From: Baekduia alba
GTDB lineage: Bacteria; Actinomycetota; Thermoleophilia; Solirubrobacterales; Solirubrobacteraceae
Direction of reading: 5' to 3'
Assembly (NCBI RefSeq): GCF_028416635.1
Contig: NZ_CP114013.1
Location: 2,232,001-2,296,000, forward strand
DNA length: 64,000 nt
Position numbers and translations under genes: made by a program. The notes under the pieces are model-generated. The model did not search any database, was not told where the DNA came from, and saw nothing but the letters and a program-made list of their open reading frames with translations. Shown here piece after piece: positions 1-64,000 of the stretch. Each line of letters begins with the position of its first letter. Positions within the stretch are counted from its first letter, which is position 1.

Positions 1-440
1 GCCTGGACGAGGAGGTCGTAGCCAGGCAGCGCCGCGCCGTCGCCTGCGCCGAAGCCGGTGATCGAGGTGTAGACGATGCCCGGACGCTGCGCGGCGAGCG
101 TCGCGTAGCCCAGGCCCAGCCGGTCCATCACGCCGGGCCGGAAGTTCTCGACCACCACGTCGGCGCCCGCGACCAGCGCGCGGGCACGCGCCCCGCCGGC
201 CTCCGTGGTGAGGTCGATGGCCTCGCTGTCCTTGTTGCGGTTGACCGACTGGAAGTACGTGGCCTGGCCGCGCTCGTCGAACGGGGGACCCCAGGCGCGC
301 GTGTCGTCCCCGGTCCCCGGCCGCTCGACCTTGATCACCGTCGCCCCGAGGTCGGCGAGGACCATCGTGGCCAGCGGGCCGGCGAGGACGCGGGAGAAGT
401 CGACGATGGTGAGGTCGTCGAGTGCGGCGGCGGGCGTCAT
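1..440 (-). CDS. CaiB/BaiF family CoA-transferase, N-terminal part (runs off window)
   Basis: This is the first ~146 codons of a type III CoA-transferase, read leftward from an ATG at 438-440 and cut by the window edge. The N-terminus has the family signature: a short lead-in, then DFSRVLAGPLATMVLADLGA, an 'IKVERPGTGD' strand, and 'VENFRPGVMDRLGLGY' near residue 115. The family moves CoA between acyl-CoA and a free acid without ATP. It is divergent from a glutaryl-CoA dehydrogenase. Since succinyl-CoA:glutarate CoA-transferases belong to this family, activation of glutarate is a reasonable inference. The catalytic Asp would lie beyond the window edge. Family certain; substrate inferred. Confidence 0.9.
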   Translation of the reverse strand, partial: MTPAAALDDLTIVDFSRVLAGPLATMVLADLGATVIKVERPGTGDDTRAWGPPFDERGQATYFQSVNRNKDSEAIDLTTEAGGARARALVAGADVVVENFRPGVMDRLGLGYATLAAQRPGIVYTSITGFGAGDGAALPGYDLLVQ

Positions 441-453
441 GTGCAACGATCTT

Positions 454-469
454 AGATCTTCGAAGATCT
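454..469. promoter_or_regulatory. Perfect 16-bp palindrome, probable GntR operator
   Basis: AGATCTTCGAAGATCT is a perfect palindrome in the 68-bp gap between the divergent CoA-transferase (starts at 440) and acyl-CoA dehydrogenase (starts at 509). It is AT-rich against a very GC-rich background. The dehydrogenase operon ends with a GntR/FCD regulator, a class that binds short palindromes and often autoregulates, so this is the likely operator for both directions. No binding data are available. Confidence 0.65.
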
Positions 470-508
470 TGACGCAGCACGCCGACCGACCGCCAGGAGA
501 GACACGCC

Positions 509-1696
509 GTGAGCACCGCCGCCGCCCCGCCCGAGATCCGCCCCAAGGACTTCCTGGGCCTCGACCACCTGCTCTCCGACGAGGAGCGCGACATGCGCGA
601 CAGCGTGCGCGCGTTCGTGGCCAACGAGGTCGTGCCCTACGTCGGCGACTGGTTCGAGGCCGGCGAGGTCCCGGTCTCCGAGCTCGCGCCGGCGCTGGGC
701 AAGTTGGGTGTCTTGGGTATGCACCTGGAGGGCTACGGCTGTGCGGGCGCGTCGGCCACGGCCTACGGCCTCGCGTGCCTGGAGCTGGAGGCCGGCGACT
801 CGGGCATCCGCTCGCTCGTCTCGGTCCAGGGGTCGCTGGCGATGTACGCGATCTGGCGCTGGGGCAGCGAGGACCAGAAGCAGGAGTGGCTGCCGCGCAT
901 GGCCGCCGGGGAGGCGATCGGCTGCTTCGGCCTGACCGAGCCGGACGCCGGGTCGGACCCGGGCGCGATGCGCACCCGCGCGCGCCGCGACGGCGCGGAC
1001 TGGATCCTGCACGGCCAGAAGATGTGGATCACCAACGGCTCGGTCGCCGACGTCGCGGTCGTGTGGGCGATGACCGACGACGGCGTCCGCGGCTTCGTCG
1101 TCCCGAAGGACACGCCGGGCTTCACGACGCAGGACATCCACAAGAAGCTGTCGCTGCGCGCGTCGGTCACGTCCGAGCTGCTGCTCGACGACGTCCGGCT
1201 GCCGGCCAGCGCGGCGCTGCCCGAGGCCACCAGCCTGCGCGGCCCGCTGAGCTGCCTGAACGAGGCGCGCTTCGGCATCGTCTTCGGCGCCGTCGGCGCG
1301 GCGCGCGCGTGCTACGAGGCCGCGCTGGACTACGCGCTGGAGCGCATGGCGTTCGGCCGGCCGATCGCCGCGACGCAGATCCAGCAGGCCAAGCTCGCCA
1401 AGATGGCGCTGCAGGTCAACCAGGCCACGCTGCTGGCCCTGCACCTCGGCCGGATGAAGGACGAGGGGCTGCTGCGGCCCGAGCACGTCTCGATGGGCAA
1501 GCTGGGCAACGTCGACGCCGCGCTGGACGTCGCGCGCTCCGCGCGCCAGGTCCTCGGCGCCAACGGCGTGACGCTCGAGTACCCGGTCATCCGCCACATG
1601 AACAACCTGGAGTCGGTCGTGACCTACGAGGGGACCGCGGACGTCCACGCGCTCGTCGTCGGCGGGGCGGTCACGGGTATCCAGGCGTTCCGGTGA
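509..1696 (+). CDS. gcdH: Acyl-CoA dehydrogenase, glutaryl-CoA dehydrogenase type
   Basis: A 395-residue flavoprotein starting at GTG 509 behind a CAGGAG ribosome site. It has the acyl-CoA dehydrogenase plan: an N-terminal helical domain, a beta domain with CFGLTEPDAGSDPGAM (FAD/substrate strand, ~residue 138-153) and 'KMWITNGS', then a helical C-terminal domain. The C-terminal stretch 'RHMNNLESVVTYEGTADVH' matches glutaryl-CoA dehydrogenase, with the catalytic Glu in TYEGT. Such enzymes oxidise and decarboxylate glutaryl-CoA to crotonyl-CoA, at the end of lysine/tryptophan/glutarate breakdown. Its stop overlaps the start of the GntR regulator (GTGA). Family certain; glutaryl specificity likely. 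Confidence 0.88.
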   Translation: MSTAAAPPEIRPKDFLGLDHLLSDEERDMRDSVRAFVANEVVPYVGDWFEAGEVPVSELAPALGKLGVLGMHLEGYGCAGASATAYGLACLELEAGDSGIRSLVSVQGSLAMYAIWRWGSEDQKQEWLPRMAAGEAIGCFGLTEPDAGSDPGAMRTRARRDGADWILHGQKMWITNGSVADVAVVWAMTDDGVRGFVVPKDTPGFTTQDIHKKLSLRASVTSELLLDDVRLPASAALPEATSLRGPLSCLNEARFGIVFGAVGAARACYEAALDYALERMAFGRPIAATQIQQAKLAKMALQVNQATLLALHLGRMKDEGLLRPEHVSMGKLGNVDAALDVARSARQVLGANGVTLEYPVIRHMNNLESVVTYEGTADVHALVVGGAVTGIQAFR

Positions 1697-2334
1697 GCCT
1701 GGCGACGGCCCAGCAGCACGCCGTCGAGGCGCTGCGCGCGCTGATCGTGCGCGGCGCGCTGCGGCCGGGCGCGCGCGTCAACCAGGAGGACGTCGCCGCC
1801 GAGTTGGGGTTGTCGGTCGCGCCGATCCGCGAGGCCCTCCGCGTCCTGGAGCAGGAGGGCCAGGTGACCTACCTGCCGCGGCGCGGCTACTTCGTCACCG
1901 AGCTGCGCATGGCCGACCTGGAGGAGATCTACGGGCTGCGCGCGCTGCTCGAGGCACGGGCGGCCCGCCACGCGCTCCCGGCGCTCGACGCCGAGGCGCT
2001 GGAACGCGTCCGCGACGCGGCGCGCGCCTGCGTCGACGCGGCCCAGGCCGGCGACGTCGCCGCCGAACTGGCCGCCAACCGCCGCTTCCACTTCGGGCTC
2101 CTCGACGCGCCCGGCCAACCGCACGCGCTGCGGGTGATCCGGCTGCTCTGGGACTCGACCGAGGCCTACCGGGCCATGTACTACAACTCACCCGAGGAGC
2201 GCCGCGCCTCTCTGGACGCCCACGACGCGATCCTCGCCGCGGTCGACGCCCGGGACGCCGACGTCCTCATCCGCGAGCTCGACGCGCATCGGGAACGGGC
2301 GCTGGACGTGCTGCGCGGGTTGTTGGTGGACTAG
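1693..2334 (+). CDS. GntR family regulator, FadR/FCD subfamily
   Basis: A 213-residue regulator whose GTG start at 1693 lies inside the stop of the dehydrogenase, so translation is coupled. Residues ~5-70 form a GntR winged helix (LGLSVAPIREALRVLEQEG is the recognition region; 'RRGYFVTEL' the wing). The remainder is an all-helical FCD ligand domain, with a metal/ligand-type His in 'NRRFHFGLL' and another in 'LDAHDAIL'. It probably senses an organic acid or acyl-CoA from the pathway encoded beside it and acts on the palindrome at 454-469. The ligand is unknown. Confidence 0.88.
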   Translation: MSLATAQQHAVEALRALIVRGALRPGARVNQEDVAAELGLSVAPIREALRVLEQEGQVTYLPRRGYFVTELRMADLEEIYGLRALLEARAARHALPALDAEALERVRDAARACVDAAQAGDVAAELAANRRFHFGLLDAPGQPHALRVIRLLWDSTEAYRAMYYNSPEERRASLDAHDAILAAVDARDADVLIRELDAHRERALDVLRGLLVD

Positions 2335-2353
2335 GCGCCATGACCGCAGATCC

Positions 2354-2392
2354 GTGTCGCCTGGCGTCCCACATAGGGACACCAGACGACAC
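2354..2392. terminator. Bidirectional hairpin terminator between convergent genes
   Basis: Arms 2354-2370 and 2376-2392 pair as GTGTCG/CGACAC, CTGG/CCAG and GTCCC/GGGAC, with two C-A mismatches and a 5-nt ACATA loop. It lies between the GntR gene and the convergent nhaA-type gene. There is no T-run, as is common in high-GC actinobacterial terminators. Confidence 0.65.
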
Positions 2393-2443
2393 GAACCTCG
2401 CTTCGGTCCCGAACCACCCGCCCCCGGGCGTACCGGGATGGCG

Positions 2444-4450
2444 CTACGTCGCCGCCCGCGTCGGCGCGCCGTACGCCGCCTTCAGCTCGCGCGTCAGCGT
2501 GTCGACGTCGTAGACGCCCTGGTGCCGGCGCCCGTTGACGAAGAACGTCGGCGTCCCCGACACGCCGCTGGCGTCCGCGCTGGCGACGTCGCGGTCGATG
2601 CGGGGGACCTCGCGGCGGCGGGACAGCGCGTCGTTGAAGCGCTCGTAGTCGAGGCCGAGCTCGGCCGCGTGGCGGAAGAGCATCGCCGGGCGCAGGTCGT
2701 CCTGGTTGTCGAGCAGCAGGTCATGCATCTCCCAGAACCGGCCCTGCTCGGCCGCGGCCTCGGCGGCCTCGGCCGCGATCTGCGCGTCGGGGTGGACGTC
2801 GGACAGGGGCAGGTGGCGCCAGACGTAGCGCAGCTCGTCGCCGAAGCGGTCGAGCAGGTTCGCGATGACCGGCGCGGCCGCGCCGCAGTACGGGCACTGG
2901 AAGTCGCCGTACTCGACGAGCGTCACCGGCGCGGCGACGTTGCCGCGGACGTGGTCGCGCTCGGGGTCGACGTCGTCGGCGAGGTCGATGATGTCGGCCG
3001 CCGTCCCGCCGAGCTGGCGCGCGCGCACCTCGTCGGGCAGGCGCTTCATGACCGCCAGGACGACGAACGTCAGGGCGGGGGCGACGATCGCGGTCGCCAG
3101 CACGCCGATCTTGGCCTGGTCCAGGAGCGCCGGCTCGCCCGCGAACGCGAGCGAGGCCACCAACAACGAGACGGTGAAGCCGACCCCGGCCGCGGCCGCC
3201 GCACCGGTGAGGGCCGGCCACGTGAGCGTCAGCCGCTGGCCGCCGAACGCCTTGCGCGTGGCCAGCCACGCCGCGCCGAGGATCCCGACGGGCTTGCCGA
3301 TCGCGTAGGCGGCGACGATGCCCCACGTGATCGGCGACGTCGCCGCGTCGGAGAGCAGGCCGGAGGAGAACGCGATCCCGGCGTTGGCGAGCGCGAAGAG
3401 CGGGACGATGACCTGGCTCGTCCACGGCAGCAGCCGGTACTGCAGCCGCTCGTTGAGCGAGATCGCCGACGTCAGCGACGCCCGGGCCTCGTAGGCGAGC
3501 TCCGGCGTCGGCTGCTCGCGGAACGACACGGCGCGCTCGGTGCTGCGCTCCAGGCTCTCCCGCGACGGCGGGTAGGCCGTCGTCACCAGGCCGACGAGCA
3601 GGCCGGTGATGACCGGGTCGATCCCGGACTCGAACAGCGCGAGCCACATGCCGACGCCGAGCAGCGTCGCGACCTGCCCGCGCCAGGCGAAGTCCACGAA
3701 GCGCAGGCCGTTGATCGCTGCGAACAGCGCGACGGCGACCGTGAAGGCCACCATGTCGATCGCGTCGGAGTAGGCGATGGCGATGACCGCGAGCGCGACG
3801 AGGTCGTCGACGACGACGACCGTCAGCAGGAACACGCGCGTGCGGATCGCGCGGCCGCCGCTGAGCAGCGACAGGACGCCGAGCGCGAGCGCGGTGTCGG
3901 TCGAGATCGCGGCGCCCCACCCGACCGCGCCGTCGCCGCCGGCGTTGATCGCCAGGTAGACGCCGGCCGCGCACGCCATCCCGCCGAGCCCGGACACCAC
4001 CGGGATCGCCAGCCGCGAGCGCTCGCGCAGCTCGCCGAGGTCGCGCTCGCGCTTGGCCTCCAGCCCGACGACCAGGAAGAACAGGGTCATCAGGCCCTCG
4101 TTCACCCAGCCGCGCAGGTCAGTGGCGATGGCGTGGTCGCCGAGCGAGATCGCCAGCCGCGTCTCCCAGACCGAGGTGTAGGAGTCGCCCGGCAGGTTGG
4201 CCCAGACCAGCGCCGCGACCGTCGCGGCGACGAGCAGCATCGCGCCGCTGGTCTCGGCGTAGAGGAAGCGGCGGATCGGCGCGGCCAGGTTCCGCGCCCA
4301 CGCGGTCCGGCCGTCGTTGCTGGTTGCGGTGGAGGTCGAGGTCGTCGCGCTCAGGTCGCGGAGACTAGATGGTCGATGCGAGATTCCCGCGGCCGTGCTC
4401 GCGCCCCGGCCGGCGCCCCAGAGCACGATCACGGCCACGGTCGATCTCAC
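2444..4450 (-). CDS. nhaA: Na+/H+ antiporter NhaA with C-terminal DsbA/thioredoxin domain
   Basis: A ~668-residue fusion. Residues ~50-445 are NhaA, with about 12 membrane helices, 'AAISTDTALALGVLSLL' carrying the transport Asp of helix V and 'VVVVDDLVALAVIAIAYS' matching the conserved DD-containing helix. Residues ~485-665 are a DsbA-like thioredoxin fold with the active site CPYC in 'YGDFQCPYCGAAAP' and a cis-Pro loop 'GVSGTPTFFVNG'. NhaA exchanges Na+ for H+ across the membrane; the second domain suggests thiol redox control or cargo. I chose GTG 4450 because AGGTGG sits 5 nt upstream; GTG 4459 is also possible. Similar NhaA-thioredoxin fusions are known, but their role is unclear. Confidence 0.9.
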   Translation of the reverse strand: MRSTVAVIVLWGAGRGASTAAGISHRPSSLRDLSATTSTSTATSNDGRTAWARNLAAPIRRFLYAETSGAMLLVAATVAALVWANLPGDSYTSVWETRLAISLGDHAIATDLRGWVNEGLMTLFFLVVGLEAKRERDLGELRERSRLAIPVVSGLGGMACAAGVYLAINAGGDGAVGWGAAISTDTALALGVLSLLSGGRAIRTRVFLLTVVVVDDLVALAVIAIAYSDAIDMVAFTVAVALFAAINGLRFVDFAWRGQVATLLGVGMWLALFESGIDPVITGLLVGLVTTAYPPSRESLERSTERAVSFREQPTPELAYEARASLTSAISLNERLQYRLLPWTSQVIVPLFALANAGIAFSSGLLSDAATSPITWGIVAAYAIGKPVGILGAAWLATRKAFGGQRLTLTWPALTGAAAAAGVGFTVSLLVASLAFAGEPALLDQAKIGVLATAIVAPALTFVVLAVMKRLPDEVRARQLGGTAADIIDLADDVDPERDHVRGNVAAPVTLVEYGDFQCPYCGAAAPVIANLLDRFGDELRYVWRHLPLSDVHPDAQIAAEAAEAAAEQGRFWEMHDLLLDNQDDLRPAMLFRHAAELGLDYERFNDALSRRREVPRIDRDVASADASGVSGTPTFFVNGRRHQGVYDVDTLTRELKAAYGAPTRAAT

Positions 4451-4478
4451 ATCCACCACCTAGGCGCCGGGCAGCCGG

Positions 4479-4684
4479 TCAGCTAACTCGGCGATTCGGG
4501 TTCAGCGCCAGAGGTGGGGGATCGCCGGTCAGGCGCGGGTACCACGCCATCGTCTCGACCACCGTGGGCAGCGCGATCGGCGGCGTCAGCTAGCGCAGCT
4601 CCGCGGTCTCGGCGAGCAGGTCGAACAGGCGCTCCTGCAGGAACGTCAGGTACGAGGTGCCGCGCAGGAAGTGCGCGCCGACGG
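4479..4684 (-). pseudogene. Degraded remnant, C-terminus resembles a LysR-type regulator
   Basis: Reading leftward in the frame of the upstream GntR gene, the sequence encodes a plausible helical segment (FLRGTSYLTFLQERLFDLLA) ending in an in-frame TAG at 4590-4592. After that comes 'PIALPTVVETMAWYPR', which resembles the last strand of LysR effector domains ('LP..ETM.WHPR'), and a TGA at 4479-4481. No start codon or DNA-binding domain remains. It covers most of the 300-bp gap between the flanking genes. The LysR assignment is weak. Confidence 0.35.
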
Positions 4685-4730
4685 CACGGGCGACGCGCGC
4701 GCGGCCGGCACGGGCGACGCGCGCGCGGCC
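4683..4730. repeat. Two tandem copies of a 24-bp GC repeat
   Basis: Copies 4683-4706 and 4707-4730 are identical, beginning GGCACGGGCGACGCGCGCG, with a decayed partial third copy to ~4740. They lie just after the stop of the GntR gene. The 24-bp unit keeps reading frame, as expected from slippage duplication in formerly coding DNA. Confidence 0.75.
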
Positions 4731-4760
4731 GGCGCGACCGCCTGAGCCGCGGCGCTCGCC

Positions 4761-5546
4761 CTACGCGGCGGAGCGGCGCGCCCCGGCTCGCCGTCCGCGT
4801 GCGGGCGACTTCTTGGTGTCCTTGCCGTCGACACTCGTCGGGTGCTCGGTCGTCTTCTCGAGGTCGTCGAGGACCTTGCGCAGCGCCGCGAGGTCGTAGG
4901 CGGGGTCGATGATCTCCACGATCCCGAACACCGTCCGCGCGAGGTGGCGACCCAGCAGGGCGGAGGCCAGGTCGGCGTCGGCGGCCTTGCAAGCGTCCAG
5001 GATCTCGCGGTGGTCGTGGGTCGACTGCTCGGAGAACTGGTGGCCGAAGTGCATGCGCCGGTAGCGCTCGGCGTGGTCGAAGAGCTGGAGCAGCAGCGCG
5101 TCGAAGCGCGCGCCGGCGCGCTGTGTCAGGCCGCGGTGGAAGGCCCGGTGGGGCACGTACCAGCGGGCGTAGTCCTCGGCGCCGGCGAAGTGCGCCATGG
5201 CGGCCATCAAGCCCTCGAGGTTCGCGATGTCCTCCGGCGTCATGCGCGGCAGCGACAGGCGCAGCGCGGTGACCTCCAGCGGGATGCGGATCGCGTAGAG
5301 CTCCTCGACGTCGGCCAGCGACAGCGGCGCGACGCGCACGCGGCGGTTGGGCTCCGACAGGACCAGGCCCTCGCCCTGGAGCATCCTCAGCGCCTCGCGC
5401 AGCGGGGTGCGACTGACGCCGAGCTCGTCGGCGAGGGCGACCTGCGACATCGTCTCGCCTGGCGTGAGCGACCCGTCCAGGATCGACTCGCGGATCATGC
5501 GGTGGACGTGCTCGACGCTCTGCCGCGCGGGGGCGGTGTCGCTCAT
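4761..5546 (-). CDS. GntR family regulator, FadR/FCD subfamily
   Basis: A 261-residue regulator starting at ATG 5544-5546 behind CCGGAG. It has an N-terminal winged helix (LADELGVSRTPLREALRMLQ, ~residue 42-61) and an FCD domain with 'PHRAFHRGLTQ' and 'THDHREILDAC', the His positions that usually bind a metal in this subfamily. The C-terminal ~25 residues are Lys/Arg/Ala-rich and look like an unstructured tail. The nearest potential target is the scarred region upstream, which contains an SDR remnant and inverted repeats. The ligand is unknown. Confidence 0.87.
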   Translation of the reverse strand: MSDTAPARQSVEHVHRMIRESILDGSLTPGETMSQVALADELGVSRTPLREALRMLQGEGLVLSEPNRRVRVAPLSLADVEELYAIRIPLEVTALRLSLPRMTPEDIANLEGLMAAMAHFAGAEDYARWYVPHRAFHRGLTQRAGARFDALLLQLFDHAERYRRMHFGHQFSEQSTHDHREILDACKAADADLASALLGRHLARTVFGIVEIIDPAYDLAALRKVLDDLEKTTEHPTSVDGKDTKKSPARGRRAGARRSAA

Positions 5547-5939
5547 GCGGCGCTCCGGAGGACGTGGCGGTTGGAGCCGAGGGCTGGATGCACAACGCCA
5601 TACTACATCCACTTTGAAGGGACGCCTGTGCGCGCATCCTGGCGCACGCGCCCGATGGACCGTGCGGCGATCTGCATGCACTTCGCGAAGCTGTACGCTC
5701 GCCGGCATGGCTGATCGCCCCATCGTGTCCCTCGGCGCCGGTGCGGTGCGCGGCGTCGCGCCGGCGACGCCGCGCCGGTGCGCATCGAGCACCCATCCGA
5801 CGAGCCGTGCAACCTGTGTCCTGTATCATGTACTGGACACACTTTGGAAGTTCGTGTACGTACTGCGCTGTCGGCGCCGGGCGGGCTCATACGGCGCGTA
5901 GCCGTCGTCGGCGGGGTTCACGGCGTGGACTTCCAGGCC
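5547..5939. other. Gene-poor stretch upstream of the GntR gene
   Basis: No convincing gene. A 64-codon frame (5707-5901) starts MADRPIVSLGAG but lacks a ribosome site and changes character halfway, so it may be a broken 5' end joined to unrelated DNA. A TGGATG-N15-CATCCA inverted repeat (5585-5611) sits just upstream of the GntR start and could serve as its own operator. The stretch is less GC-rich than its surroundings. Confidence 0.5.
5815..5841. promoter_or_regulatory. Inverted repeat TGTGTCC-N13-GGACACA
   Basis: Perfect 7-bp arms at 5815-5821 and 5835-5841 enclose an AT-rich 13-bp spacer containing TGTATCATGTACT. The size and symmetry suit a dimeric regulator such as the neighbouring GntR protein. 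It lies just upstream of the SDR remnant, so it may be the surviving promoter/operator of a lost catabolic operon. Confidence 0.45.
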
Positions 5940-6098
5940 GGCCGCGGCGAGCAGATCACGCGCGACACGCCGATGAGGCGCATCCCGCCGCCGGAGGACC
6001 TGACGGCCGCGGCGCTGTTCCTCGGCACCGACGACGCCAACAACATCACCGGCAGCTACATGATCTGCGACGGCGGCTACAGCACGCTGGGCGCCTAG
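5940..6098 (+). pseudogene. C-terminal fragment of a short-chain dehydrogenase
   Basis: Only about 50 codons of an SDR remain: GEQITRDTPMRRIPPPEDLT, then 'ALFLGTDDANNITGSYMIC' and 'DGGYSTLGA', the characteristic last helix and strand of classical SDRs. The Rossmann glycine motif and the YxxxK active site are absent, and the sequence upstream is unrelated. The stop at 6096-6098 overlaps the convergent DUF427 stop. It is a truncation scar, not a functional enzyme. Confidence 0.7.
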
Positions 6099-6742
6099 CC
6101 CACCGTGATGTCGGTGCGCTCGTTGTAGAACGCGACGAGCCCGGCGATCGGCGTGAGCGCGAGCGTCGGGAAGTTGTAGGACCAGGCGATGTCCGGGACC
6201 ACCCGGCCGTCGTCGGTCCTGAACGACCAGTAGTTGGAGGTCTTGCCCTTGTAGGGGCAGGCGGTCACGGTGTCGCTCGGGATCAGGTGCGACGGGTCCA
6301 GCGCCGTGCGCTCGACGTAGTAGCGCGTCGGCAGCCCGGTCTCGAAGACCATGATCGACGCCTTGGCCTCGGCGAGCAGCAGCCCGTCGCGCTGCACCCG
6401 GATCGGGCGCGACGAGCGGATCGAATCCACGCGCGCGTAGGGGTTGCGCGGGTGCACGAAGATCTCCTCGTCCTCCTCGAACCAGGCGTCGAGCGCGTCC
6501 CACGCGAAGCGGACGTGGCCGGCGGCGCCGCCCTCGTCGAGGATCCGATGGTCCAGGCCCTCCAGCCGCGCGCGGTCGACGTCGTCGAGCGGGATCGCGT
6601 ACTGCGGGAAGTGCGGGATCTCCCAGACGTAGAGGGCGCGGACGGTGTCGAAGACGACGTCGCCGTCCTTGAAGCCGCGGACCCGGCGCGGCGAGGGCGC
6701 GACGTGGCCGGTCTCGACGATGCTCTGCGGGTGGTCGGTCAT
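6095..6742 (-). CDS. DUF427 domain-containing protein
   Basis: A 215-residue cytosolic protein starting at ATG 6740-6742. It is a two-lobed DUF427 protein: the C-terminal lobe has 'RYYVERTALDPSHLIPSD', 'TACPYKGKTSNYWSFR' and 'VPDIAWSYNFPT', the typical family blocks. The N-terminal lobe contains 'VRALYVWEIPHFPQYAIP'. The family forms a compact beta fold, and no reaction is established. Nothing nearby suggests a pathway. Family call firm, function unknown. Confidence 0.88.
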   Translation of the reverse strand: MTDHPQSIVETGHVAPSPRRVRGFKDGDVVFDTVRALYVWEIPHFPQYAIPLDDVDRARLEGLDHRILDEGGAAGHVRFAWDALDAWFEEDEEIFVHPRNPYARVDSIRSSRPIRVQRDGLLLAEAKASIMVFETGLPTRYYVERTALDPSHLIPSDTVTACPYKGKTSNYWSFRTDDGRVVPDIAWSYNFPTLALTPIAGLVAFYNERTDITVG

Positions 6743-6823
6743 CCAACCAAGTGTCGCGCACTTCTTAGCTCGCGCTGGCCTGGGCGTTAGGCCGGCTTCA
6801 GCAGGCTGTCGCACGGTGGACGC

Positions 6824-7579
6824 ATGCGCTTCCGCCTCGCGGCCCTCGTCGCCGTGTTCTCCGTCCTGGCCGTCTTCATCGCCGCATGCGGCGGCAACAA
6901 CTCGTCCGCCAAGCAGTCGGCGACCGACAAGGCGTCCGGCCTGACGGTCACCGTCGCCGACGACCACGTGAGCCTCAAGCGCTCCGCCAAGAGCACGTCG
7001 GGCACCGCCGGCACCTCGGGCACCGTGTCGTGCACCGACGACTACTCCAAGCTCGTCAAGGCGACGGCCGTCCCGGCGCCGACGCAGGCCTGGTACGCCA
7101 CGACGCTCATCACCTGGCCCGGCACCAGCAAGGAGAGCTCGGCGACGCTGTCGCACGGCCTCGACCACGACCCGCAGCTGTGCGTGGTGCAGAGCGCGGA
7201 CTCCAGCGCGTCGGCCATCGTCTACTTCGACGCCAAGGCCAAGACCGGCGTCGCGAAGCTCCAGACCGACAGCGCCCGCACGCAGCAGGCCACGCAGGCG
7301 ACCGCCGCGCTGCAGTCCGCCGCGCAGGCCGCGGTCGGCACCGTGAGCAAGAGCGCGTTCCCCGCGCCGGCGACGCTGCTGCAGGCCATCACCGCGCAGG
7401 GCCTCTTCGCCAAGACGGCGGCAGAGACCGCCGACGTCAAGGACGCCGGCACGATCTACGTCGTCACCGGCAAGACCACCAACAAGACGCTGACGTTGGC
7501 CGTCAAGGACAGCAAGGGCGTCGTGCACACCGCGACGCAGGGCGTCAAGGGCTCGCCGAAGGTCGCCACGGTCAAGTAG
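6824..7579 (+). CDS. Putative secreted lipoprotein
   Basis: A 251-residue protein starting ATG 6824. Residues 1-22 form a lipoprotein signal with lipobox FIAAC followed by GG, so the mature protein should be anchored on the outer face of the membrane through its N-terminal Cys. The rest is rich in Ala, Thr, Ser and Lys and has two further Cys (in 'GTVSCTDDYSK' and 'PQLCVVQS') that may pair. No known domain was recognised. It ends just before a strong hairpin. Confidence 0.75.
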   Translation: MRFRLAALVAVFSVLAVFIAACGGNNSSAKQSATDKASGLTVTVADDHVSLKRSAKSTSGTAGTSGTVSCTDDYSKLVKATAVPAPTQAWYATTLITWPGTSKESSATLSHGLDHDPQLCVVQSADSSASAIVYFDAKAKTGVAKLQTDSARTQQATQATAALQSAAQAAVGTVSKSAFPAPATLLQAITAQGLFAKTAAETADVKDAGTIYVVTGKTTNKTLTLAVKDSKGVVHTATQGVKGSPKVATVK

Positions 7580-7587
7580 GCCTCGAT

Positions 7588-7636
7588 GGGTCGTTCCACG
7601 GGTCCGGTGTGGCCGGACCGCCTCGCGGAACGATCC
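7588..7636. terminator. Nested double hairpin between convergent genes
   Basis: The outer arms GGGTCGTTCC (7588-7597) and GGAACGATCC (7627-7636) pair with one G-T wobble. Inside them lies a perfect hairpin GGTCCGG (7601-7607) / CCGGACC (7613-7619) with a 5-nt loop. The element fills the 59-bp gap between the lipoprotein gene and the convergent XRE gene, so it can terminate both. Confidence 0.7.
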
Positions 7637-7638
7637 GT

Positions 7639-8199
7639 CTAGCGCTTGCTCAAGGCCACCAGGTAGCGGCACGCCCTGCGCGTCGGGTTGACGAACGCGC
7701 AGGGCGACGGGTCGCCGAGCTGGAGGCAGTCGCCGGCGTCCAGCTCGTGGACCTCTTCGCCCTCGACGAACCGCAGGTGGCCGGCGAGGACCCAGATCTG
7801 CTGGTGGATGAAGGTGTAGGAGTCGGCCGCGATCGGCACCTCGGCGCCCGCGGGCAGCTCGACCTCGACGAGCTCGAGCGGGCCGCCGACCGGCGGCGAC
7901 ACCGCGCGGCGCACGTAGCCCGTGTCGGGGTCGGTCCAGACGGGCTGGTCGCCGGCGCGGACGAGCCGCTGCTCCTCGCGCTCAGCCCGAGCGATCAGCT
8001 CGGAGAGCGTCAGGCCCAGCGCGGCCGAGAGCTTGGCCAGCAGCGCCGCGGTCGGCTGTGCGTCACCGCGCTCGATCTTGGCGATCATCGCGCGGGAGAC
8101 GCCGGAGCGCTCGGCCAGCGCGCTGACCGAGAGATCCTGCGCGTCGCGCGCGGCGCGGACGGTCGCGGCGAGGCGCGCGGTGAGCGGGTCGTGCTCCAT
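7639..8199 (-). CDS. XRE-family regulator with C-terminal cupin domain
   Basis: A 186-residue protein. Residues ~8-65 are a helix-turn-helix of the lambda-repressor type (LAERSGVSRAMIAKIERGDA). Residues ~105-180 are a cupin barrel ('SYTFIHQQIWVLAGHLRFVE', 'LDAGDCLQLGDP') that would bind a small ligand. Such proteins usually repress a neighbouring metabolic gene; here the divergent neighbour 41 bp away is a GNAT acetyltransferase, which shares the promoter gap. Ligand unknown. Confidence 0.9.
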   Translation of the reverse strand: MEHDPLTARLAATVRAARDAQDLSVSALAERSGVSRAMIAKIERGDAQPTAALLAKLSAALGLTLSELIARAEREEQRLVRAGDQPVWTDPDTGYVRRAVSPPVGGPLELVEVELPAGAEVPIAADSYTFIHQQIWVLAGHLRFVEGEEVHELDAGDCLQLGDPSPCAFVNPTRRACRYLVALSKR

Positions 8200-8239
8200 G
8201 AGGTGTGACTATAGGCGCATTGTCGGATACGATCGTGCC

Positions 8240-8764
8240 ATGTCGTTCGTCCGTGCCGCCACCCTCGACGACGCCGCCGCCTGCGCGGCCGTCTACGCGC
8301 CCTACGTCACCGACACCGCCGTGAGCTTCGAGGTCGAGCCGCCCTCGGCGGCCGCGATGGGCGAGCGGATCGGGCGCGCGCTGGAGCGCTACGCGTGGCT
8401 GGTCGCCGAGGACGGCGACGGGCGCGTCGTCGGCTACGCCTACGGCGGGGCGTTCGCGCCGCGCGCCGCGTACCGCTTCTCCTGCGAGGTCAGCGTCTAC
8501 CTGGAGCTGGGCCGGCGCCGCACCGGCGCCGGGCGCGCGTTGTACACGGCGCTGCTGCCGGCGCTGGCGGCGCGCGGCTACCGGCGGGCGTTCGCCGGCA
8601 TGACCCTGCCCAACGCGGCGAGCGCGGGGCTGCATCGCGCGCTGGGCTTCGAGCCGTCCGGCATCCACCGCCAGGTCGGCTACAAGGACGGCGCGTGGCA
8701 CGACGTCGCCTGGCTGCAGAAGTCGCTGGCGCCGGACGACACGCCGCTGGTCGAGCCGCGCTGA
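8240..8764 (+). CDS. GNAT family N-acetyltransferase, phosphinothricin-acetyltransferase-like
   Basis: A 174-residue GNAT enzyme starting ATG 8240. It shows the family order: an N-terminal 'VRAATLDDAAACAAVYAPYV', then 'RFSCEVSVYLELGRRRTGAG' where RRRTGAGRAL is the acetyl-CoA pyrophosphate loop, then 'GMTLPNAASAGLHRALGFEP' and 'GYKDGAWHDVAWLQKSL'. The last blocks are typical of the Pat/Bar-like subfamily that acetylates phosphinothricin, methionine sulfone or related amino acids. It is divergent from the XRE-cupin gene, which may control it. Substrate not determinable. Confidence 0.9.
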   Translation: MSFVRAATLDDAAACAAVYAPYVTDTAVSFEVEPPSAAAMGERIGRALERYAWLVAEDGDGRVVGYAYGGAFAPRAAYRFSCEVSVYLELGRRRTGAGRALYTALLPALAARGYRRAFAGMTLPNAASAGLHRALGFEPSGIHRQVGYKDGAWHDVAWLQKSLAPDDTPLVEPR

Positions 8765-8801
8765 GCCTTCGGTCCGCGTCGTCGTGTGAAAGAGTCGCGG
8801 G

Positions 8802-11301
8802 ATGGGTCAGGGGACGAGGGGCCTGGCGATCGCCGGGGCGGTGGTCGCCGCGCTGGTGGCACCGACGCACGCGCTCGGCGCGACGCCGCAGCAGACGCAG
8901 GCGACCGCGCTGGTCGCGCAGATGACGACCGACGAGAAGCTCACGCTCGCGGCGGGCGCGACCGCGATCCCGCGGCTCGGGATCCCGTCGCTCGCGGTCA
9001 GCGACGGGCCGAACGGCGTCGGGGCGGGGGCGAAGGGGACGACGGCGTTCCCGGTCGCGCTCAGCCTCGCGGCCAGTTGGGACCCCTCGCTGGCGCGTCG
9101 CTACGGGATCGCGCTCGGCGACGAGGCGGTGGGCAAGGGCAAGAACCTGCTCTTCGCGCCGACCGTCAACATCGTGCGCTCGCCGCTGTGGGGCCGGATC
9201 CCGGAGACCTCGGGCGAGGACCCGTACCTGACGGGCGCGATCGCGCGGCCCGAGATCGAGGGCGTGCAGTCGCGCGGCGTGATCGCGCAGGTCAAGCACT
9301 ACGCCGCCAACGACCAGGAGACCGAGCGGTTCGGCGAGCCGGTCGCGCTCGCGCCCGCGATCGACGCCCGGATCTCCCAGCGGGCGCTGCGCGAGATCTA
9401 CCTCGCGCCGTTCCGGATGGTGATGGGCCCGGGCGGCGCGGCGTCGGTCATGTGCTCCTACAACCGGATCAACGGGACGCCGGCCTGCCAGGACGCCGGC
9501 TTGTTGGGGGCGTTGCGCAAGGACTTCGCCTTCAGTGGCTTCGTCGGCCCGGACGCGACGCTCGCCGTCCGCGACACGCTGGCCGCCGCCAACGCCGGCA
9601 CCGACAACTTCCTGCTCGGCAGCCTCGGCGCGGCGGCGGGCACGCCGGACCTCGGGACGCTGCGCGCCGGGCTGGCCGACGGGCGCCTGCCGGCCGCGCG
9701 CCTCGACGAGATGGTGCGCAACCAGGTCGCGGCGATCCTGACCGTCGGCGTCAAGGCGCCGGCGCCGGCGCAGGCGAAGGTGTCGACGACCGCGCACCGC
9801 GCTCTGGCCACCGACATCGCGGCGCGCGGCGCGGTCCTGCTGCGCAACCGCGGCGGCGTGCTCCCGCTGCGCGACGCGCGCGGCTCGTCGGTCGCGGTGA
9901 TCGGCCACGACGCGGGCGCCGGCACGCAGATCCAGGAGTTCGGCTCGCCGTCGACGATCGGCGGGAAGACCGTCACGCCGCTGAGCGCGATCCAGGCGCG
10001 GGCGCGCCGCGCACGCGTGACGTCCGCCGAGGGAACGCGCGGCGTCGTCGCGCTGCCCAGGGTCCCGCCGGGAACGCTGCGCGTGACGCGCAAGGCGTTC
10101 GCGACCGCGGACTTCAGCGGCGCGCCGCTGCACGTCGAGGCCGATCGCGAGGTCGAGATCGACGGCGACGACGACCTCGGCGGCGCGAAGTCGATCCGCT
10201 GGACCGGGACCTTCACGCCCAAGGTCAGCGGGCGCCAGCGCTTCTCGCTCGGGCTGTCGGGCATCGCGTCGCTGTGGATCGACGGCCGGCTCGTCGCGCA
10301 CGGCAACACGGAGGCCTTCCGCCAGACCGAGATGTCCCGGCTTCGGCATCGCGTCCGACAACACGTTCGACGCGGTCGTGCCGTTGCGCGCGGGCCACGC
10401 CGCGAAGGTCCGCATCGACTACTCCAACAACTCGGTGCCGCCCGCCCCGCCGTTCCGGGCCGACCTGCACCTCGGCTACGCGCCGCCGGACGGCCGGATC
10501 GCGGCGGCCGTGCGGGCGGCGCGGCGCGCCGACGTCGCGGTGGTCTTCGCCAACACGATCGGCGGCGAGACCATGGACCAGTCCTCGCTCGCCCTGCCCG
10601 GCGACCAGGACGCGCTGGTCGAGGCCGTGGCCAAGGCCAACAGGAACACGGTCGTGGTGCTGCACACGGGCGGGCCGGTCCTGACGCCGTGGCGATCGCG
10701 CGTCGCCGCGATCGTCGAGGACTGGTACCCGGGCGAGCGCAGCGGCGACGCGATCGCGCGCGTCCTGTTCGGCGACGTCGACCCGAGCGGGCGGCTGCCG
10801 CTGACGTTCCCGGCGAGCGCGGCGCAGGGGCCGGCGACGCGCGCGTCGGAGTTCCCGGGCACCGGCGGCGTGGCCGACCACGACGAGGGCCTCGACGTCG
10901 GCTACCGCTTCTACGACGCGCACGGCCAGCGGCCGGCGTTCCCCTTCGGCTTCGGGTTGTCCTACACGTCGTTCCGGCTGGGCCGGGCGAAGGCCACGGG
11001 CGCGGCGGGCGCGTACGCCGTCTCGGTGCCGGTCCGCAACACGGGCCGGCGGCCCGGGACGCAGACCGTGCAGGTCTACGCGTCGTTCGCGAAGGCCGCC
11101 GGCGAGCCGCCCCGGCGGCTGGTCGGCTTCGCGCAGGTCACGGTGCCGCCGGGCCAGACGCGCACGGCGAAGCTGACGACCGATCCGAAGAGCTTCCAGG
11201 TGTTCGACGCCGGCACCGGCGCCTACGCGCTGCCGGCCGGGCCGATCGGCCTCGCCGTCGGGACGTCGTCGCGCGCGCTGACGCCGGTGGCGGTCGGCTA
11301 G
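8802..11301 (+). pseudogene. GH3 family beta-glucosidase with PA14 insert, broken by a frameshift
   Basis: A secreted glycoside hydrolase family 3 enzyme of about 830 residues. It has a signal peptide ending near THALGA, then the GH3 (alpha/beta)8 domain with substrate His in 'AQVKHYAANDQETER' and nucleophile region 'GFVGPDATLAV' (the family usually has SDW, but the Asp is kept). The GH3 C-terminal domain follows, interrupted by a PA14-type beta insert (SIRWTGTFTPKVSG), then a fibronectin-like end. The frame changes once near 10333-10345: upstream codons run from 8802, while the remainder ('PGFGIASDNTFDAVVPL' to the stop at 11301) is in the +1 frame. The rest is well conserved, so this is either a recent mutation or a base-calling error. 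Its stop overlaps the convergent LysR stop. Confidence 0.85.
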
Positions 11302-12170
11302 TCCAACAGCGTGAGCAGCGCCGTCGCCGCGGGGGCGAGACGGCGGCCGTCGCGATGGGCGACGAACACCTCGTGGACGAGGCCGCGGTCGCGGAGGCGC
11401 ACGGCCGCGACGGCCGGGCCGGGCTGCTCGGCGTCGGTGCGCGGCAGGACGGCGACGCCGAGGCCTTCGGCGACGAGCGCGCGCGTGCGCTCCACCTCGT
11501 TGGACTCGAACGCGATCCGGGGCGCGAAGCCGGCCCGGCGCGCCGCGTCCTCCACGGCGGCGCGGATCGTCGCGCCGGCCGGGAAGGCGATGAAGCGCTC
11601 GCCCTGCAGGTCGGCGAGGCGGAGCGCGTCGCGCTGGGCGAGATGGTGGCCTTGGGGCAGGATCGCCAGCAGGTCCTCGCTGGCCAACGGGCGGAGGCGC
11701 AGGCTGCGGCGGGCGGCGGCGTCGATCGCGGTGACGAACGCGAGGTCCAGCTCGTCGCCGCGCAGGCGGTCGGCGAGCTCGACGCTGAGCTCCTCGGTGA
11801 GCGTCAGCGCGACGTCCGGGTGCACGCGGTTGAACGCGCCGAGCAGCCGCGGGACGTCGACCGGCCCGGGCGTCCGCGTCATCCCGATCGTCAGGCGGCC
11901 GCTGAGCAGCGCGACGGCGGCGGTCGCGGCGGCGCGCGCCTCGTCGAGCTGAGCCAGCACGTCGCGCGCCGTCGCCGCGAGGTCGGCGCCGGCGGGCGTG
12001 AGCTTGACGCGGCGCGTGGTCCGGTCGACGAGCGGGATGCCGAGCTCGTCCTCGAGCTTGCGGATCTGCCGGGAGAGGGCGGGCTGCGCGACGTTGCCGC
12101 GCGCGGCGGCGCGGGTGAAGTGCAGCTCGTCGGCGAGCAGCACGAGGTAGCGAAGCTGGTGCAGTTCCAT
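11298..12170 (-). CDS. LysR family transcriptional regulator
   Basis: A 290-residue LysR regulator starting at ATG 12168-12170 ([18 protein letters not shown]). Residues ~1-60 are the winged helix ([20 protein letters not shown]), and the rest is a periplasmic-binding-like effector domain. It is divergent from an acetoacetyl-CoA synthetase with a 73-bp shared promoter gap, the classic arrangement for a LysR protein activating its neighbour; a ketone-body or acyl effector is a guess. The upstream alternative TTG at 12191 lacks family support. Confidence 0.9.
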
Positions 12171-12185
12171 GCCGGACCGGTATTG

Positions 12186-12207
12186 AAGCAAGATCGCTTA
12201 TGTCTTG
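12186..12207. promoter_or_regulatory. Candidate LysR binding site
   Basis: Two overlapping dyads occupy the gap between the divergent LysR gene and acetoacetyl-CoA synthetase: AAGC-N6-GCTT (12186-12199) and CAAGA-N9-TCTTG (12189-12207). Both fit the LysR pattern of short interrupted dyads. The arms are short, so this is tentative. Confidence 0.4.
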
Positions 12208-12243
12208 GACAGCGGGTCGTCCCGGATGGGAGCGTGCGCACCC

Positions 12244-14193
12244 ATGGAGGAGCTTTGGGCGCCGAGCGCCGAGCGGGTCGAGGCCGCGACGATCACGCGC
12301 TTCGCGCGCTGGGTCCAGGACACGCGGCACGTCAGGGTCACCGAGTCCTATGACCAGCTGTGGCGCTGGTCGGTCGACGACGTCGAAGGGTTCTGGGGCG
12401 CGATCTGGGAGTTCTTCGACGTCCAGGCGTCGGGGTCGTGGACGCAGGTGCTGGGCTCGCGCGCGATGCCGGGCGCCGAGTGGTTCGCGGGCGCGCGGCT
12501 GAACTACGCCGAGCATGTGTTCCGCGGCAAGCGCGACGCCGACCTGGCGATCCAGCACGCGTCGGAGCTACGCGGCCTGGAGCGCGTGACGTGGGGCGAG
12601 CTGTCCGACCTCACCGCGCGCGTGGCCGCGGGGCTGCGGGCGCGGGGCGTCCAGCGCGGCGACCGCGTCGTCGGCTACCTGCCCAACATCCCGGAGGCGG
12701 TCGCGGCGTTCCTGGCCTGCGCGTCGCTGGGCGCGACGTGGTCGTCGTGCTCGCCGGACTTCGGCGCGCGCTCGGTCGTCGACCGCTTCGCGCAGATCGA
12801 GCCGAAGGTGCTGATCGCCGTCGACGGCTACCGCTACGGCGGCAAGGACTTCGACCGCCGCGACGTCGTGGAGACGCTGCAGCGGGAGATCCCGTCGCTG
12901 GAGCACGTCGTCGTGTTGGAGCACCTGGGCGCCGGGCCGGTGGCGGGCGCCACCGGGTGGGACGCGCTGGTGGCGTCGCGCGAGGAGCTGCGGTTCGCGG
13001 CCGTGCCGTTCGACCACCCGTTGTGGGTGTTGTACTCGTCGGGGACGACCGGGCTGCCCAAGCCGATCGTCCACGGCCAGGGCGGCGTGCTGCTCGAGCA
13101 GCTCAAGGTCATGCACCTGCACCTCGACGCGCAGGCCGGCGACCGCGTGTTCTGGTTCACGACGACCGGCTGGATGATGTGGAACTTCCTGGTCGGCGTG
13201 CTGCTGACGCCGGCGTCGATCGTCCTCTACGACGGCAACCCGGCGACGCCGACGCTGGACCGGCTGTGGGACCTGGCGGCCGAGACCGAGACCACCATCT
13301 TCGGCACCGGCGCGGCGTTCCTGGCGACGTGCGCGAAGGAGGGCGTCCGGCCGGCGGCGGGCGGGCGGGACCTCGGCGCGCTGCACGCCGTCGGGTCGAC
13401 CGGCTCGCCGCTGGCGCCCGAGGGCTTCGACTGGGTGTACGCGCAGCTGGGCGCCGACACGTGGCTGTTCTCGACCAGCGGCGGCACCGACGTCGTGAGC
13501 GCCTTCGTAGGTGGCGTCCCGACGCTGCCGGTGTGCCGCGGCGAGCTCCAGGCGCGCGCGCTGGGCGCGAAGGTCGAGGCGTGGGACGTCGACGGCCAGT
13601 CGCGGGTCGGCGAGGTCGGCGAGCTGGTGCTGACCGAGCCGCTGCCGTCGATGCCGGTCGGCTTCTGGGGCGACGACGACGGGTCGCGCTACCGCGAGGC
13701 GTACTTCGAGCACTACCCCGGCGTCTGGCGCCACGGCGACTGGATCGAGATCACCGACCGCGGCAGCGCGATCATCTCCGGGCGCAGCGACTCCACCATC
13801 AACCGCGGCGGCGTCCGGATGGGGACCGCGGAGATCTACCGCGCGGTCCTCGCCGACGACGCGATCGTCGACGCGCTGGTCGTCGACGTCCCCGGGCGCG
13901 AGGGCTTCGCCGAGGGCTGGATGCCGTTGTTCGTGGTGTTGCGCGACGGCGTGGCGCTGGACGACGACCTGGTCGGGGCGATCCGCCGGCGCGTGCGCGA
14001 GGACTGCTCGCCGCGCCACGTCCCCAACACGGTCGTGCAGATCGCCGAGGTGCCGCGCACGCTCAGCGGCAAGGCGCTCGAGGTCCCGGTCAAGCGGATC
14101 CTGATGGGCCACCCGATCGACGCGGTGGCGGCGCGGGACTCGCTGCGCAACCCGGCGGCGCTGGAGGCGTTCACGGCGCTGGCGGCGTCGTAG
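12244..14193 (+). CDS. Acetoacetate--CoA ligase (acetoacetyl-CoA synthetase)
   Basis: A 649-residue adenylate-forming enzyme, the normal length for acetoacetyl-CoA synthetases. ATG 12244 was chosen because homology begins at MEELWAPSAERV. Visible blocks are the N-terminal 'LWRWSVDDVEGFWGAIWEFF', the P-loop-like 'LYSSGTTGLPKPIVHGQGG' (~residue 262-280), 'GWMMWNFLVG', and C-terminal 'GVRMGTAEIYRAV' and 'RTLSGKALEVPVKRIL' with the adenylation Lys. It activates acetoacetate to acetoacetyl-CoA at the expense of ATP, feeding ketone bodies or storage-polymer products into central metabolism. It is probably controlled by the divergent LysR protein. Confidence 0.9.
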   Translation: MEELWAPSAERVEAATITRFARWVQDTRHVRVTESYDQLWRWSVDDVEGFWGAIWEFFDVQASGSWTQVLGSRAMPGAEWFAGARLNYAEHVFRGKRDADLAIQHASELRGLERVTWGELSDLTARVAAGLRARGVQRGDRVVGYLPNIPEAVAAFLACASLGATWSSCSPDFGARSVVDRFAQIEPKVLIAVDGYRYGGKDFDRRDVVETLQREIPSLEHVVVLEHLGAGPVAGATGWDALVASREELRFAAVPFDHPLWVLYSSGTTGLPKPIVHGQGGVLLEQLKVMHLHLDAQAGDRVFWFTTTGWMMWNFLVGVLLTPASIVLYDGNPATPTLDRLWDLAAETETTIFGTGAAFLATCAKEGVRPAAGGRDLGALHAVGSTGSPLAPEGFDWVYAQLGADTWLFSTSGGTDVVSAFVGGVPTLPVCRGELQARALGAKVEAWDVDGQSRVGEVGELVLTEPLPSMPVGFWGDDDGSRYREAYFEHYPGVWRHGDWIEITDRGSAIISGRSDSTINRGGVRMGTAEIYRAVLADDAIVDALVVDVPGREGFAEGWMPLFVVLRDGVALDDDLVGAIRRRVREDCSPRHVPNTVVQIAEVPRTLSGKALEVPVKRILMGHPIDAVAARDSLRNPAALEAFTALAAS

Positions 14194-14203
14194 GATCCCG
14201 TCG

Positions 14204-14575
14204 GTGACCCTGACGCTCCTGCACAACCCGCACTGCCCGACCTCCGTCCACGCGCTCGACGCCCTCGAGGCCGCCGGCCACGACGTGACCGTGCGCAAGT
14301 ACCTGCTCGTCGCCGAGCGGCTCGACGAGGCCGAGCTGCGCTCGCTCGCCGAGCGCCTCCAAGGCGACCCGGTCGACGCGCTCATCCGGCGCGACAAGAA
14401 GTACAAGGACTTGGGCCTGGACGCCGACGGCTGGAGCGTCGACCAGGTCGTCGCGACCCTTGTCGAGCACCCGTCGCTCCTGCAGCGCCCGATCCTCGAC
14501 GACGGCACCTCCGCGATGATCGGCCGCCCGCGGACCCGCGCCGCCGACTGGGCCGCCGCGGGCCGGGTGGCCTAG
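14204..14575 (+). CDS. ArsC/Spx-like thioredoxin-fold protein
   Basis: A 123-residue protein starting GTG 14204. It has the ArsC-family layout: 'LLHNPHCPTSVHALDALEAA' at the N-terminus, 'VRKYLLVAERLDEAELRSL' in the middle, and 'HPSLLQRPILDDGTSAMIGR' near the end, where the 'RPI' block is typical. The usual CxxS/CxxxxxR catalytic signature is not intact: the first Cys sits in 'NPHCPTS' with no Arg placed as in arsenate reductases. It may be a glutaredoxin-like reductase of unknown partner. It lies 10 bp after the synthetase, probably co-transcribed. Confidence 0.8.
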   Translation: MTLTLLHNPHCPTSVHALDALEAAGHDVTVRKYLLVAERLDEAELRSLAERLQGDPVDALIRRDKKYKDLGLDADGWSVDQVVATLVEHPSLLQRPILDDGTSAMIGRPRTRAADWAAAGRVA

Positions 14576-14579
14576 GACC

Positions 14580-14601
14580 TGCGCGCGCCCCGTCGCGCGC
14601 A
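14580..14601 (+). terminator. GC hairpin after the ArsC-like gene
   Basis: Perfect arms TGCGCGCG (14580-14587) and CGCGCGCA (14594-14601) with a 6-nt loop, starting 5 nt after the stop codon. There is no T-run. It is likely to end or attenuate transcription before the ATPase gene. Confidence 0.5.
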
Positions 14602-14629
14602 CCGGCGGCGTGTGGGAGGCTGGCGCGTC

Positions 14630-16129
14630 GTGGCCAGGCTCACGCAACAGGTGGAGACCTTCCGCGCCCTGCGGGCGGAGATGGAGGCGGCCGTGCTGCC
14701 GCTGGCGACCTCGGTCGACGGCCGCCGCTTCTCGTTGCAGGCCAGCGTCAACGGGCTGGCGCTGCGGCTCGGCGGCTACGCGATGCTCGGGGCCGACGGC
14801 GAGGGCACGCTGGGGCAGGTGCGCGCGCTGGAGCTGGCGGAGGTCGAGGTGGGCGAGGTCGCGCTCGCGGCACAGCGCGCCGAGGACGCCGACATCCGCA
14901 CGCGGCTGCCGATCCGCCTCGCGCGCGGCGAGGGCGTGGTCCTGGATCGCGGCGCCGCGCCCTTCCACGACCGGTCCGCCCGGCCCGCGACGCCGGCGGA
15001 GGTGGGCGCGTGGCTGGGGGAGACCGCGCCGGATCGCGCGCAGCTGGCCGTCGGCGCTCTCTCGCTGGTCGCCGGCGTGCCGTTCAGCCTGGACGCCGGC
15101 GGCTTCGACCGGCACACGTTCCTGTGCGGCCAGTCGGGGTCGGGCAAGAGCTATGCCTTGGGCCTGGTGCTCGAGCAGCTGCTGCTGGAGACCGACCTGC
15201 GGATCGTGATCCTGGACCCCAACTCGGACTTCACGCGCCTCGGGGAGCTCCGCGACGGCGTCGATGCCGACACGGCGGCACGCTGGGAGTCCGCCGTCGC
15301 CGGGCTCGCCGTGCGCTCGTCGACGGCGACCGGGGACGACCGGCTGCGGCTGCGGTTCACCGAGCTCGGCCCGGCCACGCAGGGCGCGCTGCTGCGGCTC
15401 GACCCCGTCGCCGACCGCGAGGAGTACGGCGAGCTCGCCGCGCTGCTCGCCCAGGAGCGGCCCAGCAGCCTCGCCGCGCTGGCGGACACGGAGCACCCGG
15501 AAGCGCAGCGCCTCGGGCTGCGGGTGCGCAACCTCGGCGTCGAGGACTACGGCGTCTGGGCGCGCGACGACGCCGGCTCGGTGCTCGACGCGCTCGACGA
15601 TCCCGACGTGCGGTGCCTGGTGGTGGACCTCGGCTCGCTGCCGACGCGCGAGGAGCAGGCGCTGGTGGCTGAGTCCGTGCTGCGCGGCCTGTGGGACCGG
15701 CGGCTGGAGCGCCGCCCGGTGCTGGCGGTCATCGACGAGGCGCACAACGTCTGCCCGGCTGCGCCCGAGGATCCCCTCACCGCGCTGGCCACCGAGCACG
15801 CGATCCGGATCGCCGGCGAGGGACGCAAGTTCGGGACCTACATGCTGGTCGCCACGCAGCGCCCGCAGAAGGTCCACGAGAACGTCCTCTCGCAGTGCGA
15901 CAACCTGATCCAGATGCGCCTCAACTCGGCCGCCGACGGCGCGTTCGTCGCCGCGCGCTTCGGGTTCGCCCCGGCGGCGCTGGTCGGGCTGGCCACGGAC
16001 TTCCGTCTGGGTGAGGCGCTGGTCGCCGGCAAGCTCGCCTCGCATCCGGCGATCCTGCGCTTCGGCGCGCGGGTCGCGCGCGAGGGCGGTGGCGACGTCG
16101 ACGCCGCCTGGGCGCGCCCGGCGCCGTGA
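14630..16129 (+). CDS. HerA/DUF87-like ATPase
   Basis: A 499-residue ATPase. I chose GTG 14630 because GGGAGG lies at 14614-14619; GTG 14612 is an alternative. An N-terminal beta region (~residue 1-150) resembles the HerA-ATP synthase barrel. It is followed by Walker A GQSGSGKS (~residue 166), 'LRIVILDPNSDFTRL' and Walker B 'VLAVIDEAHN'. Later come 'GEGRKFGTYMLVATQRPQK' and 'LSQCDNLIQMRLNS', the usual sensor and arginine-finger region. HerA-type hexamers pump DNA, often with the nuclease NurA, but no nuclease gene is adjacent here. It may act alone or with a distant partner. Confidence 0.87.
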   Translation: MARLTQQVETFRALRAEMEAAVLPLATSVDGRRFSLQASVNGLALRLGGYAMLGADGEGTLGQVRALELAEVEVGEVALAAQRAEDADIRTRLPIRLARGEGVVLDRGAAPFHDRSARPATPAEVGAWLGETAPDRAQLAVGALSLVAGVPFSLDAGGFDRHTFLCGQSGSGKSYALGLVLEQLLLETDLRIVILDPNSDFTRLGELRDGVDADTAARWESAVAGLAVRSSTATGDDRLRLRFTELGPATQGALLRLDPVADREEYGELAALLAQERPSSLAALADTEHPEAQRLGLRVRNLGVEDYGVWARDDAGSVLDALDDPDVRCLVVDLGSLPTREEQALVAESVLRGLWDRRLERRPVLAVIDEAHNVCPAAPEDPLTALATEHAIRIAGEGRKFGTYMLVATQRPQKVHENVLSQCDNLIQMRLNSAADGAFVAARFGFAPAALVGLATDFRLGEALVAGKLASHPAILRFGARVAREGGGDVDAAWARPAP

Positions 16130-16139
16130 CCGTGACCGC

Positions 16140-16320
16140 GACGGCGGCGCGCTGATCGCGCTGCGTCCCGACGGCGAGCTCGAGGACGAGGTCGCGCGAC
16201 CTGGAGGCCGAGGGCGTCCAGTTCTCCGGCGGCATCTCCGAGCACCCGTGGGGCCGCGTCGTGCCGTTCCGCGATCCCGACGGCAACGACCTGCAGCTCT
16301 ACGCGCCGCCGGCCGCCTAG
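16140..16320 (+). pseudogene. C-terminal fragment of a VOC/glyoxalase-family protein
   Basis: The last ~40 codons of a VOC protein survive: 'LEAEGVQFSGGISEHPWGR' and 'VVPFRDPDGNDLQLYAPP', with the metal-ligand Glu position replaced or absent. Upstream DNA in a shifted frame ('GGALIALRPDGELEDEV') looks like the preceding segment, so at least one frameshift and a large 5' deletion have occurred. The stop (16318-16320) overlaps the convergent SDR stop. Confidence 0.65.
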
Positions 16321-17222
16321 CGGTAGCCGGTCGGATCGGCGGGTCGGCCCGGGTCCTGGACCTCGACCATGTAGCGCCAGCAGTCCGGGCGCGACCCGTC
16401 GACGTCGGTGAAGCCGTAGATCCCGGCCAGCGCGCCGGAGGAGAACGAGGCGCCGTTGTGGCGCGCGACCTCGGGATCGGCGGCGAGCGCGGCGACGGCG
16501 CGGCCGACGAAGCGCGGGCTCTCCGAGATCGCGGCGAAGTGCGGTTGGACGCGCGCGGCGTCGCGCCAGTTGGCCTCGGTGACGCCGAAGGCCTCCAACA
16601 TCATCTCCGAGCGCAGCCAGCCCGGCGTGAGCGCGACAGCGGTCGCGCCGTGCGGCGCCAGCTCGCGCGCCTGGGCGAACGCGAGGCGCAGGACGGCGGC
16701 CTTGGCCAGGTCGTAGAAGGCGTTGACGCGGTAGTTGTCGTCGTTGTAGGCGCGGGTGCCGTCGGTCATCTCCACCACGAGCCCGCCCGGCCGCCGGATC
16801 AGCAGCGGGAGCGCGAAGTGGCTCGTGATCAGGTGCGTGTCGATCGCCAGCCGCAGTAGGCGGAGCCCGTCGTCGAGGTCGTGCTCCCACAGCGGCGTGT
16901 CCCAGGCGAACAGCTTCTCGCCGCCCCAGATGTCGTTGACCAGCACGTCGAGCCGGCCGTGGTCGGCGTCGATGCCCGCGACCAGCGCGGCAACCTGCTC
17001 GCGCTCCAGGTGGTCGACGACGACCGCGATCCCGGTCCCGCCGGCCGCGGTCACGAGCTCCGCGGTCTCCTCGATCGTCTCGGGCCGGTCGTACTCCGAG
17101 CGCTGCCCGCGCGTGCTGCGGCCCGTGCAGTAGACGGTCGCGCCCGCCGCGCCGAGCTCGACCGCGATCCCGCGCCCGGCCCCGCGCGTCGCGCCGGCGA
17201 CCAGCGCGACCTTGTCGTTCAT
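16317..17222 (-). CDS. SDR family oxidoreductase
   Basis: A 301-residue short-chain dehydrogenase starting ATG 17220-17222. The Rossmann motif is present as 'LVAGATRGAGRGIAVELG', and the later region has 'VLVNDIWGGEKLFAWD', 'FYDLAKAAVLRLAFAQARE' (YDLAK supplies the Tyr/Lys pair) and 'VALTPGWLRSEMM'. The usual NNAG is replaced by VNDIWGG, as in the DHRS1-like subgroup. Its start codon overlaps the stop of the EamA transporter (ATGA), so the two form an operon, presumably under the divergent LysR regulator. Substrate unknown. Confidence 0.9.
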   Translation of the reverse strand: MNDKVALVAGATRGAGRGIAVELGAAGATVYCTGRSTRGQRSEYDRPETIEETAELVTAAGGTGIAVVVDHLEREQVAALVAGIDADHGRLDVLVNDIWGGEKLFAWDTPLWEHDLDDGLRLLRLAIDTHLITSHFALPLLIRRPGGLVVEMTDGTRAYNDDNYRVNAFYDLAKAAVLRLAFAQARELAPHGATAVALTPGWLRSEMMLEAFGVTEANWRDAARVQPHFAAISESPRFVGRAVAALAADPEVARHNGASFSSGALAGIYGFTDVDGSRPDCWRYMVEVQDPGRPADPTGYR

Positions 17223-18178
17223 GTCGACGCCTCGGCGACCGCCGCCGGCGTGGCACCGCTCAGCTCGACCGGCGCCGCCGGCGCGCGCACCACGACCACC
17301 GCCGCGAGCACGAGCGCGCCGCCCGCCAGCTGCTCGGCGCTGAACGACTCGCCGAAGACCGCGAACGCCAGGCTCACGGTCACGACCGGCTCGAACGTCG
17401 AGAGGATCGAGGCCGTCGAGGGCCCGACCCGGCTCAGCCCGGCGAAGAACAGCCCGACCGCGCCGACCGTCGACACCATCGTGATCGCCGCGATCCAGCC
17501 CAGGCCCTCGGCACTCACCGCGCCGAGCCGCAGCCCGCCGCCGACCACGCCGACCACCGTCAACGTGAACGCGGCGCCGGTGCACACCAGCGTGCTCAGC
17601 GCCAGCGGGCCGACCCGCTGGGCGACGCCCTCCGACACCAGGATGTAGGCGCTGTAGACGACCGCCGCGGTCAGGCCCAAGGCGGTGCCCAGCCCGTCCA
17701 GCGCGCCCGCCGCGGCGCCCGCGAGCACCAGCACGAGCCCGCCGCACGACAGCGCCAGCGCCAGCGCCGTGCGGCCGCTGAACACCTCGCGCCCGAGCAC
17801 GATCGCCGCGACCGTCACGATGACCGGGAAGGTGTACAACAACAGCGCCAGCACCGACGCGTCCAGCCGGTCCAGCGCCGCGAAGTACGCGCCCGCCTGC
17901 GCGCTGTAGCCGATGCCGCCGAGCGCCAGCGCCATCGCGACGTCCCGGCGCGGCAGCGCGCCCAGCTCGCCGGCGCGCCCCGTGGCCAGCACGAACGCCC
18001 ACAGCACCACGGCCGCGAGCGCGAACCGCACCGCCAGCAGCGTCCCGACCGTCGCGCCGGCGTCGTAGGCGAGCTTGCCGAAGACGCCCATCGCGCCGAA
18101 CCCGGCGGCGGAAGCGAGGCAGAAGAGGGCGCCGGTCCTGGCGTGCGCGTGCTGCTGCGGGGACATGACGCTCGCCAT
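17219..18178 (-). CDS. EamA/DMT family transporter
   Basis: A 319-residue membrane protein with ten predicted helices in two EamA repeats. The first repeat includes 'FCLASAAGFGAMGVFGKLAY' and 'LLLYTFPVIVTVAAIVLG'; the second includes 'LGLTAAVVYSAYILVSEGV' and 'ILSTFEPVVTVSLAFAVFGE'. These carriers usually export amino acids, metabolites or drugs. ATG 18176-18178 was chosen, with ATG 18166 as an internal alternative. It is the first gene of a two-gene operon with the SDR, divergent from a LysR regulator. Confidence 0.88.
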   Translation of the reverse strand: MASVMSPQQHAHARTGALFCLASAAGFGAMGVFGKLAYDAGATVGTLLAVRFALAAVVLWAFVLATGRAGELGALPRRDVAMALALGGIGYSAQAGAYFAALDRLDASVLALLLYTFPVIVTVAAIVLGREVFSGRTALALALSCGGLVLVLAGAAAGALDGLGTALGLTAAVVYSAYILVSEGVAQRVGPLALSTLVCTGAAFTLTVVGVVGGGLRLGAVSAEGLGWIAAITMVSTVGAVGLFFAGLSRVGPSTASILSTFEPVVTVSLAFAVFGESFSAEQLAGGALVLAAVVVVRAPAAPVELSGATPAAVAEAST

Positions 18179-18210
18179 CGTGCCGCCCGGACCCAGTAGG
18201 AACAACACCG

Positions 18211-18241
18211 ATTCGTTACAGAATTCAGGTAGCGTCGCTAC
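18211..18241. promoter_or_regulatory. Two dyads in the EamA/LysR divergent promoter
   Basis: ATTC-N6-GAAT (18211-18224) is followed by a perfect palindrome GTAGCG-T-CGCTAC (18229-18241) that ends 3 nt before the LysR ATG. The 66-bp gap is AT-rich compared with its surroundings. Two adjacent dyads match the recognition/activation site layout used by LysR proteins; the downstream one could autorepress by blocking the start. Confidence 0.55.
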
Positions 18242-18244
18242 GTC

Positions 18245-19192
18245 ATGCTCGACCTCCGCCGGCTCCGCCTCCTGCGCGAGCTCCACGCGCGCGGCACGAT
18301 CGTCGCCGTCGCCGACGCGCTCCAGTACACGCCGTCCGCCGTCTCCCAGCAGCTCGCGGTGCTGGAGCGGGAGGCCGGCCGCCCGCTGCTGGAGCGCGCA
18401 GGGCGCGGCGTCCGCCTCACCGACGACGCGCTCGTCCTCGTCGGCCACGCCGAGCTCCTGCTCCGGCAGGCCGAGCTGGCGGAGGCCGACCTCGCCGCCG
18501 GCGCCGGCCGCGTCGCCGGCCGCGCGCGGATCGCGTCCTTCCAGTCGATGGCGATGCGCGTCGCCGTGCCGACGATCGGCGCGCTCGCCGTCCAGGCGCC
18601 CGACCTGCGCTGCGAGCTGGTCGAGGCCGAGCCCGAGCAGGCGCTGCCGGCGCTCGCCCTCGGCGACGTCGACCTCGTCCTCGCCGACGAGTGGCGCCAC
18701 CAGCCGCGCGCCCGGCCTGAGGGCGTCGAGCGCGAGGACATCATCATCGACGCGGTCTCGCTCGTCCTGCCCGCCGACCATCCCGCCGCCAGGGCTCGGC
18801 GCGCGAAGGTGGAGCTGTCCTCGCTGGCGGGCCAGCCATGGGTCACCGGCCATCCCGGCACCGGCTGGGAGGAGATGACCACGCGTGCCTGCCGTGGCAT
18901 GGGTGGCTTCGACCCCGACATCCGCCACCGCAGCAACGACTCGGTCATCGGCCTCGCGCTCGTCGCCGCGGGGCAGGCCGTGATGCTCATGCCCGAGCTC
19001 GTCGGCCTCGACGACCGCCCCGGCATCGCCGTGCGGGCGATCGCCGAGGGCAGCATCGACCGCACGATCTTCATGGCGACCCGCGCCGCCGACGCGCGCC
19101 GGCCCTCGATCCAGGCGCTGCGCGCCGCGGTCCGCGCTACGGCAGGAAGCCTGCCCGTGCCACGGCGAGGTCGAGCAGCTGCGCGAGCGTGA
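18245..19192 (+). CDS. LysR family transcriptional regulator
   Basis: A 315-residue LysR regulator starting ATG 18245. The winged helix is at residues ~1-60 (DALQYTPSAVSQQLAVLERE). The effector domain has 'RARIASFQSMAMRVAVPTIG' and 'SVIGLALVAAGQAVMLMPEL'. The C-terminal ~20 residues are Arg/Ala-rich and overlap a convergent gene by 56 bp. It probably controls the divergent EamA-SDR operon through the dyads at 18211-18241. Confidence 0.9.
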   Translation: MLDLRRLRLLRELHARGTIVAVADALQYTPSAVSQQLAVLEREAGRPLLERAGRGVRLTDDALVLVGHAELLLRQAELAEADLAAGAGRVAGRARIASFQSMAMRVAVPTIGALAVQAPDLRCELVEAEPEQALPALALGDVDLVLADEWRHQPRARPEGVEREDIIIDAVSLVLPADHPAARARRAKVELSSLAGQPWVTGHPGTGWEEMTTRACRGMGGFDPDIRHRSNDSVIGLALVAAGQAVMLMPELVGLDDRPGIAVRAIAEGSIDRTIFMATRAADARRPSIQALRAAVRATAGSLPVPRRGRAAARA

Positions 19193-19481
19193 GCTCGTCG
19201 AGCATCGCGTCGTGGTCGCGCCGGCCGCGCAGCAGCTCGCGCAGCAGCTGCGCCAGCTCGGCCGCGCCCTCGGGCCCGGGCGCTGCGTCGCGCGCGCGGA
19301 CCATCAGCGCCGTCCCCTCGGCGTAGAGCTCCAGGCGCCGGCCCTCCGCGTCGAACGCGCGGTGCTCGACGCTGGCGGGGAACCACGACTCGTAGAACGC
19401 GCCGACGTCGCCGGCGCTGCGGTGGAACGTCACGTCGAGCCCCTCGGCGACGACGATCGGCATGACGATGCCGTCGGTCAA
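19137..19481 (-). CDS. Small protein coupled to the HIT-like gene, unknown function
   Basis: A 114-residue protein. I chose a TTG start at 19479-19481: it overlaps the upstream stop (TTGA) and has GGAGG 7 nt before it; ATG 19463 is the alternative. The sequence is acidic, with 'GLDVTFHRSAGDVGAFYESW', 'LELYAEGTALMVRARD' and a helical end 'DELTLAQLLDLAVARAG'. No known family was recognised. Tight coupling to the HIT-like gene suggests a shared function. The 3' end overlaps the convergent LysR gene. Confidence 0.6.
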   Translation of the reverse strand: MTDGIVMPIVVAEGLDVTFHRSAGDVGAFYESWFPASVEHRAFDAEGRRLELYAEGTALMVRARDAAPGPEGAAELAQLLRELLRGRRDHDAMLDELTLAQLLDLAVARAGFLP

Positions 19482-20056
19482 GCAGACGCCTCCATCGCCG
19501 CCTTGACGTGGGCGACGTTCGCGGTCCAGACCTCGCGCGGAACCGGCGGCAGGATGTCGTCCCAGATCACGGCGAAGCACGAGGCGAGCTGCGTGAGCCC
19601 CTCGGGCCGGGCCATGAACCACCAGTGCATGTGCTCGGCGCCTTCGCCCCAGCGGCAGACGTGCACGCGGCCGACGCCGCCGACAGACCGCACCGCACGC
19701 TCTCCGCGCGCGAGCATCACGCCCATCTGGGCGGCGAAGCCGTCGTCCACGTCGCCCGGCGCGTCGACGTGCACGCGCGGCTCGAGGATGACGACGATCG
19801 GCAGCCCGGTGGGCTCGAGCGCCATCATGCGCCAGTTGTCGTCGGTCCAGAAGTAGTCGCTGTCGGGCTTCGCGCACGCGGGGCAGCCCGCGCCGCCCTC
19901 GCCCTCGCGCGTGAGCTCGGCCGTGGGCGGGGCCAGCGGCTTGACCTCGACGCCGCCGGTGAACGGCCAGCTGTCCCACTCCTGGACCGGTGGGGTCCGC
20001 AGAGCGTTGACGGATCGAGCGTGCAGTGCGGAGGCGTTCTCGGACATCGAAGGCAT
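19478..20056 (-). CDS. HIT-like superfamily protein
   Basis: A 192-residue protein. Residues ~57-62 hold a CPAC pair typical of the zinc site in HIT/GalT-like proteins. Later comes 'PIVVILEPRVHVDAPGDVD' and the histidine motif region 'GEGAEHMHWWFMARPEG', where HMHW corresponds to the HxHxH nucleotide-binding triad with one His lost. Such proteins hydrolyse or transfer nucleotidyl groups; the altered triad makes activity uncertain. The start codon (20054-20056) is inside a perfect palindrome shared with a divergent HIT gene. It is followed by a coupled small gene. Confidence 0.75.
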   Translation of the reverse strand: MPSMSENASALHARSVNALRTPPVQEWDSWPFTGGVEVKPLAPPTAELTREGEGGAGCPACAKPDSDYFWTDDNWRMMALEPTGLPIVVILEPRVHVDAPGDVDDGFAAQMGVMLARGERAVRSVGGVGRVHVCRWGEGAEHMHWWFMARPEGLTQLASCFAVIWDDILPPVPREVWTANVAHVKAAMEASA

Positions 20057-20075
20057 CCTACCCGGTGGGTAGGAT
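20055..20075. promoter_or_regulatory. Perfect 9-bp inverted repeat between two HIT genes
   Basis: ATCCTACCC (20055-20063), spacer GGT, and GGGTAGGAT (20067-20075) form a perfect dyad that covers the start codon of the leftward HIT-like gene and lies 6 bp before the rightward HIT gene. TACCC/GGGTA dyads of this size resemble TetR-type operators. A repressor here would block both genes. No regulator gene is adjacent. Confidence 0.6.
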
Positions 20076-20081
20076 GGACTG

Positions 20082-20555
20082 ATGGAGTGGCCTGAGGAGT
20101 TCTACGCCTGGCGGGCCGGCGACGGCTGCCCCGCGTGCGAGGAGGGGCGGCCGGAGACCACGCCGTCCGGCGTGCGGTACTTCGCGGGCGAGGTCGCCGA
20201 CGCCTACCTCGTGCGCGCCAACATCCAGCGCGGGCTCTCGATCGTCGTCTGGCGCGGGCGTCATGTCGTGGAGCCGACCGAGCTGACCGACGCGGAGGCC
20301 GCCCGGTACGGCCGCGAGGTGCTCCAGGTCGGCAGCGCGATCGAGCGGGTGATGGCGCCGGTCAAGCTCAACTACGACCTGCTCGGCAACTGGGTGCCGC
20401 ATCTCCACACCCACATCGTCCCGCGCTACGCCGACGATCCGCGGCCCGGCTGGCCGTTCCCGTTCCCGGACCCCGACCCGGGGCCGATGCCTCAGGACCG
20501 GCTGCTGGCCGACGTCGCCGCGCTGCGCAGCGCCGCGGCGGCGGCGTCGAGCTGA
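20082..20555 (+). CDS. HIT family protein
   Basis: A 157-residue HIT protein starting ATG 20082. It has a CPAC zinc pair near residue 16, the strand 'IVVWRGRHVVEPTELTD', and the catalytic histidine triad in 'NWVPHLHTHIVPRYADDPRP' (HLHTH). It should hydrolyse dinucleoside polyphosphates or nucleoside phosphoramidates. It is divergent from a degenerate paralogue across a shared palindrome. Its 3' end overlaps the convergent kynureninase gene by 64 bp. Confidence 0.9.
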   Translation: MEWPEEFYAWRAGDGCPACEEGRPETTPSGVRYFAGEVADAYLVRANIQRGLSIVVWRGRHVVEPTELTDAEAARYGREVLQVGSAIERVMAPVKLNYDLLGNWVPHLHTHIVPRYADDPRPGWPFPFPDPDPGPMPQDRLLADVAALRSAAAAASS

Positions 20556-21703
20556 GCGTCGGACAGGTAGGGCGCGGGGCCGAGGCGCAGGACGTCGCCG
20601 CGGCTGTCGGTCAGCACGCCGCGCGCCGCGAGCGCGACCTGCAGCGCGCCGGCCCGCGGCGAGCGCAGCGCCAGGAAGCCGCCGACGCCGTCGAGCCCCA
20701 CGGCGCGGTCGCGCGCGATCAGCGCCTCCGGCAGGTCGAGCGCGTCGAAGGCGCGCGCGAGATGCGCGACCTGATGGCGGTAGACGGTGGCCAGGAACGC
20801 CGGCGTCAGCCCGTGCTCGGCGAAGAACGCGAAGACCCGCGCCGCCCGGTAGTGGCTCGTCGGGTCGTACGTCGAGCCCGCGAAACGCGCGGCGCCGCCG
20901 GTCCCGTAGGCCACCAACTCGCCCGCGTGGCGCTCGGCCAGCGCGCCGAACTCCGCGTACCAGCCGGTGATCGCGGGTCGGTAGGCGCTCGCGTGCGGCG
21001 GGACGCGCAGGAAGCAGTTGCCCTCGCCGAGCTGGAGGTACTTGTAGCCGCCGCCGACCACCCACGCCTCCTCCAGCCCGAGGGCGCCGACCGAGAACGG
21101 CGTCGGCCCGAGCGCGTGGTAGGCGTCGACGACCAGCTCGGCGCCGTGGCGCGCGCACGCGGCGGCGAGCGCTCCGAGGTCGGGCACGACCCGGCTCGAC
21201 GCGAACAGCACGGCGGAGACGAACACGGCCGCCGTCCGGTCGTCGACCGCCTGCGCCAGCCGCGCGGCCAGGCTCTCCACCGGCGCGGCGGCGACGCGGA
21301 CGACGTCCAGCCCCGCCTCCGCCGCGCGCCCCAGCTGGCGGCGCAGCGTGTGGAACTCGCCGTCGGTCGTCACCACCCGCGGCCGGGTGCGCAGGTCCAG
21401 CGACGACAGCATCCGCAGCACCAGCTCGTGCGTGCTCGCGCCCAGCGCCAGGTCGGCCGCGTCGTCGTCCAACCACACGCGGAACCCGGCGCGCACGGCG
21501 TCGGCCGCGGCGAACGCCCGCACCCACTTTCCGTCGACGTCGCGCGCGGCGTCGTCGAACGCCTCCAGCACGCCCTCGCGCGCCACGTCCGGCCAGGCCT
21601 GGTGCGAGTGCCCGGACAGCAGCAGCCGGTCGGCGACGCCGAAGCGCGCGTAGTGCGGCGCCAGCGCGTTGGGGCTGGCGCGCAGGTCTGCGAGCGCGAT
21701 CAC
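20492..21703 (-). CDS. kynU: Kynureninase / class V aminotransferase-fold enzyme
   Basis: A 403-residue PLP enzyme. It starts at GTG 21701-21703, which overlaps the stop of tryptophan 2,3-dioxygenase (GTGA). Visible landmarks are 'LLLSGHSHQAWPDVAREG' at the N-terminus, 'LVVDAYHALGPTPFSV' with the PLP Asp, and 'VVGGGYKYLQLGEGNCFL' with the Schiff-base Lys. Kynureninase cleaves kynurenine or 3-hydroxykynurenine to (hydroxy)anthranilate and alanine. Linkage to the dioxygenase supports the kynurenine route of tryptophan breakdown. A related class V enzyme cannot be fully excluded. Confidence 0.85.
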   Translation of the reverse strand: MIALADLRASPNALAPHYARFGVADRLLLSGHSHQAWPDVAREGVLEAFDDAARDVDGKWVRAFAAADAVRAGFRVWLDDDAADLALGASTHELVLRMLSSLDLRTRPRVVTTDGEFHTLRRQLGRAAEAGLDVVRVAAAPVESLAARLAQAVDDRTAAVFVSAVLFASSRVVPDLGALAAACARHGAELVVDAYHALGPTPFSVGALGLEEAWVVGGGYKYLQLGEGNCFLRVPPHASAYRPAITGWYAEFGALAERHAGELVAYGTGGAARFAGSTYDPTSHYRAARVFAFFAEHGLTPAFLATVYRHQVAHLARAFDALDLPEALIARDRAVGLDGVGGFLALRSPRAGALQVALAARGVLTDSRGDVLRLGPAPYLSDAQLDAAAAALRSAATSASSRS

Positions 21704-22485
21704 AGCCGGCTGCGAACGGCCCAGAGGTCGGGGAACGCGGGGCGCAGCAGCGTGCGCTGTAGGAACGCGGCGCCGCTGGACCCGCCGGTGCCGGCCTGCG
21801 CGCCGATCGTCCGCTCGATCAGCTTGACGTGGCGGTAGCGCCACTCCTGCACACCCTCGTCGAGGTCGACCATCCGCTCGCACAACTGGGCCGGCAGGCC
21901 CTCGTCGGCGTACACGGCCAGGAGCACGTCCTGCACGCCCTCGTCGCCGTCGTAGGTCGCGGCGGGATCGCGCTGCGCGACCGCGGCCGGGACGGCGTAG
22001 CCGTTGGCCGACAACAACCGCAGCAGCGAGTCGAACAGCGCCGGGCGGGCCATCGCCGCCTCGATCGCAGCGCGCGCCGCCGAGCCCTCCGGGTGCAGCG
22101 CGACGACCCGGCGGTCGCGCGCGCCGAGCACCGCCTCGAGCTCGCGGAACTGCGCGGACTGGAAGCCGCTCGCCGGTCCCAGGCGCTCCCGGAACGCTGC
22201 GAACTGGCGCGGCGTCAGCGTCTCCAGGACGTCCATCTGGCCGACGAGCGTCTTGAGGATCGCCAGCGCGCGGCGCAGGGTCGAGAGCGGCGCGGTCGCG
22301 TCGCCGGCCTCCAGCCGCTCCTGCGCGTGGCCGAGCTCGTGCAGCAGCTGCTTGAACCACAGCTCGGAGACCTGATGGATGATGATGAACAACAGCTCGT
22401 CGTGCTCGTCGGAGCGCGGGCGCTGCGCGGCGAGGAGCTCGTCGAGGGCGAGGTAGGACCAGTAGGAGACCGGCGCGTCGTTCAC
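21700..22485 (-). CDS. kynA: Tryptophan 2,3-dioxygenase
   Basis: A ~261-residue haem dioxygenase starting GTG 22483-22485. Diagnostic blocks are 'FIIIHQVSELWFKQLLHEL' near residue 40 (active-site His), 'ASGFQSAQFRELEAVLG', and C-terminal 'WRYRHVKLIERTIGAQAGTG' with the proximal haem His, followed by GGSSG. It opens the indole ring of tryptophan to N-formylkynurenine. It is first in an operon with kynureninase; the formamidase step is not encoded here. Start codon choice is by homology, as no strong ribosome site is visible. Confidence 0.92.
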   Translation of the reverse strand: MNDAPVSYWSYLALDELLAAQRPRSDEHDELLFIIIHQVSELWFKQLLHELGHAQERLEAGDATAPLSTLRRALAILKTLVGQMDVLETLTPRQFAAFRERLGPASGFQSAQFRELEAVLGARDRRVVALHPEGSAARAAIEAAMARPALFDSLLRLLSANGYAVPAAVAQRDPAATYDGDEGVQDVLLAVYADEGLPAQLCERMVDLDEGVQEWRYRHVKLIERTIGAQAGTGGSSGAAFLQRTLLRPAFPDLWAVRSRL

Positions 22486-22554
22486 GCGGCCGATGATCGC
22501 ACCCGCGTTCCCGGGCTTGCCAGCCGCCGCGCCGCGTGGCATCGTTCCGGCGCA

Positions 22555-22665
22555 ATGGCGCACCTCGCGCACATCCACGCCGGCCTTCGACTTCGCGAGC
22601 GAATCGCGATCGTCGGCGTGATCGTAGCCGGGCCCCAGCGGGTTCCGGCGACGCGCTCGCTCTGA
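22555..22665 (+). other. Possible upstream leader peptide plus hairpin (weak)
   Basis: A 36-codon frame from ATG 22555 contains 'RIAIVGVIVAGPQRVP', again rich in Ile/Val, and its stop codon is inside a hairpin TCGCTCT (22657-22663) / AGAGCGA (22670-22676). It has the same length as the better leader at 22716, but no ribosome site is evident. It could be a second attenuator module or a coincidence. Confidence 0.25.
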
Positions 22666-22715
22666 GTCCAGAGCGAACCGCGGCCTCGCAACCACCCGTC
22701 CCAAAGGAGCGCGTT

Positions 22716-22826
22716 ATGCGCAGCCTCAGCCTTCCCGTTCTCGTAGTCATCGACATCATCGCCATCTCGACCAGCCCCTTCGACGTCGCTCCTGGAGCAC
22801 GCACGTGCGCGCCGCCGACGCCCTGA
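22716..22826 (+). CDS. ilvB leader peptide (attenuator ORF)
   Basis: A 36-residue peptide from ATG 22716 behind a strong AAAGGAG ribosome site at 22703-22709. Residues 4-17 read LSLPVLVVIDIIAI: eleven of those fourteen are Leu, Val, Ile or Ala, with runs VLVVI and DIIAI. The frame ends at 22826, 22 nt inside ilvB. The ilvB ribosome site (GGAG, 22794-22797) lies within this ORF and within a short palindrome GCTCC-T-GGAGC (22788-22798). Ribosome stalling at branched-chain codons could therefore control ilvB translation or transcription. The family is known in Actinobacteria; the coupling mechanism here is inferred. Confidence 0.6.
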   Translation: MRSLSLPVLVVIDIIAISTSPFDVAPGARTCAPPTP

Positions 22827-24490
22827 TCGCCGCCCTGCTCAACGAGGGCGTCGACGTCGCCTTCGGCCTGCCCGGCGGCGCGTCGCTGCCGCTGCACGAC
22901 GCGATCCACGGCAGCGCACTGCGCCACGTCCTGGTCCGCCACGAGGCGGCCGCCGGCCACGCGGCCGAGGGCTACGCACGCGCCACCGGACGCGTCGGCG
23001 TCGCGTTCGCCACCTCCGGGCCGGGCGCGACGAACCTCGTCACGCCGTTGGCCGACGCGATGATGGACTCGACCCCGATCGTGGCGATCACCGGTCAGGT
23101 CCGGACCGACCTGCGCGGCACCGACGCGTTCCAGGAGACCGACGTCATCGGCGTCACCGCGCCGGTCGTCAAGCACGCGATCGCCGTGGAGCGGGCGCGC
23201 GACGTGGTGCCCGCGATCCGCGAGGCGTTCGCGGTCGCGCGCAGTGGCCGGCCGGGCCCGGTGCTCGTCGACGTCCCGACCGACGTGGCGCGCGAGCCCG
23301 TCGGGCGCGACGCGCTCGACGACGCCGGCGACGCGCTGCCGGCCGGCTTCTCGCGCCCCGCCGCGCCCGACCCCGCGGCGATCCGCGCGGCTGCCGCGGC
23401 GATCGCGGGCGCCGAGCGGCCGGTGCTCTACGCGGGCGGCGGCGTCGTCCACGCGGGCGCGCACGCCGCGCTCATGGCCCTGGCCGACGCCGGCGACCTG
23501 CCGGTCACGACGACGCTGATGGCGCTCGGCGCGTTCCCCGCCTCGGACCGCCGCTGGCTCGGGATGCTCGGGATGCACGGCTGCCGCACGGCGAACTGGG
23601 CGGTGGACGAGTGCGACGTCCTGGTCGCGATCGGCGCGCGCTTCGACGATCGCGTCACCGGCCGGCTGGACCAGTTCGCGCCCGCCGCCCGGACCGTCGT
23701 CCACCTCGACGTCGACCCCGCCGAGATCGGCAAGCTGCGCCACGCCGACATCGCGGTGGTCGGCGACGCCCGGGCAGCGCTGACCGCGCTCGCCGACGCC
23801 GTCGGCGGCCGGCGGCCCGCACCCGCGCGCCTGGCCTCGTGGTGGCGCGTGCTCGACGCGTGGCGCTCGGCGGAGTCCCCGCCGGTGGCGCCCGACGGCG
23901 GCCGCATCGGGCCGGCGCAGGCCCTCGACGCGCTCCAGCGCGCCACGGGCGGCGCGGCGATCGTCACCACCGACGTCGGCAACCACCAGATGTGGGCGGC
24001 CAAGCGGCTGCGCTTCGACGCGCCGCGGCGCTGGCTGACCTCCGGTGGCCTCGGGACGATGGGCTTCGGCCTGCCCGCGGCGATCGGCGCGCAGGTCGCG
24101 GCGCCCGACCGCACGGTCGTCTGCGTCTCCGGCGACGGCTCGCTGCTGATGAACGTGCAGGAGCTCGTGACCGCGCGAGCGGAAGGGCTCCCGGTCAGGG
24201 TCCTGCTGATCGACGACGGCGCGCTGGGCATGGTCCGCCAGCAGCAGGACCTGTTCTGGGGCGGCCGGCGCCAGGACGTCGACCTCGGGCCCGCGCCCGA
24301 CTGGCCGCTGCTCGCCCGCGCCTGCGGCTGGGAGGCCGAGCGGATCGAGGACGCCGACGACGTCGACGACGCGATCGACCGGCTCCTGCGCGCCGACGGC
24401 CCGGCGCTGCTGGACGTCGCGGTCGCGCCGGAGGCCGACTGCCTTCCGATGTTCGGGCCGGGCGCGGCGGCGCGCGACATGATCGGGTGA
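22805..24490 (+). CDS. ilvB: Acetolactate synthase large subunit-type ThDP enzyme
   Basis: A 561-residue ThDP/FAD enzyme starting GTG 22805 with GGAG 7 nt upstream. It shows 'VAFGLPGGASLPLHDAIHG', the catalytic Glu in 'VRHEAAAGHAAEGYARATG', 'FATSGPGATNLVTPLADAMM', 'TGQVRTDLRGTDAFQETD', and the ThDP motif beginning 'VCVSGDGSLLMNVQELVTA'. It condenses two pyruvates, or pyruvate and 2-oxobutyrate, in branched-chain amino-acid synthesis. No small regulatory subunit or ilvC follows; the next gene is a GGDEF protein. The branched-chain leader upstream supports a biosynthetic role. Confidence 0.88.
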   Translation: MRAADALIAALLNEGVDVAFGLPGGASLPLHDAIHGSALRHVLVRHEAAAGHAAEGYARATGRVGVAFATSGPGATNLVTPLADAMMDSTPIVAITGQVRTDLRGTDAFQETDVIGVTAPVVKHAIAVERARDVVPAIREAFAVARSGRPGPVLVDVPTDVAREPVGRDALDDAGDALPAGFSRPAAPDPAAIRAAAAAIAGAERPVLYAGGGVVHAGAHAALMALADAGDLPVTTTLMALGAFPASDRRWLGMLGMHGCRTANWAVDECDVLVAIGARFDDRVTGRLDQFAPAARTVVHLDVDPAEIGKLRHADIAVVGDARAALTALADAVGGRRPAPARLASWWRVLDAWRSAESPPVAPDGGRIGPAQALDALQRATGGAAIVTTDVGNHQMWAAKRLRFDAPRRWLTSGGLGTMGFGLPAAIGAQVAAPDRTVVCVSGDGSLLMNVQELVTARAEGLPVRVLLIDDGALGMVRQQQDLFWGGRRQDVDLGPAPDWPLLARACGWEAERIEDADDVDDAIDRLLRADGPALLDVAVAPEADCLPMFGPGAAARDMIG

Positions 24491-24608
24491 CGCGCGAGCG
24501 CCGGCGCGCCAACGCGTCGACATCGGTCCGCCGGCGCTCAACCATCGTCCAGCGGTCCCGATCCCGTTGCTGATGGGACTTCGTTCCCCCGCAGATCGGC
24601 AGGGCCCG

Positions 24609-25592
24609 ATGCTCGAGCGCCGCGTCGCGCTGACGCTCTTCGCTGTCGGCACGGTCGTCTGCGGCATGGGCGCGGTGCTCAAGCCCGAGCTGACCGACGC
24701 CGCGCGCGCCGTGCAGCTGTCCGCGGCCGCCGGCTTCGGCGCCTGCGGCCTCGCGGTGCGGGTGCTGCCGCCGTGGCGCTGGATCGTGGAGACCGCGGCG
24801 CTCCTGAGCGTCGTCCTGCTCGGCCTGCTGATGGGGTCCTCCAACGCGATCGGCGCGACCCCGTTCTTCTTCCTCTGGCCGCTGGTCTACCTCGCCTACT
24901 TCTCGCGCCGCGCGCTGGTGATCACGGGGTTCGCGGTGATGGCCGTGTCGGTGAGCGTCGCGATGGTCGCCAACTCGTACGCGACCAACCGCGCGGACAC
25001 CGTCGTCGGGACGATCTTCAGCGTCGGCCTCATGACCGGCCTCGTCACGGTGATGACCCGCCGCGAGCGCGACCTGCAGGCGGCGCTGGCCCGTGCCGCC
25101 GACACCGACGCGCTCACCGGCGTGCTCAACCGCCGCGGCTTGGCGCCCGAGCTCGAGCGGCTGGTCGCCGAGGCGACCGAGTACGGCCGCCGCCTCGCCG
25201 TCGTGATGGTCGACCTCGACCACTTCAAGCGCTTCAACGACCGCCACGGCCACCTCGTCGGCGACGAGGCGCTGATCCGCTGCGCGACCGCGCTGACGGC
25301 CGCGGCCCGCGAGGGCGACCACGTGGCGCGCGTCGGTGGCGAGGAGTTCACGGTCGCCCTGCCGGGCGCCGACGCCGGCGCCGCCCAGGCCTACGCCGAC
25401 GACGTGATGCGCCGGCTGCGCGAGGAGGCGGTCGCCGCGCCGCTGCGCGTCACGGTCTCGGCCGGGATCGCGACGCACGGGCCGGACGTCGACAGCGTCC
25501 ACCTGCTGATGCGCAGCGCCGACCAGGCGCTCTACCGCGCCAAGCACGCCGGGCGCGACCAGGCGGTCGTCGCGCTGCGCGACGCGGCCTAG
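24609..25592 (+). CDS. Membrane-bound diguanylate cyclase (GGDEF)
   Basis: A 328-residue protein if started at ATG 24609 (ATG 24573 adds 12 residues). The first ~150 residues hold about six hydrophobic helices, for example 'ALLSVVLLGLLMGSS' and 'FFFLWPLVYLAYF', forming a membrane sensor. Residues ~165-325 are a GGDEF domain: 'DALTGVLNRRGLAPELE', 'VMVDLDHFKRFNDRHGH', the active-site loop RVGGEEF, and 'SADQALYRAKHAGRDQ'. It should make cyclic di-GMP. There is no clear RxxD inhibitory site. Its stop overlaps that of the convergent luciferase-like gene. Confidence 0.9.
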   Translation: MLERRVALTLFAVGTVVCGMGAVLKPELTDAARAVQLSAAAGFGACGLAVRVLPPWRWIVETAALLSVVLLGLLMGSSNAIGATPFFFLWPLVYLAYFSRRALVITGFAVMAVSVSVAMVANSYATNRADTVVGTIFSVGLMTGLVTVMTRRERDLQAALARAADTDALTGVLNRRGLAPELERLVAEATEYGRRLAVVMVDLDHFKRFNDRHGHLVGDEALIRCATALTAAAREGDHVARVGGEEFTVALPGADAGAAQAYADDVMRRLREEAVAAPLRVTVSAGIATHGPDVDSVHLLMRSADQALYRAKHAGRDQAVVALRDAA

Positions 25593-26629
25593 CTCTGGCG
25601 CGCCGTCGCCGGCGACCAGCCGACCGCGGGCGCCACGTGCTCGGCGATGCTCGCCAGCATGGTGGTGTTGTACTCGACCCCGAGCTGGTTGGGGACGGTG
25701 AGCAGGAGCGTGTCGGCGGCCGCGACCGCGGCGTCCTGGGCCAGCTGCTCGGCGATGACGTCCGGCTCGCCGATGTAGGACTTGCCGAAGCGCGCGACGA
25801 CGCCCTCGAGGTACCCGACCTGGTCTGCCGCGTCGCGCAGCGCCCGGTCGCCGAAGTAGGCCCGGTCCAGGTCGGTCGCGAGCGGGATCACCGAGCGGCT
25901 GACCGACACGCGTGGCTCGCGGTCGTGGCCGGCGATCGCCCACGCCTGGCGGTAGAGGCGGATCTGCTCGGCCTGCAGCTCGTCGAAGGGCACGCCGGTG
26001 TCCTCGCTGAGCAGGGTCGACGACATGAGGTTCATGCCCTGCTCCGCGGTCCACTCCGCGGACGCGCGCGTGCCGGAGCCCCACCAGATGCGGTCGCCGA
26101 GGCCCGGCGACTGCGGCTGGATCGGGAGCCTGGCGGGCGAGCCGGTCATCCGCACGTCGGCCTCCGCCACGCCGGTGCCGGCGATCGCCGCGCGGAAGAT
26201 CGCGGTGTGGCGGCGCGCGAGGTCGCCGTCGTCCTCGCCCTCGGCCGGGACGTAGCCGAAGTTCTCGGCGCCCCGGAACGCCGGCTCGGGCGAGCCGCGG
26301 CTGACGCCGAGCTGGAGGCGGCCGTCGCTGATCAGGTCGGCCGCCGCGGCCTGCTCGGCCATGGAGAGCGGGTTCTCGTAGCGCATGTCGATCACGCCGG
26401 TGCCGATCTCGATGCGCGTGGTCCGGGCGCCGATGGCCGCCAGCAGCGGGAACGGCGAGGCGAGCTGGCGGGCGAAGTGGTGGACGCGCACGTAGGCGCC
26501 GTCGAGCCCGAGCTCCTCCGCGGCGACGGCGAGCTCGATCGTCTGCTGGAGCGCGTCGCGGGCCGTCTGGGTCCGCGAGCCGGGCGCGGGCTGCCAGTGG
26601 CCGAAGGAGAGGAAGCCGATGCGGGTCAT
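25589..26629 (-). CDS. LLM class flavin-dependent oxidoreductase
   Basis: A 346-residue luciferase-like monooxygenase starting ATG 26627-26629. Typical blocks are 'MTRIGFLSFGHWQPAPGSR', 'AEELGLDGAYVRVHHFARQ' with the catalytic-type His, 'ARTTRIEIGTGVIDMRYENP', 'DLISDGRLQLGVSRGSPEP' and 'DRIWWGSGTRASAEWTAEQG'. The family uses reduced FMN, or F420 in Actinobacteria, on diverse substrates. It is isolated between convergent and tandem neighbours, so the substrate is unknown. Confidence 0.9.
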   Translation of the reverse strand: MTRIGFLSFGHWQPAPGSRTQTARDALQQTIELAVAAEELGLDGAYVRVHHFARQLASPFPLLAAIGARTTRIEIGTGVIDMRYENPLSMAEQAAAADLISDGRLQLGVSRGSPEPAFRGAENFGYVPAEGEDDGDLARRHTAIFRAAIAGTGVAEADVRMTGSPARLPIQPQSPGLGDRIWWGSGTRASAEWTAEQGMNLMSSTLLSEDTGVPFDELQAEQIRLYRQAWAIAGHDREPRVSVSRSVIPLATDLDRAYFGDRALRDAADQVGYLEGVVARFGKSYIGEPDVIAEQLAQDAAVAAADTLLLTVPNQLGVEYNTTMLASIAEHVAPAVGWSPATARQS

Positions 26630-26643
26630 GCCCGCTCGACGGT

Positions 26644-26680
26644 AGCGGGGCGGCGACCGGGGATCCGGCCGCCGCCCGCT
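26644..26680 (-). terminator. Strong GC hairpin terminator
   Basis: Arms 26644-26660 and 26665-26680 pair almost perfectly (AGCGGG/CCCGCT, CGGCG/CGCCG, CCGG/CCGG) around a 4-nt GGAT loop. It sits just past the stop of the leftward Lys-tail gene and before the luciferase-like gene, so it ends the zinc-ribbon/Lys-tail operon. Confidence 0.7.
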
Positions 26681-26691
26681 GTGGGATGGTC

Positions 26692-27366
26692 CTACTTCCT
26701 GGCTGCGGCCTTCTTCTTGGCCTTGGCCTTGGCCTTCTTCTTGGCCTTGGCCTTCTTCGGCTTGGGCTTGGCCTTGGTCTTGGTCGCGGCCGTCGTGTCA
26801 TCACCGCCGCCGAGCAGCGACGAGTCCGACGGGATGCGCGTCTTGCCGCCCAGGGCGGACTTCGGGCAGCCGCGCGGGCGGCCGAGGTCGTACGGACCCG
26901 AGATGTACTGGGTGACGACGCCCTTGCTGTCGGCCGCCGCGTAGGTGACGGTCAGCAGCGGGTCGACGCGCGGCTCGGCGCACAGCGCCGTGCCGATCGA
27001 GAACTGGCCGACGATCTTGGCGTACTGGTTGCCCGTGTACTTGCCGATGCAGTTGAAGCCGTAGCCGGGGAAGTCGCCGTTGCAGGTGAACGAGTCGGTC
27101 ACCACCGGGTTGTTCTGGAGGTCGAAGACCGAGACGTCGGTCGCGAACCCGGTGTCGCCGATCTGCGGCTGGATCTGGTACCCGGTGATCGGTCCGCCGC
27201 ACGCGAACGTGTACTGCACCTGCGGGTCGTCGTCGCCGGGGGCGGGCTTGCCGGCCTCGATGTGACCACCGCAGTCGTAGTTGTTGGGATTGGCACTGGC
27301 GCCTGCGGTCGGCGCCCACACGGTGAGGGCGAGGACGGCGGCCAGCAGGGGACGGGCGAGGGTCAA
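26692..27366 (-). CDS. Secreted protein with Lys/Ala-rich C-terminal tail
   Basis: A 224-residue protein with a TTG start at 27364-27366, supported by GGAGG 5 nt upstream and by a TTGA overlap with the preceding stop. Residues 1-24 are a Sec signal peptide (LLAAVLALTVWAPTAGASA). The mature part has Cys in 'NNYDCGGHIEAGKPAPG', 'YTFACGGPITGYQIQPQIG', 'FTCNGDFPGYGFNC' and elsewhere, suggesting disulfides. The last ~28 residues are nearly all Lys, Ala and Pro (AKAKKKAKAKAKKKAAARK). Such a tail would bind an anionic surface, nucleic acid or teichoic-type polymer. No known domain was identified. Confidence 0.75.
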   Translation of the reverse strand: MTLARPLLAAVLALTVWAPTAGASANPNNYDCGGHIEAGKPAPGDDDPQVQYTFACGGPITGYQIQPQIGDTGFATDVSVFDLQNNPVVTDSFTCNGDFPGYGFNCIGKYTGNQYAKIVGQFSIGTALCAEPRVDPLLTVTYAAADSKGVVTQYISGPYDLGRPRGCPKSALGGKTRIPSDSSLLGGGDDTTAATKTKAKPKPKKAKAKKKAKAKAKKKAAARK

Positions 27367-28766
27367 GGAGACCTCCGTGTCGTGGTCGTTGATGTGGTCG
27401 ATGGGGTGGAAGTCGTTGGGGTGCCGCCGCTGCTCGCCAGGACCGCGTCGAGCGCGCCGGCCGGCGCCTGCGCGGCGGTCGCGAGCGGGTCGAGGCCGAG
27501 CAGCGTGTCGAACGAGCGCAGCAGCGCGACCGGGCCGGTGGCGGCGTCGACCGTCTGGCCGGCGGTCGCGCGCGGCGAGAGCACGAGGGCGCCGAGCGGC
27601 GCGGCGGGATCGCCCGTGGGCGGGTGGGCGTCGGAGGCGACGACGACGACGCCGTCCTTCTTGTAGGCGTCGCTGGCCTGGAGCTTCGCCACGAGCGCCG
27701 GCACCTCGGCGGCGGCGTTGGTCGTGACGAGGAGGCTGAAGGCAGGGGTCCTGGTCGCGTCGGCGAGGTCGGCGTCGAGGGCGTCGAGGCCGACGGTCGT
27801 CTGCGCGCAGTCGGTGCGCTGGCGCAGGGTGGTGAAGAGCGACGTGGCGACGCGGGCGCTGGGCGTGGCGGCGCAGCGCAGCGCGGGGTCCTCGACGTAG
27901 GCCTTCCAGGTCAGGTTGACGGACGCGAGCTGGTCGGGCAGCGAGGTCTCGCCGGCGGGCAGGACGCACGCGGCAAGGTCGGCGTCGCAGTCGGCGGTCG
28001 GGACCTGGCCGCCGAGCAGCGCGATCTCGTTGGCGGCGGCGCTGGGCGCGGCCGCGATGTACTTGGACAACAACGTGCCCTGGGCGGCGAGGTCGGCGAA
28101 CGGGCCGCCGGGCGCGTAGACGGAGGCGTCGGCCTGCGTGAGGGCGACGAGCCAGACGTGGGCGGGCGCGGTGGCGGCGGGCGAGGTCGTGGTGGCGGCG
28201 GGAGTGGTCGACGAGGCGGGCGCGGGGTCGTCGCTGTCGCTGGTGTCGTCGGTGGTGGTGTCGTCGGTGCCGTGCTCGGCGGCGGATGAGGACGAGGTGG
28301 TCGTGTCGTCGCCGGCGCTCTCCACGGAAGCGCCGTCGTCCACGCTCGGGGTCGGCGCGTCGTCGCTGTCGACGGCCGGTGGCTCGTCGGCGTGTTCGGT
28401 GGGGGTCGTCGCGACGGGCGCGCTCGGCACGACGAGCGCGACCAGGCGCTGCGGCGTGGCGGCCAGCGACGGCGTCGGGCCGGGGCCCAGCGCGGCGCCC
28501 GCGACGCCGCCGAGGACGAGCGTCGTCGCCGCCAGCGCCGCCGCGATCCGCGGCGACGGCGCCCGTCTTGCCGGATTGGCAGGGCTCGGCGGCTGGGCGG
28601 CCACTGCCGGGGCGGCAGACGCGGCGGCGAAGCCCAGCGCCTGGAGCGGATCGACCCGCGGCACGCCGTGGCGCGCCCCGCACTCGAGGCAGTAGCGCTG
28701 GTCGCCGGCCAGCGGCGCGCCGCATTCGGCGCACGTCGCGGCGGCTTCTGAAGGCCGAAGGATCAT
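27363..28766 (-). CDS. Zinc-ribbon, membrane-anchored phosphoesterase-like protein
   Basis: A 467-residue protein starting ATG 28764-28766. Residues ~12-33 are a zinc ribbon (CAECGAPLAGDQRYCLECG). A membrane helix follows near 75-95 (AAALAATTLVLGGVAGAALG), then ~100 residues of Thr/Ser/Asp-rich linker. Residues ~205-450 resemble the phosphoesterase/acid-phosphatase family: 'AQGTLLSKYIAAAPSAAANE', 'LPDQLASVNLTWKAYVEDP', 'YKKDGVVVVASDAHPP' and 'LLRSFDTLLGLDPL'. The usual metal ligands look substituted ('VALTQ' where VIVMEN is normal), so catalysis is doubtful. It is divergent from pstS and coupled to the Lys-tail gene. Its zinc ribbon matches that of the protein at 33417. Confidence 0.75.
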   Translation of the reverse strand: MILRPSEAAATCAECGAPLAGDQRYCLECGARHGVPRVDPLQALGFAAASAAPAVAAQPPSPANPARRAPSPRIAAALAATTLVLGGVAGAALGPGPTPSLAATPQRLVALVVPSAPVATTPTEHADEPPAVDSDDAPTPSVDDGASVESAGDDTTTSSSSAAEHGTDDTTTDDTSDSDDPAPASSTTPAATTTSPAATAPAHVWLVALTQADASVYAPGGPFADLAAQGTLLSKYIAAAPSAAANEIALLGGQVPTADCDADLAACVLPAGETSLPDQLASVNLTWKAYVEDPALRCAATPSARVATSLFTTLRQRTDCAQTTVGLDALDADLADATRTPAFSLLVTTNAAAEVPALVAKLQASDAYKKDGVVVVASDAHPPTGDPAAPLGALVLSPRATAGQTVDAATGPVALLRSFDTLLGLDPLATAAQAPAGALDAVLASSGGTPTTSTPSTTSTTTTRRSP

Positions 28767-28863
28767 CTCCTGGACCTTTTCATTCCAAACCCGATCTGAA
28801 TTGTGTGGTTAGGATATTGTCCACCAACTGACCATGCAAACTGGGAAAGGGAGTTCCGCGGAG
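28767..28863. promoter_or_regulatory. Divergent, AT-rich promoter region of the pst block
   Basis: This gap between the zinc-ribbon gene and pstS is much richer in A/T than any neighbouring sequence (for example TGAATTGTGTGGTTAGGAT). It must drive both operons. I could not place a convincing -35/-10 pair or a canonical PHO-box direct repeat. Confidence 0.5.
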
Positions 28864-29682
28864 ATGACCCGCTCTCGCCGTCTCATCGCCGGGGTGGCCG
28901 CCATCGGCGTGCTCGCCGTGGCTGCACCCGCCGGCGCACAGGCCGCCAGCACCATCACCATCAGCGGTGCGACCGGCTCTGCGCCGCTCGTGGCCCTGCT
29001 GGCCAAGAAGTACGTCAAGCTCAAGCCGGGCAAGGTGAAGTTCAAGCTCGCCCAAGGTGGTGGCGAAGTCGGGATCCAGGACGCGGCCGCCGGTCGCGTG
29101 ACGATCGGCAACGCCGCGCGCGACCCGCGCCCGAGCGATCCGTCCGGCCTCGTCTTCTACGCGATCGCCAAGGACTTCTTCTGCTTCGACACCAACCCGT
29201 CCAACCCGCTGCCGAACCTGACGCTCGCGCAGGCGCAGGCGATCTGGACCGGCCAGGTCCGCAACTGGGAGGACGTCCCGGGCGCGCAGGCGACCGGCAC
29301 GATCGACCTGATCGGCCGCACGGCGGCGTCGTCGCTGCCGCCGCTCGTCCAGCAGCTGCTGCTGGGCAACAAGACGATCTCGTCGCTCGCGGCGCTGAAG
29401 CCGTCTGACGGCCTCGTCGAGCAGACCGTCGCCTCCGACAAGAACGCGATCGGGTTCAACTCGGGGTACTACGCCTCGCAGAAGGACGTCCACGCGGTCG
29501 CGTTCAACGGCGTCGCCTGCAACCTCCAGAACGCGAAGTCCGGCCAGTACCCGGGCATCCGCACCTACTACGAGGTGACGCGCGGCCCGGCCAAGGGCGC
29601 GGCGTCGGCGTTCATCCACTGGATCCAGAAGAGCCCGGTGGCGCGCAAGATCATCGCGTCGATCGCGATCCCCCTGGACTGA
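28864..29682 (+). CDS. pstS: Phosphate ABC transporter substrate-binding protein, PstS family
   Basis: A 272-residue periplasmic-binding protein starting ATG 28864 (ATG 28834 is possible). A Sec signal ends near AGAQAAS, with no lipobox Cys, which is unusual because Gram-positive PstS proteins are normally lipoproteins. The mature part has the family start 'TITISGATGSAPLVALLAK', 'LAQGGGEVGIQDAAAGRVTI', 'AQAIWTGQVRNWEDVPGA' and 'SDKNAIGFNSGYYASQK'. It should deliver phosphate, or a related oxyanion, to PstCA. It is the first gene of a seven-gene operon. Confidence 0.88.
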   Translation: MTRSRRLIAGVAAIGVLAVAAPAGAQAASTITISGATGSAPLVALLAKKYVKLKPGKVKFKLAQGGGEVGIQDAAAGRVTIGNAARDPRPSDPSGLVFYAIAKDFFCFDTNPSNPLPNLTLAQAQAIWTGQVRNWEDVPGAQATGTIDLIGRTAASSLPPLVQQLLLGNKTISSLAALKPSDGLVEQTVASDKNAIGFNSGYYASQKDVHAVAFNGVACNLQNAKSGQYPGIRTYYEVTRGPAKGAASAFIHWIQKSPVARKIIASIAIPLD

Positions 29683-29685
29683 GTG

Positions 29686-30738
29686 ATGCGATTCCCGCGG
29701 CCAGCGCGTTCGAGCCCCCTGGGCGAGAACCGCAAGCGAAGCACGCCCGCTGGGCGCGTCTTCGCCCGTGAGCCGTGGACGGACCGGCAGGCCGCCTGGC
29801 GCCTCGGCGCGGTGGCCTGCCTGGTCCTGCTGATCATCGTGTTGATGGTCGGCTTCGTCGCCGTCCGCGCCTGGCCCGTCCTGCAAGCCAATGGCTATGT
29901 GAAGTGGCTGGGCTCGGGCGGCGACGTCGACCGCCAGCTCGGCGACATGATCAAGACGGGGCAGCATCCGCCGGACTCGGCCTACCACCTGCGCGCGTGG
30001 CCGCTGATCTACGGGACGCTGCTGACGACGGGCGTCGCCGTCCTCGTCGGGCTCGTGTTCTCGCTGTTCTCCGCGATCTTCATCGTGGAGTTCGCGCCCG
30101 CCCGCATGCGCGCGATCGCGGTGCCCGCGGTGCGGCTCCTGGCCGCGGTCCCGTCGGTCATCTACGGGTTGATCGGGATCCTGGTCCTCGCGCCGTTCGT
30201 CGGCAACCACCTCATCTCGCTCGACCGCAAGGCGTCGGTGCAGAACGTCGTCCAGATCGACGGGACGGGCGTGCTCGTCGCGATCGTCGTGCTGACCGTG
30301 ATGATCACGCCGATCATGATCGCGATCGTGGTCGACGCGCTGCGGGCCATCCCGACGGCGTGGACCGAGGGCGCGTGCGCGCTCGGCGCCAACCGCTGGG
30401 AGGCGATCTGGACCGTGTCGGTCCGCGCCGCGCGCCCGGCGATCGTCGCCGCCGCGGTGCTCGCGACGGCCCGCGCCCTCGGCGAGGCCGTCGCGCTGTC
30501 GATGGTGTCGGGCTCGCGCGGCTTCTCGCCGAACCCGATCGACGGCATCACCTACATCTTCGAGCCGATCCGCCCGCTGGCGGCGTCGATGGTCGAGAAC
30601 GTCGACGCGCTCAACGCGCCGGCGGTCAAGTCATCGGTCTACGCGTTCGCCTTGCTGTTGCTGCTGTCCAGCCTCGCGCTGTCGATCGGCGGGTACTTCG
30701 CCAAGCTCCCGATGCGCCGTCAGGGGCTACGGATCTGA
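29686..30738 (+). CDS. pstC: Phosphate ABC transporter permease PstC
   Basis: A 350-residue permease starting at ATG 29686, just past the pstS stop (GTG 29683 is also possible). It has six or more membrane helices, 'LLAAVPSVIYGLIGILVLAP' (a PstC signature), 'AWTEGACALGANRWEAIWTV' as the EAA coupling loop for PstB, and 'ARALGEAVALSMVSGS'. A ~30-residue basic N-terminal tail precedes the first helix. It forms the channel with PstA. The stop overlaps the pstA start (TGATG). Confidence 0.92.
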   Translation: MRFPRPARSSPLGENRKRSTPAGRVFAREPWTDRQAAWRLGAVACLVLLIIVLMVGFVAVRAWPVLQANGYVKWLGSGGDVDRQLGDMIKTGQHPPDSAYHLRAWPLIYGTLLTTGVAVLVGLVFSLFSAIFIVEFAPARMRAIAVPAVRLLAAVPSVIYGLIGILVLAPFVGNHLISLDRKASVQNVVQIDGTGVLVAIVVLTVMITPIMIAIVVDALRAIPTAWTEGACALGANRWEAIWTVSVRAARPAIVAAAVLATARALGEAVALSMVSGSRGFSPNPIDGITYIFEPIRPLAASMVENVDALNAPAVKSSVYAFALLLLLSSLALSIGGYFAKLPMRRQGLRI

Positions 30739-31757
30739 TGGCCGCGACGACGCCCGCCACCTCGTTCGAGGCGCCGCTGGTCGACCCGCTCGGCCCGCGC
30801 CCGTCGCCGCAGGGCGACCGGCTGCGCTCGTGGAAATGGAGCCACCGGCTCGCGTTCCTGGCCTGCTGGGCCTGCGGGCTGGCGCTGTGCGCGGTCACCG
30901 CCGGGATCGTGATCTACATGGGCGTGCGCGGCGTCCAGTACCTCAACCTGGACCTCCTGTTCTCGCGCCCGCAGCCGGGCCTGGCGCAGCACACGACCGG
31001 CGGGATCCTGGATCCGATCGGCGGCACCGTCGTGCTGACGGTCATCGGGATCTGCATCGCGGTCCCGCTGGCCGTCGCGACCGCGGTGTGGCTCGTCGAG
31101 TACGGCAAGCCGGCGCCGCTGGCCCGCGCGGTCGAGTCCGGGATCGAGGTCGTCGCCGGCACGCCGGACATCGTCATCGCGATCTTCGGCCTCGCGATCT
31201 TCCAGCTGCCGATCCTCGCTCCGCTGTCGTTCACGGCGTCGGGCGGCGGCGTCTTCGGGCGCTCGTTCCTGGCCGCCGGCGCGATGATGTCGTTGATCGC
31301 TCTGCCGCTCGTCTTCGGCGCGGCGCGGGAGGGCCTGATGGCGATCCCGACGCACGTGCGCGAGGCGTCGTGGGCGCTGGGCAAGACGCGCGTCTGCACC
31401 ATCCGCACCATCCTGCTCCCGCAGATCCGGCGCAACGTCGCGACCGGCGCGGCGCTCGGCATGGGCCGGATCGTGGGCGACACGGCGGTCGTCGTCGTCC
31501 TGCTCGGCGCGACCCTGCAGATCGAGCCCCAGGGCGACGTCCCCGTCCTGGGCACGCTGCGTGGGACCGGGTCGACGCTGACCAGCTACGTGTACAACGC
31601 GTCGCCGGCCGGCGAGGGCAACGCGCCGCAGAAGGCCTACGCCGCCGCGTTCGTGCTGCTGTTGATCGTCCTGACGTTGAACTTCGTCGTCGACCTCATC
31701 GGCCGAGGTTCTGACGCGCGTTCCGTACGCGCGCTTCGCAAGGAGAGCCGCTCATGA
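30738..31757 (+). CDS. pstA: Phosphate ABC transporter permease PstA
   Basis: A 339-residue permease starting ATG 30738. Landmarks are 'GGTVVLTVIGICIAVPLAVA', 'IEVVAGTPDIVIAIFGLAIF' and the EAA loop 'HVREASWALGKTRVCTIRTI'. These are followed by 'GMGRIVGDTAVVVVLLGATL', matching the PstA 'ARAxGETAPL' helix. It pairs with PstC. The stop overlaps pstB (ATGA), so expression is coupled. Confidence 0.92.
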   Translation: MAATTPATSFEAPLVDPLGPRPSPQGDRLRSWKWSHRLAFLACWACGLALCAVTAGIVIYMGVRGVQYLNLDLLFSRPQPGLAQHTTGGILDPIGGTVVLTVIGICIAVPLAVATAVWLVEYGKPAPLARAVESGIEVVAGTPDIVIAIFGLAIFQLPILAPLSFTASGGGVFGRSFLAAGAMMSLIALPLVFGAAREGLMAIPTHVREASWALGKTRVCTIRTILLPQIRRNVATGAALGMGRIVGDTAVVVVLLGATLQIEPQGDVPVLGTLRGTGSTLTSYVYNASPAGEGNAPQKAYAAAFVLLLIVLTLNFVVDLIGRGSDARSVRALRKESRS

Positions 31758-32665
31758 GCACCCACGACCGGGTGGTGGACCCGTTCCTCGACGACGCCGT
31801 GCCGTCGCTGCCGCCGCCGCGCCGCCGGGTCCGGTTGGACCGCACGCCGGTCCCGGTGCCGGAGCCGGCGGACGCAGGAGCCGCGCGCGTCCGCGCGCGC
31901 GGACCGGGCGGGCCGGAGCGGATGCGGGTCGAGCAGCTCAGCGTCCTGTACGGGGACAACGCCGCGGTCAAGGACGTGTCCTTGCCGATCCACGCGGGTG
32001 AGGCCCTGGCCTTGATCGGGCCGTCGGGCTGCGGCAAGACCACGTTGCTGCGGACGCTGAACCGGCTGACGGAGACGACCGCGGGCGCGACGCGCCGCGG
32101 GCGCGTGCTGCTCGACGGCGTCGACGTGGAGCAGCTCGAGGTGACTGCGCTGCGGCGGCGGGTGGCGATGGTCTTCCAGCAGCCCAACCCGTTCCCGATG
32201 TCGATCTTCGACAACGTCGCCTACGCGATCCGGGTGCAGAACCGCAAGCGGCCGGGGCGGCGGGAGCTCGAGCCGCAGGTCGTCGACGCGCTGCGGCGCG
32301 CGGGGCTGTACGACGAGGTCGCCAGCGACCTCGACCGGCCCGCGCTGCGCCTCAGCGGCGGTCAGCAGCAGCGGCTGTGCATCGCGCGCGCGATCGCGAC
32401 GCGGCCCGAGGTCCTGCTGATGGACGAGCCGTGCAGCGCCTTGGACCCGCGGTCGACCGCGGTGATCGAGGAGCTGATCGGCGAGCTGCGCCGGGATCTG
32501 GCGGTCGTCATCGTCACCCACAACCTGGCCCAGGCGCATCGCGTGGGGGACAAGGTCGCGTTCATGTACCTGGGCGACCTCGTGGAGTTCGGCGAGACCG
32601 AGCAGGTCTTCGGCGCGCCGCGGGCGGAGCGCACGCGCGACTACGTGGCGGGGGCCTTCGGGTGA
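31754..32665 (+). CDS. pstB: Phosphate ABC transporter ATP-binding protein PstB
   Basis: A 303-residue ABC ATPase. After an unusual ~55-residue Pro/Arg-rich N-terminal extension, the domain begins at MRVEQLSVLYGDNAAVKDVS. It has Walker A GPSGCGKTT, the PstB-typical 'VAMVFQQPNPFPMSIFDNV', signature LSGGQQQRL, Walker B 'VLLMDEPCSALDP', and the switch His in 'VVIVTHNLAQAHRV'. It powers uptake through PstCA. The stop overlaps the next start (GTGA). No phoU follows. Confidence 0.93.
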   Translation: MSTHDRVVDPFLDDAVPSLPPPRRRVRLDRTPVPVPEPADAGAARVRARGPGGPERMRVEQLSVLYGDNAAVKDVSLPIHAGEALALIGPSGCGKTTLLRTLNRLTETTAGATRRGRVLLDGVDVEQLEVTALRRRVAMVFQQPNPFPMSIFDNVAYAIRVQNRKRPGRRELEPQVVDALRRAGLYDEVASDLDRPALRLSGGQQQRLCIARAIATRPEVLLMDEPCSALDPRSTAVIEELIGELRRDLAVVIVTHNLAQAHRVGDKVAFMYLGDLVEFGETEQVFGAPRAERTRDYVAGAFG

Positions 32666-33405
32666 TCGCGGCGCGGGCGACGGCCGTTGTTGTCGTCCTT
32701 GCCGGCGCGGCCGGGCTGTCGGCGTGCGAGAGCACGGCGGACAAGAGCGCGGCCATCGCCCGGGAGGGCAAGGAGGCCGTCCAGGACGCGGGGACGCTGC
32801 GGATCTCGCGCAACGCCGACCTGGCCGTGGCGAGGGCCGTCGTGGTCCGCGGCGCGGGCGGGACCGTCGCCGCGGCGGTCGAGGTGCGCAACCGCGGTGG
32901 GCACGCGCAGCGTGACGTCCCGGTGCTGATCGACGTGCGCGACGCCGAGGGCGGGTCGTTGTACAAGAACGACGCGACGGGGCTGCAGCCCGCGCTGCAG
33001 CGGTTGGCGTCGGTGCGCGCGCACCGGACGTCGTGGTGGGTCAACGACCAGGTGACGGTCGCGTCGGCGCCGCGGTCGGTCAAGGCGCGGGTGGGGGCGG
33101 CCCCGGCGGCGGGGTCGGTGCCGGACGTCTCGCTCCGCGGCGTCCACTTCGACGGCGACGCGACCGGGCGGTACCTGACCGGCGTCGTGGTGAACCCGTC
33201 GCGGATCGTGCTGCGGGCCGTCCCGATCTTCGCCGTCGCGCTGAAGGGCTCGCGTGTGGTCGCGGCCGGCCGTGCGCTGGTCCCGAAGCTGCCGGCCGCC
33301 GGCGGCAGGAAGCAGATCCACTTCCGCCTGTTCTTCGTCGGCGACCCCCGCGGGGCGCGCGTCGCCCTGACCGTGGCGCCGACCGTCGTCGCATCGAAGT
33401 CGTGA
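32662..33405 (+). CDS. Lipoprotein of the pst operon, unknown function
   Basis: A 247-residue protein with a GTG start at 32662 inside the pstB stop. The signal 'VVVVLAGAAGLSACES' contains the lipobox LSAC, so it should be anchored on the outer membrane face. The mature part has an all-beta look, with two similar segments ('VEVRNRGGHAQRDVPVLIDV' and 'GVVVNPSRIVLRAVPIFAVA') resembling FxLYD-type beta sandwiches. It is co-translated with the transporter; because PstS itself lacks a lipid anchor, this could be a docking or accessory factor. That role is inference only. Confidence 0.75.
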   Translation: MIAARATAVVVVLAGAAGLSACESTADKSAAIAREGKEAVQDAGTLRISRNADLAVARAVVVRGAGGTVAAAVEVRNRGGHAQRDVPVLIDVRDAEGGSLYKNDATGLQPALQRLASVRAHRTSWWVNDQVTVASAPRSVKARVGAAPAAGSVPDVSLRGVHFDGDATGRYLTGVVVNPSRIVLRAVPIFAVALKGSRVVAAGRALVPKLPAAGGRKQIHFRLFFVGDPRGARVALTVAPTVVASKS

Positions 33406-33416
33406 AGGAGCACACC

Positions 33417-34109
33417 GTGATCACCGAGAACCAGCCGGCCCCGTATCCGTACCCACCCGCTCGCGACGGCGAGCCCTGTCCCGCCTGCGGCGCGCCGCTG
33501 GCCGGCGACCAGCGCTACTGCCTGCACTGCGGTGGCCGGCGGCCGGAGGCGCGCCTGGAGTTCTTGGACGTGTTGGACGCCGACGTGCGGACGCGGGGTG
33601 GAGGTCCGGTGGCCGCGCCGCCGCTGGTCGTCCAGGCCAACGGCGCACCGCCGCCGCACGGGCTCAACGGACGGCTGCAGGCCAACGCGGGGCTGCTCGC
33701 GCTCGCCGCGCTGCTGTTGTTGACGTTGTTGATCGGGCTGTTGCTCGGGCACTGGGCGACGAGCGACCAGAGCGCGCCGGCGGCCGCCACGCCCGCGCCG
33801 CAGGTCATCAAGGTGGAGGGCGCGGCGGCGCCGGCGGCGGCCGCCGCCACGACGGGCACCGGCAGCGGCGGCGACACGTCCGGATCGTCGAGCAAGGCCA
33901 CCAAGAAGGCGGCCAAGGGCAAGGCCGACACGGCGTCCGACAAGGCGACGGCGCCGAAGGACTCGGTCTCGGTGAAGAGCCTGAGCAGCAAGAAGGCCGT
34001 CGACGACGCGGTCAAGAACGGCAAGCCGATCTCGACCGGCACCGGCAAGCTCCCGCCCAAGGACGACAAGCCCGCGGGCGGCGGCGCGGGCTTCGAGGAG
34101 ATCGGATGA
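33417..34109 (+). CDS. Zinc-ribbon single-pass membrane protein
   Basis: A 230-residue protein starting GTG 33417 behind AAGGAG. Residues ~21-39 form a zinc ribbon (CPACGAPLAGDQRYCLHCG) nearly identical to that of the divergent protein at 28766. One membrane helix follows ('LLALAALLLLTLLIGLLLGH', ~residue 95-115), then a ~110-residue Ala/Ser/Thr/Lys-rich segment predicted to lie outside the membrane. The N-terminal ribbon would be cytoplasmic. It probably acts with the pst operon. The stop overlaps the next gene (ATGA). Confidence 0.78.
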   Translation: MITENQPAPYPYPPARDGEPCPACGAPLAGDQRYCLHCGGRRPEARLEFLDVLDADVRTRGGGPVAAPPLVVQANGAPPPHGLNGRLQANAGLLALAALLLLTLLIGLLLGHWATSDQSAPAAATPAPQVIKVEGAAAPAAAAATTGTGSGGDTSGSSSKATKKAAKGKADTASDKATAPKDSVSVKSLSSKKAVDDAVKNGKPISTGTGKLPPKDDKPAGGGAGFEEIG

Positions 34110-34453
34110 GCGCGCTGCCCGGTCCGACCTCCTTGGACGAGCTCCGCAGCCGCCGCCACGACCTGGCCCGCCGCGTCGCCGCGCTCACCTTCGACCTCGG
34201 CGGGCTGACCTACGAGATGGCGACCCGCGACCACTACCGCCTCGACGTGCTGAGCCGCCGCGCCGCCGAGCTCCAGACGGCCGACGCGGAGCTGGGCGAG
34301 GTCGAACGGCTGCTGGCGGCGTCCGAGGACGGCGTCACGGGGAGTTGCCGCTCCTGCGGCGCGGTGCATTCCCGGGGCGCGACGTTCTGCTGGCAGTGTG
34401 GGCAGGCGCTGGCGGTGGGGGCGCCGGGGGCGGGGGCGCCGTCGTCGGGCTGA
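34106..34453 (+). CDS. Coiled-coil protein with C-terminal zinc ribbon
   Basis: A 115-residue cytosolic protein starting ATG 34106. Residues ~9-70 are charged helices likely to form a coiled coil (DELRSRRHDLARRVAALTFD; 'AELGEVERLLAASE'). Residues ~80-99 are a zinc ribbon with two CxxC pairs (CRSCGAVHSRGATFCWQCG). It is the last gene of the pst operon and overlaps the membrane zinc-ribbon gene. It may be a soluble partner of that protein. Function unknown. Confidence 0.75.
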   Translation: MSALPGPTSLDELRSRRHDLARRVAALTFDLGGLTYEMATRDHYRLDVLSRRAAELQTADAELGEVERLLAASEDGVTGSCRSCGAVHSRGATFCWQCGQALAVGAPGAGAPSSG

Positions 34454-34471
34454 GGCTCGCTGCGGCGCGCC

Positions 34472-34841
34472 GGCGTCGGTTGGTCACCAGTGCGGTGCGC
34501 TTCGGGTGCTGCGGGGCGTCGTTCGTCCCTCATCAAGGGCGTGAAGGCGTTGGAGCGGCGCCACCGGGGTCGGTGTGGCTCGTCGTTGGTCGTGCTCCGG
34601 GGCGGGCGATTCGGGCCCGAATCGTGCTCGATCGCGTCAAGTCCGCCTCTATCGCGGACTTCACGCGATCCATCGCGCCTGATCCGACGATTCGGCCCCG
34701 AACCCGCCCCCCCGGCGCTGCCACCAGGACGAGCCACGCCGACCACAAGGAGCGCCGCCTCCACACTCACACGCCCTTGATGACGAACGAACCACGCCCC
34801 GCACCACCACCGGCGCACCGCACTGGTGACCAACCAACGCC
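34472..34841. repeat. ~370-bp imperfect inverted repeat
   Basis: The left arm (34472 to ~34655) and right arm (~34656 to 34841) are reverse complements along their whole length, with scattered mismatches and small gaps. The outer ends match almost exactly (TTGGTCACCAGTGCGGTGCG, left strand 34480-34499, against the reverse of 34821-34840). So does the centre (GTCAAGTCCGC ... GCGGACTTCAC). Inner parts have diverged more, for example 'CATCAAGGGCGTG' in both arms. It fills the gap between the pst operon and a convergent TetR gene, encodes nothing, and could fold into a long hairpin. No transposase or target duplication was found. Confidence 0.85.
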
Positions 34842-34858
34842 CACAACGCCCCCCGGCC

Positions 34859-35587
34859 TCAGCCATTCGCCGCCAGCTGCCCCCGGATCCCGGCCAGCAG
34901 CAGGTCGATCCCCGACAGGAACTGCTCGTCCTCGTCGTGGCTCGCGAAGACGGGCAGGATCCGGCGGAAGGTCGGGTAGGCGTCGGCCGGCAGCTCGTCG
35001 AAGAGGCGGGTCACCTCGCCGAGCTCGGCGGCGCGTGCCTCGGACTGGTCGGTCACGCCGTAGACGTGCCAGATCGCGTCCTGGACGCCGACGCCCACCA
35101 CGAAGGTGAACAGCGTCGACAGCGCGTAGAAGACGTCGCGCGCCTCCATCCCGGTGGTGAACAGCAGCGCCGCGCCGCGATCCCAGTGGTGGAGCAGGTT
35201 GGGGCCGCGGTTGTTGGTGGAGATGGCGTGAAGCGCGGCCCATGGATGGCGCCGCATCAACCGCCACAACTCGATCAGGCCGCCCCTCATGCGCTCGTCC
35301 CACGGCAGCTCGGGGTGCGCGTCGAAGCCCTCGCCCAGCTCGTCCATCACCGCGTCCAGGACGAGGTCGAGCAGCATCTCCTTGTTGTCGACGTGCCAGT
35401 AGAGCGTCGCCACGCCGGCGTCGAGGTCAGCCGCCAGCCGCCGGAACGTGAGGGCGCCCGGGCCCTCGGCGTCGAGGATCTTCACGGCGGCCGCGATGAC
35501 GCGCTCGCGGTCCAGCGGCGCCTTGGCGGGCGCCTTGCGGCGCTTGGCGAACGCGGCGCCGATGCCGTGGGTGTTGGGCTTGGCCAT
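34859..35587 (-). CDS. TetR family transcriptional regulator
   Basis: A 242-residue TetR regulator starting ATG 35585-35587. Residues ~25-70 form the helix-turn-helix (LTFRRLAADLDAGVATLYWH), and the rest is a large TetR_C-type ligand domain ('RMRGGLIELWRLMRRHPWAA'). It is divergent from a DHA2-type MFS efflux pump, with matching operator dyads in the gap; the typical logic is drug-induced derepression. Confidence 0.92.
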   Translation of the reverse strand: MAKPNTHGIGAAFAKRRKAPAKAPLDRERVIAAAVKILDAEGPGALTFRRLAADLDAGVATLYWHVDNKEMLLDLVLDAVMDELGEGFDAHPELPWDERMRGGLIELWRLMRRHPWAALHAISTNNRGPNLLHHWDRGAALLFTTGMEARDVFYALSTLFTFVVGVGVQDAIWHVYGVTDQSEARAAELGEVTRLFDELPADAYPTFRRILPVFASHDEDEQFLSGIDLLLAGIRGQLAANG

Positions 35588-35603
35588 GAGAAGGGGCTTG
35601 ACT

Positions 35604-35658
35604 CTCGAACGCTGTTCGAGCATCCTACCCCGCTGCATGCACTCGAACAACGTTCTAG
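35604..35658. promoter_or_regulatory. Pair of TetR operators CTCGAAC-N3-GTTCGAG
   Basis: The first site (35604-35620) is perfect: CTCGAAC, GCT, GTTCGAG. The second (35642-35658) is CTCGAAC, AAC, GTTCTAG with one mismatch and overlaps the first codons of the efflux gene. A decayed third half-site, CCGAAC, follows at 35662-35667. The spacing (38 bp) and symmetry suit a TetR dimer repressing both divergent genes. Confidence 0.75.
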
Positions 35659-37193
35659 ATCCCGAACAACGTACGACCACGCGGCCCGCGCGGACCCTGC
35701 GCGAGGGCTGGCCGGTCCTCGCCGCGCTCATCCTGGCGATCCTCGTCGTCACCGTCGACAACACGGTGATGAACGTCGCGCTGCCGTCGATCGCCAAGGA
35801 CCTCGACGCGTCCAACAGCCAGCTGCAGTGGATCGTCAACGCCTACTCCCTGCTCTTCGGCGGCCTGCTGCTGACCGGCGGCTCGCTGGCCGATCGCCTC
35901 GGGCGCCGCCGCGTCCTGCTCGGCGGGCTCGGCGCGTTCGGCGGCGCGTCGCTGCTGGTCCTCGTGGTCTCCTCGGCGCCGGCGCTGATCGGGCTGCGCG
36001 CGCTGACCGGCGCGTGCGCGGCGTTCCTGATGCCCAGCACGCTGTCGCTCATGTACCGCGCGTTCGAGGGCCCGGTGCGGGGGACGGTGATCGGCGTCGC
36101 CGGCGCCGTCGGCGCGCTCGGGTTCGTGCTCGGCCCGCTGATCGGCGGCGCGTTGTTGGAGGTCTTCGCGTGGCAGTCGGTGTTCCTGGTCAACGTCCCG
36201 CTGGCCTGGGGCGCGCTGATCGTGGCGCGCGCCGTGCTTCCGGCCGACGGCGAGCGCTCGACGCGCGGCGCCGACGTCCCCGGCACCGTGCTGTCGATCG
36301 GCGCGATGCTCGGGCTGGTCGCCGCGCTGGTCGACGGGCCCGATCGCGGCTGGACGTCGCTCGCGGTCCTCGGCCCGGCGTTCGGCGCGCTGGCCGCCGC
36401 GACGGCGTTCGTCGCCTGGGAGCGGCGGGCCGCGTATCCGATGCTCGACGTGCGGCTGCTCGCACGCCGCCGCATCGTCGGCCCGGGCGCCGTCCAGGCG
36501 GCGTTGATGATGGCCTTGACCGGCACGCTGTTCCTGATCACCCAGCAGCTGCAGGTGGTCTGGGGCTACTCGCCGGTCGACGCGGGCCTGCGCTCGGCGC
36601 CGATCGCGGTCGGTGTCATCGGCGGCGGCTCGGCGCTGGCGCTGGTGGCGCGCCGGTTCGGCTCGGCGTGGGCGGCAGCGGCCGGGCTGCTGGTCTGCGC
36701 GGCGGCGGTCGTCGACGTCGCCCTGACGATCCGCCACGGCGGCTACTGGCCGGTGGCCGGCGGGCTGCTCGTCTTCGGCGCGGGGGTGCGGATGTGCATC
36801 ACGCCGACGGCGCTCGCGGTCCTCGGCGGGCTGCCGGAGGAGGCGGCCGGGATCGGCGCCGCGCTGGCCGACACCTTCCAGGAGGTGGGCGGCGCGTTCG
36901 GCGTCGCGCTGCTGGGCTCGGTCTTCAACGCGGTCTACCGCGCCGACCTGCCCGACGGTGCGCCGGCGGCGGCGCGGGCCTCGCTGCAGGGCGCCCTGGG
37001 CAGCGGCGACGGTGGGCTGGCCGACGCGGCGCGCGGCGCGTTCGGGTCCGGCGCGCAGGTCGCGCTGCTCGCCTGCGCCGCGATCCTCGCCGGCGCCGCG
37101 GTGATCGCGCTGCGCACGGTGCCGGGCGATCTCGACCTCAGCGATGAGGCCGAGCAGGAGGCGGCCCTGGCCGCCGCGGCCGCCGCCGCATAG
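35637..37193 (+). CDS. MFS drug efflux transporter, DHA2 (EmrB/QacA) family
   Basis: A 518-residue transporter starting ATG 35637. It has fourteen predicted helices, as in the DHA2 family. Signatures are 'LVVTVDNTVMNVALPSIAKD' in helix 1 (Asp-x-x-x-x-N motif), the A-loop 'GGSLADRLGRRRVLLGG', and motif C-like 'GVAGAVGALGFVLGPLIGG'. It exports hydrophobic compounds using proton motive force and is controlled by the divergent TetR protein. Confidence 0.92.
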   Translation: MHSNNVLDPEQRTTTRPARTLREGWPVLAALILAILVVTVDNTVMNVALPSIAKDLDASNSQLQWIVNAYSLLFGGLLLTGGSLADRLGRRRVLLGGLGAFGGASLLVLVVSSAPALIGLRALTGACAAFLMPSTLSLMYRAFEGPVRGTVIGVAGAVGALGFVLGPLIGGALLEVFAWQSVFLVNVPLAWGALIVARAVLPADGERSTRGADVPGTVLSIGAMLGLVAALVDGPDRGWTSLAVLGPAFGALAAATAFVAWERRAAYPMLDVRLLARRRIVGPGAVQAALMMALTGTLFLITQQLQVVWGYSPVDAGLRSAPIAVGVIGGGSALALVARRFGSAWAAAAGLLVCAAAVVDVALTIRHGGYWPVAGGLLVFGAGVRMCITPTALAVLGGLPEEAAGIGAALADTFQEVGGAFGVALLGSVFNAVYRADLPDGAPAAARASLQGALGSGDGGLADAARGAFGSGAQVALLACAAILAGAAVIALRTVPGDLDLSDEAEQEAALAAAAAAA

Positions 37194-37195
37194 AC

Positions 37196-37789
37196 CTAGA
37201 ACAACGACCCGATGCCGTGGACGGCCGCGCTGCCCAGGACGATCTCCAGCGCGATGCCGACGACCATCACGACGAGCGCGATCACGACCAGCGCGAAGTC
37301 CTCCAGGATGACCGCGAGGCCGAGCAGCACGACGCCGAGCGAGGGCAGCGTGTCGAGGCCGGTGAACGGCGGGGCCAGGAACGCGCCGAGGCAGCCGACG
37401 ATGACCAGCAGGCCGAAGACGATGTTGCTGAGCCGGTGGTTGAACAGCCAGGTCAGCCGCGGGCGCGAGAAGCGCTCCAGCCACCGGATCATCTGCATCA
37501 ACTTGACGACGAACGCCTCGCGCTTGCCGCCCGCGAGCTTCGTGTCGCGCCAGCGCCGCGGCAGCCAGATCTCCTCGCGGCCGACGATCAGCTGCAGCGC
37601 GAGGAGGACCGCGATGACCTCGAAGACGTGCGTCGCGCCGCCGGTCGGCAGCGGGAGGGCCGAGACGCCGAGCAGCAACACGAACAAGAAGGCGAAGCTC
37701 TTCTCGTCGAACGTCTCGACGAGGCTGCCGAGGGTCTTGTCGCCCTCGGCGCTCAGCCAGCGCTGCAGCTCGTCGCTGGCTTGGGCCAT
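37196..37789 (-). CDS. ExoD family membrane protein
   Basis: A 197-residue protein starting ATG 37787-37789 with about four membrane helices. It has 'LFVLLLGVSALPLPTGGATH' and 'VGREEIWLPRRWRDTKL', both typical of ExoD proteins linked to exopolysaccharide production and alkali tolerance. The molecular activity of the family is unknown. No polysaccharide genes are nearby. Its stop lies 2 bp past the convergent efflux-pump stop. Confidence 0.87.
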   Translation of the reverse strand: MAQASDELQRWLSAEGDKTLGSLVETFDEKSFAFLFVLLLGVSALPLPTGGATHVFEVIAVLLALQLIVGREEIWLPRRWRDTKLAGGKREAFVVKLMQMIRWLERFSRPRLTWLFNHRLSNIVFGLLVIVGCLGAFLAPPFTGLDTLPSLGVVLLGLAVILEDFALVVIALVVMVVGIALEIVLGSAAVHGIGSLF

Positions 37790-37851
37790 CGTCAGAGCCT
37801 AGTGCCGTGATGCGGCACTACGGGGTGCCGACCCCGGGTACCGCGGGGGCG

Positions 37852-38280
37852 ATGGCCCGCAACGAACGACTGATCCCGGCGTCCCCCGAGCGCGTCTTCG
37901 CCGTGCTCGCCGACCCCGACTCCTACGGGCACTGGGTGGTGGGCTCGGACACGATCCGCGGTGCCGACGACACCTGGCCGGCGGTCGGCTCGCGCTTCCA
38001 CCACCGAGTTGGCCGGTTCCCGCTCGCGCTCAACGACCACACCGAGGTCATCGCGATGGAGCCGGGCAGGCGGCTGGAGCTGCACGCCAAGGCGCGGCCG
38101 CTGGGCACCGCGCACGTCGCGCTCGACCTCGAGCGCCGCGGCGACGCCACGCTCGTGACGATGACCGAGGACGCGGGCGACCGGATCACGCGCCTGGTGT
38201 TCAACCCGCTCACCCACTTCCTCGTCAAGCGGCGCAACGACGAGTCCCTGCGCCGGCTCGCCGAGCTCGCGACGCCTTAG
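37852..38280 (+). CDS. SRPBCC family protein
   Basis: A 142-residue protein. ATG 37852 was chosen because the fold begins at 'RNERLIPASPERVFAVLADP'; an ATG at 37807 adds 15 residues of unlikely sequence. It has the START/Bet v1-type layout, with 'DSYGHWVVGSDTIRGADDTW' and 'LVTMTEDAGDRITRLVF'. Such proteins bind hydrophobic ligands or act as cyclases/hydrolases. There is no informative context. The stop overlaps the convergent ParB-like gene. Confidence 0.85.
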   Translation: MARNERLIPASPERVFAVLADPDSYGHWVVGSDTIRGADDTWPAVGSRFHHRVGRFPLALNDHTEVIAMEPGRRLELHAKARPLGTAHVALDLERRGDATLVTMTEDAGDRITRLVFNPLTHFLVKRRNDESLRRLAELATP

Positions 38281-38853
38281 CCCGGGCGGAGCGGGTCGGC
38301 CGCCTCGCCGACGATCGTGCGCCGGTCGCGGCGGCTGACGCCCTCGGTCAGCGCGAACGCGGCCGCGGCGGCGAAGTCCGCGGCGGGATCCAGGACGCGC
38401 AGGTCCCGGCGCCGCTCGTAGATCCAGAGGAACAGGTCGGCCTCGGTCTTGAAGGGGTACTTGGCCGGCAGGCCGGCGGCGTGCACGGCGGCGCTGCTGA
38501 TTGGTGTGGACGAGCCGGCCGACGTCGACGTCCGGTGGTAGCGCGTAGTTGGTGTGCAGGACCGTGACCTCGGCGTCGAGGAACGCGATGGCCAGCTCGC
38601 GCGCGAGGACGACGCGGTGGTGGCCGTCCTCGACGAAGAACGCGCCGCCGACCTCGTAGACGTCGATCGGCGGGAAGCTGCCGTCGGGGAACGCGCGCCG
38701 GAGCGCGCTCAGCCGCGCCCGCTCGGCGGCGAACCCGCCCACGCGGTCGACCGACCCGATGATCTTGTCGACCGCGACGGGACGCACGCCGCCGTGGGAC
38801 TGGCCGGTGATCGCCAGCCGGCGCCGAACCTCGTCGAGCGACAGCAGGTCCAT
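38277..38853 (-). pseudogene. ParB-like domain protein, broken by a single-base frameshift
   Basis: Starting at ATG 38851-38853, about 118 codons encode a ParB/sulfiredoxin-like domain ('PPIDVYEVGGAFFVEDGHHR' is the key loop) ending around 'VGRLVHTNQQRR'. The family's C-terminal part ('AGLPAKYPFKTEADLFLW', 'VLDPAADFAAAAAFA') continues in another frame to a TAA at 38277-38279. The change is near 38490-38500, in a CGCCGCC run, and the length is one base over a multiple of three. Everything else is well conserved, so this may be a sequencing error. Confidence 0.75.
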
Positions 38854-38856
38854 CGC

Positions 38857-39189
38857 CTACAGGATGCCAGCGTCGCGGATCGCGGCGGCCTGGACCGCGT
38901 CCACGAACAGCTCCCAGCGGCCCGAGGCCGACTCGCGGTCGCCGTAGAAGCGGTAGGGGCGGCGGCCGCCGAACTCGGTCTGGCGCAGGCGCCAGACGCC
39001 GCCGAGGACCGACGCGATGCGGCGGCGCGGCCAGTCCAGCGCGTCCTCGATCGCCGGGAACGGGCGTGCGACGCCGGGCGTCGAGGCCAGCTCGTCGAGC
39101 AGCGCGCCCATCAGCGGGCTGCAGCGGTCGCGGAAGGCGGCGATCTCGCCGGGCTCGTCCATCGCGTTGTGCGGCGCGTGCTCTCTCAT
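38857..39189 (-). CDS. Small protein of unknown function
   Basis: A 110-residue protein starting ATG 39187-39189. It looks like a winged-helix-type fold: 'LMGALLDELASTPGVARPFP', 'AIEDALDWPRRRIASVLGGV' (a possible recognition helix) and 'FGGRRPYRFYGDRESASGRW' (a possible wing). No known family was recognised with confidence. It lies between an SDR (30 bp upstream) and the ParB-like gene (3 bp downstream), so the three are probably one transcript. Confidence 0.65.
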   Translation of the reverse strand: MREHAPHNAMDEPGEIAAFRDRCSPLMGALLDELASTPGVARPFPAIEDALDWPRRRIASVLGGVWRLRQTEFGGRRPYRFYGDRESASGRWELFVDAVQAAAIRDAGIL

Positions 39190-39219
39190 GGCCCTGACCA
39201 GCGAGCTGGCACGTGGACT

Positions 39220-40122
39220 CTACGCGGCGGTGAGCGCGACGCACGCGTCCCAAACGCGGCCGCGGTCGGCGTCGCTCTCCTTCGTCCACGGCACGTAGTG
39301 CGTGGGCCGCGGCGCGCGGTCGTGCCAGAAGCGGCCGCTGGGCTGGTCGGTCGCGCCGAGCCAGACGATCGTGTCCGCGCCCTGCCGCGGCGTGCGCAGC
39401 AACGGGCCGGTGAGGCGGTGGAAGCTGGGGAGCGAGGCGGCGAGGCCGGGCGTGTCGACCCAGCCGGGGTGCATGGCATGGAGGCGCTGGGGGGTCGCGC
39501 GCCGTCGCTGCGCCCACAGCTCGGTGAGGACGACCTCGGCTCGCTTGGTCTTGGCGTACGCCTTGGTGCCGCTGAAGGCGCCGTGCTCGCTCTGCAGGTC
39601 CTCGACGTCGAGCTTCTGCGCGTACATGCCGCCGGAGGAGACGGTGACGACGCGCCGGGCGTCCGGGAGCAGGTCGGTCAGGAGGAAGGGGCCGAGGACG
39701 TTGGTCGCCAGCGTCAGCTCGTTGCCGTCGACGGAGGTCTCGCGCTCCTCGGTGAGCACGCCGGCGTTGTTGACGAGGACGTCGAGGTCGGCGTCGGCGA
39801 GCGTGGCGGCGACGCGGCGCAGGTCGGCGAGGCTGGAGAGGTCGGCGAGGACGAGGTCGACGTCCGGGCCGTGCTCGCGGACCTGGGCGCGTGCCTGCTC
39901 GCCGCGCTCCTCGCTGCGGGCGACGAGGATCACGCGCGCGCCGAGCCGGGCGAAGCCGATCGCCGCCGCCAGCCCCAGGCCGGAGGTCGCGCCGGTCACC
40001 GCCGCGGTCTGGCCGTCCATCCGCGGAAGGCCGCCGAAGGCATGGGAGCGCAGCGCGTAGCCGACGCGCGAGTAGCCGCCGACGAGCGAGCGGTCGAGGA
40101 GGGTGTCGAAGAGCGTGGGCAT
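39220..40122 (-). CDS. SDR family NAD(P)-dependent oxidoreductase
   Basis: A 300-residue SDR starting ATG 40120-40122. After a ~37-residue lead it has 'TAAVTGATSGLGLAAAIGFA' (cofactor glycines), 'VLVNNAGVLTEERETSVDGN', 'VVTVSSGGMYAQKLDVEDLQ' and the catalytic 'YAKTKRAEV', then 'HAMHPGWVDTPGLAASLPSF'. The long N-terminus and the PGWVDTPG block match the DHRS12-like group. Substrate unknown. It lies downstream of an MFS gene in the same direction. Confidence 0.9.
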   Translation of the reverse strand: MPTLFDTLLDRSLVGGYSRVGYALRSHAFGGLPRMDGQTAAVTGATSGLGLAAAIGFARLGARVILVARSEERGEQARAQVREHGPDVDLVLADLSSLADLRRVAATLADADLDVLVNNAGVLTEERETSVDGNELTLATNVLGPFLLTDLLPDARRVVTVSSGGMYAQKLDVEDLQSEHGAFSGTKAYAKTKRAEVVLTELWAQRRRATPQRLHAMHPGWVDTPGLAASLPSFHRLTGPLLRTPRQGADTIVWLGATDQPSGRFWHDRAPRPTHYVPWTKESDADRGRVWDACVALTAA

Positions 40123-40170
40123 CCAGTCGCGGGTACGGGCGCGGGCCCCGCATGGATGTCCCGCGAGGTG

Positions 40171-41430
40171 CTACGCGGCGGCCGGCGCGGGTTGGACGCG
40201 TCGGGGCTTGACGCGGGTCGCGGTCAGCAGCAGCGCGGCGGCGAAGCACAGGACGCCGGAGACGACGAACACGCCGTCGTAGGTCCCGGACCCGTCGCGC
40301 ACCGCGCCTGCCGCCCAGGCCGCGACCGCGCCGCCCATCTGGTGGCCGGCGAAGATCCAGCCGAACGCGACGAGGCCGGTCTCGCGCCCGAAGCGCTGGG
40401 TGACGAGCGCGACGGTCGGCGGCACGGTGGCGATCCAGTCCAACCCGTAGAAGATGGTGAACGCGGTCAGCACCGGCCCCTGCGACGACAGGGCGAAGGG
40501 CAGGATCAGGAGGCTGAGGCCGCGGCCGGAGTAGTACATCACCAACAGCCGGCGCGCCGGGTAGCGGTCGGTCAGCCAGCCCGAGCCGGTGGTCCCCGCG
40601 ATGTCGAGGAGCCCCATCAAGGCCATCATGCTGGCCGCCTCGCCCGCGGGGATGCCGTGGTCGTGGGCGGCGGGGATGAGGTGGACGGCGATCAGGCCGA
40701 CGGTCGTCGCGCCGCAGATGAAGAACGAGCCGACGAGCGCGAGGAAGACGCGGTCGCGCGAGACCTCGCGGAGCACCTGGAGCGCGGGGCGTCTGGGCGG
40801 CGCGGGCGCGGTGGGGTCCTCGAGCTCGCCGCCGTAGGGCGCGAGACCGTAGTCGGAGGGGCGGTCGCGCAGGCCGGCGACGACGGCGACGAGCGCGATC
40901 AGCGCGGCGCCGCCGACGACGGCCATCGTCCAGCGCCAGTCGCCGTGCTCGGTCAGGTGTGCCATCAGCGGCAGGAAGATCAGCTGGCCGGTGGAGTTGG
41001 CGGCGGTGAGCAGGCCGACGACGAGGCCGCGGCGCGCGACGAACCAGCGGTTGGCGACGGTCGCGGCCAGGACCGGCGCGACCGCGCCGGTGGCCGCGCC
41101 GGCGACCAGGCCCCAGACGAGGTAGAGCTGCCAGAGCTGGGTGACCTGCGTGAGCAGCGCGGCGGCGACCGCGATCAGCCCGAGCGCGATGGTCACCACG
41201 CGCCTAAGGCCGAAGCGCTCGGTCAGGGAGGCGGCGAAGGGTGCGCTCAGGCCGAAGACGACCAGGTTGACCGACGCGGCGGTGGAGATCGCGCCGTGGC
41301 TCCAGCCGAACTCCATCATCAACGGCTCCATCAGGATGCCGAACGTCGCCCGGATCGCGGCGGCGGCGAGCAGCGCGACGAAGCCGGCGGCGGCGACGAG
41401 CCACGCGCGATGGGGGAGAGCCTCGAGCAT
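40171..41430 (-). CDS. MFS transporter
   Basis: A 419-residue transporter with twelve predicted helices, starting ATG 41428-41430. It has 'ATFGILMEPLMMEFGWSHGA' and 'SLTERFGLRRVVTIALGLIA' (A-loop), typical of oxalate/monocarboxylate-type MFS carriers, where 'FGWSHG.IS' is recurrent. The substrate may be an organic acid. It is divergent from a GlxA-type regulator with a shared 10-bp inverted repeat, so it is probably its target. Confidence 0.88.
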   Translation of the reverse strand: MLEALPHRAWLVAAAGFVALLAAAAIRATFGILMEPLMMEFGWSHGAISTAASVNLVVFGLSAPFAASLTERFGLRRVVTIALGLIAVAAALLTQVTQLWQLYLVWGLVAGAATGAVAPVLAATVANRWFVARRGLVVGLLTAANSTGQLIFLPLMAHLTEHGDWRWTMAVVGGAALIALVAVVAGLRDRPSDYGLAPYGGELEDPTAPAPPRRPALQVLREVSRDRVFLALVGSFFICGATTVGLIAVHLIPAAHDHGIPAGEAASMMALMGLLDIAGTTGSGWLTDRYPARRLLVMYYSGRGLSLLILPFALSSQGPVLTAFTIFYGLDWIATVPPTVALVTQRFGRETGLVAFGWIFAGHQMGGAVAAWAAGAVRDGSGTYDGVFVVSGVLCFAAALLLTATRVKPRRVQPAPAAA

Positions 41431-41467
41431 GGAGTGCAGGATTTCGGAGGGCGCGCGCGGCGGCCAG

Positions 41468-41502
41468 TGGCAGAAATGCCGATGTTCGCTAGATTTCTGC
41501 CA
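41468..41502. promoter_or_regulatory. Inverted repeat TGGCAGAAAT-N15-ATTTCTGCCA
   Basis: Perfect 10-bp arms at 41468-41477 and 41493-41502 occupy the gap between the divergent MFS and GlxA-type regulator genes; the right arm abuts the regulator's ATG. The arms are AT-rich relative to the surroundings. The geometry fits an AraC-type site bound by a dimer, with autoregulation likely. Confidence 0.65.
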
Positions 41503-42474
41503 ATGCACGCGCTGCGGGTCGTCGTCCTGCTGATGGACGGGTCGGTGCTCTTCGACGTCGGGACGGCGACGACGGTGTTCGGCGCGGCCGCGCCGGGGGT
41601 CGTCTCGCCGCGACCGCAGCTGCCGTACGAGCTGCAGCTGGCCGCCGCCGGCGGGCGTCCGGTGACGACGTCGATGGGCGTGAAGCTGTCGCCGACCGCG
41701 GGGCTGGAGGTGCTGGAGGGCGCGGACCTGGTCGTGGTCGGAGGCGCGCTGCCGCACGTCGTCGGCGGCCAGCGCGCCGCGTTGGACGCCCTGGCGGCCG
41801 CGCACGCGCGCGGGGCCCGGGCCATGTCGATCTGCACGGGCGCGTTCGCGCTGGCGCACGCGGGGCTGCTCGACGGCCGGCGCGCGACGACGCACTGGTC
41901 CTACTGCGCACGGCTGGCGGAGGAGTTCCCGGCGGTCGACGTCGATCCGGATGTGCTGTATGTCGACGACGGCGACGTGCTGACCTCGGCCGGCCTGGCC
42001 GCCGGGATGGACCTGTGCCTGCACGTCGTGCGCGGCGACCTGGGCGCCGACGCGGCCACGGCGGTCGCGCGCTGGAACGTCGTCGCGCCGCACCGCGACG
42101 GCGGCCAGGCGCAGTACATCGACGCGCCGCTGCCGCCGGCGCGCGCAGGCGACGGGCTGGCCGCGACGCGCGCATGGGCGGTTGCGCGGCTGGACACGCC
42201 CCTGGGCGTCGAGGACCTGGCGCGCCACGCGCACATGAGCGCGCGGACCTTCGCGCGGCGCTTCGTGGCCGAGACCGGCGAAGCGCCGAAGCGCTGGCTC
42301 ACGCAGCAGCGCGTCCACCATGCCCGGCGGCTGCTGGAGACCACCGACCTGCCCGTCGAGGAGGTCGCGCGGCGATCGGGCTTCGGCAGCGCGGCGGCGA
42401 TGCGCATCCACTTCGGCCGGGCGACGGCGACGCGGCCCACGGCCTACCGCCGGACGTTCCGGGGTGTGGCATGA
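41503..42474 (+). CDS. GlxA family transcriptional regulator (DJ-1/PfpI + AraC)
   Basis: A 323-residue regulator starting ATG 41503. Residues ~1-175 are a DJ-1/PfpI-like domain: 'RVVVLLMDGSVLFDVGTATT', 'LVVVGGALPHVVGG' and 'MSICTGAFALAHAGLLDGRR' (ICTG holds the nucleophile-elbow Cys). Residues ~215-320 are an AraC DNA-binding domain with two helix-turn-helices ('LARHAHMSARTFARRFVAET' and 'VEEVARRSGFGSAAAMRIHF'). It is coupled (ATGA) to an isochorismatase-like gene and divergent from an MFS carrier. Confidence 0.92.
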   Translation: MHALRVVVLLMDGSVLFDVGTATTVFGAAAPGVVSPRPQLPYELQLAAAGGRPVTTSMGVKLSPTAGLEVLEGADLVVVGGALPHVVGGQRAALDALAAAHARGARAMSICTGAFALAHAGLLDGRRATTHWSYCARLAEEFPAVDVDPDVLYVDDGDVLTSAGLAAGMDLCLHVVRGDLGADAATAVARWNVVAPHRDGGQAQYIDAPLPPARAGDGLAATRAWAVARLDTPLGVEDLARHAHMSARTFARRFVAETGEAPKRWLTQQRVHHARRLLETTDLPVEEVARRSGFGSAAAMRIHFGRATATRPTAYRRTFRGVA

Positions 42475-43034
42475 GCGCCGCCGATCGCGGGCTCGACGCG
42501 CTGGCGCTGGTGGTCGTCGACGTGCAGGAGGCGTTCCGCGACACGGGGTTCTGGGGCCCGCGCAACAACCCGGCGTGCGAGGACAACATCGCGGCGCTGC
42601 TGGCCGCGTGGCGGGCGGCGGGGCGCAAGGTGGTCTTCGTCCGCCACGACTCCGGCGAGGAGGGCTCGCCGCTGGCGCCCGACGCGCCGGGCAACGCCTT
42701 CATGTCGATCGTGGCGGGCGCGCCCGACCTGCTGGTGGCCAAGAACGTCAACTCGGCCTTCCACGGCGCACCCGACCTCGACGCGTGGCTGCGCGCGGAG
42801 GCGCTCGACGGGATCGTGGTGTGCGGCATCACGACCAACCACTGCTGCGAGACCACGGCCCGCGTCGGCGCCAACCTCGGCCACCGCGTCCTCTTCGCGT
42901 TGGACGCCACCCACACGTTCGACCGCGTCGGGCCCGACGGGACGTCGATGACCGCCGACGAGCTGGCCCGCGCGACGGCGACGAACCTCCACGGCGAGTT
43001 CGCCGACGTGGTCACGACCGCGGAGTTGGTGTAG
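42471..43034 (+). CDS. Isochorismatase-family cysteine hydrolase
   Basis: A 187-residue hydrolase starting ATG 42471, overlapping the regulator stop. The catalytic triad is visible: Asp in 'LVVVDVQEAFRDTGFW', Lys in 'DLLVAKNVNSAFHG', and Cys in 'GITTNHCCETTARVGANLG'. Family members hydrolyse amides such as nicotinamide or ureidoacrylate, or isochorismate; substrate not predictable. It probably acts with the MFS carrier under the GlxA-type regulator. Its 3' end overlaps dinB by 23 bp. Confidence 0.9.
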   Translation: MSAADRGLDALALVVVDVQEAFRDTGFWGPRNNPACEDNIAALLAAWRAAGRKVVFVRHDSGEEGSPLAPDAPGNAFMSIVAGAPDLLVAKNVNSAFHGAPDLDAWLRAEALDGIVVCGITTNHCCETTARVGANLGHRVLFALDATHTFDRVGPDGTSMTADELARATATNLHGEFADVVTTAELV

Positions 43035-44304
43035 GGCCGGGTCGACCACGCCGGGGACGCCGGTCGGCGAACAGGTCGTCCACCGCGTCCGGCGCGTCGC
43101 CGGGCATCAGCCAGGCCGACATCCGGTCGCCGCTGGTCAGGAGGCGGGCGCGGCGGACGGCGGTGGTGCCGAAGCGGTCGCGGATCGCGTCCATCGTCTG
43201 GTCGATGGTCTCGGCGCGGGTCCCGTCCAACGGCAGCTCGAGCTGGACGTCGGCGCCGGCGTGTTCGAGGTTGGTGATCGTGACGCCGAGCAGGGTCAGG
43301 CCGCGGCGGGCGATCATCTCGCGCTCGGCGGCGAGCAGCGCGCGCAGGGCGATCAGCAGGGTGGTCGTCGAGGCGGTCGGGTGGGCGAGCGTCTTGGAGC
43401 GGGTCGCGCGGGTGAAGTCGCCCCAGCGCAGGCGGAGGATCACGGTGCGCCCGACGCGGTCGCCCTTGCGCATCCGGCGCGCGACGCGGTCGACCAGCCC
43501 GACGGCGACCGTGTCCAGGGACTCCCACGACCGCCCGCGCGACCCCAGCGCGCTCTGCGAGCCGATCGAGCGCCGACCGCGGCCGGCGCGCACCCGCCGC
43601 GGGTCGCGGTTGTGGCTGATCGCGTGCAGACGGCGCCCGACCGCGCGGCCGGCGATCGTCACGAGCACGGCCTCGGGCATCCCGGCGAGCTGGCCGACCG
43701 TCACGATCCCGTGCTCGCGCAGCCGCTGCGCCGTCGCCGGCCCCACGCCCCACAGCCGCTCGACCGGCAGCGGATGCAGGAACGCGAGCTCGGCGCCGGG
43801 CGACACCACCAACAACCCGTCCGGCTTGGCCTCGTTGCTGGCGACCTTCGCCAGGTGCTTGGTCGTCGCGACCCCGACGCTGATCGGCAGCCCGACCTCC
43901 TCCCGCACCCGCGCGCGCAGCCGCGCCGCGATCTGCGCCGCCGTGCCGCTGATGTGCTCCAGCCCCCGGACGTCGAGGAACGCCTCGTCGATCGAGATCG
44001 CCTCGACCACCGGCGCCGTGTCCTCGAAGATCTTGAACACCTCCCGGCTGGCCTCGACGTAGGCCTTGAACCGCGGCGACACCACGATCGCGTCCGGGCA
44101 CAGGTTCCGCGCCTTCGTGCCGCCCATCGCCGACCGCACCCCGCACGCCCGCGCCTCGTAGCTGGCGGCCAGCACGACGCCGGGCCCGACGATGACCGGC
44201 TTGCCCCGCAGCGCCGGGTCGTCGCGCTGCTCGACCGAGGCGAAGAACGCGTCGAGGTCGGCGTGGAGGATCGAGGCGACGGGACGGGACGTTGACACGA
44301 ACAT
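43012..44304 (-). CDS. dinB: DNA polymerase IV (Y-family)
   Basis: A ~430-residue translesion polymerase. The palm starts 'ILHADLDAFFASVEQRDDPA', with the second catalytic pair in 'VVEAISIDEAFLDVRGLEHI'. The thumb holds 'ERLWGVGPATAQRLREHGIV', and a little-finger domain follows to ~residue 350. A ~60-residue C-terminal extension ends in Pro/Arg-rich sequence without a clear beta-clamp motif. ATG 44302-44304 lies inside a LexA box; GTG 44298 is an alternative start two codons in, and an upstream frame exists but lacks homology. Confidence 0.9.
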   Translation of the reverse strand: MFVSTSRPVASILHADLDAFFASVEQRDDPALRGKPVIVGPGVVLAASYEARACGVRSAMGGTKARNLCPDAIVVSPRFKAYVEASREVFKIFEDTAPVVEAISIDEAFLDVRGLEHISGTAAQIAARLRARVREEVGLPISVGVATTKHLAKVASNEAKPDGLLVVSPGAELAFLHPLPVERLWGVGPATAQRLREHGIVTVGQLAGMPEAVLVTIAGRAVGRRLHAISHNRDPRRVRAGRGRRSIGSQSALGSRGRSWESLDTVAVGLVDRVARRMRKGDRVGRTVILRLRWGDFTRATRSKTLAHPTASTTTLLIALRALLAAEREMIARRGLTLLGVTITNLEHAGADVQLELPLDGTRAETIDQTMDAIRDRFGTTAVRRARLLTSGDRMSAWLMPGDAPDAVDDLFADRRPRRGRPGPTPTPRS

Positions 44305-44311
44305 ATGTTCG
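44298..44311. promoter_or_regulatory. LexA (SOS) box overlapping the dinB start
   Basis: CGAACATATGTTCG matches the actinobacterial LexA consensus CGAAC-N4-GTTCG exactly and is fully palindromic. The dinB ATG is the central ATG of the box on the minus strand. LexA bound here would block initiation directly; the transcript may be leaderless. The divergent methyltransferase begins 61 bp away and could also respond. Confidence 0.85.
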
Positions 44312-44371
44312 CACGACCTCAGGACGGCGTCCAGCGCAGCCGACCGGCAGCCTCGCCAAGATGAACGCCCG

Positions 44372-45010
44372 ATGACCGACGACGCCACCGGCTGGTTCGA
44401 GCCGCTCTACGCCCAGACCGCCGCCGACGGCGGCGCCCCGCCGTGGAACCGCGACGGGCCGCACGGGCTGCTGGAGCAGGTGGTCGAGGACCGCCGCTTC
44501 GACGGTGGCGGGACGCGCTCGGCGATCGTCGTCGGCTGCGGCCTCGGCGCCGACGCCGAGTACATCGCGAGCAAGAACTACAACACGACCGCGTTCGACC
44601 TCGCGCCGACCGCGATCCGCATCGCCAACGACCACCACCCGGACACCCGGGTTCAGTACGAGGTCGCCGATCTCCTCGACCTCCCGGACGCCTGGCGCCA
44701 CGCCTTCGACCTCGTCGTGGAGTGCTGGACGGTCCAGGCCCTGCCCGACCCGCCGCGCACCGACGCCATCCACGCGATCAGCGACCTCGTCGCCCCCGGC
44801 GGCACGCTGATCGTGATCGCCGTGGCCCGCGACGACGACGGCGACGACAGCGCGCCCGACGGTGGGCCGCCGTGGTTCCTCAACGCCGCCACGATCGCGA
44901 AGTTCGCCCACGACGGCGTCGAGCCCGTGGACGTCCGTCGCGTCCCCGACCCCGAGGCTCCGGAGCAGCGCCGCGGCTGGCGCGCCGAGCTCACGCGACC
45001 GGCCGCGTGA
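44372..45010 (+). CDS. Class I SAM-dependent methyltransferase
   Basis: A 212-residue methyltransferase starting ATG 44372. Motif I is 'AIVVGCGLGADAEYIASKNY' (GCGLG), followed by the acidic 'TAFDLAPTAIRIANDH', the motif-IV region 'FDLVVECWTVQALPDPPRT', and 'APGGTLIVIAVARDDDGDD'. The architecture resembles thiopurine/tellurite-type small-molecule methyltransferases. It is divergent from dinB. Substrate unknown. Confidence 0.88.
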   Translation: MTDDATGWFEPLYAQTAADGGAPPWNRDGPHGLLEQVVEDRRFDGGGTRSAIVVGCGLGADAEYIASKNYNTTAFDLAPTAIRIANDHHPDTRVQYEVADLLDLPDAWRHAFDLVVECWTVQALPDPPRTDAIHAISDLVAPGGTLIVIAVARDDDGDDSAPDGGPPWFLNAATIAKFAHDGVEPVDVRRVPDPEAPEQRRGWRAELTRPAA

Positions 45011-45075
45011 ACGACCGGTGAAGCGCGGACCGCGGCAGGTCTGAGTCCGCGCGATCTTGGGCATGGGAGGCGATC

Positions 45076-47313
45076 GTGTCCCGCGCTCGCCTGCTCGTCC
45101 TCCTCTCGCTGGCCCTCGCGGCCGCCGCGTTGGCCGCCTCCGGGCCCGCCGTCGCCGCCTCGCCCTCGGGCGTCGTGATCTCCAAGCTGCGCACGCGCAC
45201 CGCCGCGTCGCAATACGACGAATACGTGCAGATCACCAACACTGGCGAGACTTCCGCAGACCTCTCCGACTGGCAGCTCTACGACTGCTACACGTCGGGC
45301 GGGACGTCGCGGATCGGCACCGACGGCGACAAGCTCCCGGCCGGGACGACGCTGCCGGCCGGCCAGTCGTTCGTCTTCGGCAAGAACGCCGGCGACTACA
45401 CGGGCACCGCCGACGCGCTCTACAGCTTCCAGGTCAAGGAGGACGGCGGCTTCCAGATCCGCGACGCCGCCGGCACGATCCAGGACGGCGCCGGCGCGGC
45501 CGGGACCGCGTGCGCGGAGGGGACGGCGCTGACGTTCCCGACCACGGGCGACGACTACACCTTCACCCGCGCCGGCGACACCGACGACAACGCCGCCGAC
45601 TTCGGCGCGCCGTCCGGGTCCGCGAACGGGACCGCGTGCGGCACGCCGTGCGCGGCGCCGCCGGCGGTCGCCGCGATCGACGCCATCCAGGGCAGCGGTG
45701 CGACGTCGCCGATGGTCGGCCAGAAGGTCGCGATCACCGGCGTGGTGGTCGGCGTCGACAACCAGCAGGGCGTCAGCAACTACGTCAACCTGGACCCGCG
45801 CCAGGCCGGGATCTACGTCGAGACGCCGACGATCGCGCAGGACACCGACACGCAGACCTCCGAGGGCATCTTCGTCGGCGGCCTGCTCGCGGCCGACCGC
45901 GCGGCGTCGCACGTCGGCCAGACCGTGACGGTCACCGGCACGGTGACCGAGCTGTACAACCTGACGACGCTCGACGCCTCGGGTCAGGCGCCGCTGTTCA
46001 CCGGCACGGCCAAGGTCGCCAACCTGCCCGCGCCGGTCACGATCGACCCCGCCTCCGCGGCGGCCCAGACCGTAGCGGCCAACGGCACGCGCCCGTACTA
46101 CGAGACGCTCGAGGGCATGCGCGTCGCGCTGGCGTCCGGGACCGCGAACTCCGGCGGCACCGACAAGTTCGGCGAGCTCTTCCTGCAGCCCGCCGCCGCG
46201 CGCAAGCGCATCATGCGCGACCCGGCGACGCCCGTCGGGCCGCCCAACCTCCTCGACCTGGGCCAGGACGCCGGCTCGGCCGACGTCGACCCGACCGCGC
46301 CGTCGGCGACGCCGACGTCGACGACCCGCGTCAAGGGCGACCTGTTCGACAAGGTCACCGGCGCGGTCGGCCCGCTTGGCTTCTCGTTCTCCGAGTACCA
46401 GCTCCAGCCCCAGCCCGGCCAGCGGCCGACGGTCGTCAAGGGCGCGACCACCTACCCGCCGGCCGCGCCCGAAGGCGGCGCCGGCACGCTGCGGATCGCC
46501 AACTTCAACATGGAGAACCTGTTCGGCGCCGGCATGACCGACGACGGTCACACGTTCACCCAGGCCGACGTCGACACCAAGACCACGCGGTTGGCCAACG
46601 CCATCAAGCTGCTCCACAAGCCGGAGATCCTGGCCGTGGAGGAGGTCGCGTCCGAGGACGCGCTGAAGGAGGTCGCGACCAAGCTCGGCAACTACACGGC
46701 GATCTGGCGGCCGTCGACCGACGCGCGCCACATCGCCGTCGGCTTCCTGGTGCGCGACGGCGTCCAGGTCACCGACGTCCGCCAGCTCGGGATCGACGCG
46801 ACGACCACCGAGTCCGGCTGCCAGGACGCGCCCACCGGGACCAAGCTCTTCGAGCGCCCGCCGCTGCAGATCAGCGTCAAGAAGGGCACCACGCGCTTCA
46901 CGCTGATCGGCAACCACTGGGCCTCGCAGGGCCATCCCGAGCCGTGCCGTCAGGACCAGGCCGCGTTCGTGGCCGGCGCGGTGCGCGACATCGAGCTGTC
47001 CGGCGGCTCCGCGGTGGTCATCGGCGACCTCAACGACTTCGAGGACTCGCCCGCGGTCAGCGGCGACCTCGTGAGCGGCACGACGCTGAAGAACCTGTGG
47101 AAGAAGGCGCCGGCGTCCAACCGCTACTCCTTTGCCTACAACGGCCAGCTCCAGACGCTCGACCACATCCTGATGACCAAGGACCTGTACGCCAAGGCGA
47201 CCGGCCTCCTGTTCGTGCACTTCGACAACGACTACTACGAGCGCAACGAGACGACGGCGCCGACCAAGGTCTCCGACCACGACCCGCCGGTGGCGACGCT
47301 CGCGCTGGGCTAG
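45076..47313 (+). CDS. Secreted nuclease: LTD domain plus endonuclease/exonuclease/phosphatase domain
   Basis: A 745-residue protein starting GTG 45076 with GGGAGG 5 nt upstream. A Sec signal covers residues 1-28. A lamin-tail domain (~30-140) contains 'YDEYVQITNTGETSADLSDW'. An OB-like nucleic-acid-binding middle follows ('GQKVAITGVVVGVDNQQG'). Residues ~470-745 are an EEP nuclease: 'RIANFNMENLFGAGMTDDGH', 'EILAVEEVASEDALKEV', 'LIGNHWASQGHPEPCRQDQ', 'AVVIGDLNDFEDSPAV' and 'KVSDHDPPVATLAL' carry the metal and catalytic residues. This is the ExeM/NucH-like extracellular DNase layout, suited to scavenging DNA phosphate or remodelling biofilm. Confidence 0.9.
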   Translation: MSRARLLVLLSLALAAAALAASGPAVAASPSGVVISKLRTRTAASQYDEYVQITNTGETSADLSDWQLYDCYTSGGTSRIGTDGDKLPAGTTLPAGQSFVFGKNAGDYTGTADALYSFQVKEDGGFQIRDAAGTIQDGAGAAGTACAEGTALTFPTTGDDYTFTRAGDTDDNAADFGAPSGSANGTACGTPCAAPPAVAAIDAIQGSGATSPMVGQKVAITGVVVGVDNQQGVSNYVNLDPRQAGIYVETPTIAQDTDTQTSEGIFVGGLLAADRAASHVGQTVTVTGTVTELYNLTTLDASGQAPLFTGTAKVANLPAPVTIDPASAAAQTVAANGTRPYYETLEGMRVALASGTANSGGTDKFGELFLQPAAARKRIMRDPATPVGPPNLLDLGQDAGSADVDPTAPSATPTSTTRVKGDLFDKVTGAVGPLGFSFSEYQLQPQPGQRPTVVKGATTYPPAAPEGGAGTLRIANFNMENLFGAGMTDDGHTFTQADVDTKTTRLANAIKLLHKPEILAVEEVASEDALKEVATKLGNYTAIWRPSTDARHIAVGFLVRDGVQVTDVRQLGIDATTTESGCQDAPTGTKLFERPPLQISVKKGTTRFTLIGNHWASQGHPEPCRQDQAAFVAGAVRDIELSGGSAVVIGDLNDFEDSPAVSGDLVSGTTLKNLWKKAPASNRYSFAYNGQLQTLDHILMTKDLYAKATGLLFVHFDNDYYERNETTAPTKVSDHDPPVATLALG

Positions 47314-47316
47314 CGG

Positions 47317-48088
47317 CTAGCGGAGGCCGAGCGCGTCGACCCGGCGCGTCACGTAGGGCCCGAGCGTCGCGCTGAACACCGCGGTGAAGTGGTGGATGTC
47401 CTTGTAGGCCAGGGCGCCGCCGATGACCGGGAAGCAGGCGCGCCGGTCGCAGAGCAGCCGCGTGAGGTCGATCGTCCGGACGCCGGGGCGCCGGAGATGG
47501 GCCGCCGCCACCGCCGCCGGGTCGCGCTCCGGCGCACGGGCGCGCGGCTGCGCGCACGCGCGGCCCGCGTCGTGGTGGCGCTCCAGCGCGCGCTCGACGC
47601 AGCCCAGCGTCGTCGTGCGCATCTTGGGGTTGTCGCGCAGCACCAGCACGTGCTTGACCGCGGCCGGCAGCGCGCGCCAGGCGTTGGCATAGCCATTGAC
47701 CTGCGCGCTCCAGCCGGTCGCGCCGTGCGGGACGACGACCGTGCCGCCCGAGTGCTGCACCACGCGACAGGGCGAGTTGTCCATCTTGGGCGCCTGGACC
47801 GGCGTCGGGACGACCGTCCGGCTGAGCTTCGGGTCGCGGCACGTCCGCCGCGGGTCGCGCGCGGCGGCGCCGAAGCAGCGCGGCTTGTGCGCGAGCGTGT
47901 GACCCCCGCAGGGAGACGCGCCCGTCGCGTTCGACCTCGCGCACGAGCAGCGCGGTGACCAGGAACCCCGAGATCACGAAGAACACGTCCACGCCGACGA
48001 ACCCGCCCGGCACCGCGTCCGGCCACAGGTGCCAGCGGACCACGACGGCGACCGCCACGGCGCGCAGCGCCTGGATCTCCTGCCTCAT
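47317..48088 (-). pseudogene. Acyltransferase-3/SGNH protein with a large internal deletion
   Basis: The start (ATG 48086-48088) encodes an acyltransferase-3 N-terminus ('IQALRAVAVAVVVRWHLWPD', 'FVGVDVFFVISGFLVTALL'). After about 60 codons the sequence jumps to the C-terminal SGNH domain in another frame ('CFGAAARDPRRTCRDPKLSR'), which continues to 'YKDIHHFTAVFSATLG' and a stop at 47317. Roughly 350 codons of membrane helices and the SGNH nucleophile block are missing. The surviving SGNH half could be translated from ATG 47784 but would lack its partner. It is a deletion relic of an OafA-type O-acetylase. Confidence 0.75.
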
Positions 48089-48140
48089 CCGGTCCACGCC
48101 AACAACAACGACACGAGGCTCCACGAAGTGCCGCGATAGC

Positions 48141-48749
48141 GTGCAGCGCGTGCCGGACTATCCCTCGTTCGTCAGCGGCCTGCCGATCACCGAGGCGGCG
48201 CTCGAGTTCGCCGCCGGCCGGCACGCCGGCCAGCTGCGCGACGTCGACCACGCGCCGTTCATCCTGCATCCGCTGGAGGTCGCGCATCTGCTGCAGGGCC
48301 GCGACTACCCCGACCACGTGATCGCCGCGGGCGTCCTGCACGACGTCCTGGAGGACACCGACGTCACCCGCGAGGAGCTCGAGGAGCGCTTCGGGGCCGA
48401 GGTCGCCGACCTCGTCGCCGCGGTCTCCGAGCCGCCCGCGGCCGAGGGCACCTACGCCGAGCGCAAGGCGCGGCTGCGCGACGTCGTGGCCGGGGCCAGC
48501 ACCGACGCCGCGGCGGTCTTCGCGGCCGACAAGGTCGCCAAGGCGCGCGAGTTCCGCCTCGGGCTCGTCAGCCACGGGGACTCGGCGGCCGCCGTCGACC
48601 GCGACAAGCTCGACCACTACTGGGCCTGCCTCGCGCTGCTCGAGCGCCGTCTCGGCCCGCAGCCGCTCGTCCGGCAGCTGCGCTTCGAGCTCGAAGCCCT
48701 CGCGCTGCTGCCGCCGAGCATGGGCCAGCCGGCCGACCCGTCGCGCTGA
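48141..48749 (+). CDS. HD domain hydrolase, RelA/SpoT-like N-terminal domain
   Basis: A ~202-residue protein starting at GTG 48141 or 48150. It has a standalone HD domain: 'LEFAAGRHAGQLRDVDHAPF', 'HVIAAGVLHDVLEDTDVTRE' (the HD pair plus ED) and 'ADKVAKAREFRLGLV'. These are the metal-binding and substrate blocks of ppGpp hydrolases and small alarmone hydrolases. There is no synthetase domain. It may hydrolyse (p)ppGpp or a related nucleotide. It is divergent from the broken acyltransferase. Confidence 0.85.
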   Translation: MQRVPDYPSFVSGLPITEAALEFAAGRHAGQLRDVDHAPFILHPLEVAHLLQGRDYPDHVIAAGVLHDVLEDTDVTREELEERFGAEVADLVAAVSEPPAAEGTYAERKARLRDVVAGASTDAAAVFAADKVAKAREFRLGLVSHGDSAAAVDRDKLDHYWACLALLERRLGPQPLVRQLRFELEALALLPPSMGQPADPSR

Positions 48750-48855
48750 CAGCGATGCGCACGATTGCGCACAGATGCTCAACGTCACGCCTCTAGAGAC
48801 CGCGCGAAAACGCTAGCACGCGCCCGGCCGGCGGGCGTACAGTCGGCGGCAGGCC

Positions 48856-49557
48856 ATGGCGACCCTCGGCATCACCCTGTTGGGTCTCGGAGGACCGATG
48901 GTGCTCACCGGCGTCATCCGGGAGTCGTCGTCGCCGACGGCCGTCGCGGTCATCGTGCTGGGGTCGCTGATGCTCGTGCTCGGCGCCAGCGCGCGCACCG
49001 TCCCGATGACCTTCACCGAGATCAAGTTCGGCTGGGCCACCGCGAAGATCGACACGCGCGACGCCGACTTCACGCACTTCTACCGCGAGCACCGCTCCGC
49101 GCTGCTGCACTTCGCCGTGCTGATCTCCGGTGGTGCCCAGGAGGGCCAGGCGCTCCTGCGCGAGGCCGCGGCCCGCACGCGGCTGAACTGGAGCCATGGC
49201 GCGTCGGAGGAGCCCGTCGTCGCCACCGCGCGCACGATCCTGCACTGGGTCGAGAGCCCGGGCGTCTGGTCGCTGCTCGTCGTGCCCGAGCAGCGCCGGC
49301 GACGCTGGGAGCGCGGCCCGGCCGAGGAGCCGCTGCCCAGCGCGTTCGAGCGGCCCGGCGCGGTCGCGGCGTTCGCCCGCCTGCCGTTCCCGTGCCGTGC
49401 CGCGTTCCTGCTCGACGGCATGCTCGGGCTCGGCGATCACGACGTCGCCACGCTGCTCGGCCTCGCCGACGACGCCGAGGCGCACCGGCTGATGGCCGCC
49501 TCGGGGCAGGAGGTGCGCGCGGCGCTCGCCGGGCCGTCCGAGGCGCCGGCGTGCTGA
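48856..49557 (+). CDS. Membrane-anchored sigma-factor-like protein
   Basis: A 233-residue protein starting ATG 48856. Residues ~1-47 form two membrane helices ('TLGITLLGLGGPMVLTGVI' and 'VAVIVLGSLMLVLGASA'). The rest resembles a degenerate ECF sigma factor: 'FTHFYREHRSALLHFAVLIS' matches region 2 (FYRxHR), and 'RLPFPCRAAFLLDGMLGLG' plus 'VATLLGLADDAEAHRLM' match region 4, but the basic recognition helix is eroded. The start of the next gene overlaps by 7 nt. It may sense envelope signals rather than initiate transcription. Family assignment moderate. Confidence 0.7.
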   Translation: MATLGITLLGLGGPMVLTGVIRESSSPTAVAVIVLGSLMLVLGASARTVPMTFTEIKFGWATAKIDTRDADFTHFYREHRSALLHFAVLISGGAQEGQALLREAAARTRLNWSHGASEEPVVATARTILHWVESPGVWSLLVVPEQRRRRWERGPAEEPLPSAFERPGAVAAFARLPFPCRAAFLLDGMLGLGDHDVATLLGLADDAEAHRLMAASGQEVRAALAGPSEAPAC

Positions 49558-50600
49558 GCGACGACGAGGTCCGCGAACGGCTGCGCGCCACCATCCCCGC
49601 GCCGAGCACCGCGGTCGTCATGGCGGCGAAGCAGCGGCGCTGGCGGTGGATGTTCGGCGTCGGCACCGTGGTCGGGCTGACGGCCACCGTCCTGCTGTCC
49701 TACCTGCTGTTCTTCACGCGCTCGGCGATCCGGCCGTTCGCGATCCCGGGCGTGCCGATCGGGACAACGATGCCGGCGGTGAGCGACCTCGAGCTCGACG
49801 CCGCCCGCAGCCGGCTCACCGACAGCAAGCTCTTCGCCTCGTTCGCGGGCCAGTGCGGTGAGCACGACCGGGGCTGCCACGTGCTCGCGCAGCCGATCGC
49901 GGTGGGCGAGCACCTCGACCGCGGGACGACGGTGGAGCTGCCGGTCGGCGGCGCGGTGCTGGACCACGACGGGGCCGCCAAGGGCGGCGGCAAGCCGGGC
50001 GGCGGGACGGGCGGCGGAACCTCGAGCACGGCCACGACGACGACCAGGGTCACGCCCACCGTCGCGGTGCCGGCGGTCGTGGACGCCTCGCTGACCGCCG
50101 CCACGAAGGCGCTGGCCGACGCGGGCCTGCAGGCCGACACCGATCGTCCGTGTCAGGCCTGGGAGACCTGCGTCGTGCAGGAGCAGGATCCGGTGCGCGG
50201 CGCCCGCGCCGCCCGCAGGTCGACCGTCCTCCTGGTGGTGAAGGTCACCAAGGTCGCGGTGCCGGGCGTCGAGGGGATGCCGGTCGATGACGCGAAGGCG
50301 GCGCTCAAGGCGCGGGGGCTGACTCCCGGCTTCGGGCCGGAGGGCGGGACGGTCGTCGAGCGGCAGGAGCCCGCGTCCGGCGCGCTCGTGGCGCCCGAGG
50401 CGACGGTCACCCTCACGCTGGGCGCCGACGACGCCACGACGGACACCGGCACGACGAACACCGGCGGCGGCACGACCGGCACCGGCACCGGCACCGGCAC
50501 CATCAGCAACCCCACGACGACGCCGACCGGGACGAACCGGCCGACGACCCAGCCGTCGTCGTCGAACCCGCCGAGCTCGACGACCCGAACCGCTCCCTGA
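49551..50600 (+). CDS. PASTA-domain membrane protein
   Basis: A 349-residue protein starting GTG 49551, overlapping the sigma-like gene. A ~32-residue cytosolic segment (DDEVRERLRATIPAPSTAVV) is followed by a membrane helix ('FGVGTVVGLTATVLLSYLLF'). Outside lie a divergent PASTA-like unit (~55-125), a Gly/Thr linker and two PASTA repeats (~'VAVPAVVDASLTAATKALAD' and 'VAVPGVEGMPVDDAKAALKA'), then a Thr/Gly/Ser tail. PASTA repeats bind peptidoglycan fragments in Ser/Thr kinases; here no kinase domain is present. With the sigma-like partner it resembles a signal-receptor pair. Confidence 0.8.
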   Translation: MLSDDEVRERLRATIPAPSTAVVMAAKQRRWRWMFGVGTVVGLTATVLLSYLLFFTRSAIRPFAIPGVPIGTTMPAVSDLELDAARSRLTDSKLFASFAGQCGEHDRGCHVLAQPIAVGEHLDRGTTVELPVGGAVLDHDGAAKGGGKPGGGTGGGTSSTATTTTRVTPTVAVPAVVDASLTAATKALADAGLQADTDRPCQAWETCVVQEQDPVRGARAARRSTVLLVVKVTKVAVPGVEGMPVDDAKAALKARGLTPGFGPEGGTVVERQEPASGALVAPEATVTLTLGADDATTDTGTTNTGGGTTGTGTGTGTISNPTTTPTGTNRPTTQPSSSNPPSSTTRTAP

Positions 50601-50612
50601 CCTCGACACGGG

Positions 50613-50630
50613 CGATACCGATCCGTATCG
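50613..50630. promoter_or_regulatory. Dyad CGATAC-N6-GTATCG, probable TetR operator
   Basis: A perfect 6-bp-arm dyad 9 bp before the alcohol dehydrogenase start, in an otherwise plain 39-bp gap. The operon encodes a TetR regulator as its second gene, so autorepression through this site is likely. Confidence 0.6.
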
Positions 50631-50639
50631 TCGCGCCCC

Positions 50640-51671
50640 ATGCGCGCGTTGACCTACGCAGGGCCCCGGCAGCTCGAGTGGCGGGACGCGGACGAGCCGC
50701 GGATCGCGGGCGACGGCGAGGCGATCGTCCGCCATCTCGCGGTCGCGACCTGCGACCTGGACGCGATGATCGTCGGCGGCGTCTCGCCGTTCCCGGCGCC
50801 GTTCACGATCGGGCACGAGGGCGTGGCCGAGGTGCTGGAGGTCGGCGACGGCGTCCGGACGGTCAAGCCCGGCGACCGCGTCCTGGTGCCGTTCCAGATC
50901 AGCTGCGGGACCTGCGGCGCGTGCCGGGCGGGGCGGACCGGCAACTGCGAGGACGTGCCGTTCGCGGCGACCTACGGCTTCGGCTTCGGCCCCGAGAACA
51001 CGACGTGGGGCGGCTTCCTCTCCGACGCGGTCCGGGTGCCGTTCGCCGACGCGATGCTCGTGCCGATCCCGGACGGGCTGGCGCCCGAGATCGCGGCGGG
51101 CGCGTCGGACAACATCACCGACGCCTACCGCACCGTCGGCCCGTACCTCGCCGCGCGGCCGGGCGCGCCGGTGCTCGTCTGCGGCGGCGCGTCGTCGGGG
51201 TCGATCGGGCTCTACGCGGTCGCGCACGCCGTCGCGCTCGGCGCCGACGACGTGCTGTACGTCGACCCGGACGCCGGCCGGCGCGCGATCGCCGAGGGCT
51301 ACGGCGCGCGCACGCTCGACCACGTTCCCGACCAGCTCGACCAGCGCTTCCCGATCACCGTCGACGCGGCCGCGACGACCGCGGGGCTGGCGCTCGCCGC
51401 CGGCAGCCTGGACCGCGACGGCGTGTGCACGAGCACCGCGATCTACTTCGACCCCGACACGATCCCGAAGCTGCCGCTGCTGCAGATGTACGTGTTGGCC
51501 TCGACGTTCGTCACCGGCCGCATCCACGCGCGCCGCGACGCGCCGGCCGTGCTCGACCTGCTCGCCGCCGGCACGCTCGACGTCGCGCCCGTCACGACCC
51601 GGACCGTCGCCTTCGAGGACGCCGCCGACGCGTTGTTGGAGGACTACACCAAGTTGGTGTTCACGCGGTGA
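50640..51671 (+). CDS. Zinc-dependent alcohol dehydrogenase family protein
   Basis: A 343-residue MDR-family enzyme starting ATG 50640. It has 'VATCDLDAMIVGGVSPFPA' (first Zn ligand Cys), 'TIGHEGVAEVLEVGDGVRTV', and four structural Zn Cys in 'CGTCGACRAGRTGNC'. The Rossmann part has 'VLVCGGASSGSIGLYAVAHA', where the usual GxGxxG is slightly altered. The group includes threonine/sorbitol-type dehydrogenases. The stop overlaps the TetR gene (GTGA), so they are co-expressed. Substrate unknown. Confidence 0.88.
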   Translation: MRALTYAGPRQLEWRDADEPRIAGDGEAIVRHLAVATCDLDAMIVGGVSPFPAPFTIGHEGVAEVLEVGDGVRTVKPGDRVLVPFQISCGTCGACRAGRTGNCEDVPFAATYGFGFGPENTTWGGFLSDAVRVPFADAMLVPIPDGLAPEIAAGASDNITDAYRTVGPYLAARPGAPVLVCGGASSGSIGLYAVAHAVALGADDVLYVDPDAGRRAIAEGYGARTLDHVPDQLDQRFPITVDAAATTAGLALAAGSLDRDGVCTSTAIYFDPDTIPKLPLLQMYVLASTFVTGRIHARRDAPAVLDLLAAGTLDVAPVTTRTVAFEDAADALLEDYTKLVFTR

Positions 51672-52282
51672 GCGTGGCGCGCGAGCGCCTCCTGGAGACG
51701 GCCGCGCGGCTCTTCGGCCGCGAGGGCCTGCGGGCCGTGGGCGTCGACCGGATCGCGGCCGAGGCCGGCGTCGGCAAGATGACGCTCTACCGCCACTTCG
51801 CGACCAAGGACGCGCTGATCGTCGCGACGCTGGAAGGCGCCGACGGCCCGGCGCGCGCCGCGCTGGCCGCCGCGCTGGAGCGCGCGGGGAAGGACCCGTG
51901 GGCGCGGCTGCTCGCGCCGTTCGCGATGCTCGAGCCGTGGTTCGAGAGCGCGCACTTCCACGGCTGCCCGTTCATGAACGCGAGCCTGGAGCTGCACGAC
52001 CGCGGCCATCCGGCGACCGCGGTCGCCGCCCGCCACAAGGCCGCGACGCGCGACGCCTTCGCCGCCGCGGCCGGCGCGGCGGGGCTGGGCGCAGCGCCGG
52101 CCCGTGCGCTCGCCGACCAGCTCGCCGTCCTCTTCGACGGCGCGATCGCCCAGGCCCAGATGCGCGACCCGCGCGCCGTCGCCCGCGCCGCGCTGGCCGC
52201 CGCGACGACGCTCGTCGCGGCTGAGCGCCCGCCTAGGACTCGCGCTCGGGCAGCCGCCAGCCGATCGGCTCGGCGAGCGTGA
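51668..52282 (+). CDS. TetR family transcriptional regulator
   Basis: A 204-residue regulator starting GTG 51668 inside the dehydrogenase stop. Residues ~3-50 are the TetR helix-turn-helix ('VGVDRIAAEAGVGKMTLYRH'); the ligand domain has 'ESAHFHGCPFMNASLELHDR', a block common in the TetR group linked to oxidoreductases. The Arg/Ala-rich C-terminus overlaps zwf by 50 bp. It probably acts on the dyad at 50613-50630. Confidence 0.9.
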   Translation: MSVARERLLETAARLFGREGLRAVGVDRIAAEAGVGKMTLYRHFATKDALIVATLEGADGPARAALAAALERAGKDPWARLLAPFAMLEPWFESAHFHGCPFMNASLELHDRGHPATAVAARHKAATRDAFAAAAGAAGLGAAPARALADQLAVLFDGAIAQAQMRDPRAVARAALAAATTLVAAERPPRTRARAAASRSARRA

Positions 52283-53588
52283 TCGCCGCGTCCGGACCCC
52301 ACGAGCCCTGGTCGTAGGCCAGCGGCTCGGGCGGATGCTCGAGCAGCTGCGCCGCGCACTCCCACAGCCGCTCGACCTCGTCGGCGCGCGTGAACAGCAG
52401 GTGGTCGCCGAGCAGGACGTCGTGCAGCAGCCGCTCGTAGGCCTCCAGCCCGTGCTCGTTGAGCGCCCGCTCGACGTCCAGCGTCAGCGCCGCCCGCCGC
52501 ACCGCCGACGTCGGGCCCGGCTCCTTGACGCGGACCTCGACCGCCAACTTGGGGTCCTCGGTCAGCTCGAAGACGATCTCGTTGGGCCGGTGCTCGCCGT
52601 CGAAGATGTCGGCCTCCGGCTCGCGGAAGGTCACCGTGACCACGCGGCGCCCCTCGGCCAGCGCCTTGCCGGTGCGCAGCAGGAACGGCACGTCGCGCCA
52701 GCGGTCGTTGTCGACGAACGCGCGCAGCGCCACGAACGTCTCGGTCGCCGACTCCGGGTCGACGCCCTCCTGGTCGCGGTAGCCGGCGAACTGGCCGTAG
52801 ACCGTGTCCTGGGGCGTGAGCGGGCGGAGGTCGGCGAACGCCGCGGCCTTCGCGTCGCGCAGGTGCTGCGCGTCCAGCGACGCCGGCGCCTCCATCGCCA
52901 CGAACCCCAGGATCTGGCTGAGGTGCGTGACCACCATGTCGCGGAACGCGCCCGTCTCCTCGTAGAACGACGCGCGCCCTTCGAGCCCGAGCGTCTCGGG
53001 GATGTCGATCTGCACGCCCGCGATGTGATGGCGATCCCAGACCGGCTCGAACAGCCCGTTGGCGAAGCGCAGCGCCAGGATGTCCTGCGCCGCCTCCTTG
53101 CCGAGGAAGTGGTCGATGCGGAAGACCTGGTCCTCGTCGAAGTGCTCGTGCAGCGTCGCGTTGAGCGCCTGCGCGGTCGCGAGGTCGCGGCCGAACGGCT
53201 TCTCCACCACGATCCGGACGCGGCCGTTGGCCAGGCCGGCGTCGCCGAGCATCTGCACCATCGGCTCCATCGCCGACGGCGGCACCGACATGTAGAACAA
53301 CGTGCGCGACGCGTCGCCGAGCGCCGAGCGCGCGGCCTGGACCGCGTCGGCCAGCGCGCTGCCGTCGTCGGCCGACGACACGACGAACGTGACGCGCTCG
53401 CGCAGCGCGTCGGGCCAGTCCTGCGCCAGCCCGCCCTCCGGCGCGTGCCGGCCCGAGCCGATGATCCGGAAGTCGTCGGGCAGCAGCCCGGCCTCGGCGA
53501 GGTGCAGGAGCCCCGGCCACAGCTTGCGCCGCGCCAGGTCGCCGGTCGCGCCGAACAGGACGATCACATGTGGGTCCACGTCGGGCAC
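52233..53588 (-). CDS. zwf: Glucose-6-phosphate dehydrogenase
   Basis: A 451-residue enzyme starting ATG 53586-53588. It has the cofactor motif 'VIVLFGATGDLARRKLWPGL', 'RIVVEKPFGRDLATAQALN' and the active site 'VFRIDHFLGKEAAQDILALR' (Lys and His), followed by 'MVVTHLSQILGFVAMEAP'. It oxidises glucose-6-phosphate to 6-phosphogluconolactone, making NADPH. It stands apart from other pentose-phosphate genes here, and at ~450 residues is slightly shorter than the usual ~490, as in single-gene actinobacterial paralogues. Confidence 0.93.
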   Translation of the reverse strand: MPDVDPHVIVLFGATGDLARRKLWPGLLHLAEAGLLPDDFRIIGSGRHAPEGGLAQDWPDALRERVTFVVSSADDGSALADAVQAARSALGDASRTLFYMSVPPSAMEPMVQMLGDAGLANGRVRIVVEKPFGRDLATAQALNATLHEHFDEDQVFRIDHFLGKEAAQDILALRFANGLFEPVWDRHHIAGVQIDIPETLGLEGRASFYEETGAFRDMVVTHLSQILGFVAMEAPASLDAQHLRDAKAAAFADLRPLTPQDTVYGQFAGYRDQEGVDPESATETFVALRAFVDNDRWRDVPFLLRTGKALAEGRRVVTVTFREPEADIFDGEHRPNEIVFELTEDPKLAVEVRVKEPGPTSAVRRAALTLDVERALNEHGLEAYERLLHDVLLGDHLLFTRADEVERLWECAAQLLEHPPEPLAYDQGSWGPDAAITLAEPIGWRLPERES

Positions 53589-53660
53589 CTACCCACACGG
53601 CGCGCACCACACGCCGCGGGTGAGGCGCGATCACCCCGACGGCGACGAGCGTGGCACGCC

Positions 53661-54551
53661 ATGGAGGCCTCCATCGACCTGCCGCCCTGGCGCGACGGGC
53701 TCGCGCGCGCGGCCGTCGACGCGTTCGTCGCCGCGACGACGACCGCCGGCGCGCCCGGCTACCTCGAGCCGCGCGAGCGCATCGCGGTCTTCGACAACGA
53801 CGGGACGCTGTGGACCGAGAAGCCGAAGCCGGTGCAGCTCGACTACGTCGTGCGCCAGCTCGCGGCGGCGGCGCGCGACGACCCGACGCTGCGCGCCCGC
53901 CAGCCCTACAAGGCCGCGGCGGACGGCGACGTGCGCTGGCTCGGCGCCGCGATGGTCAAGCACTACCAGGGCGACGACGCCGACCTGCGGCTCCTCGTCG
54001 CCGCCGTGTCGGAGACGTTCACCGACGTGACCGTCGACGAGTACGAGCGGCGCGTCGCCGCGTTCTTCGCCGAGGCCGAGCACCCGACGTTCAAACGGCC
54101 GTACACGGCCTGCACCTACGCGCCGATGGTCGAGCTGCTGCGTCATCTCGAGCACCACGGCGTCCTGACGTTCATCGTCTCCGGCGGCGACCGCGACTTC
54201 ATGCGCGTCGCCGCCGAGGAGCTCTACGGCATCCCGCGCGAGCGCGTGGTCGGCTCCAGCCTCGGCCTGGCGTACTGCGACGACGACGGCGCGGGCGACG
54301 CCATCGTCTACAAGGCGTCGCTGGACTTCTTCGACGACGGGCCGCAGAAGCCGCTGCACATCTGGTCGCGCGTTGGCCGCCGGCCGGCCGTCGCGGGCGG
54401 CAACTCCAACGGCGACGTCCCGATGCTGCGCTTCGCCGGCGGCCCGGATCGCCCGGCGCTGCGGCTGCTCGTCGTCCACGACGCGCCGAGCGCGAGGTCG
54501 ACGACCGCGGCGGTGCCGACCGGGCCCTGGCCGCGGGTTTCACGACCGTGA
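53661..54551 (+). CDS. HAD-family phosphatase, probable C-terminal frameshift
   Basis: Starting at ATG 53661, the protein has the HAD core: motif I 'RIAVFDNDGTLWTEKPKPVQ', motif II 'GVLTFIVSGGDRDFMRV', and 'KPLHIWSRVGRRPAVAGGNS' leading to 'NGDVPML' (motif III/IV). The written frame ends at 54551 with an odd Thr/Pro tail. A one-base shift near 54480 restores the expected end ('EREVDDRGGADRALAAG', 'TVSMKDDWTRVFA') and a stop at 54584-54586 that overlaps the SulP start (GTGA). So the true gene probably runs to 54586. It leads the operon with a sulfate-type transporter and a sulfatase. Confidence 0.82.
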   Translation: MEASIDLPPWRDGLARAAVDAFVAATTTAGAPGYLEPRERIAVFDNDGTLWTEKPKPVQLDYVVRQLAAAARDDPTLRARQPYKAAADGDVRWLGAAMVKHYQGDDADLRLLVAAVSETFTDVTVDEYERRVAAFFAEAEHPTFKRPYTACTYAPMVELLRHLEHHGVLTFIVSGGDRDFMRVAAEELYGIPRERVVGSSLGLAYCDDDGAGDAIVYKASLDFFDDGPQKPLHIWSRVGRRPAVAGGNSNGDVPMLRFAGGPDRPALRLLVVHDAPSARSTTAAVPTGPWPRVSRP

Positions 54552-54582
54552 GCATGAAGGACGATTGGACACGGGTGTTCGC

Positions 54583-56295
54583 GTGAGCGCGAGCCCGGCG
54601 GCGGTGCCGGCGCCGCCGCCGCGCCGCCTGGTCCCGCCGTGGATCGCCAACTACTCCCGCGGCTGGCTGAAGCCCGACGTCGTCGCGGGCCTCGTGATCT
54701 GGTCGGTCGTCACGCCGCAGGCGGTCGCCTACGCGCAGATCGCGGGGCTGCCGCCGCAGGCGGGGCTGATGGCGGCACCGGGCGCGATGGTCGCCTACGC
54801 GCTGCTCGGCACGTCGCGCCAGCTCGTCGTCTCCGCCACCACGGCGACCAGCGCGCTCAGCGCCGCCTCGGTCGGGCCGCTCGCCCACGGCGACGTCGGG
54901 GCGTTCGCGGCGCTCTCGGCGATGCTCGCGATCGTCGTCGGCGTCGTGCTGATCATCGGCGGCGCGTTGCGGCTCGGCGCGATCGCCGATCTCGTCTCGC
55001 GCCCCGTGATGACCGGCTTCCTGTTCGGCCTGGGCCTGACGATCACGGTCGGGCAGCTGACAAGCCTGATCGGCCTGCCGGCCGGCGACGGCGACTTCTT
55101 CCCGCGCCTGCGCGACATCGTCGGGCACCTCGACGACATCCACGGCACGACGCTCGCGGTCGGCGCGGGCTCGATCGCGGTGCTGGTCGTCGGCCGGCGC
55201 CTCGCCCCGAAGGTGCCGTCGACGTTGGTGGTCCTCGTCCTCTCGATCGTGGCGTCGGCGGCGCTGAACCTCGAACACCACGGCGTGGCCGTCGTCGGCG
55301 ACATCCCCAACGCGCTGCCGGATCCGGCGGTCCCGCACGTCGGCGCGCACGACATCGTCGCGCTGATCGCGCCCGCGCTGGGCGTCCTGGTCGTCAGCGC
55401 CGAGGCCGTCGGCGTCGCGCGCCAGCTCGCGGTCAAGCACCACTACCGCGTCGACGCCAACCGCGACCTGATGGCCATGGGCGCCGGCAACCTCGCGGCC
55501 GGCCTCATGTCCGGCTTCGTCCAGTCCGGCGGCGCGAGCCAGACCGCCGCGGCCGACGGCGCCGGCGGGCGCAGCCAGCTCGCGACGGTGATCTGCGCCG
55601 GCCTGCTGCTGCTCACCGGCGCGTTCCTCGCGCCGCTCTTCGAGGACCTGCCGCAGGCGGCGCTGGCCGCGATCGTGATCGTGGCCGTCAGCGGCTTCTT
55701 CGACGTCGCCGAGCTGAAGCGCATGGCGCACATCCGCCGCAGCGCCATCGTGTTCGCCGGCGTCGCGCTGGCGGGCGTGCTCGTGCTCGGCGTCCTCCAG
55801 GGCCTGGTGGTCGCCGCCGCCCTCTCGCTCGTCTTCGTCGTCCAGCGCATGAGCCGCCCGCCGGTGGTGGCGTTGGGGCGCGACGCGGTCAGCGGCGTGT
55901 GGGGCGCGATCGAGCGCCACGGCGACTGGTCGGCGCCCGCCGGCATGCTGGTCCTGCGCATCGAGGGCGGGTTCATCTACTCCAACGCGGACGCGGTCAA
56001 GCAGCGCCTGCTCGACGCGGCGGCCGCCGCGACGCCCTCGCCGAAGGTCGTCGTGCTCGACCTGTCGCAGTCGCCCGACCTCGACGTCCAGAGCGCCGAC
56101 ACCCTCCAGGAGCTCGCGGACCAGCTGCGCGACGAGCAGGGCGTCGAGCTGCGGTTGGCCACCGTGCACGCGCCGGTCGCCGAGATCCTCCGTCGTGCCG
56201 GGGTCACGGCGCACCTCACGATCAGCCCCACGCTCGACCAGGCCGTTCACCCGGCTTGGGTGGAGTCCGCTCACCCGGACGCTGGAAAGGGTTGA
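54583..56295 (+). CDS. SulP family anion transporter with STAS domain
   Basis: A 570-residue transporter starting GTG 54583. It has about 11-14 membrane helices with 'GLVIWSVVTPQAVAYAQIAG' and 'LPPQAGLMAAPGAMVAYALL' (SulP signature) and 'SGFVQSGGASQTAAADGAGG'. A cytosolic STAS domain (~440-560) shows 'GMLVLRIEGGFIYSNADAVK' and 'VVLDLSQSPDLDVQSADTL'. SulP proteins import sulfate, bicarbonate or other anions. Placement between a HAD phosphatase and a sulfatase points to sulfate handling. Confidence 0.9.
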   Translation: MSASPAAVPAPPPRRLVPPWIANYSRGWLKPDVVAGLVIWSVVTPQAVAYAQIAGLPPQAGLMAAPGAMVAYALLGTSRQLVVSATTATSALSAASVGPLAHGDVGAFAALSAMLAIVVGVVLIIGGALRLGAIADLVSRPVMTGFLFGLGLTITVGQLTSLIGLPAGDGDFFPRLRDIVGHLDDIHGTTLAVGAGSIAVLVVGRRLAPKVPSTLVVLVLSIVASAALNLEHHGVAVVGDIPNALPDPAVPHVGAHDIVALIAPALGVLVVSAEAVGVARQLAVKHHYRVDANRDLMAMGAGNLAAGLMSGFVQSGGASQTAAADGAGGRSQLATVICAGLLLLTGAFLAPLFEDLPQAALAAIVIVAVSGFFDVAELKRMAHIRRSAIVFAGVALAGVLVLGVLQGLVVAAALSLVFVVQRMSRPPVVALGRDAVSGVWGAIERHGDWSAPAGMLVLRIEGGFIYSNADAVKQRLLDAAAAATPSPKVVVLDLSQSPDLDVQSADTLQELADQLRDEQGVELRLATVHAPVAEILRRAGVTAHLTISPTLDQAVHPAWVESAHPDAGKG

Positions 56296-56298
56296 GCC

Positions 56299-58626
56299 AT
56301 GCCCAAGAAGCCCTTCAACGGACGGATCGAGCTCGACGTCCGCGACTCGGTCGCGGACTGGAGCGCGTTCACCGCCGAGCCTGCGCCAGAGGGTGCGCCC
56401 AACGTGCTGGTGGTGCTCTACGACGACACGGGCCAGGCGGCCTGGTCGCCTTACGGCGGGCGGATCGAGATGCCGACCCTGCAGCGGCTGGCCGACGGCG
56501 GCCTGACCTACAGCCAGTGGCACACCACGGCGCTGTGCTCGCCGACGCGCTCCACGTTCCTGACCGGTCGCAACCACCACTCCAACGGCTTCGCGTCGAT
56601 CTCCGAGTCCTCCACGGGCTTCCCCGGCTACAGCTCGCACATCCCGCCCGAGAACGGGACGATCGCGCACGTGCTGCGCGACGCCGGCTACAGCACGTTC
56701 TGGATCGGCAAGAACCACAACGTGCCCGTCGACGCGTGGACGCAGGGCTCCTCGAAGAAGGAGTGGCCGCTGGGCATGGGCTACGACCGCTTCTACGGCT
56801 TCATCGGTGGCGAGACCAACAACTGGTATCCGGACCTGGCCGAGGACAACCACTACATCGACGCGCCCGCCACGCCCGAGGAGGGCTACCACCTCTCCAA
56901 GGACCTCGCCGACCAGGCGCTGCGCTTCATCCGCGACTCCAAGCAGTCCGAGGCGGAGAAGCCTTGGTACCTGTGGTTCTGCCCGGGCGCCAACCACGCG
57001 CCCCACCATGCCCCGCAGGAGTACATCGACAAGTACAAGGGCAAGTTCGACGACGGCTACGAGGCCTATCGCGAGTGGGTCCTGCCGCGGATGATCGAGC
57101 GCGGGATCCTGCCCGAGGGCACGGAGCTGACGCCGATCAACCCGATGGCGGAGGGCACGTTCAGCGCGGGCGACCGGGTGCGCCCGTGGGACGAGCTGTC
57201 GGCCGAGGAGAAGGCGCTCTTCTGCCGCATGGCCGAGGTCTACGCCGGCTTCTCGGAGTACACCGACGCGCAGGTCGGGCGCATCGTCGACTACCTGGAG
57301 GAGTCGGGCCAGCTCGACAACACCATCATCTTCTACTGCGCCGACAACGGCGCCTCGGGCGAGGGCAGCCCGAACGGCTCGGTCAACGAGGGCAAGTACT
57401 TCAACGGCTGGCCGGACACGACCGAGGACAACCTCCCGCTGATCGACAAGCTCGGTGGCCCGGACGGCTACAACCACTACCCGACGGGCTGGGCGGTGGC
57501 GTTCTCGACGCCCTACCGGATGTTCAAGCGCTACACCTACCAGGGCGGCATCTGCGACCCGCTCGTGATCCATTGGCCGAAGGGCATCCAGGCCCGGGGC
57601 GAGGTACGCGACCAGTACCACCACTCGACCGACGTCTACCCGACGATCCTCGAGGCCTGCGGCATCGCGATGCCGGACACCGTCGACGGCCACGCGCAGT
57701 CCCCGCTGGACGGGGTGTCGATGCGCTACTCCTTCGACGCGGCCGACGCCCCGACGCAGAAGGTGACCCAGTACTACGAGATGTTCGGGCAGCGCGGCCT
57801 CTGGCACCGGGGCTGGAAGGCCGTCACCGAGCACGGCCCGATCTCCGGTCTGAGCAACTTCGACAAGGACAAGTGGCAGCTGTTCCATTCCGACGAGGAC
57901 CGCGCCGAGGCCCGCGACCTCGCCGACGAGCACCCCGAGAAGGTCAAGGAGCTCGTCGACCTCTGGTTCGAGGAGGCCCAGCGCAACCACGTGCTGCCGC
58001 TCAACGACATGGAGGTCGCCGGCAGGGACCTCGAGAAGTTCCTGGCGATGGAGTTCAAGATCCCCGTCCCGCTCAGCGGGCAGTACACGTACTACCCCGG
58101 CACGACCGAGGTCCCGGAGCGCTCGGCGGCCAACACGCACGGCGTGTCCTACAAGGTGCTCGCCGAGGTCGAGCTGACCCCGGACAGCGAGGGGGTGATC
58201 TTCGCGCACGGGTCGCGCTTCGGCGGCCACAGCCTGTACATCAAGGACGGCAAGCTCCGCTACGCCTACAACTTCCTCGGGATCCCACCCGAGCAGCGTG
58301 TCGTCGCCGACGTGCCTTCCGACGGCGCGCACGTGCTCGGCGTCGAGTTCACCAAGGAGCGCATGGGGGAGCACCACGAGTCGCACGGCCCGCTGAAGCT
58401 CCACGTCGACGGCCAGGTCGTGGCCGAGGAGCAGATCCGGACGATGACCGGCCACTTCTCGCTCTGCGGCGAGGGCCTGTGCATCGGCGACGCGGTCGGC
58501 CAGGACTACGCCGGATCGCGCTACCCCTTCACGGGCGGCGCGATCGCGAAGGTCGTCTTCGACATCGGCGAGGACCTCTACGTGGACGTCGAGGCGCACC
58601 TGGCGGCGGCGATGGCGCGCGACTGA
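56299..58626 (+). CDS. Arylsulfatase (formylglycine-type)
   Basis: A 775-residue sulfatase starting ATG 56299, 3 bp after the SulP stop. The active-site signature is CSPTRSTFLTGR near residue 80, whose Cys becomes formylglycine; 'PNVLVVLYDDTGQAAWSPYG' supplies metal ligands, and 'TIIFYCADNGASGEGSPNGS' the second metal pair. There is no signal peptide. A C-terminal ~200-residue beta region ('GVIFAHGSRFGGHSLYIKDG') is typical of large arylsulfatases. It hydrolyses sulfate esters, and the released sulfate could be moved by the adjacent SulP protein. No modifying enzyme gene is nearby. Confidence 0.92.
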   Translation: MPKKPFNGRIELDVRDSVADWSAFTAEPAPEGAPNVLVVLYDDTGQAAWSPYGGRIEMPTLQRLADGGLTYSQWHTTALCSPTRSTFLTGRNHHSNGFASISESSTGFPGYSSHIPPENGTIAHVLRDAGYSTFWIGKNHNVPVDAWTQGSSKKEWPLGMGYDRFYGFIGGETNNWYPDLAEDNHYIDAPATPEEGYHLSKDLADQALRFIRDSKQSEAEKPWYLWFCPGANHAPHHAPQEYIDKYKGKFDDGYEAYREWVLPRMIERGILPEGTELTPINPMAEGTFSAGDRVRPWDELSAEEKALFCRMAEVYAGFSEYTDAQVGRIVDYLEESGQLDNTIIFYCADNGASGEGSPNGSVNEGKYFNGWPDTTEDNLPLIDKLGGPDGYNHYPTGWAVAFSTPYRMFKRYTYQGGICDPLVIHWPKGIQARGEVRDQYHHSTDVYPTILEACGIAMPDTVDGHAQSPLDGVSMRYSFDAADAPTQKVTQYYEMFGQRGLWHRGWKAVTEHGPISGLSNFDKDKWQLFHSDEDRAEARDLADEHPEKVKELVDLWFEEAQRNHVLPLNDMEVAGRDLEKFLAMEFKIPVPLSGQYTYYPGTTEVPERSAANTHGVSYKVLAEVELTPDSEGVIFAHGSRFGGHSLYIKDGKLRYAYNFLGIPPEQRVVADVPSDGAHVLGVEFTKERMGEHHESHGPLKLHVDGQVVAEEQIRTMTGHFSLCGEGLCIGDAVGQDYAGSRYPFTGGAIAKVVFDIGEDLYVDVEAHLAAAMARD

Positions 58627-58702
58627 GCCCCGGCACGTCACCCTCGCGGCCGCGGACGGCGCTTGCGCCCGACGCGGTCGCGGGGTATCTACTGACTCCT
58701 CG

Positions 58703-59419
58703 ATGCATGGGTCAGTGCGCGTGCTGGAGGTCGACCCCGACCTCGGACAGGGGCTGGACGCTCCGGACTTCGCGCTGGCCGAGCGCGAGCTGGTCGTGCC
58801 GACCATCAGCATCGAGCGTGGCCGCTGGGACGCCGCGGCCACGTGGGCGGCGGCCCCGACCGAGCTCGGCATGCTCCTGTTCGACGGGGTGCTGGCGCGC
58901 GACGTCATCGTCGGCAAGCGCGCCAGCCTCGAGGTGCTCGGCCCCGGCGACCTCGTCCGGCCGTGGCCGACCGACCGCCACGCGGCGGCGCTGTCGCCCG
59001 AGCTGCGCTTCGACGCGCTGGAGCCCGTGCGCTTCGCCCTGCTGGACGCCGCGTTCGCGGTGAAGGCCGCGCGCTGGCCGTCGGTCCTCGGCCAGGTGAC
59101 GGGCCGCGTGATGGGGCGGGCGACGAGCGCGTCGCTGCGCCTGCTCATCCACCAGGTCGTGCGGATCGACGACCGCGTGCTGCTCTCGCTGTGGGGCCTG
59201 GCCGAGCGCTTCGGGCGCGTCACGCCCGACGGCGTCCTCGTCCCGGTCCCGATCAACCACACGATGATGGCCCGGTTCGTCGGCGCCCAGCGCCCAACGG
59301 TCAGCCAGGCGGTGGGGGAGCTCGTCAAGCGCGGCGACGTGGTGCGCCTCGACGACGGCGGCTGGCTGCTGAAGGGCTCGTTCCCGACGCATCTGCTCGA
59401 CGGCGCGCCCAGCGCGTGA
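58703..59419 (+). CDS. Crp/Fnr family transcriptional regulator
   Basis: A 238-residue regulator starting ATG 58703. The N-terminal ~130 residues are a cyclic-nucleotide-binding-like domain with degenerate ligand loop ('LLFDGVLARDVIVGKRASLE', 'VLGPGDLVRPWPTDRHAAAL'). The C-terminal part is a Crp-type winged helix ('NHTMMARFVGAQRPTVSQAV', 'LVKRGDVVRLDDGGWLL'). The usual phosphate-binding RxS motif is not seen, so it may use another signal. It follows the sulfatase by 76 bp and may control that operon. Confidence 0.85.
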   Translation: MHGSVRVLEVDPDLGQGLDAPDFALAERELVVPTISIERGRWDAAATWAAAPTELGMLLFDGVLARDVIVGKRASLEVLGPGDLVRPWPTDRHAAALSPELRFDALEPVRFALLDAAFAVKAARWPSVLGQVTGRVMGRATSASLRLLIHQVVRIDDRVLLSLWGLAERFGRVTPDGVLVPVPINHTMMARFVGAQRPTVSQAVGELVKRGDVVRLDDGGWLLKGSFPTHLLDGAPSA

Positions 59420-59584
59420 CGCTCCCGTGACGTAGGTTTCGGATGGGTCGTCTCCAGGCATCGTGCGCGCCGTGTCGAAGTTCCAGGTCTGTGCGCTGAC
59501 CTCGCTGGCCGCGCTCGCCGACCCCGTCGACGAACGGCCATGCTGGACGAGGACAACTCCTACCGCGAGACCGACGAGCGCCGG
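59420..59584. other. Short gap without a clear gene
   Basis: A 41-codon frame from GTG 59463 ('VSKFQVCALTSLAALADPV') and a short overlapping frame ('LDEDNSYRETDERRLG') are present, but neither has a ribosome site or a recognisable family. They may be a decayed gene end. No hairpin with an obvious terminator form was seen. Confidence 0.35.
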
Positions 59585-60007
59585 CTAGGGAGCGAGCTCG
59601 TCGGGCGCCCAGTTCGCGGTCAGCTGGTAGATGATCACGATGTCGAGGGCGATCACGAGCAGCGACCACAGCGGGAACGCGGAGATCGTCCCGAACTGGA
59701 TCAGCACGTTGAGCATGCAGAAGACGATCGCGGCGAAGCGTGCCCAGCCCTTCATCATGAACAAGCCGATGCTCGTGCTGGCCATCAGCACGCCGACGAT
59801 CATGTGGATCCAGCCCCACGCGGTGAAGCTCCAGACGGTGACGCCCGTGCCGCCGCCGACGGTCACGACGTCGTCGTTGAGCACCGCCGCCAGGCCGTAG
59901 AGGAAGCCGAAGACGCCGCTGAGGAACAGGATGATCCCGGCGAACGCCTGCCAGCCGTTGACGCCGACGTCGTCGTAGCGCGCCGAGCGCGAAGAGGAGG
60001 AAGCCAT
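59585..60007 (-). CDS. Small four-helix membrane protein (DUF7144-like)
   Basis: A 140-residue protein starting ATG 60005-60007. Four membrane helices are evident: 'AFAGIILFLSGVFGFLYGLA', 'GWIHMIVGVLMASTSIGLFM', 'FAAIVFCMLNVLIQFGTIS' and 'PLWSLLVIALDIVIIYQLT'. The 'GWxxFAGIILF' start and 'WGWIHxIVGVL' pattern recur in a widespread actinobacterial family of unknown function. A dyad TGATC-GGA-GATCA (60034-60046) lies just upstream and may be an operator. Confidence 0.82.
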   Translation of the reverse strand: MASSSSRSARYDDVGVNGWQAFAGIILFLSGVFGFLYGLAAVLNDDVVTVGGGTGVTVWSFTAWGWIHMIVGVLMASTSIGLFMMKGWARFAAIVFCMLNVLIQFGTISAFPLWSLLVIALDIVIIYQLTANWAPDELAP

Positions 60008-60109
60008 GGCCGGGATCGTCCACACCGGCCGGGTGATCGGAGATCATCCTCGGCGGGTGAGGCGGCGCGTCGCCGCTCGCCCTACGTTGCATCCAGCAGA
60101 CGCCGGTCG

Positions 60110-60151
60110 CCCGGGCTCGCCGAAATTCACCTCAGCCACGGCGAGCCCGGG
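60110..60151. terminator. Very strong hairpin with perfect 13-bp arms
   Basis: CCCGGGCTCGCCG (60110-60122) and CGGCGAGCCCGGG (60139-60151) are exact reverse complements separated by a 16-nt AT-richer loop. It sits in a 500-bp gene-poor stretch, about 100 bp upstream of a leftward gene and before a GGDEF remnant. No intact gene ends here, so it may be a relic terminator, a repeat element or an RNA structure. Confidence 0.55.
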
Positions 60152-60194
60152 TGGGCGTTCGCCCGCCGCGGGGTCTGCGGACGGGCATCGATGA

Positions 60195-60476
60195 GCGGCG
60201 ACGTGCCAACTGACGACGGTTCCCGCGGCCCACCGCGGGGCCGCGGTCGCGGTCACGCGCGCCGCCCAGGACGGCGCGCCGGCGCGGGCGCTGGTCGACG
60301 TCGTGCGCGGGCTCGACCTCGGCGCGACCGCGTCGGTCGGCGTGGCCGCCGCCTGCGACGGGGCCGCCTCGGGCGAGGCGCTGATCGTCGAGGCCGACCG
60401 CGCGACGCACGCCGCCAAGGCGGCGGGGCGCGACGGCGTGGTGCTGGACCGCCCGCACGCGGACAGCGTGACGTGA
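60195..60476 (+). pseudogene. C-terminal fragment of a GGDEF domain
   Basis: About 90 codons end at TGA 60474-60476. The tail 'LDLGATASVGVAAACDGAAS' and 'ALIVEADRATHAAKAAGRDG' matches the end of GGDEF domains (ASxGVA, ADxAxxxAKxAGR). No start codon with a ribosome site is present, and the GGDEF active-site loop is missing. It is a truncated diguanylate cyclase. Confidence 0.55.
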
Positions 60477-60506
60477 CCTTCGCGGGATGCGGGCAGTTGA
60501 GTGTCC

Positions 60507-62144
60507 ATGCCCCATCTCCGCTCCGTCCTCCTCGTCGCCGCGCTCGCGGTGCTGTGCTCCGCGGTCCCGGCGTCGGCCGACACGGCCGTCGGCTCCAGCG
60601 CCAAGGGCACGCCGATCTCCGCTGACGCGGGCTGGGCGGCGTGGCGGGGCGACGACGGGCGGTTCGTGCTGCGCGCCGGGAGTGGCGCCGCCGTGGCGAC
60701 GTCGCTGCGGGCGCCCGCGTCGGCGCCGTTCGACGTCGGGACCAAGCGGGGCGGCGGCGGCGCGCAGGTCGCGTGGGCCGGCAACTGCTCCACCCGCTCG
60801 CACGCGTGCGACGTCCTCTCGGCGGTGCTGCGCACCGGCGGGCCGTCGACCCTGAGCGTCGCCGGCCACATCTCCTACCGCGGGGGCGGCGCGCCGGCGC
60901 TCGCGATCAACGGGTCCAAGGCCGCCTACACCGTGCGCGACGGCAAGTGCGACGTGCCCTACGTCCGGACGCTGCCGACCGGGACCGCCCGCAAGCTCGA
61001 CCGCGGGCACTGCGCCGACATCTCGCAGCTGGACCTGACGTCCTCCTACGTCGGCGTGCTCGCACACCCGGCGGTGACGTACGGGACGGGCGCCACCGAG
61101 GCGCGCGTGGTCCGGGTCGGCGGCGGGTCGTCGCGGACGTTCCAGCGCGAGGCCCAGGGCGAGGAGAGCAACTTCATCGGGTCGATCGCCTTCGACGGCT
61201 CCTACCTGTACACGGTCCGCGGCGGGATCCGCCAGGCCAACGCCTTCACGCGCTGGAACCTGTCGACGCGCACGCGCTCCGACGCCCGCGCGTTCGTGAA
61301 CCTGGGCGGCGCGTTCTCCCGCGATCGGGGCCGCAGCTACTACACCCAGACCGAGAACTACGAGGGCGCCGGTGACTGCCCGTGCGTCGTCGTGGGCGGC
61401 GACGACCCGTTCGCGAGCGCCGCGCGCCAGCTGATCCCCGCGCTGTCGCTGGCCGTCTCGCCGCAGCCGGTCTACGTCGACAGCGACCCCTCCGCGGTCG
61501 CCACGCTCACGCGGCAGACCGTGAGCCGGACCGCGACCGTCGGCGACCCCGCGCCGGTGGCCGGCGTCACCGTCGAGCTGCTGGCGGCGACCGCGACCGA
61601 CACGTCGTCGGCGGTGCCGACGCCCGCGCCCACCGGCGCGACCGGCGTCACCGGCGCCGACGGCCTGGCGACGATCCGGATCCCGGGCTCGCCCGTGCCG
61701 CGCCGGATCCTGGCGGCGGTCACGCGGCCCGCCGGCGGCGACGTGGCGATCCCGACCAACGCCACCAACTACGTCCAGACCTACGTCCACGTGACGGCGA
61801 GCGCGACCCGGCTGGCGGACGGCCGCCTGCAGGTCACCGGCGCGATCACGCCGGCCCAGCCCGGGCGCAAGGTCCGCCTGGACCGCAAGCTCGACCGGAT
61901 CTGCAACGCCTCCGTGAGCACGCCCGGCTCGGTCCCGAGCCCCAACCAGAACGGCGTCCCGCCCGGCTGCTTCGACCGCTACACCCAGGACCCGGTCGCG
62001 ACCGCCGACGTCAGCGCCGACGGCAGCACCTACACCTCGATCGCGCCGGCCGCGACGCCGGCCGGCACCTACAGCGTGTCCTTGGACTCCCCGCGCGGCC
62101 CGTCGGTCTACGCGGGGCAGACCGCCGGGTTCGCGGCGCCGTAG
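60507..62144 (+). CDS. Secreted protein with beta-propeller-like and Ig-like regions
   Basis: A 545-residue protein starting ATG 60507 (GTG 60501 also possible). Residues 1-24 are a Sec signal ([18 protein letters not shown]). Residues ~30-310 show repeating strands of a beta-propeller type ('[20 protein letters not shown]', '[20 protein letters not shown]'). The later half looks like two Ig-type domains joined by a Pro/Thr linker. There are paired Cys, for example '[12 protein letters not shown]' and '[10 protein letters not shown]'. No enzyme motif was found; cell-surface or matrix role likely. Confidence 0.78.
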
Positions 62145-62201
62145 GCGGAGGCCGCTGTCAGGCGCCCGCGCAACGCTCGACCGATATGTTGCAGCGCACG
62201 G

Positions 62202-63104
62202 ATGCCCCCGTCCACGTCGCAGCAGATCGAGCTGCACGGCCACCCCGTCACCTACCACCGCGTAGGGGCGGGCCCGGCCGTCCTGCTCGTCCACGGGATC
62301 ACGTCGAGCTCGCGGACCTGGCGCACGGTCATGCCGGCCCTGGCCGAGCACTACGACGTCATCGCGCCCGACCTGCTCGGGCACGGACGGTCGGCCAAGC
62401 CGCGCGGCGACTACTCGCTGGGCGCCTACGCCTCCGGCCTGCGCGACCTGCTGGTCGCGCTGGAGGTCCCGAGCGCGACGGTCGTCGGCCACTCGCTGGG
62501 CGGCGGCGTGGCGATGCAGTTCGCCTACCAGTTCCCCGAGCGCGTCGAGCGGCTGGCGCTGGTGGACTCCGGTGGCCTGGGCTCCGAGGTCAGCCTCGTG
62601 CTGCGGGCCGCGACGCTGCCGGGCGCGGAGTACGTCCTGCCGCTGCTGGCCTCGTCGCCGCTGCGCGGCGCCGGCTCGGTCGTCGGCTCGGTCCTGGGCC
62701 GCGTGGGCCTGCGCGCCTCGGCCGACGTGCAGGGCATGGCCGAGGGCTTCGAGTCGCTGGGCGACGCCAGCGCGCGGCGCGCGTTCGTCCACACCGCGCG
62801 GTCGGTGATCGACCCGACCGGCCAGCGCGTCGACGCCACCGACCGGCTGTACCTCGCCGAGCACGTGCCGTCGCTGATCGTCTGGGGCGACCGCGACCGC
62901 ATGATCCCGGTCAAGCACGGCCGGGAGGCCCACGAGCGGATGCCCAACAGCCGCTTCGAGGTCTTCCCGGGCGCCGGGCACTTCCCGTTCAACGACGACC
63001 CGGACCGGTTCGTCGCGCTGCTGCACGACTTCATCGCGACGACGCAGCCGGCGCGCTTCGACGACGACCTCGTCCGCCGCCTGATGCTCCGCCATCGCTC
63101 ATGA
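62202..63104 (+). CDS. Alpha/beta hydrolase
   Basis: A 300-residue hydrolase starting ATG 62202. The triad is clear: nucleophile Ser in '[20 protein letters not shown]', Asp in '[19 protein letters not shown]', and His in '[19 protein letters not shown]'. The oxyanion region is '[15 protein letters not shown]'. It resembles epoxide hydrolase/haloperoxidase-type esterases. It is the first gene of an operon with a thioesterase and an alcohol dehydrogenase (ATGA overlaps). Confidence 0.92.
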
Positions 63105-63529
63105 CCGCCACGCCTGCGCTGACCGACTACCCGCACCGGATGACGATCCCGACGCGCTGGTACGACAACGACGTCTACGGCCACGTCAACAACGTCCAGT
63201 ACTACGCGTTCTTCGACACTATCATCAACGAGTACCTCATCAACGTGGGCGGGTTGGACATCATCGGCGGCGACGCGATCGGCCTGTGCGCGGAGTCGCA
63301 CTGCGCGTTCACCGCGGCGCTCGTCTTCCCCGAGGCGGTGCAGGCGGGGCTGCGCGTCGGCCACCTGGGCACGTCTTCGGTCAGGTACGAGATCGGGCTG
63401 TTCGGCGGCGCGGCGGGCGAGACCGTCGCGGCCACCGGCTGGTTCGTGCACGTGTTCGTGGACCGCGCGTCGCGCCGGCCGGTCCCGATCCCCGAGCCGA
63501 TCCGCGGCGCGCTGGAGGCGATCGCATGA
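63101..63529 (+). CDS. Acyl-CoA thioesterase, 4HBT hot-dog family
   Basis: A 142-residue hot-dog thioesterase starting ATG 63101 inside the hydrolase stop. It has '[20 protein letters not shown]', where the Asp is the catalytic-type acid and GHVNN the conserved turn, then '[20 protein letters not shown]' and '[16 protein letters not shown]'. It should hydrolyse acyl-CoA, possibly a benzoyl- or short-chain CoA. It is translationally coupled to both neighbours. Confidence 0.92.
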
Positions 63530-64000
63530 AGGTCCGCGGCGCGGTGCTGCGCGAGATGGGGCTGCCCCAGCCCTACGTCGACTCCCGGCCGCTCGAGGTC
63601 GTCGAGCTCGAGCTGGCGCCGCCCGGACCGGGCGAGCTGCTGATCCGGGTCGGCGCCGCCGGCCTGTGCCACTCCGACCTGTCGGTGATCGACGGCTCGC
63701 GCCCGCGCGTGATGCCGATGGTGCTCGGCCACGAGGCGGCGGGCGCGGTCGTCGCGACCGGCGGCGACACGCCGGGCTTCGCGATCGGCGACCACGTCGT
63801 CCTGTCCTTCGTGCCCACGTGCGGGGACTGCGGGCCCTGCCGCGCCGGCCGCGCCGCGCTGTGCGAGCCGGGCGCCGCGGCCAACGCGGCCGGCACGCTG
63901 CTCAGCGGCGCGCGCCGCTGGGACGCGCCGCTGCACCACCACCTCGGCGTCAGCGCGTTCGCCGACCACGTCGTCGTCTCGGCCCACTCGGCCGTCAAGG
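63526..64000 (+). CDS. Zinc-dependent alcohol dehydrogenase, N-terminal part (runs off window)
   Basis: The first ~158 codons of an MDR alcohol dehydrogenase from ATG 63526, overlapping the thioesterase stop. It shows '[20 protein letters not shown]' (catalytic Zn Cys and proton-relay Ser), '[20 protein letters not shown]' (catalytic Zn His), and four structural Zn Cys in '[15 protein letters not shown]'. It belongs to the class III/AdhC-like group. With the hydrolase and thioesterase it may form a small aliphatic or aromatic alcohol pathway. Confidence 0.92.

Follow-up and report, generated by a model that had tools for sequence, protein, structure and literature searches.

Within the window (the whole 64,000-nucleotide stretch of Baekduia alba DNA that was analysed), two open reading frames lie on the plus strand and overlap by 7 nt. 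The first, P0001, extends from 48856 to 49557, starts with ATG and encodes 233 aa, and the second, P0002, extends from 49551 to 50600, starts with GTG and encodes 349 aa. Since third-position GC is 0.96 in both, even along the full length of each and close to that of the neighbouring HD gene (0.95) and ADH gene (0.99), both frames look coding. Comparison with Rfam gave no match within 47200-51200. The features of the locus are listed below.

48856-49557, plus strand: P0001, two N-terminal membrane helices and a degenerate ECF sigma-like domain at residues ~68-228 (ORF, hydropathy, third-position GC, TIGR02983, own-genome profile with shuffles, single-sequence model)
49057-49170, plus strand: stretch of P0001 assigned to sigma region 2 (residues ~68-105; alignment to 58 same-genome sigma domains)
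49360-49539, plus strand: stretch of P0001 assigned to sigma region 4 (residues ~169-228), with the core retained and basic positions 187, 209, 214 and 216 gone (alignment and structure matches)
49551-50600, plus strand: P0002, a ~33-aa predicted cytosolic stub, one helix, three PASTA units and a Thr/Gly/Pro/Ser-rich tail (ORF, Pfam, hydropathy)
49770-49946, plus strand: PASTA unit 1 of P0002, residues 74-132
50061-50240, plus strand: PASTA unit 2 of P0002, residues 171-230
50253-50423, plus strand: PASTA unit 3 of P0002, residues 235-291
48750-50612, no strand: interval missing from the syntenic site of the same-genus genome G006 (synteny comparison)

Profile searches supported the ECF sigma-like region that the first-pass annotation had read in P0001. 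The NCBIfam model TIGR02983 (SigE family) matched residues 67-204 at E=3.6e-8, with a score of 33.4 bits against a curated cut-off of 141.55, a shortfall that says little because no sigma factor of the same genome reaches this cut-off either. A profile built from 30 same-genome sigma factors gave P0001 28.4 bits, and one built from 58 same-genome sigma domains gave 32.4 bits, compared with 11.8 bits for the best of 2000 shuffles and at most 4.7 bits for any other of the 366 ORFs of the window; a chance match was ruled out by these two controls. In addition, direct matches between P0001 and ordinary SigE-type sigma factors of other actinobacterial lineages went down to 1.4e-10. Pfam gave nothing significant for P0001, the best match being the PhyR sigma-like family (13.6 bits against a cut-off of 27, E=0.058).

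A sigma fold, whose absence would have spoken against the first-pass annotation, was also looked for in an AlphaFold2 model of P0001 made from the single sequence. The mean pLDDT of this model is low (46 overall and 52 for the soluble part), with region 4 mostly at ~66-85 and region 2 at low confidence. When the model was used in a structure search, sigma region 4 domains headed the list with Z up to 8.7, and in Foldseek the model spanned a full sigma factor weakly, the assignment of region 2 resting on sequence. Given the NCBIfam profile, the own-genome profile with its controls, the direct SigE-type matches and the region 4 structure matches, we regard the homology of P0001 to ECF sigma factors, from region 2 to region 4, as firm.

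Hydropathy analysis of P0001 showed hydrophobic segments at residues ~3-21 and ~26-46, which bears out the proposed fusion of two N-terminal membrane helices to the sigma-like region, and the positive-inside rule would put the sigma-like region in the cytosol. None of the 58 resident sigma factors compared has a clear N-terminal helix. Neither Pfam nor NCBIfam matched a zinc-finger, DUF2275 or other anti-sigma domain on the anchor, or a receiver domain anywhere in P0001. ECF sigma factors fused to membrane helices have been published, namely IutY (ECF243), ECF48/52/53 and ECF36; their fusions sit either at the C-terminus or, with three to four helices and DUF2275, at the N-terminus, and these proteins act after proteolysis, as shown for IutY and predicted for the others (PMC8999054). 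The earlier statement that the pair has no described equivalent is therefore not supported, all the more as an ECF gene with an overlapping one-helix partner is routine in this genome and in the phylum. For the combination of an ECF protein with a PASTA protein, no description was found in the literature covered, a body of work outside which the main ECF reclassification lies.

In ECF sigma factors, the motifs of regions 2.2 and 4.2 make the contacts to RNA polymerase and to the -35 element. The corresponding positions of P0001 were compared by aligning it to the 58 same-genome sigma domains, an alignment that is uncertain at residues ~113-160; own-genome counts of sigma factors and partners were drawn from 70 loci around sigma matches. 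The basic columns proved strongly depleted in P0001, with 2 of 9 kept, the lowest value of the 59 proteins compared (mean 6.5 and minimum 3 for the 58 resident sigma factors). The hydrophobic core columns were mostly kept, 27 of 34 or 79%, against a mean of 93% and a minimum of 85% for the resident ones. In region 2.2, the position that is acidic in 57 of the 58 resident sigma factors is A99, the position occupied by Gln in 40 of them is R102, and the RNA polymerase contact motif (D..QE) is absent as such with E103 retained. Region 4 has D187, A209, A214 and S216 where most resident sigma factors have Arg or Lys, and among the conserved residues E103, R181 and D196 are still present. Judged at the level of sequence, P0001 has likely lost sigma (promoter) activity.

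These losses bear on whether P0001 could be a working ECF sigma factor that stays tethered to the membrane until a wall signal leads to its release by proteolysis, in the manner of IutY and of the predicted ECF48/52/53 and ECF36 members. Such proteins have been described (PMC8999054), both sigma regions of P0001 are recognisable, and an anchor together with a partner would suit regulated release. However, none of the 58 resident sigma factors shows a comparable loss of contact residues in regions 2.2 and 4.2, and the anchor comes without a recognised anti-sigma, zinc-finger or DUF2275 domain, and we consider this explanation improbable. A separate ECF-like protein, encoded at L146 (G000:C1:4444500-4448500), carries a long C-terminal extension with a likely membrane segment and is second lowest in basic contact positions (3/9).

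The partner gene agrees with its earlier description as a frame overlapping by 7 nt that encodes a stub, one helix and PASTA units without a kinase: ORFs, hydropathy and Pfam all point the same way. After the ~33-aa N-terminal stub, hydropathy places the helix of P0002 at residues ~37-55, the Pfam PASTA domain is matched at E=8.3e-21, and three PASTA units are recognised. Cys pairs lie at 102/109 and 201/207, and no kinase domain of P0002 was matched by Pfam. From the distribution of charges, we infer that the stub lies inside and the PASTA units outside. PASTA ectodomains of PknB bind muropeptides (PMC3145798). The PASTA units suggest that the pair may sense the cell wall. A PADLOC match of P0002 to PD-T4-6 was set aside, as it covered nothing beyond the PASTA region (residues 162-296).

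Among the other PASTA genes of the genus that were examined, none has a convincing sigma-like neighbour; an ORF overlapping the PASTA gene at L102 gave a weak sigma-profile match (0.0004), the only one above noise. The proteins encoded at L102 (G000:C1:2206000-2213500) and at L101 (G001) are large and combine PASTA units and one helix with a Cys-rich motif, and the G001 copy runs on into a repeat-like outer region.

The arrangement of the two genes is not new. In the same genome, a gene for a partner with a stub, one helix and an extracytoplasmic part lies directly after at least 17 other ECF genes and overlaps 16 of these 17, and SigE-type sigma factors elsewhere in the phylum share this layout, often with a 4-nt overlap. 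Thus, the arrangement of P0001 and P0002 is that of a standard ECF-plus-membrane-partner operon. The stub of P0002 resembles the resident partner stubs weakly, 39 of 1000 stub shuffles scoring as high, and true partner stubs, left out one at a time, vary as much in score as it does. What is unusual in the pair is the loss of charged contacts on a mostly kept core, the two-helix N-terminal anchor and the PASTA outer part.

The two proteins could also make up an envelope scaffold, a structural complex for wall anchoring whose sigma-like domain is a docking module without a link to transcription. The PASTA units and the Thr/Gly/Pro-rich tail suit wall contact, the anchor would hold the P0001 domain at the membrane permanently, and P0001 has lost the residues that make transcription contacts. 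Nevertheless, the ECF-type operon layout points to a signalling ancestry, and we give such a scaffold little likelihood, noting that no result here separates it from sigma mimicry.

The first-pass annotation had let its reading depend on conservation of the pair, and this was not seen: no homologue was found in the genus, family, order or class samples. With P0001 as query, no anchored relative appeared in 7 genomes of the genus, 146 of the family, 232 of the order and a class sample of 399, and in a phylum sample of 396 genomes no match reached beyond the sigma part, with the exception of a single weak one containing a stop. The class and phylum matches that were examined are ordinary ECF sigma factors and not anchored pseudo-sigmas. 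Contig scans with P0001 and with P0002, which detect close relatives only, gave no relative either. Orthologues were also sought through the N-terminus of P0002, giving weak matches in 24 of the 146 family genomes (its own included); those examined are unrelated membrane or other proteins.

The same-genus genome G006 retains the nuclease-HD-ADH-G6PDH block, with protein identities of 69-85%; there, 48 bp separate the HD gene from the ADH gene, and the pair is missing between them. Since the pair is absent everywhere else searched, a gain here is favoured over a loss in G006, although one comparison cannot tell. No terminal repeats or target-site duplication were recognised at the inserted interval. 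In a phylogenetic tree, P0001 fell among SigE-type sigma factors of other lineages (93/91) and not with the 58 resident ones. Import from outside the lineage is suggested by this placement, and no more than suggested, because the branch of P0001 is very long and the outside rows of the tree were picked for their similarity to P0001.

Two further observations concern the flanks of the pair. On the minus strand at window 47317-48124 lie an N-terminal fragment of an acyltransferase-3 and a C-terminal fragment of an SGNH protein, the middle apparently missing; this remnant is missing from the syntenic site of G006, where ~80 bp separate the nuclease gene from the HD gene. On the other side, a palindrome, CGATACCGATCCGTATCG, lies at window 50613-50630, just upstream of the ADH gene (50640), and is kept in G006 as CGATACAGACCTGTATCG (L190:2547-2564). 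A TetR-like regulator is encoded immediately downstream of ADH (ORF ending 52282), and the palindrome is possibly its operator.

Given this distribution, we considered that an acquired ECF pair may be drifting without function in one lineage. The absence of the pair from all relatives searched and from the syntenic site of G006 fits such decay, as do the very long branch of P0001 and the acyltransferase remnant in the neighbouring interval, likewise missing from G006. Set against it, both frames are intact with third-position GC of 0.96 throughout, and P0001 retains most of the hydrophobic core of the sigma fold and P0002 all three PASTA units although the charged contacts have gone, which is unlike plain drift. 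We hold decay to be less likely than not, but a serious rival of our preferred reading: as no homologue of the pair shows the residue pattern being kept by selection, decay and new function look alike here.

Of the overall interpretation first proposed for this locus, the degenerate ECF sigma on two helices beside a kinase-less PASTA protein stands, whereas conservation and the want of a described equivalent do not. Most likely, P0001 and P0002 represent an acquired or remodelled SigE (TIGR02983-like) ECF operon. Our preferred reading, held tentatively at a probability of roughly 0.45, is that of a derived SigE-type ECF operon whose sigma factor is now a membrane-bound pseudo-sigma acting by protein contact. 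The sigma gene would have gained a two-helix N-terminal anchor and shed the residues with which ECF sigma factors hold promoter DNA and RNA polymerase, regions 2 and 4 retaining their hydrophobic framework, and P0001 would thereby have become a membrane-resident pseudo-sigma. P0002 would correspond to the one-helix partner that such operons usually encode, its outer domain here consisting of PASTA units, and we infer that its stub docks on the sigma-like domain of P0001, as anti-sigma stubs do. The PASTA units may follow peptidoglycan or its precursors, and the bound state may set whether the sigma-like domain is free for a third partner, for example the anti-sigma of another ECF sigma factor; none was identified for P0001. 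P0001 would then act by protein contact, as sigma mimicry or scaffold, and not by starting transcription. As a whole this mechanism is a weakly supported proposal. Points against it are the weak resemblance of the P0002 stub to partner stubs, the conserved residues still present in P0001, a core retention under that of every resident sigma factor, and the low confidence of the region 2 model together with the uncertain stretch of the alignment. Its most specific form, in which a PASTA sensor sets the availability of the membrane-bound pseudo-sigma, so that the state of the peptidoglycan, with neither kinase nor receiver, directly drives titration of another ECF sigma factor's anti-sigma, appears quite unlikely.

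The pair is of interest chiefly if it is expressed and kept. If functional, it would show an ECF sigma factor that serves no longer as a transcription subunit but as a membrane-bound module for binding proteins, linked to a receptor that binds the wall and distinct from the known case of PhyR, and would extend the outer domains of ECF partner proteins to PASTA. If decaying, it would be an ordinary instance of the turnover seen in the numerous ECF operons that these actinobacteria carry.

Compared with SigE-family (TIGR02983) operons, the pair shares the short overlap with a downstream partner made of a stub, one helix and an outer domain, and differs in that this outer domain is PASTA. P0001 is homologous to the SigE-family sigma factors in regions 2 and 4, but has lost contact residues, carries an N-terminal anchor and scores far under the family cut-off. 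Like IutY, ECF48/52/53 and ECF36, it has a sigma domain that is covalently tied to membrane helices, and as in ECF36 the extension is N-terminal; unlike all of these, it has two helices, no recognised anti-sigma part and a degenerate sigma domain. The sigma-like domain of PhyR, in the EcfG/NepR switch, binds an anti-sigma and not promoters (PMC8999054). The match of P0001 to the PhyR profile is weak and lies below its cut-off, and binding of an anti-sigma by the sigma-like domain, a feature of PhyR, is only proposed for P0001, which in contrast is membrane-anchored, without a receiver domain and with no NepR-type partner identified. Finally, P0002 resembles the PASTA kinases of the PknB/StkP type in its single helix and external PASTA units, and differs from them in that its cytosolic part is a ~33-aa stub in place of a kinase domain.
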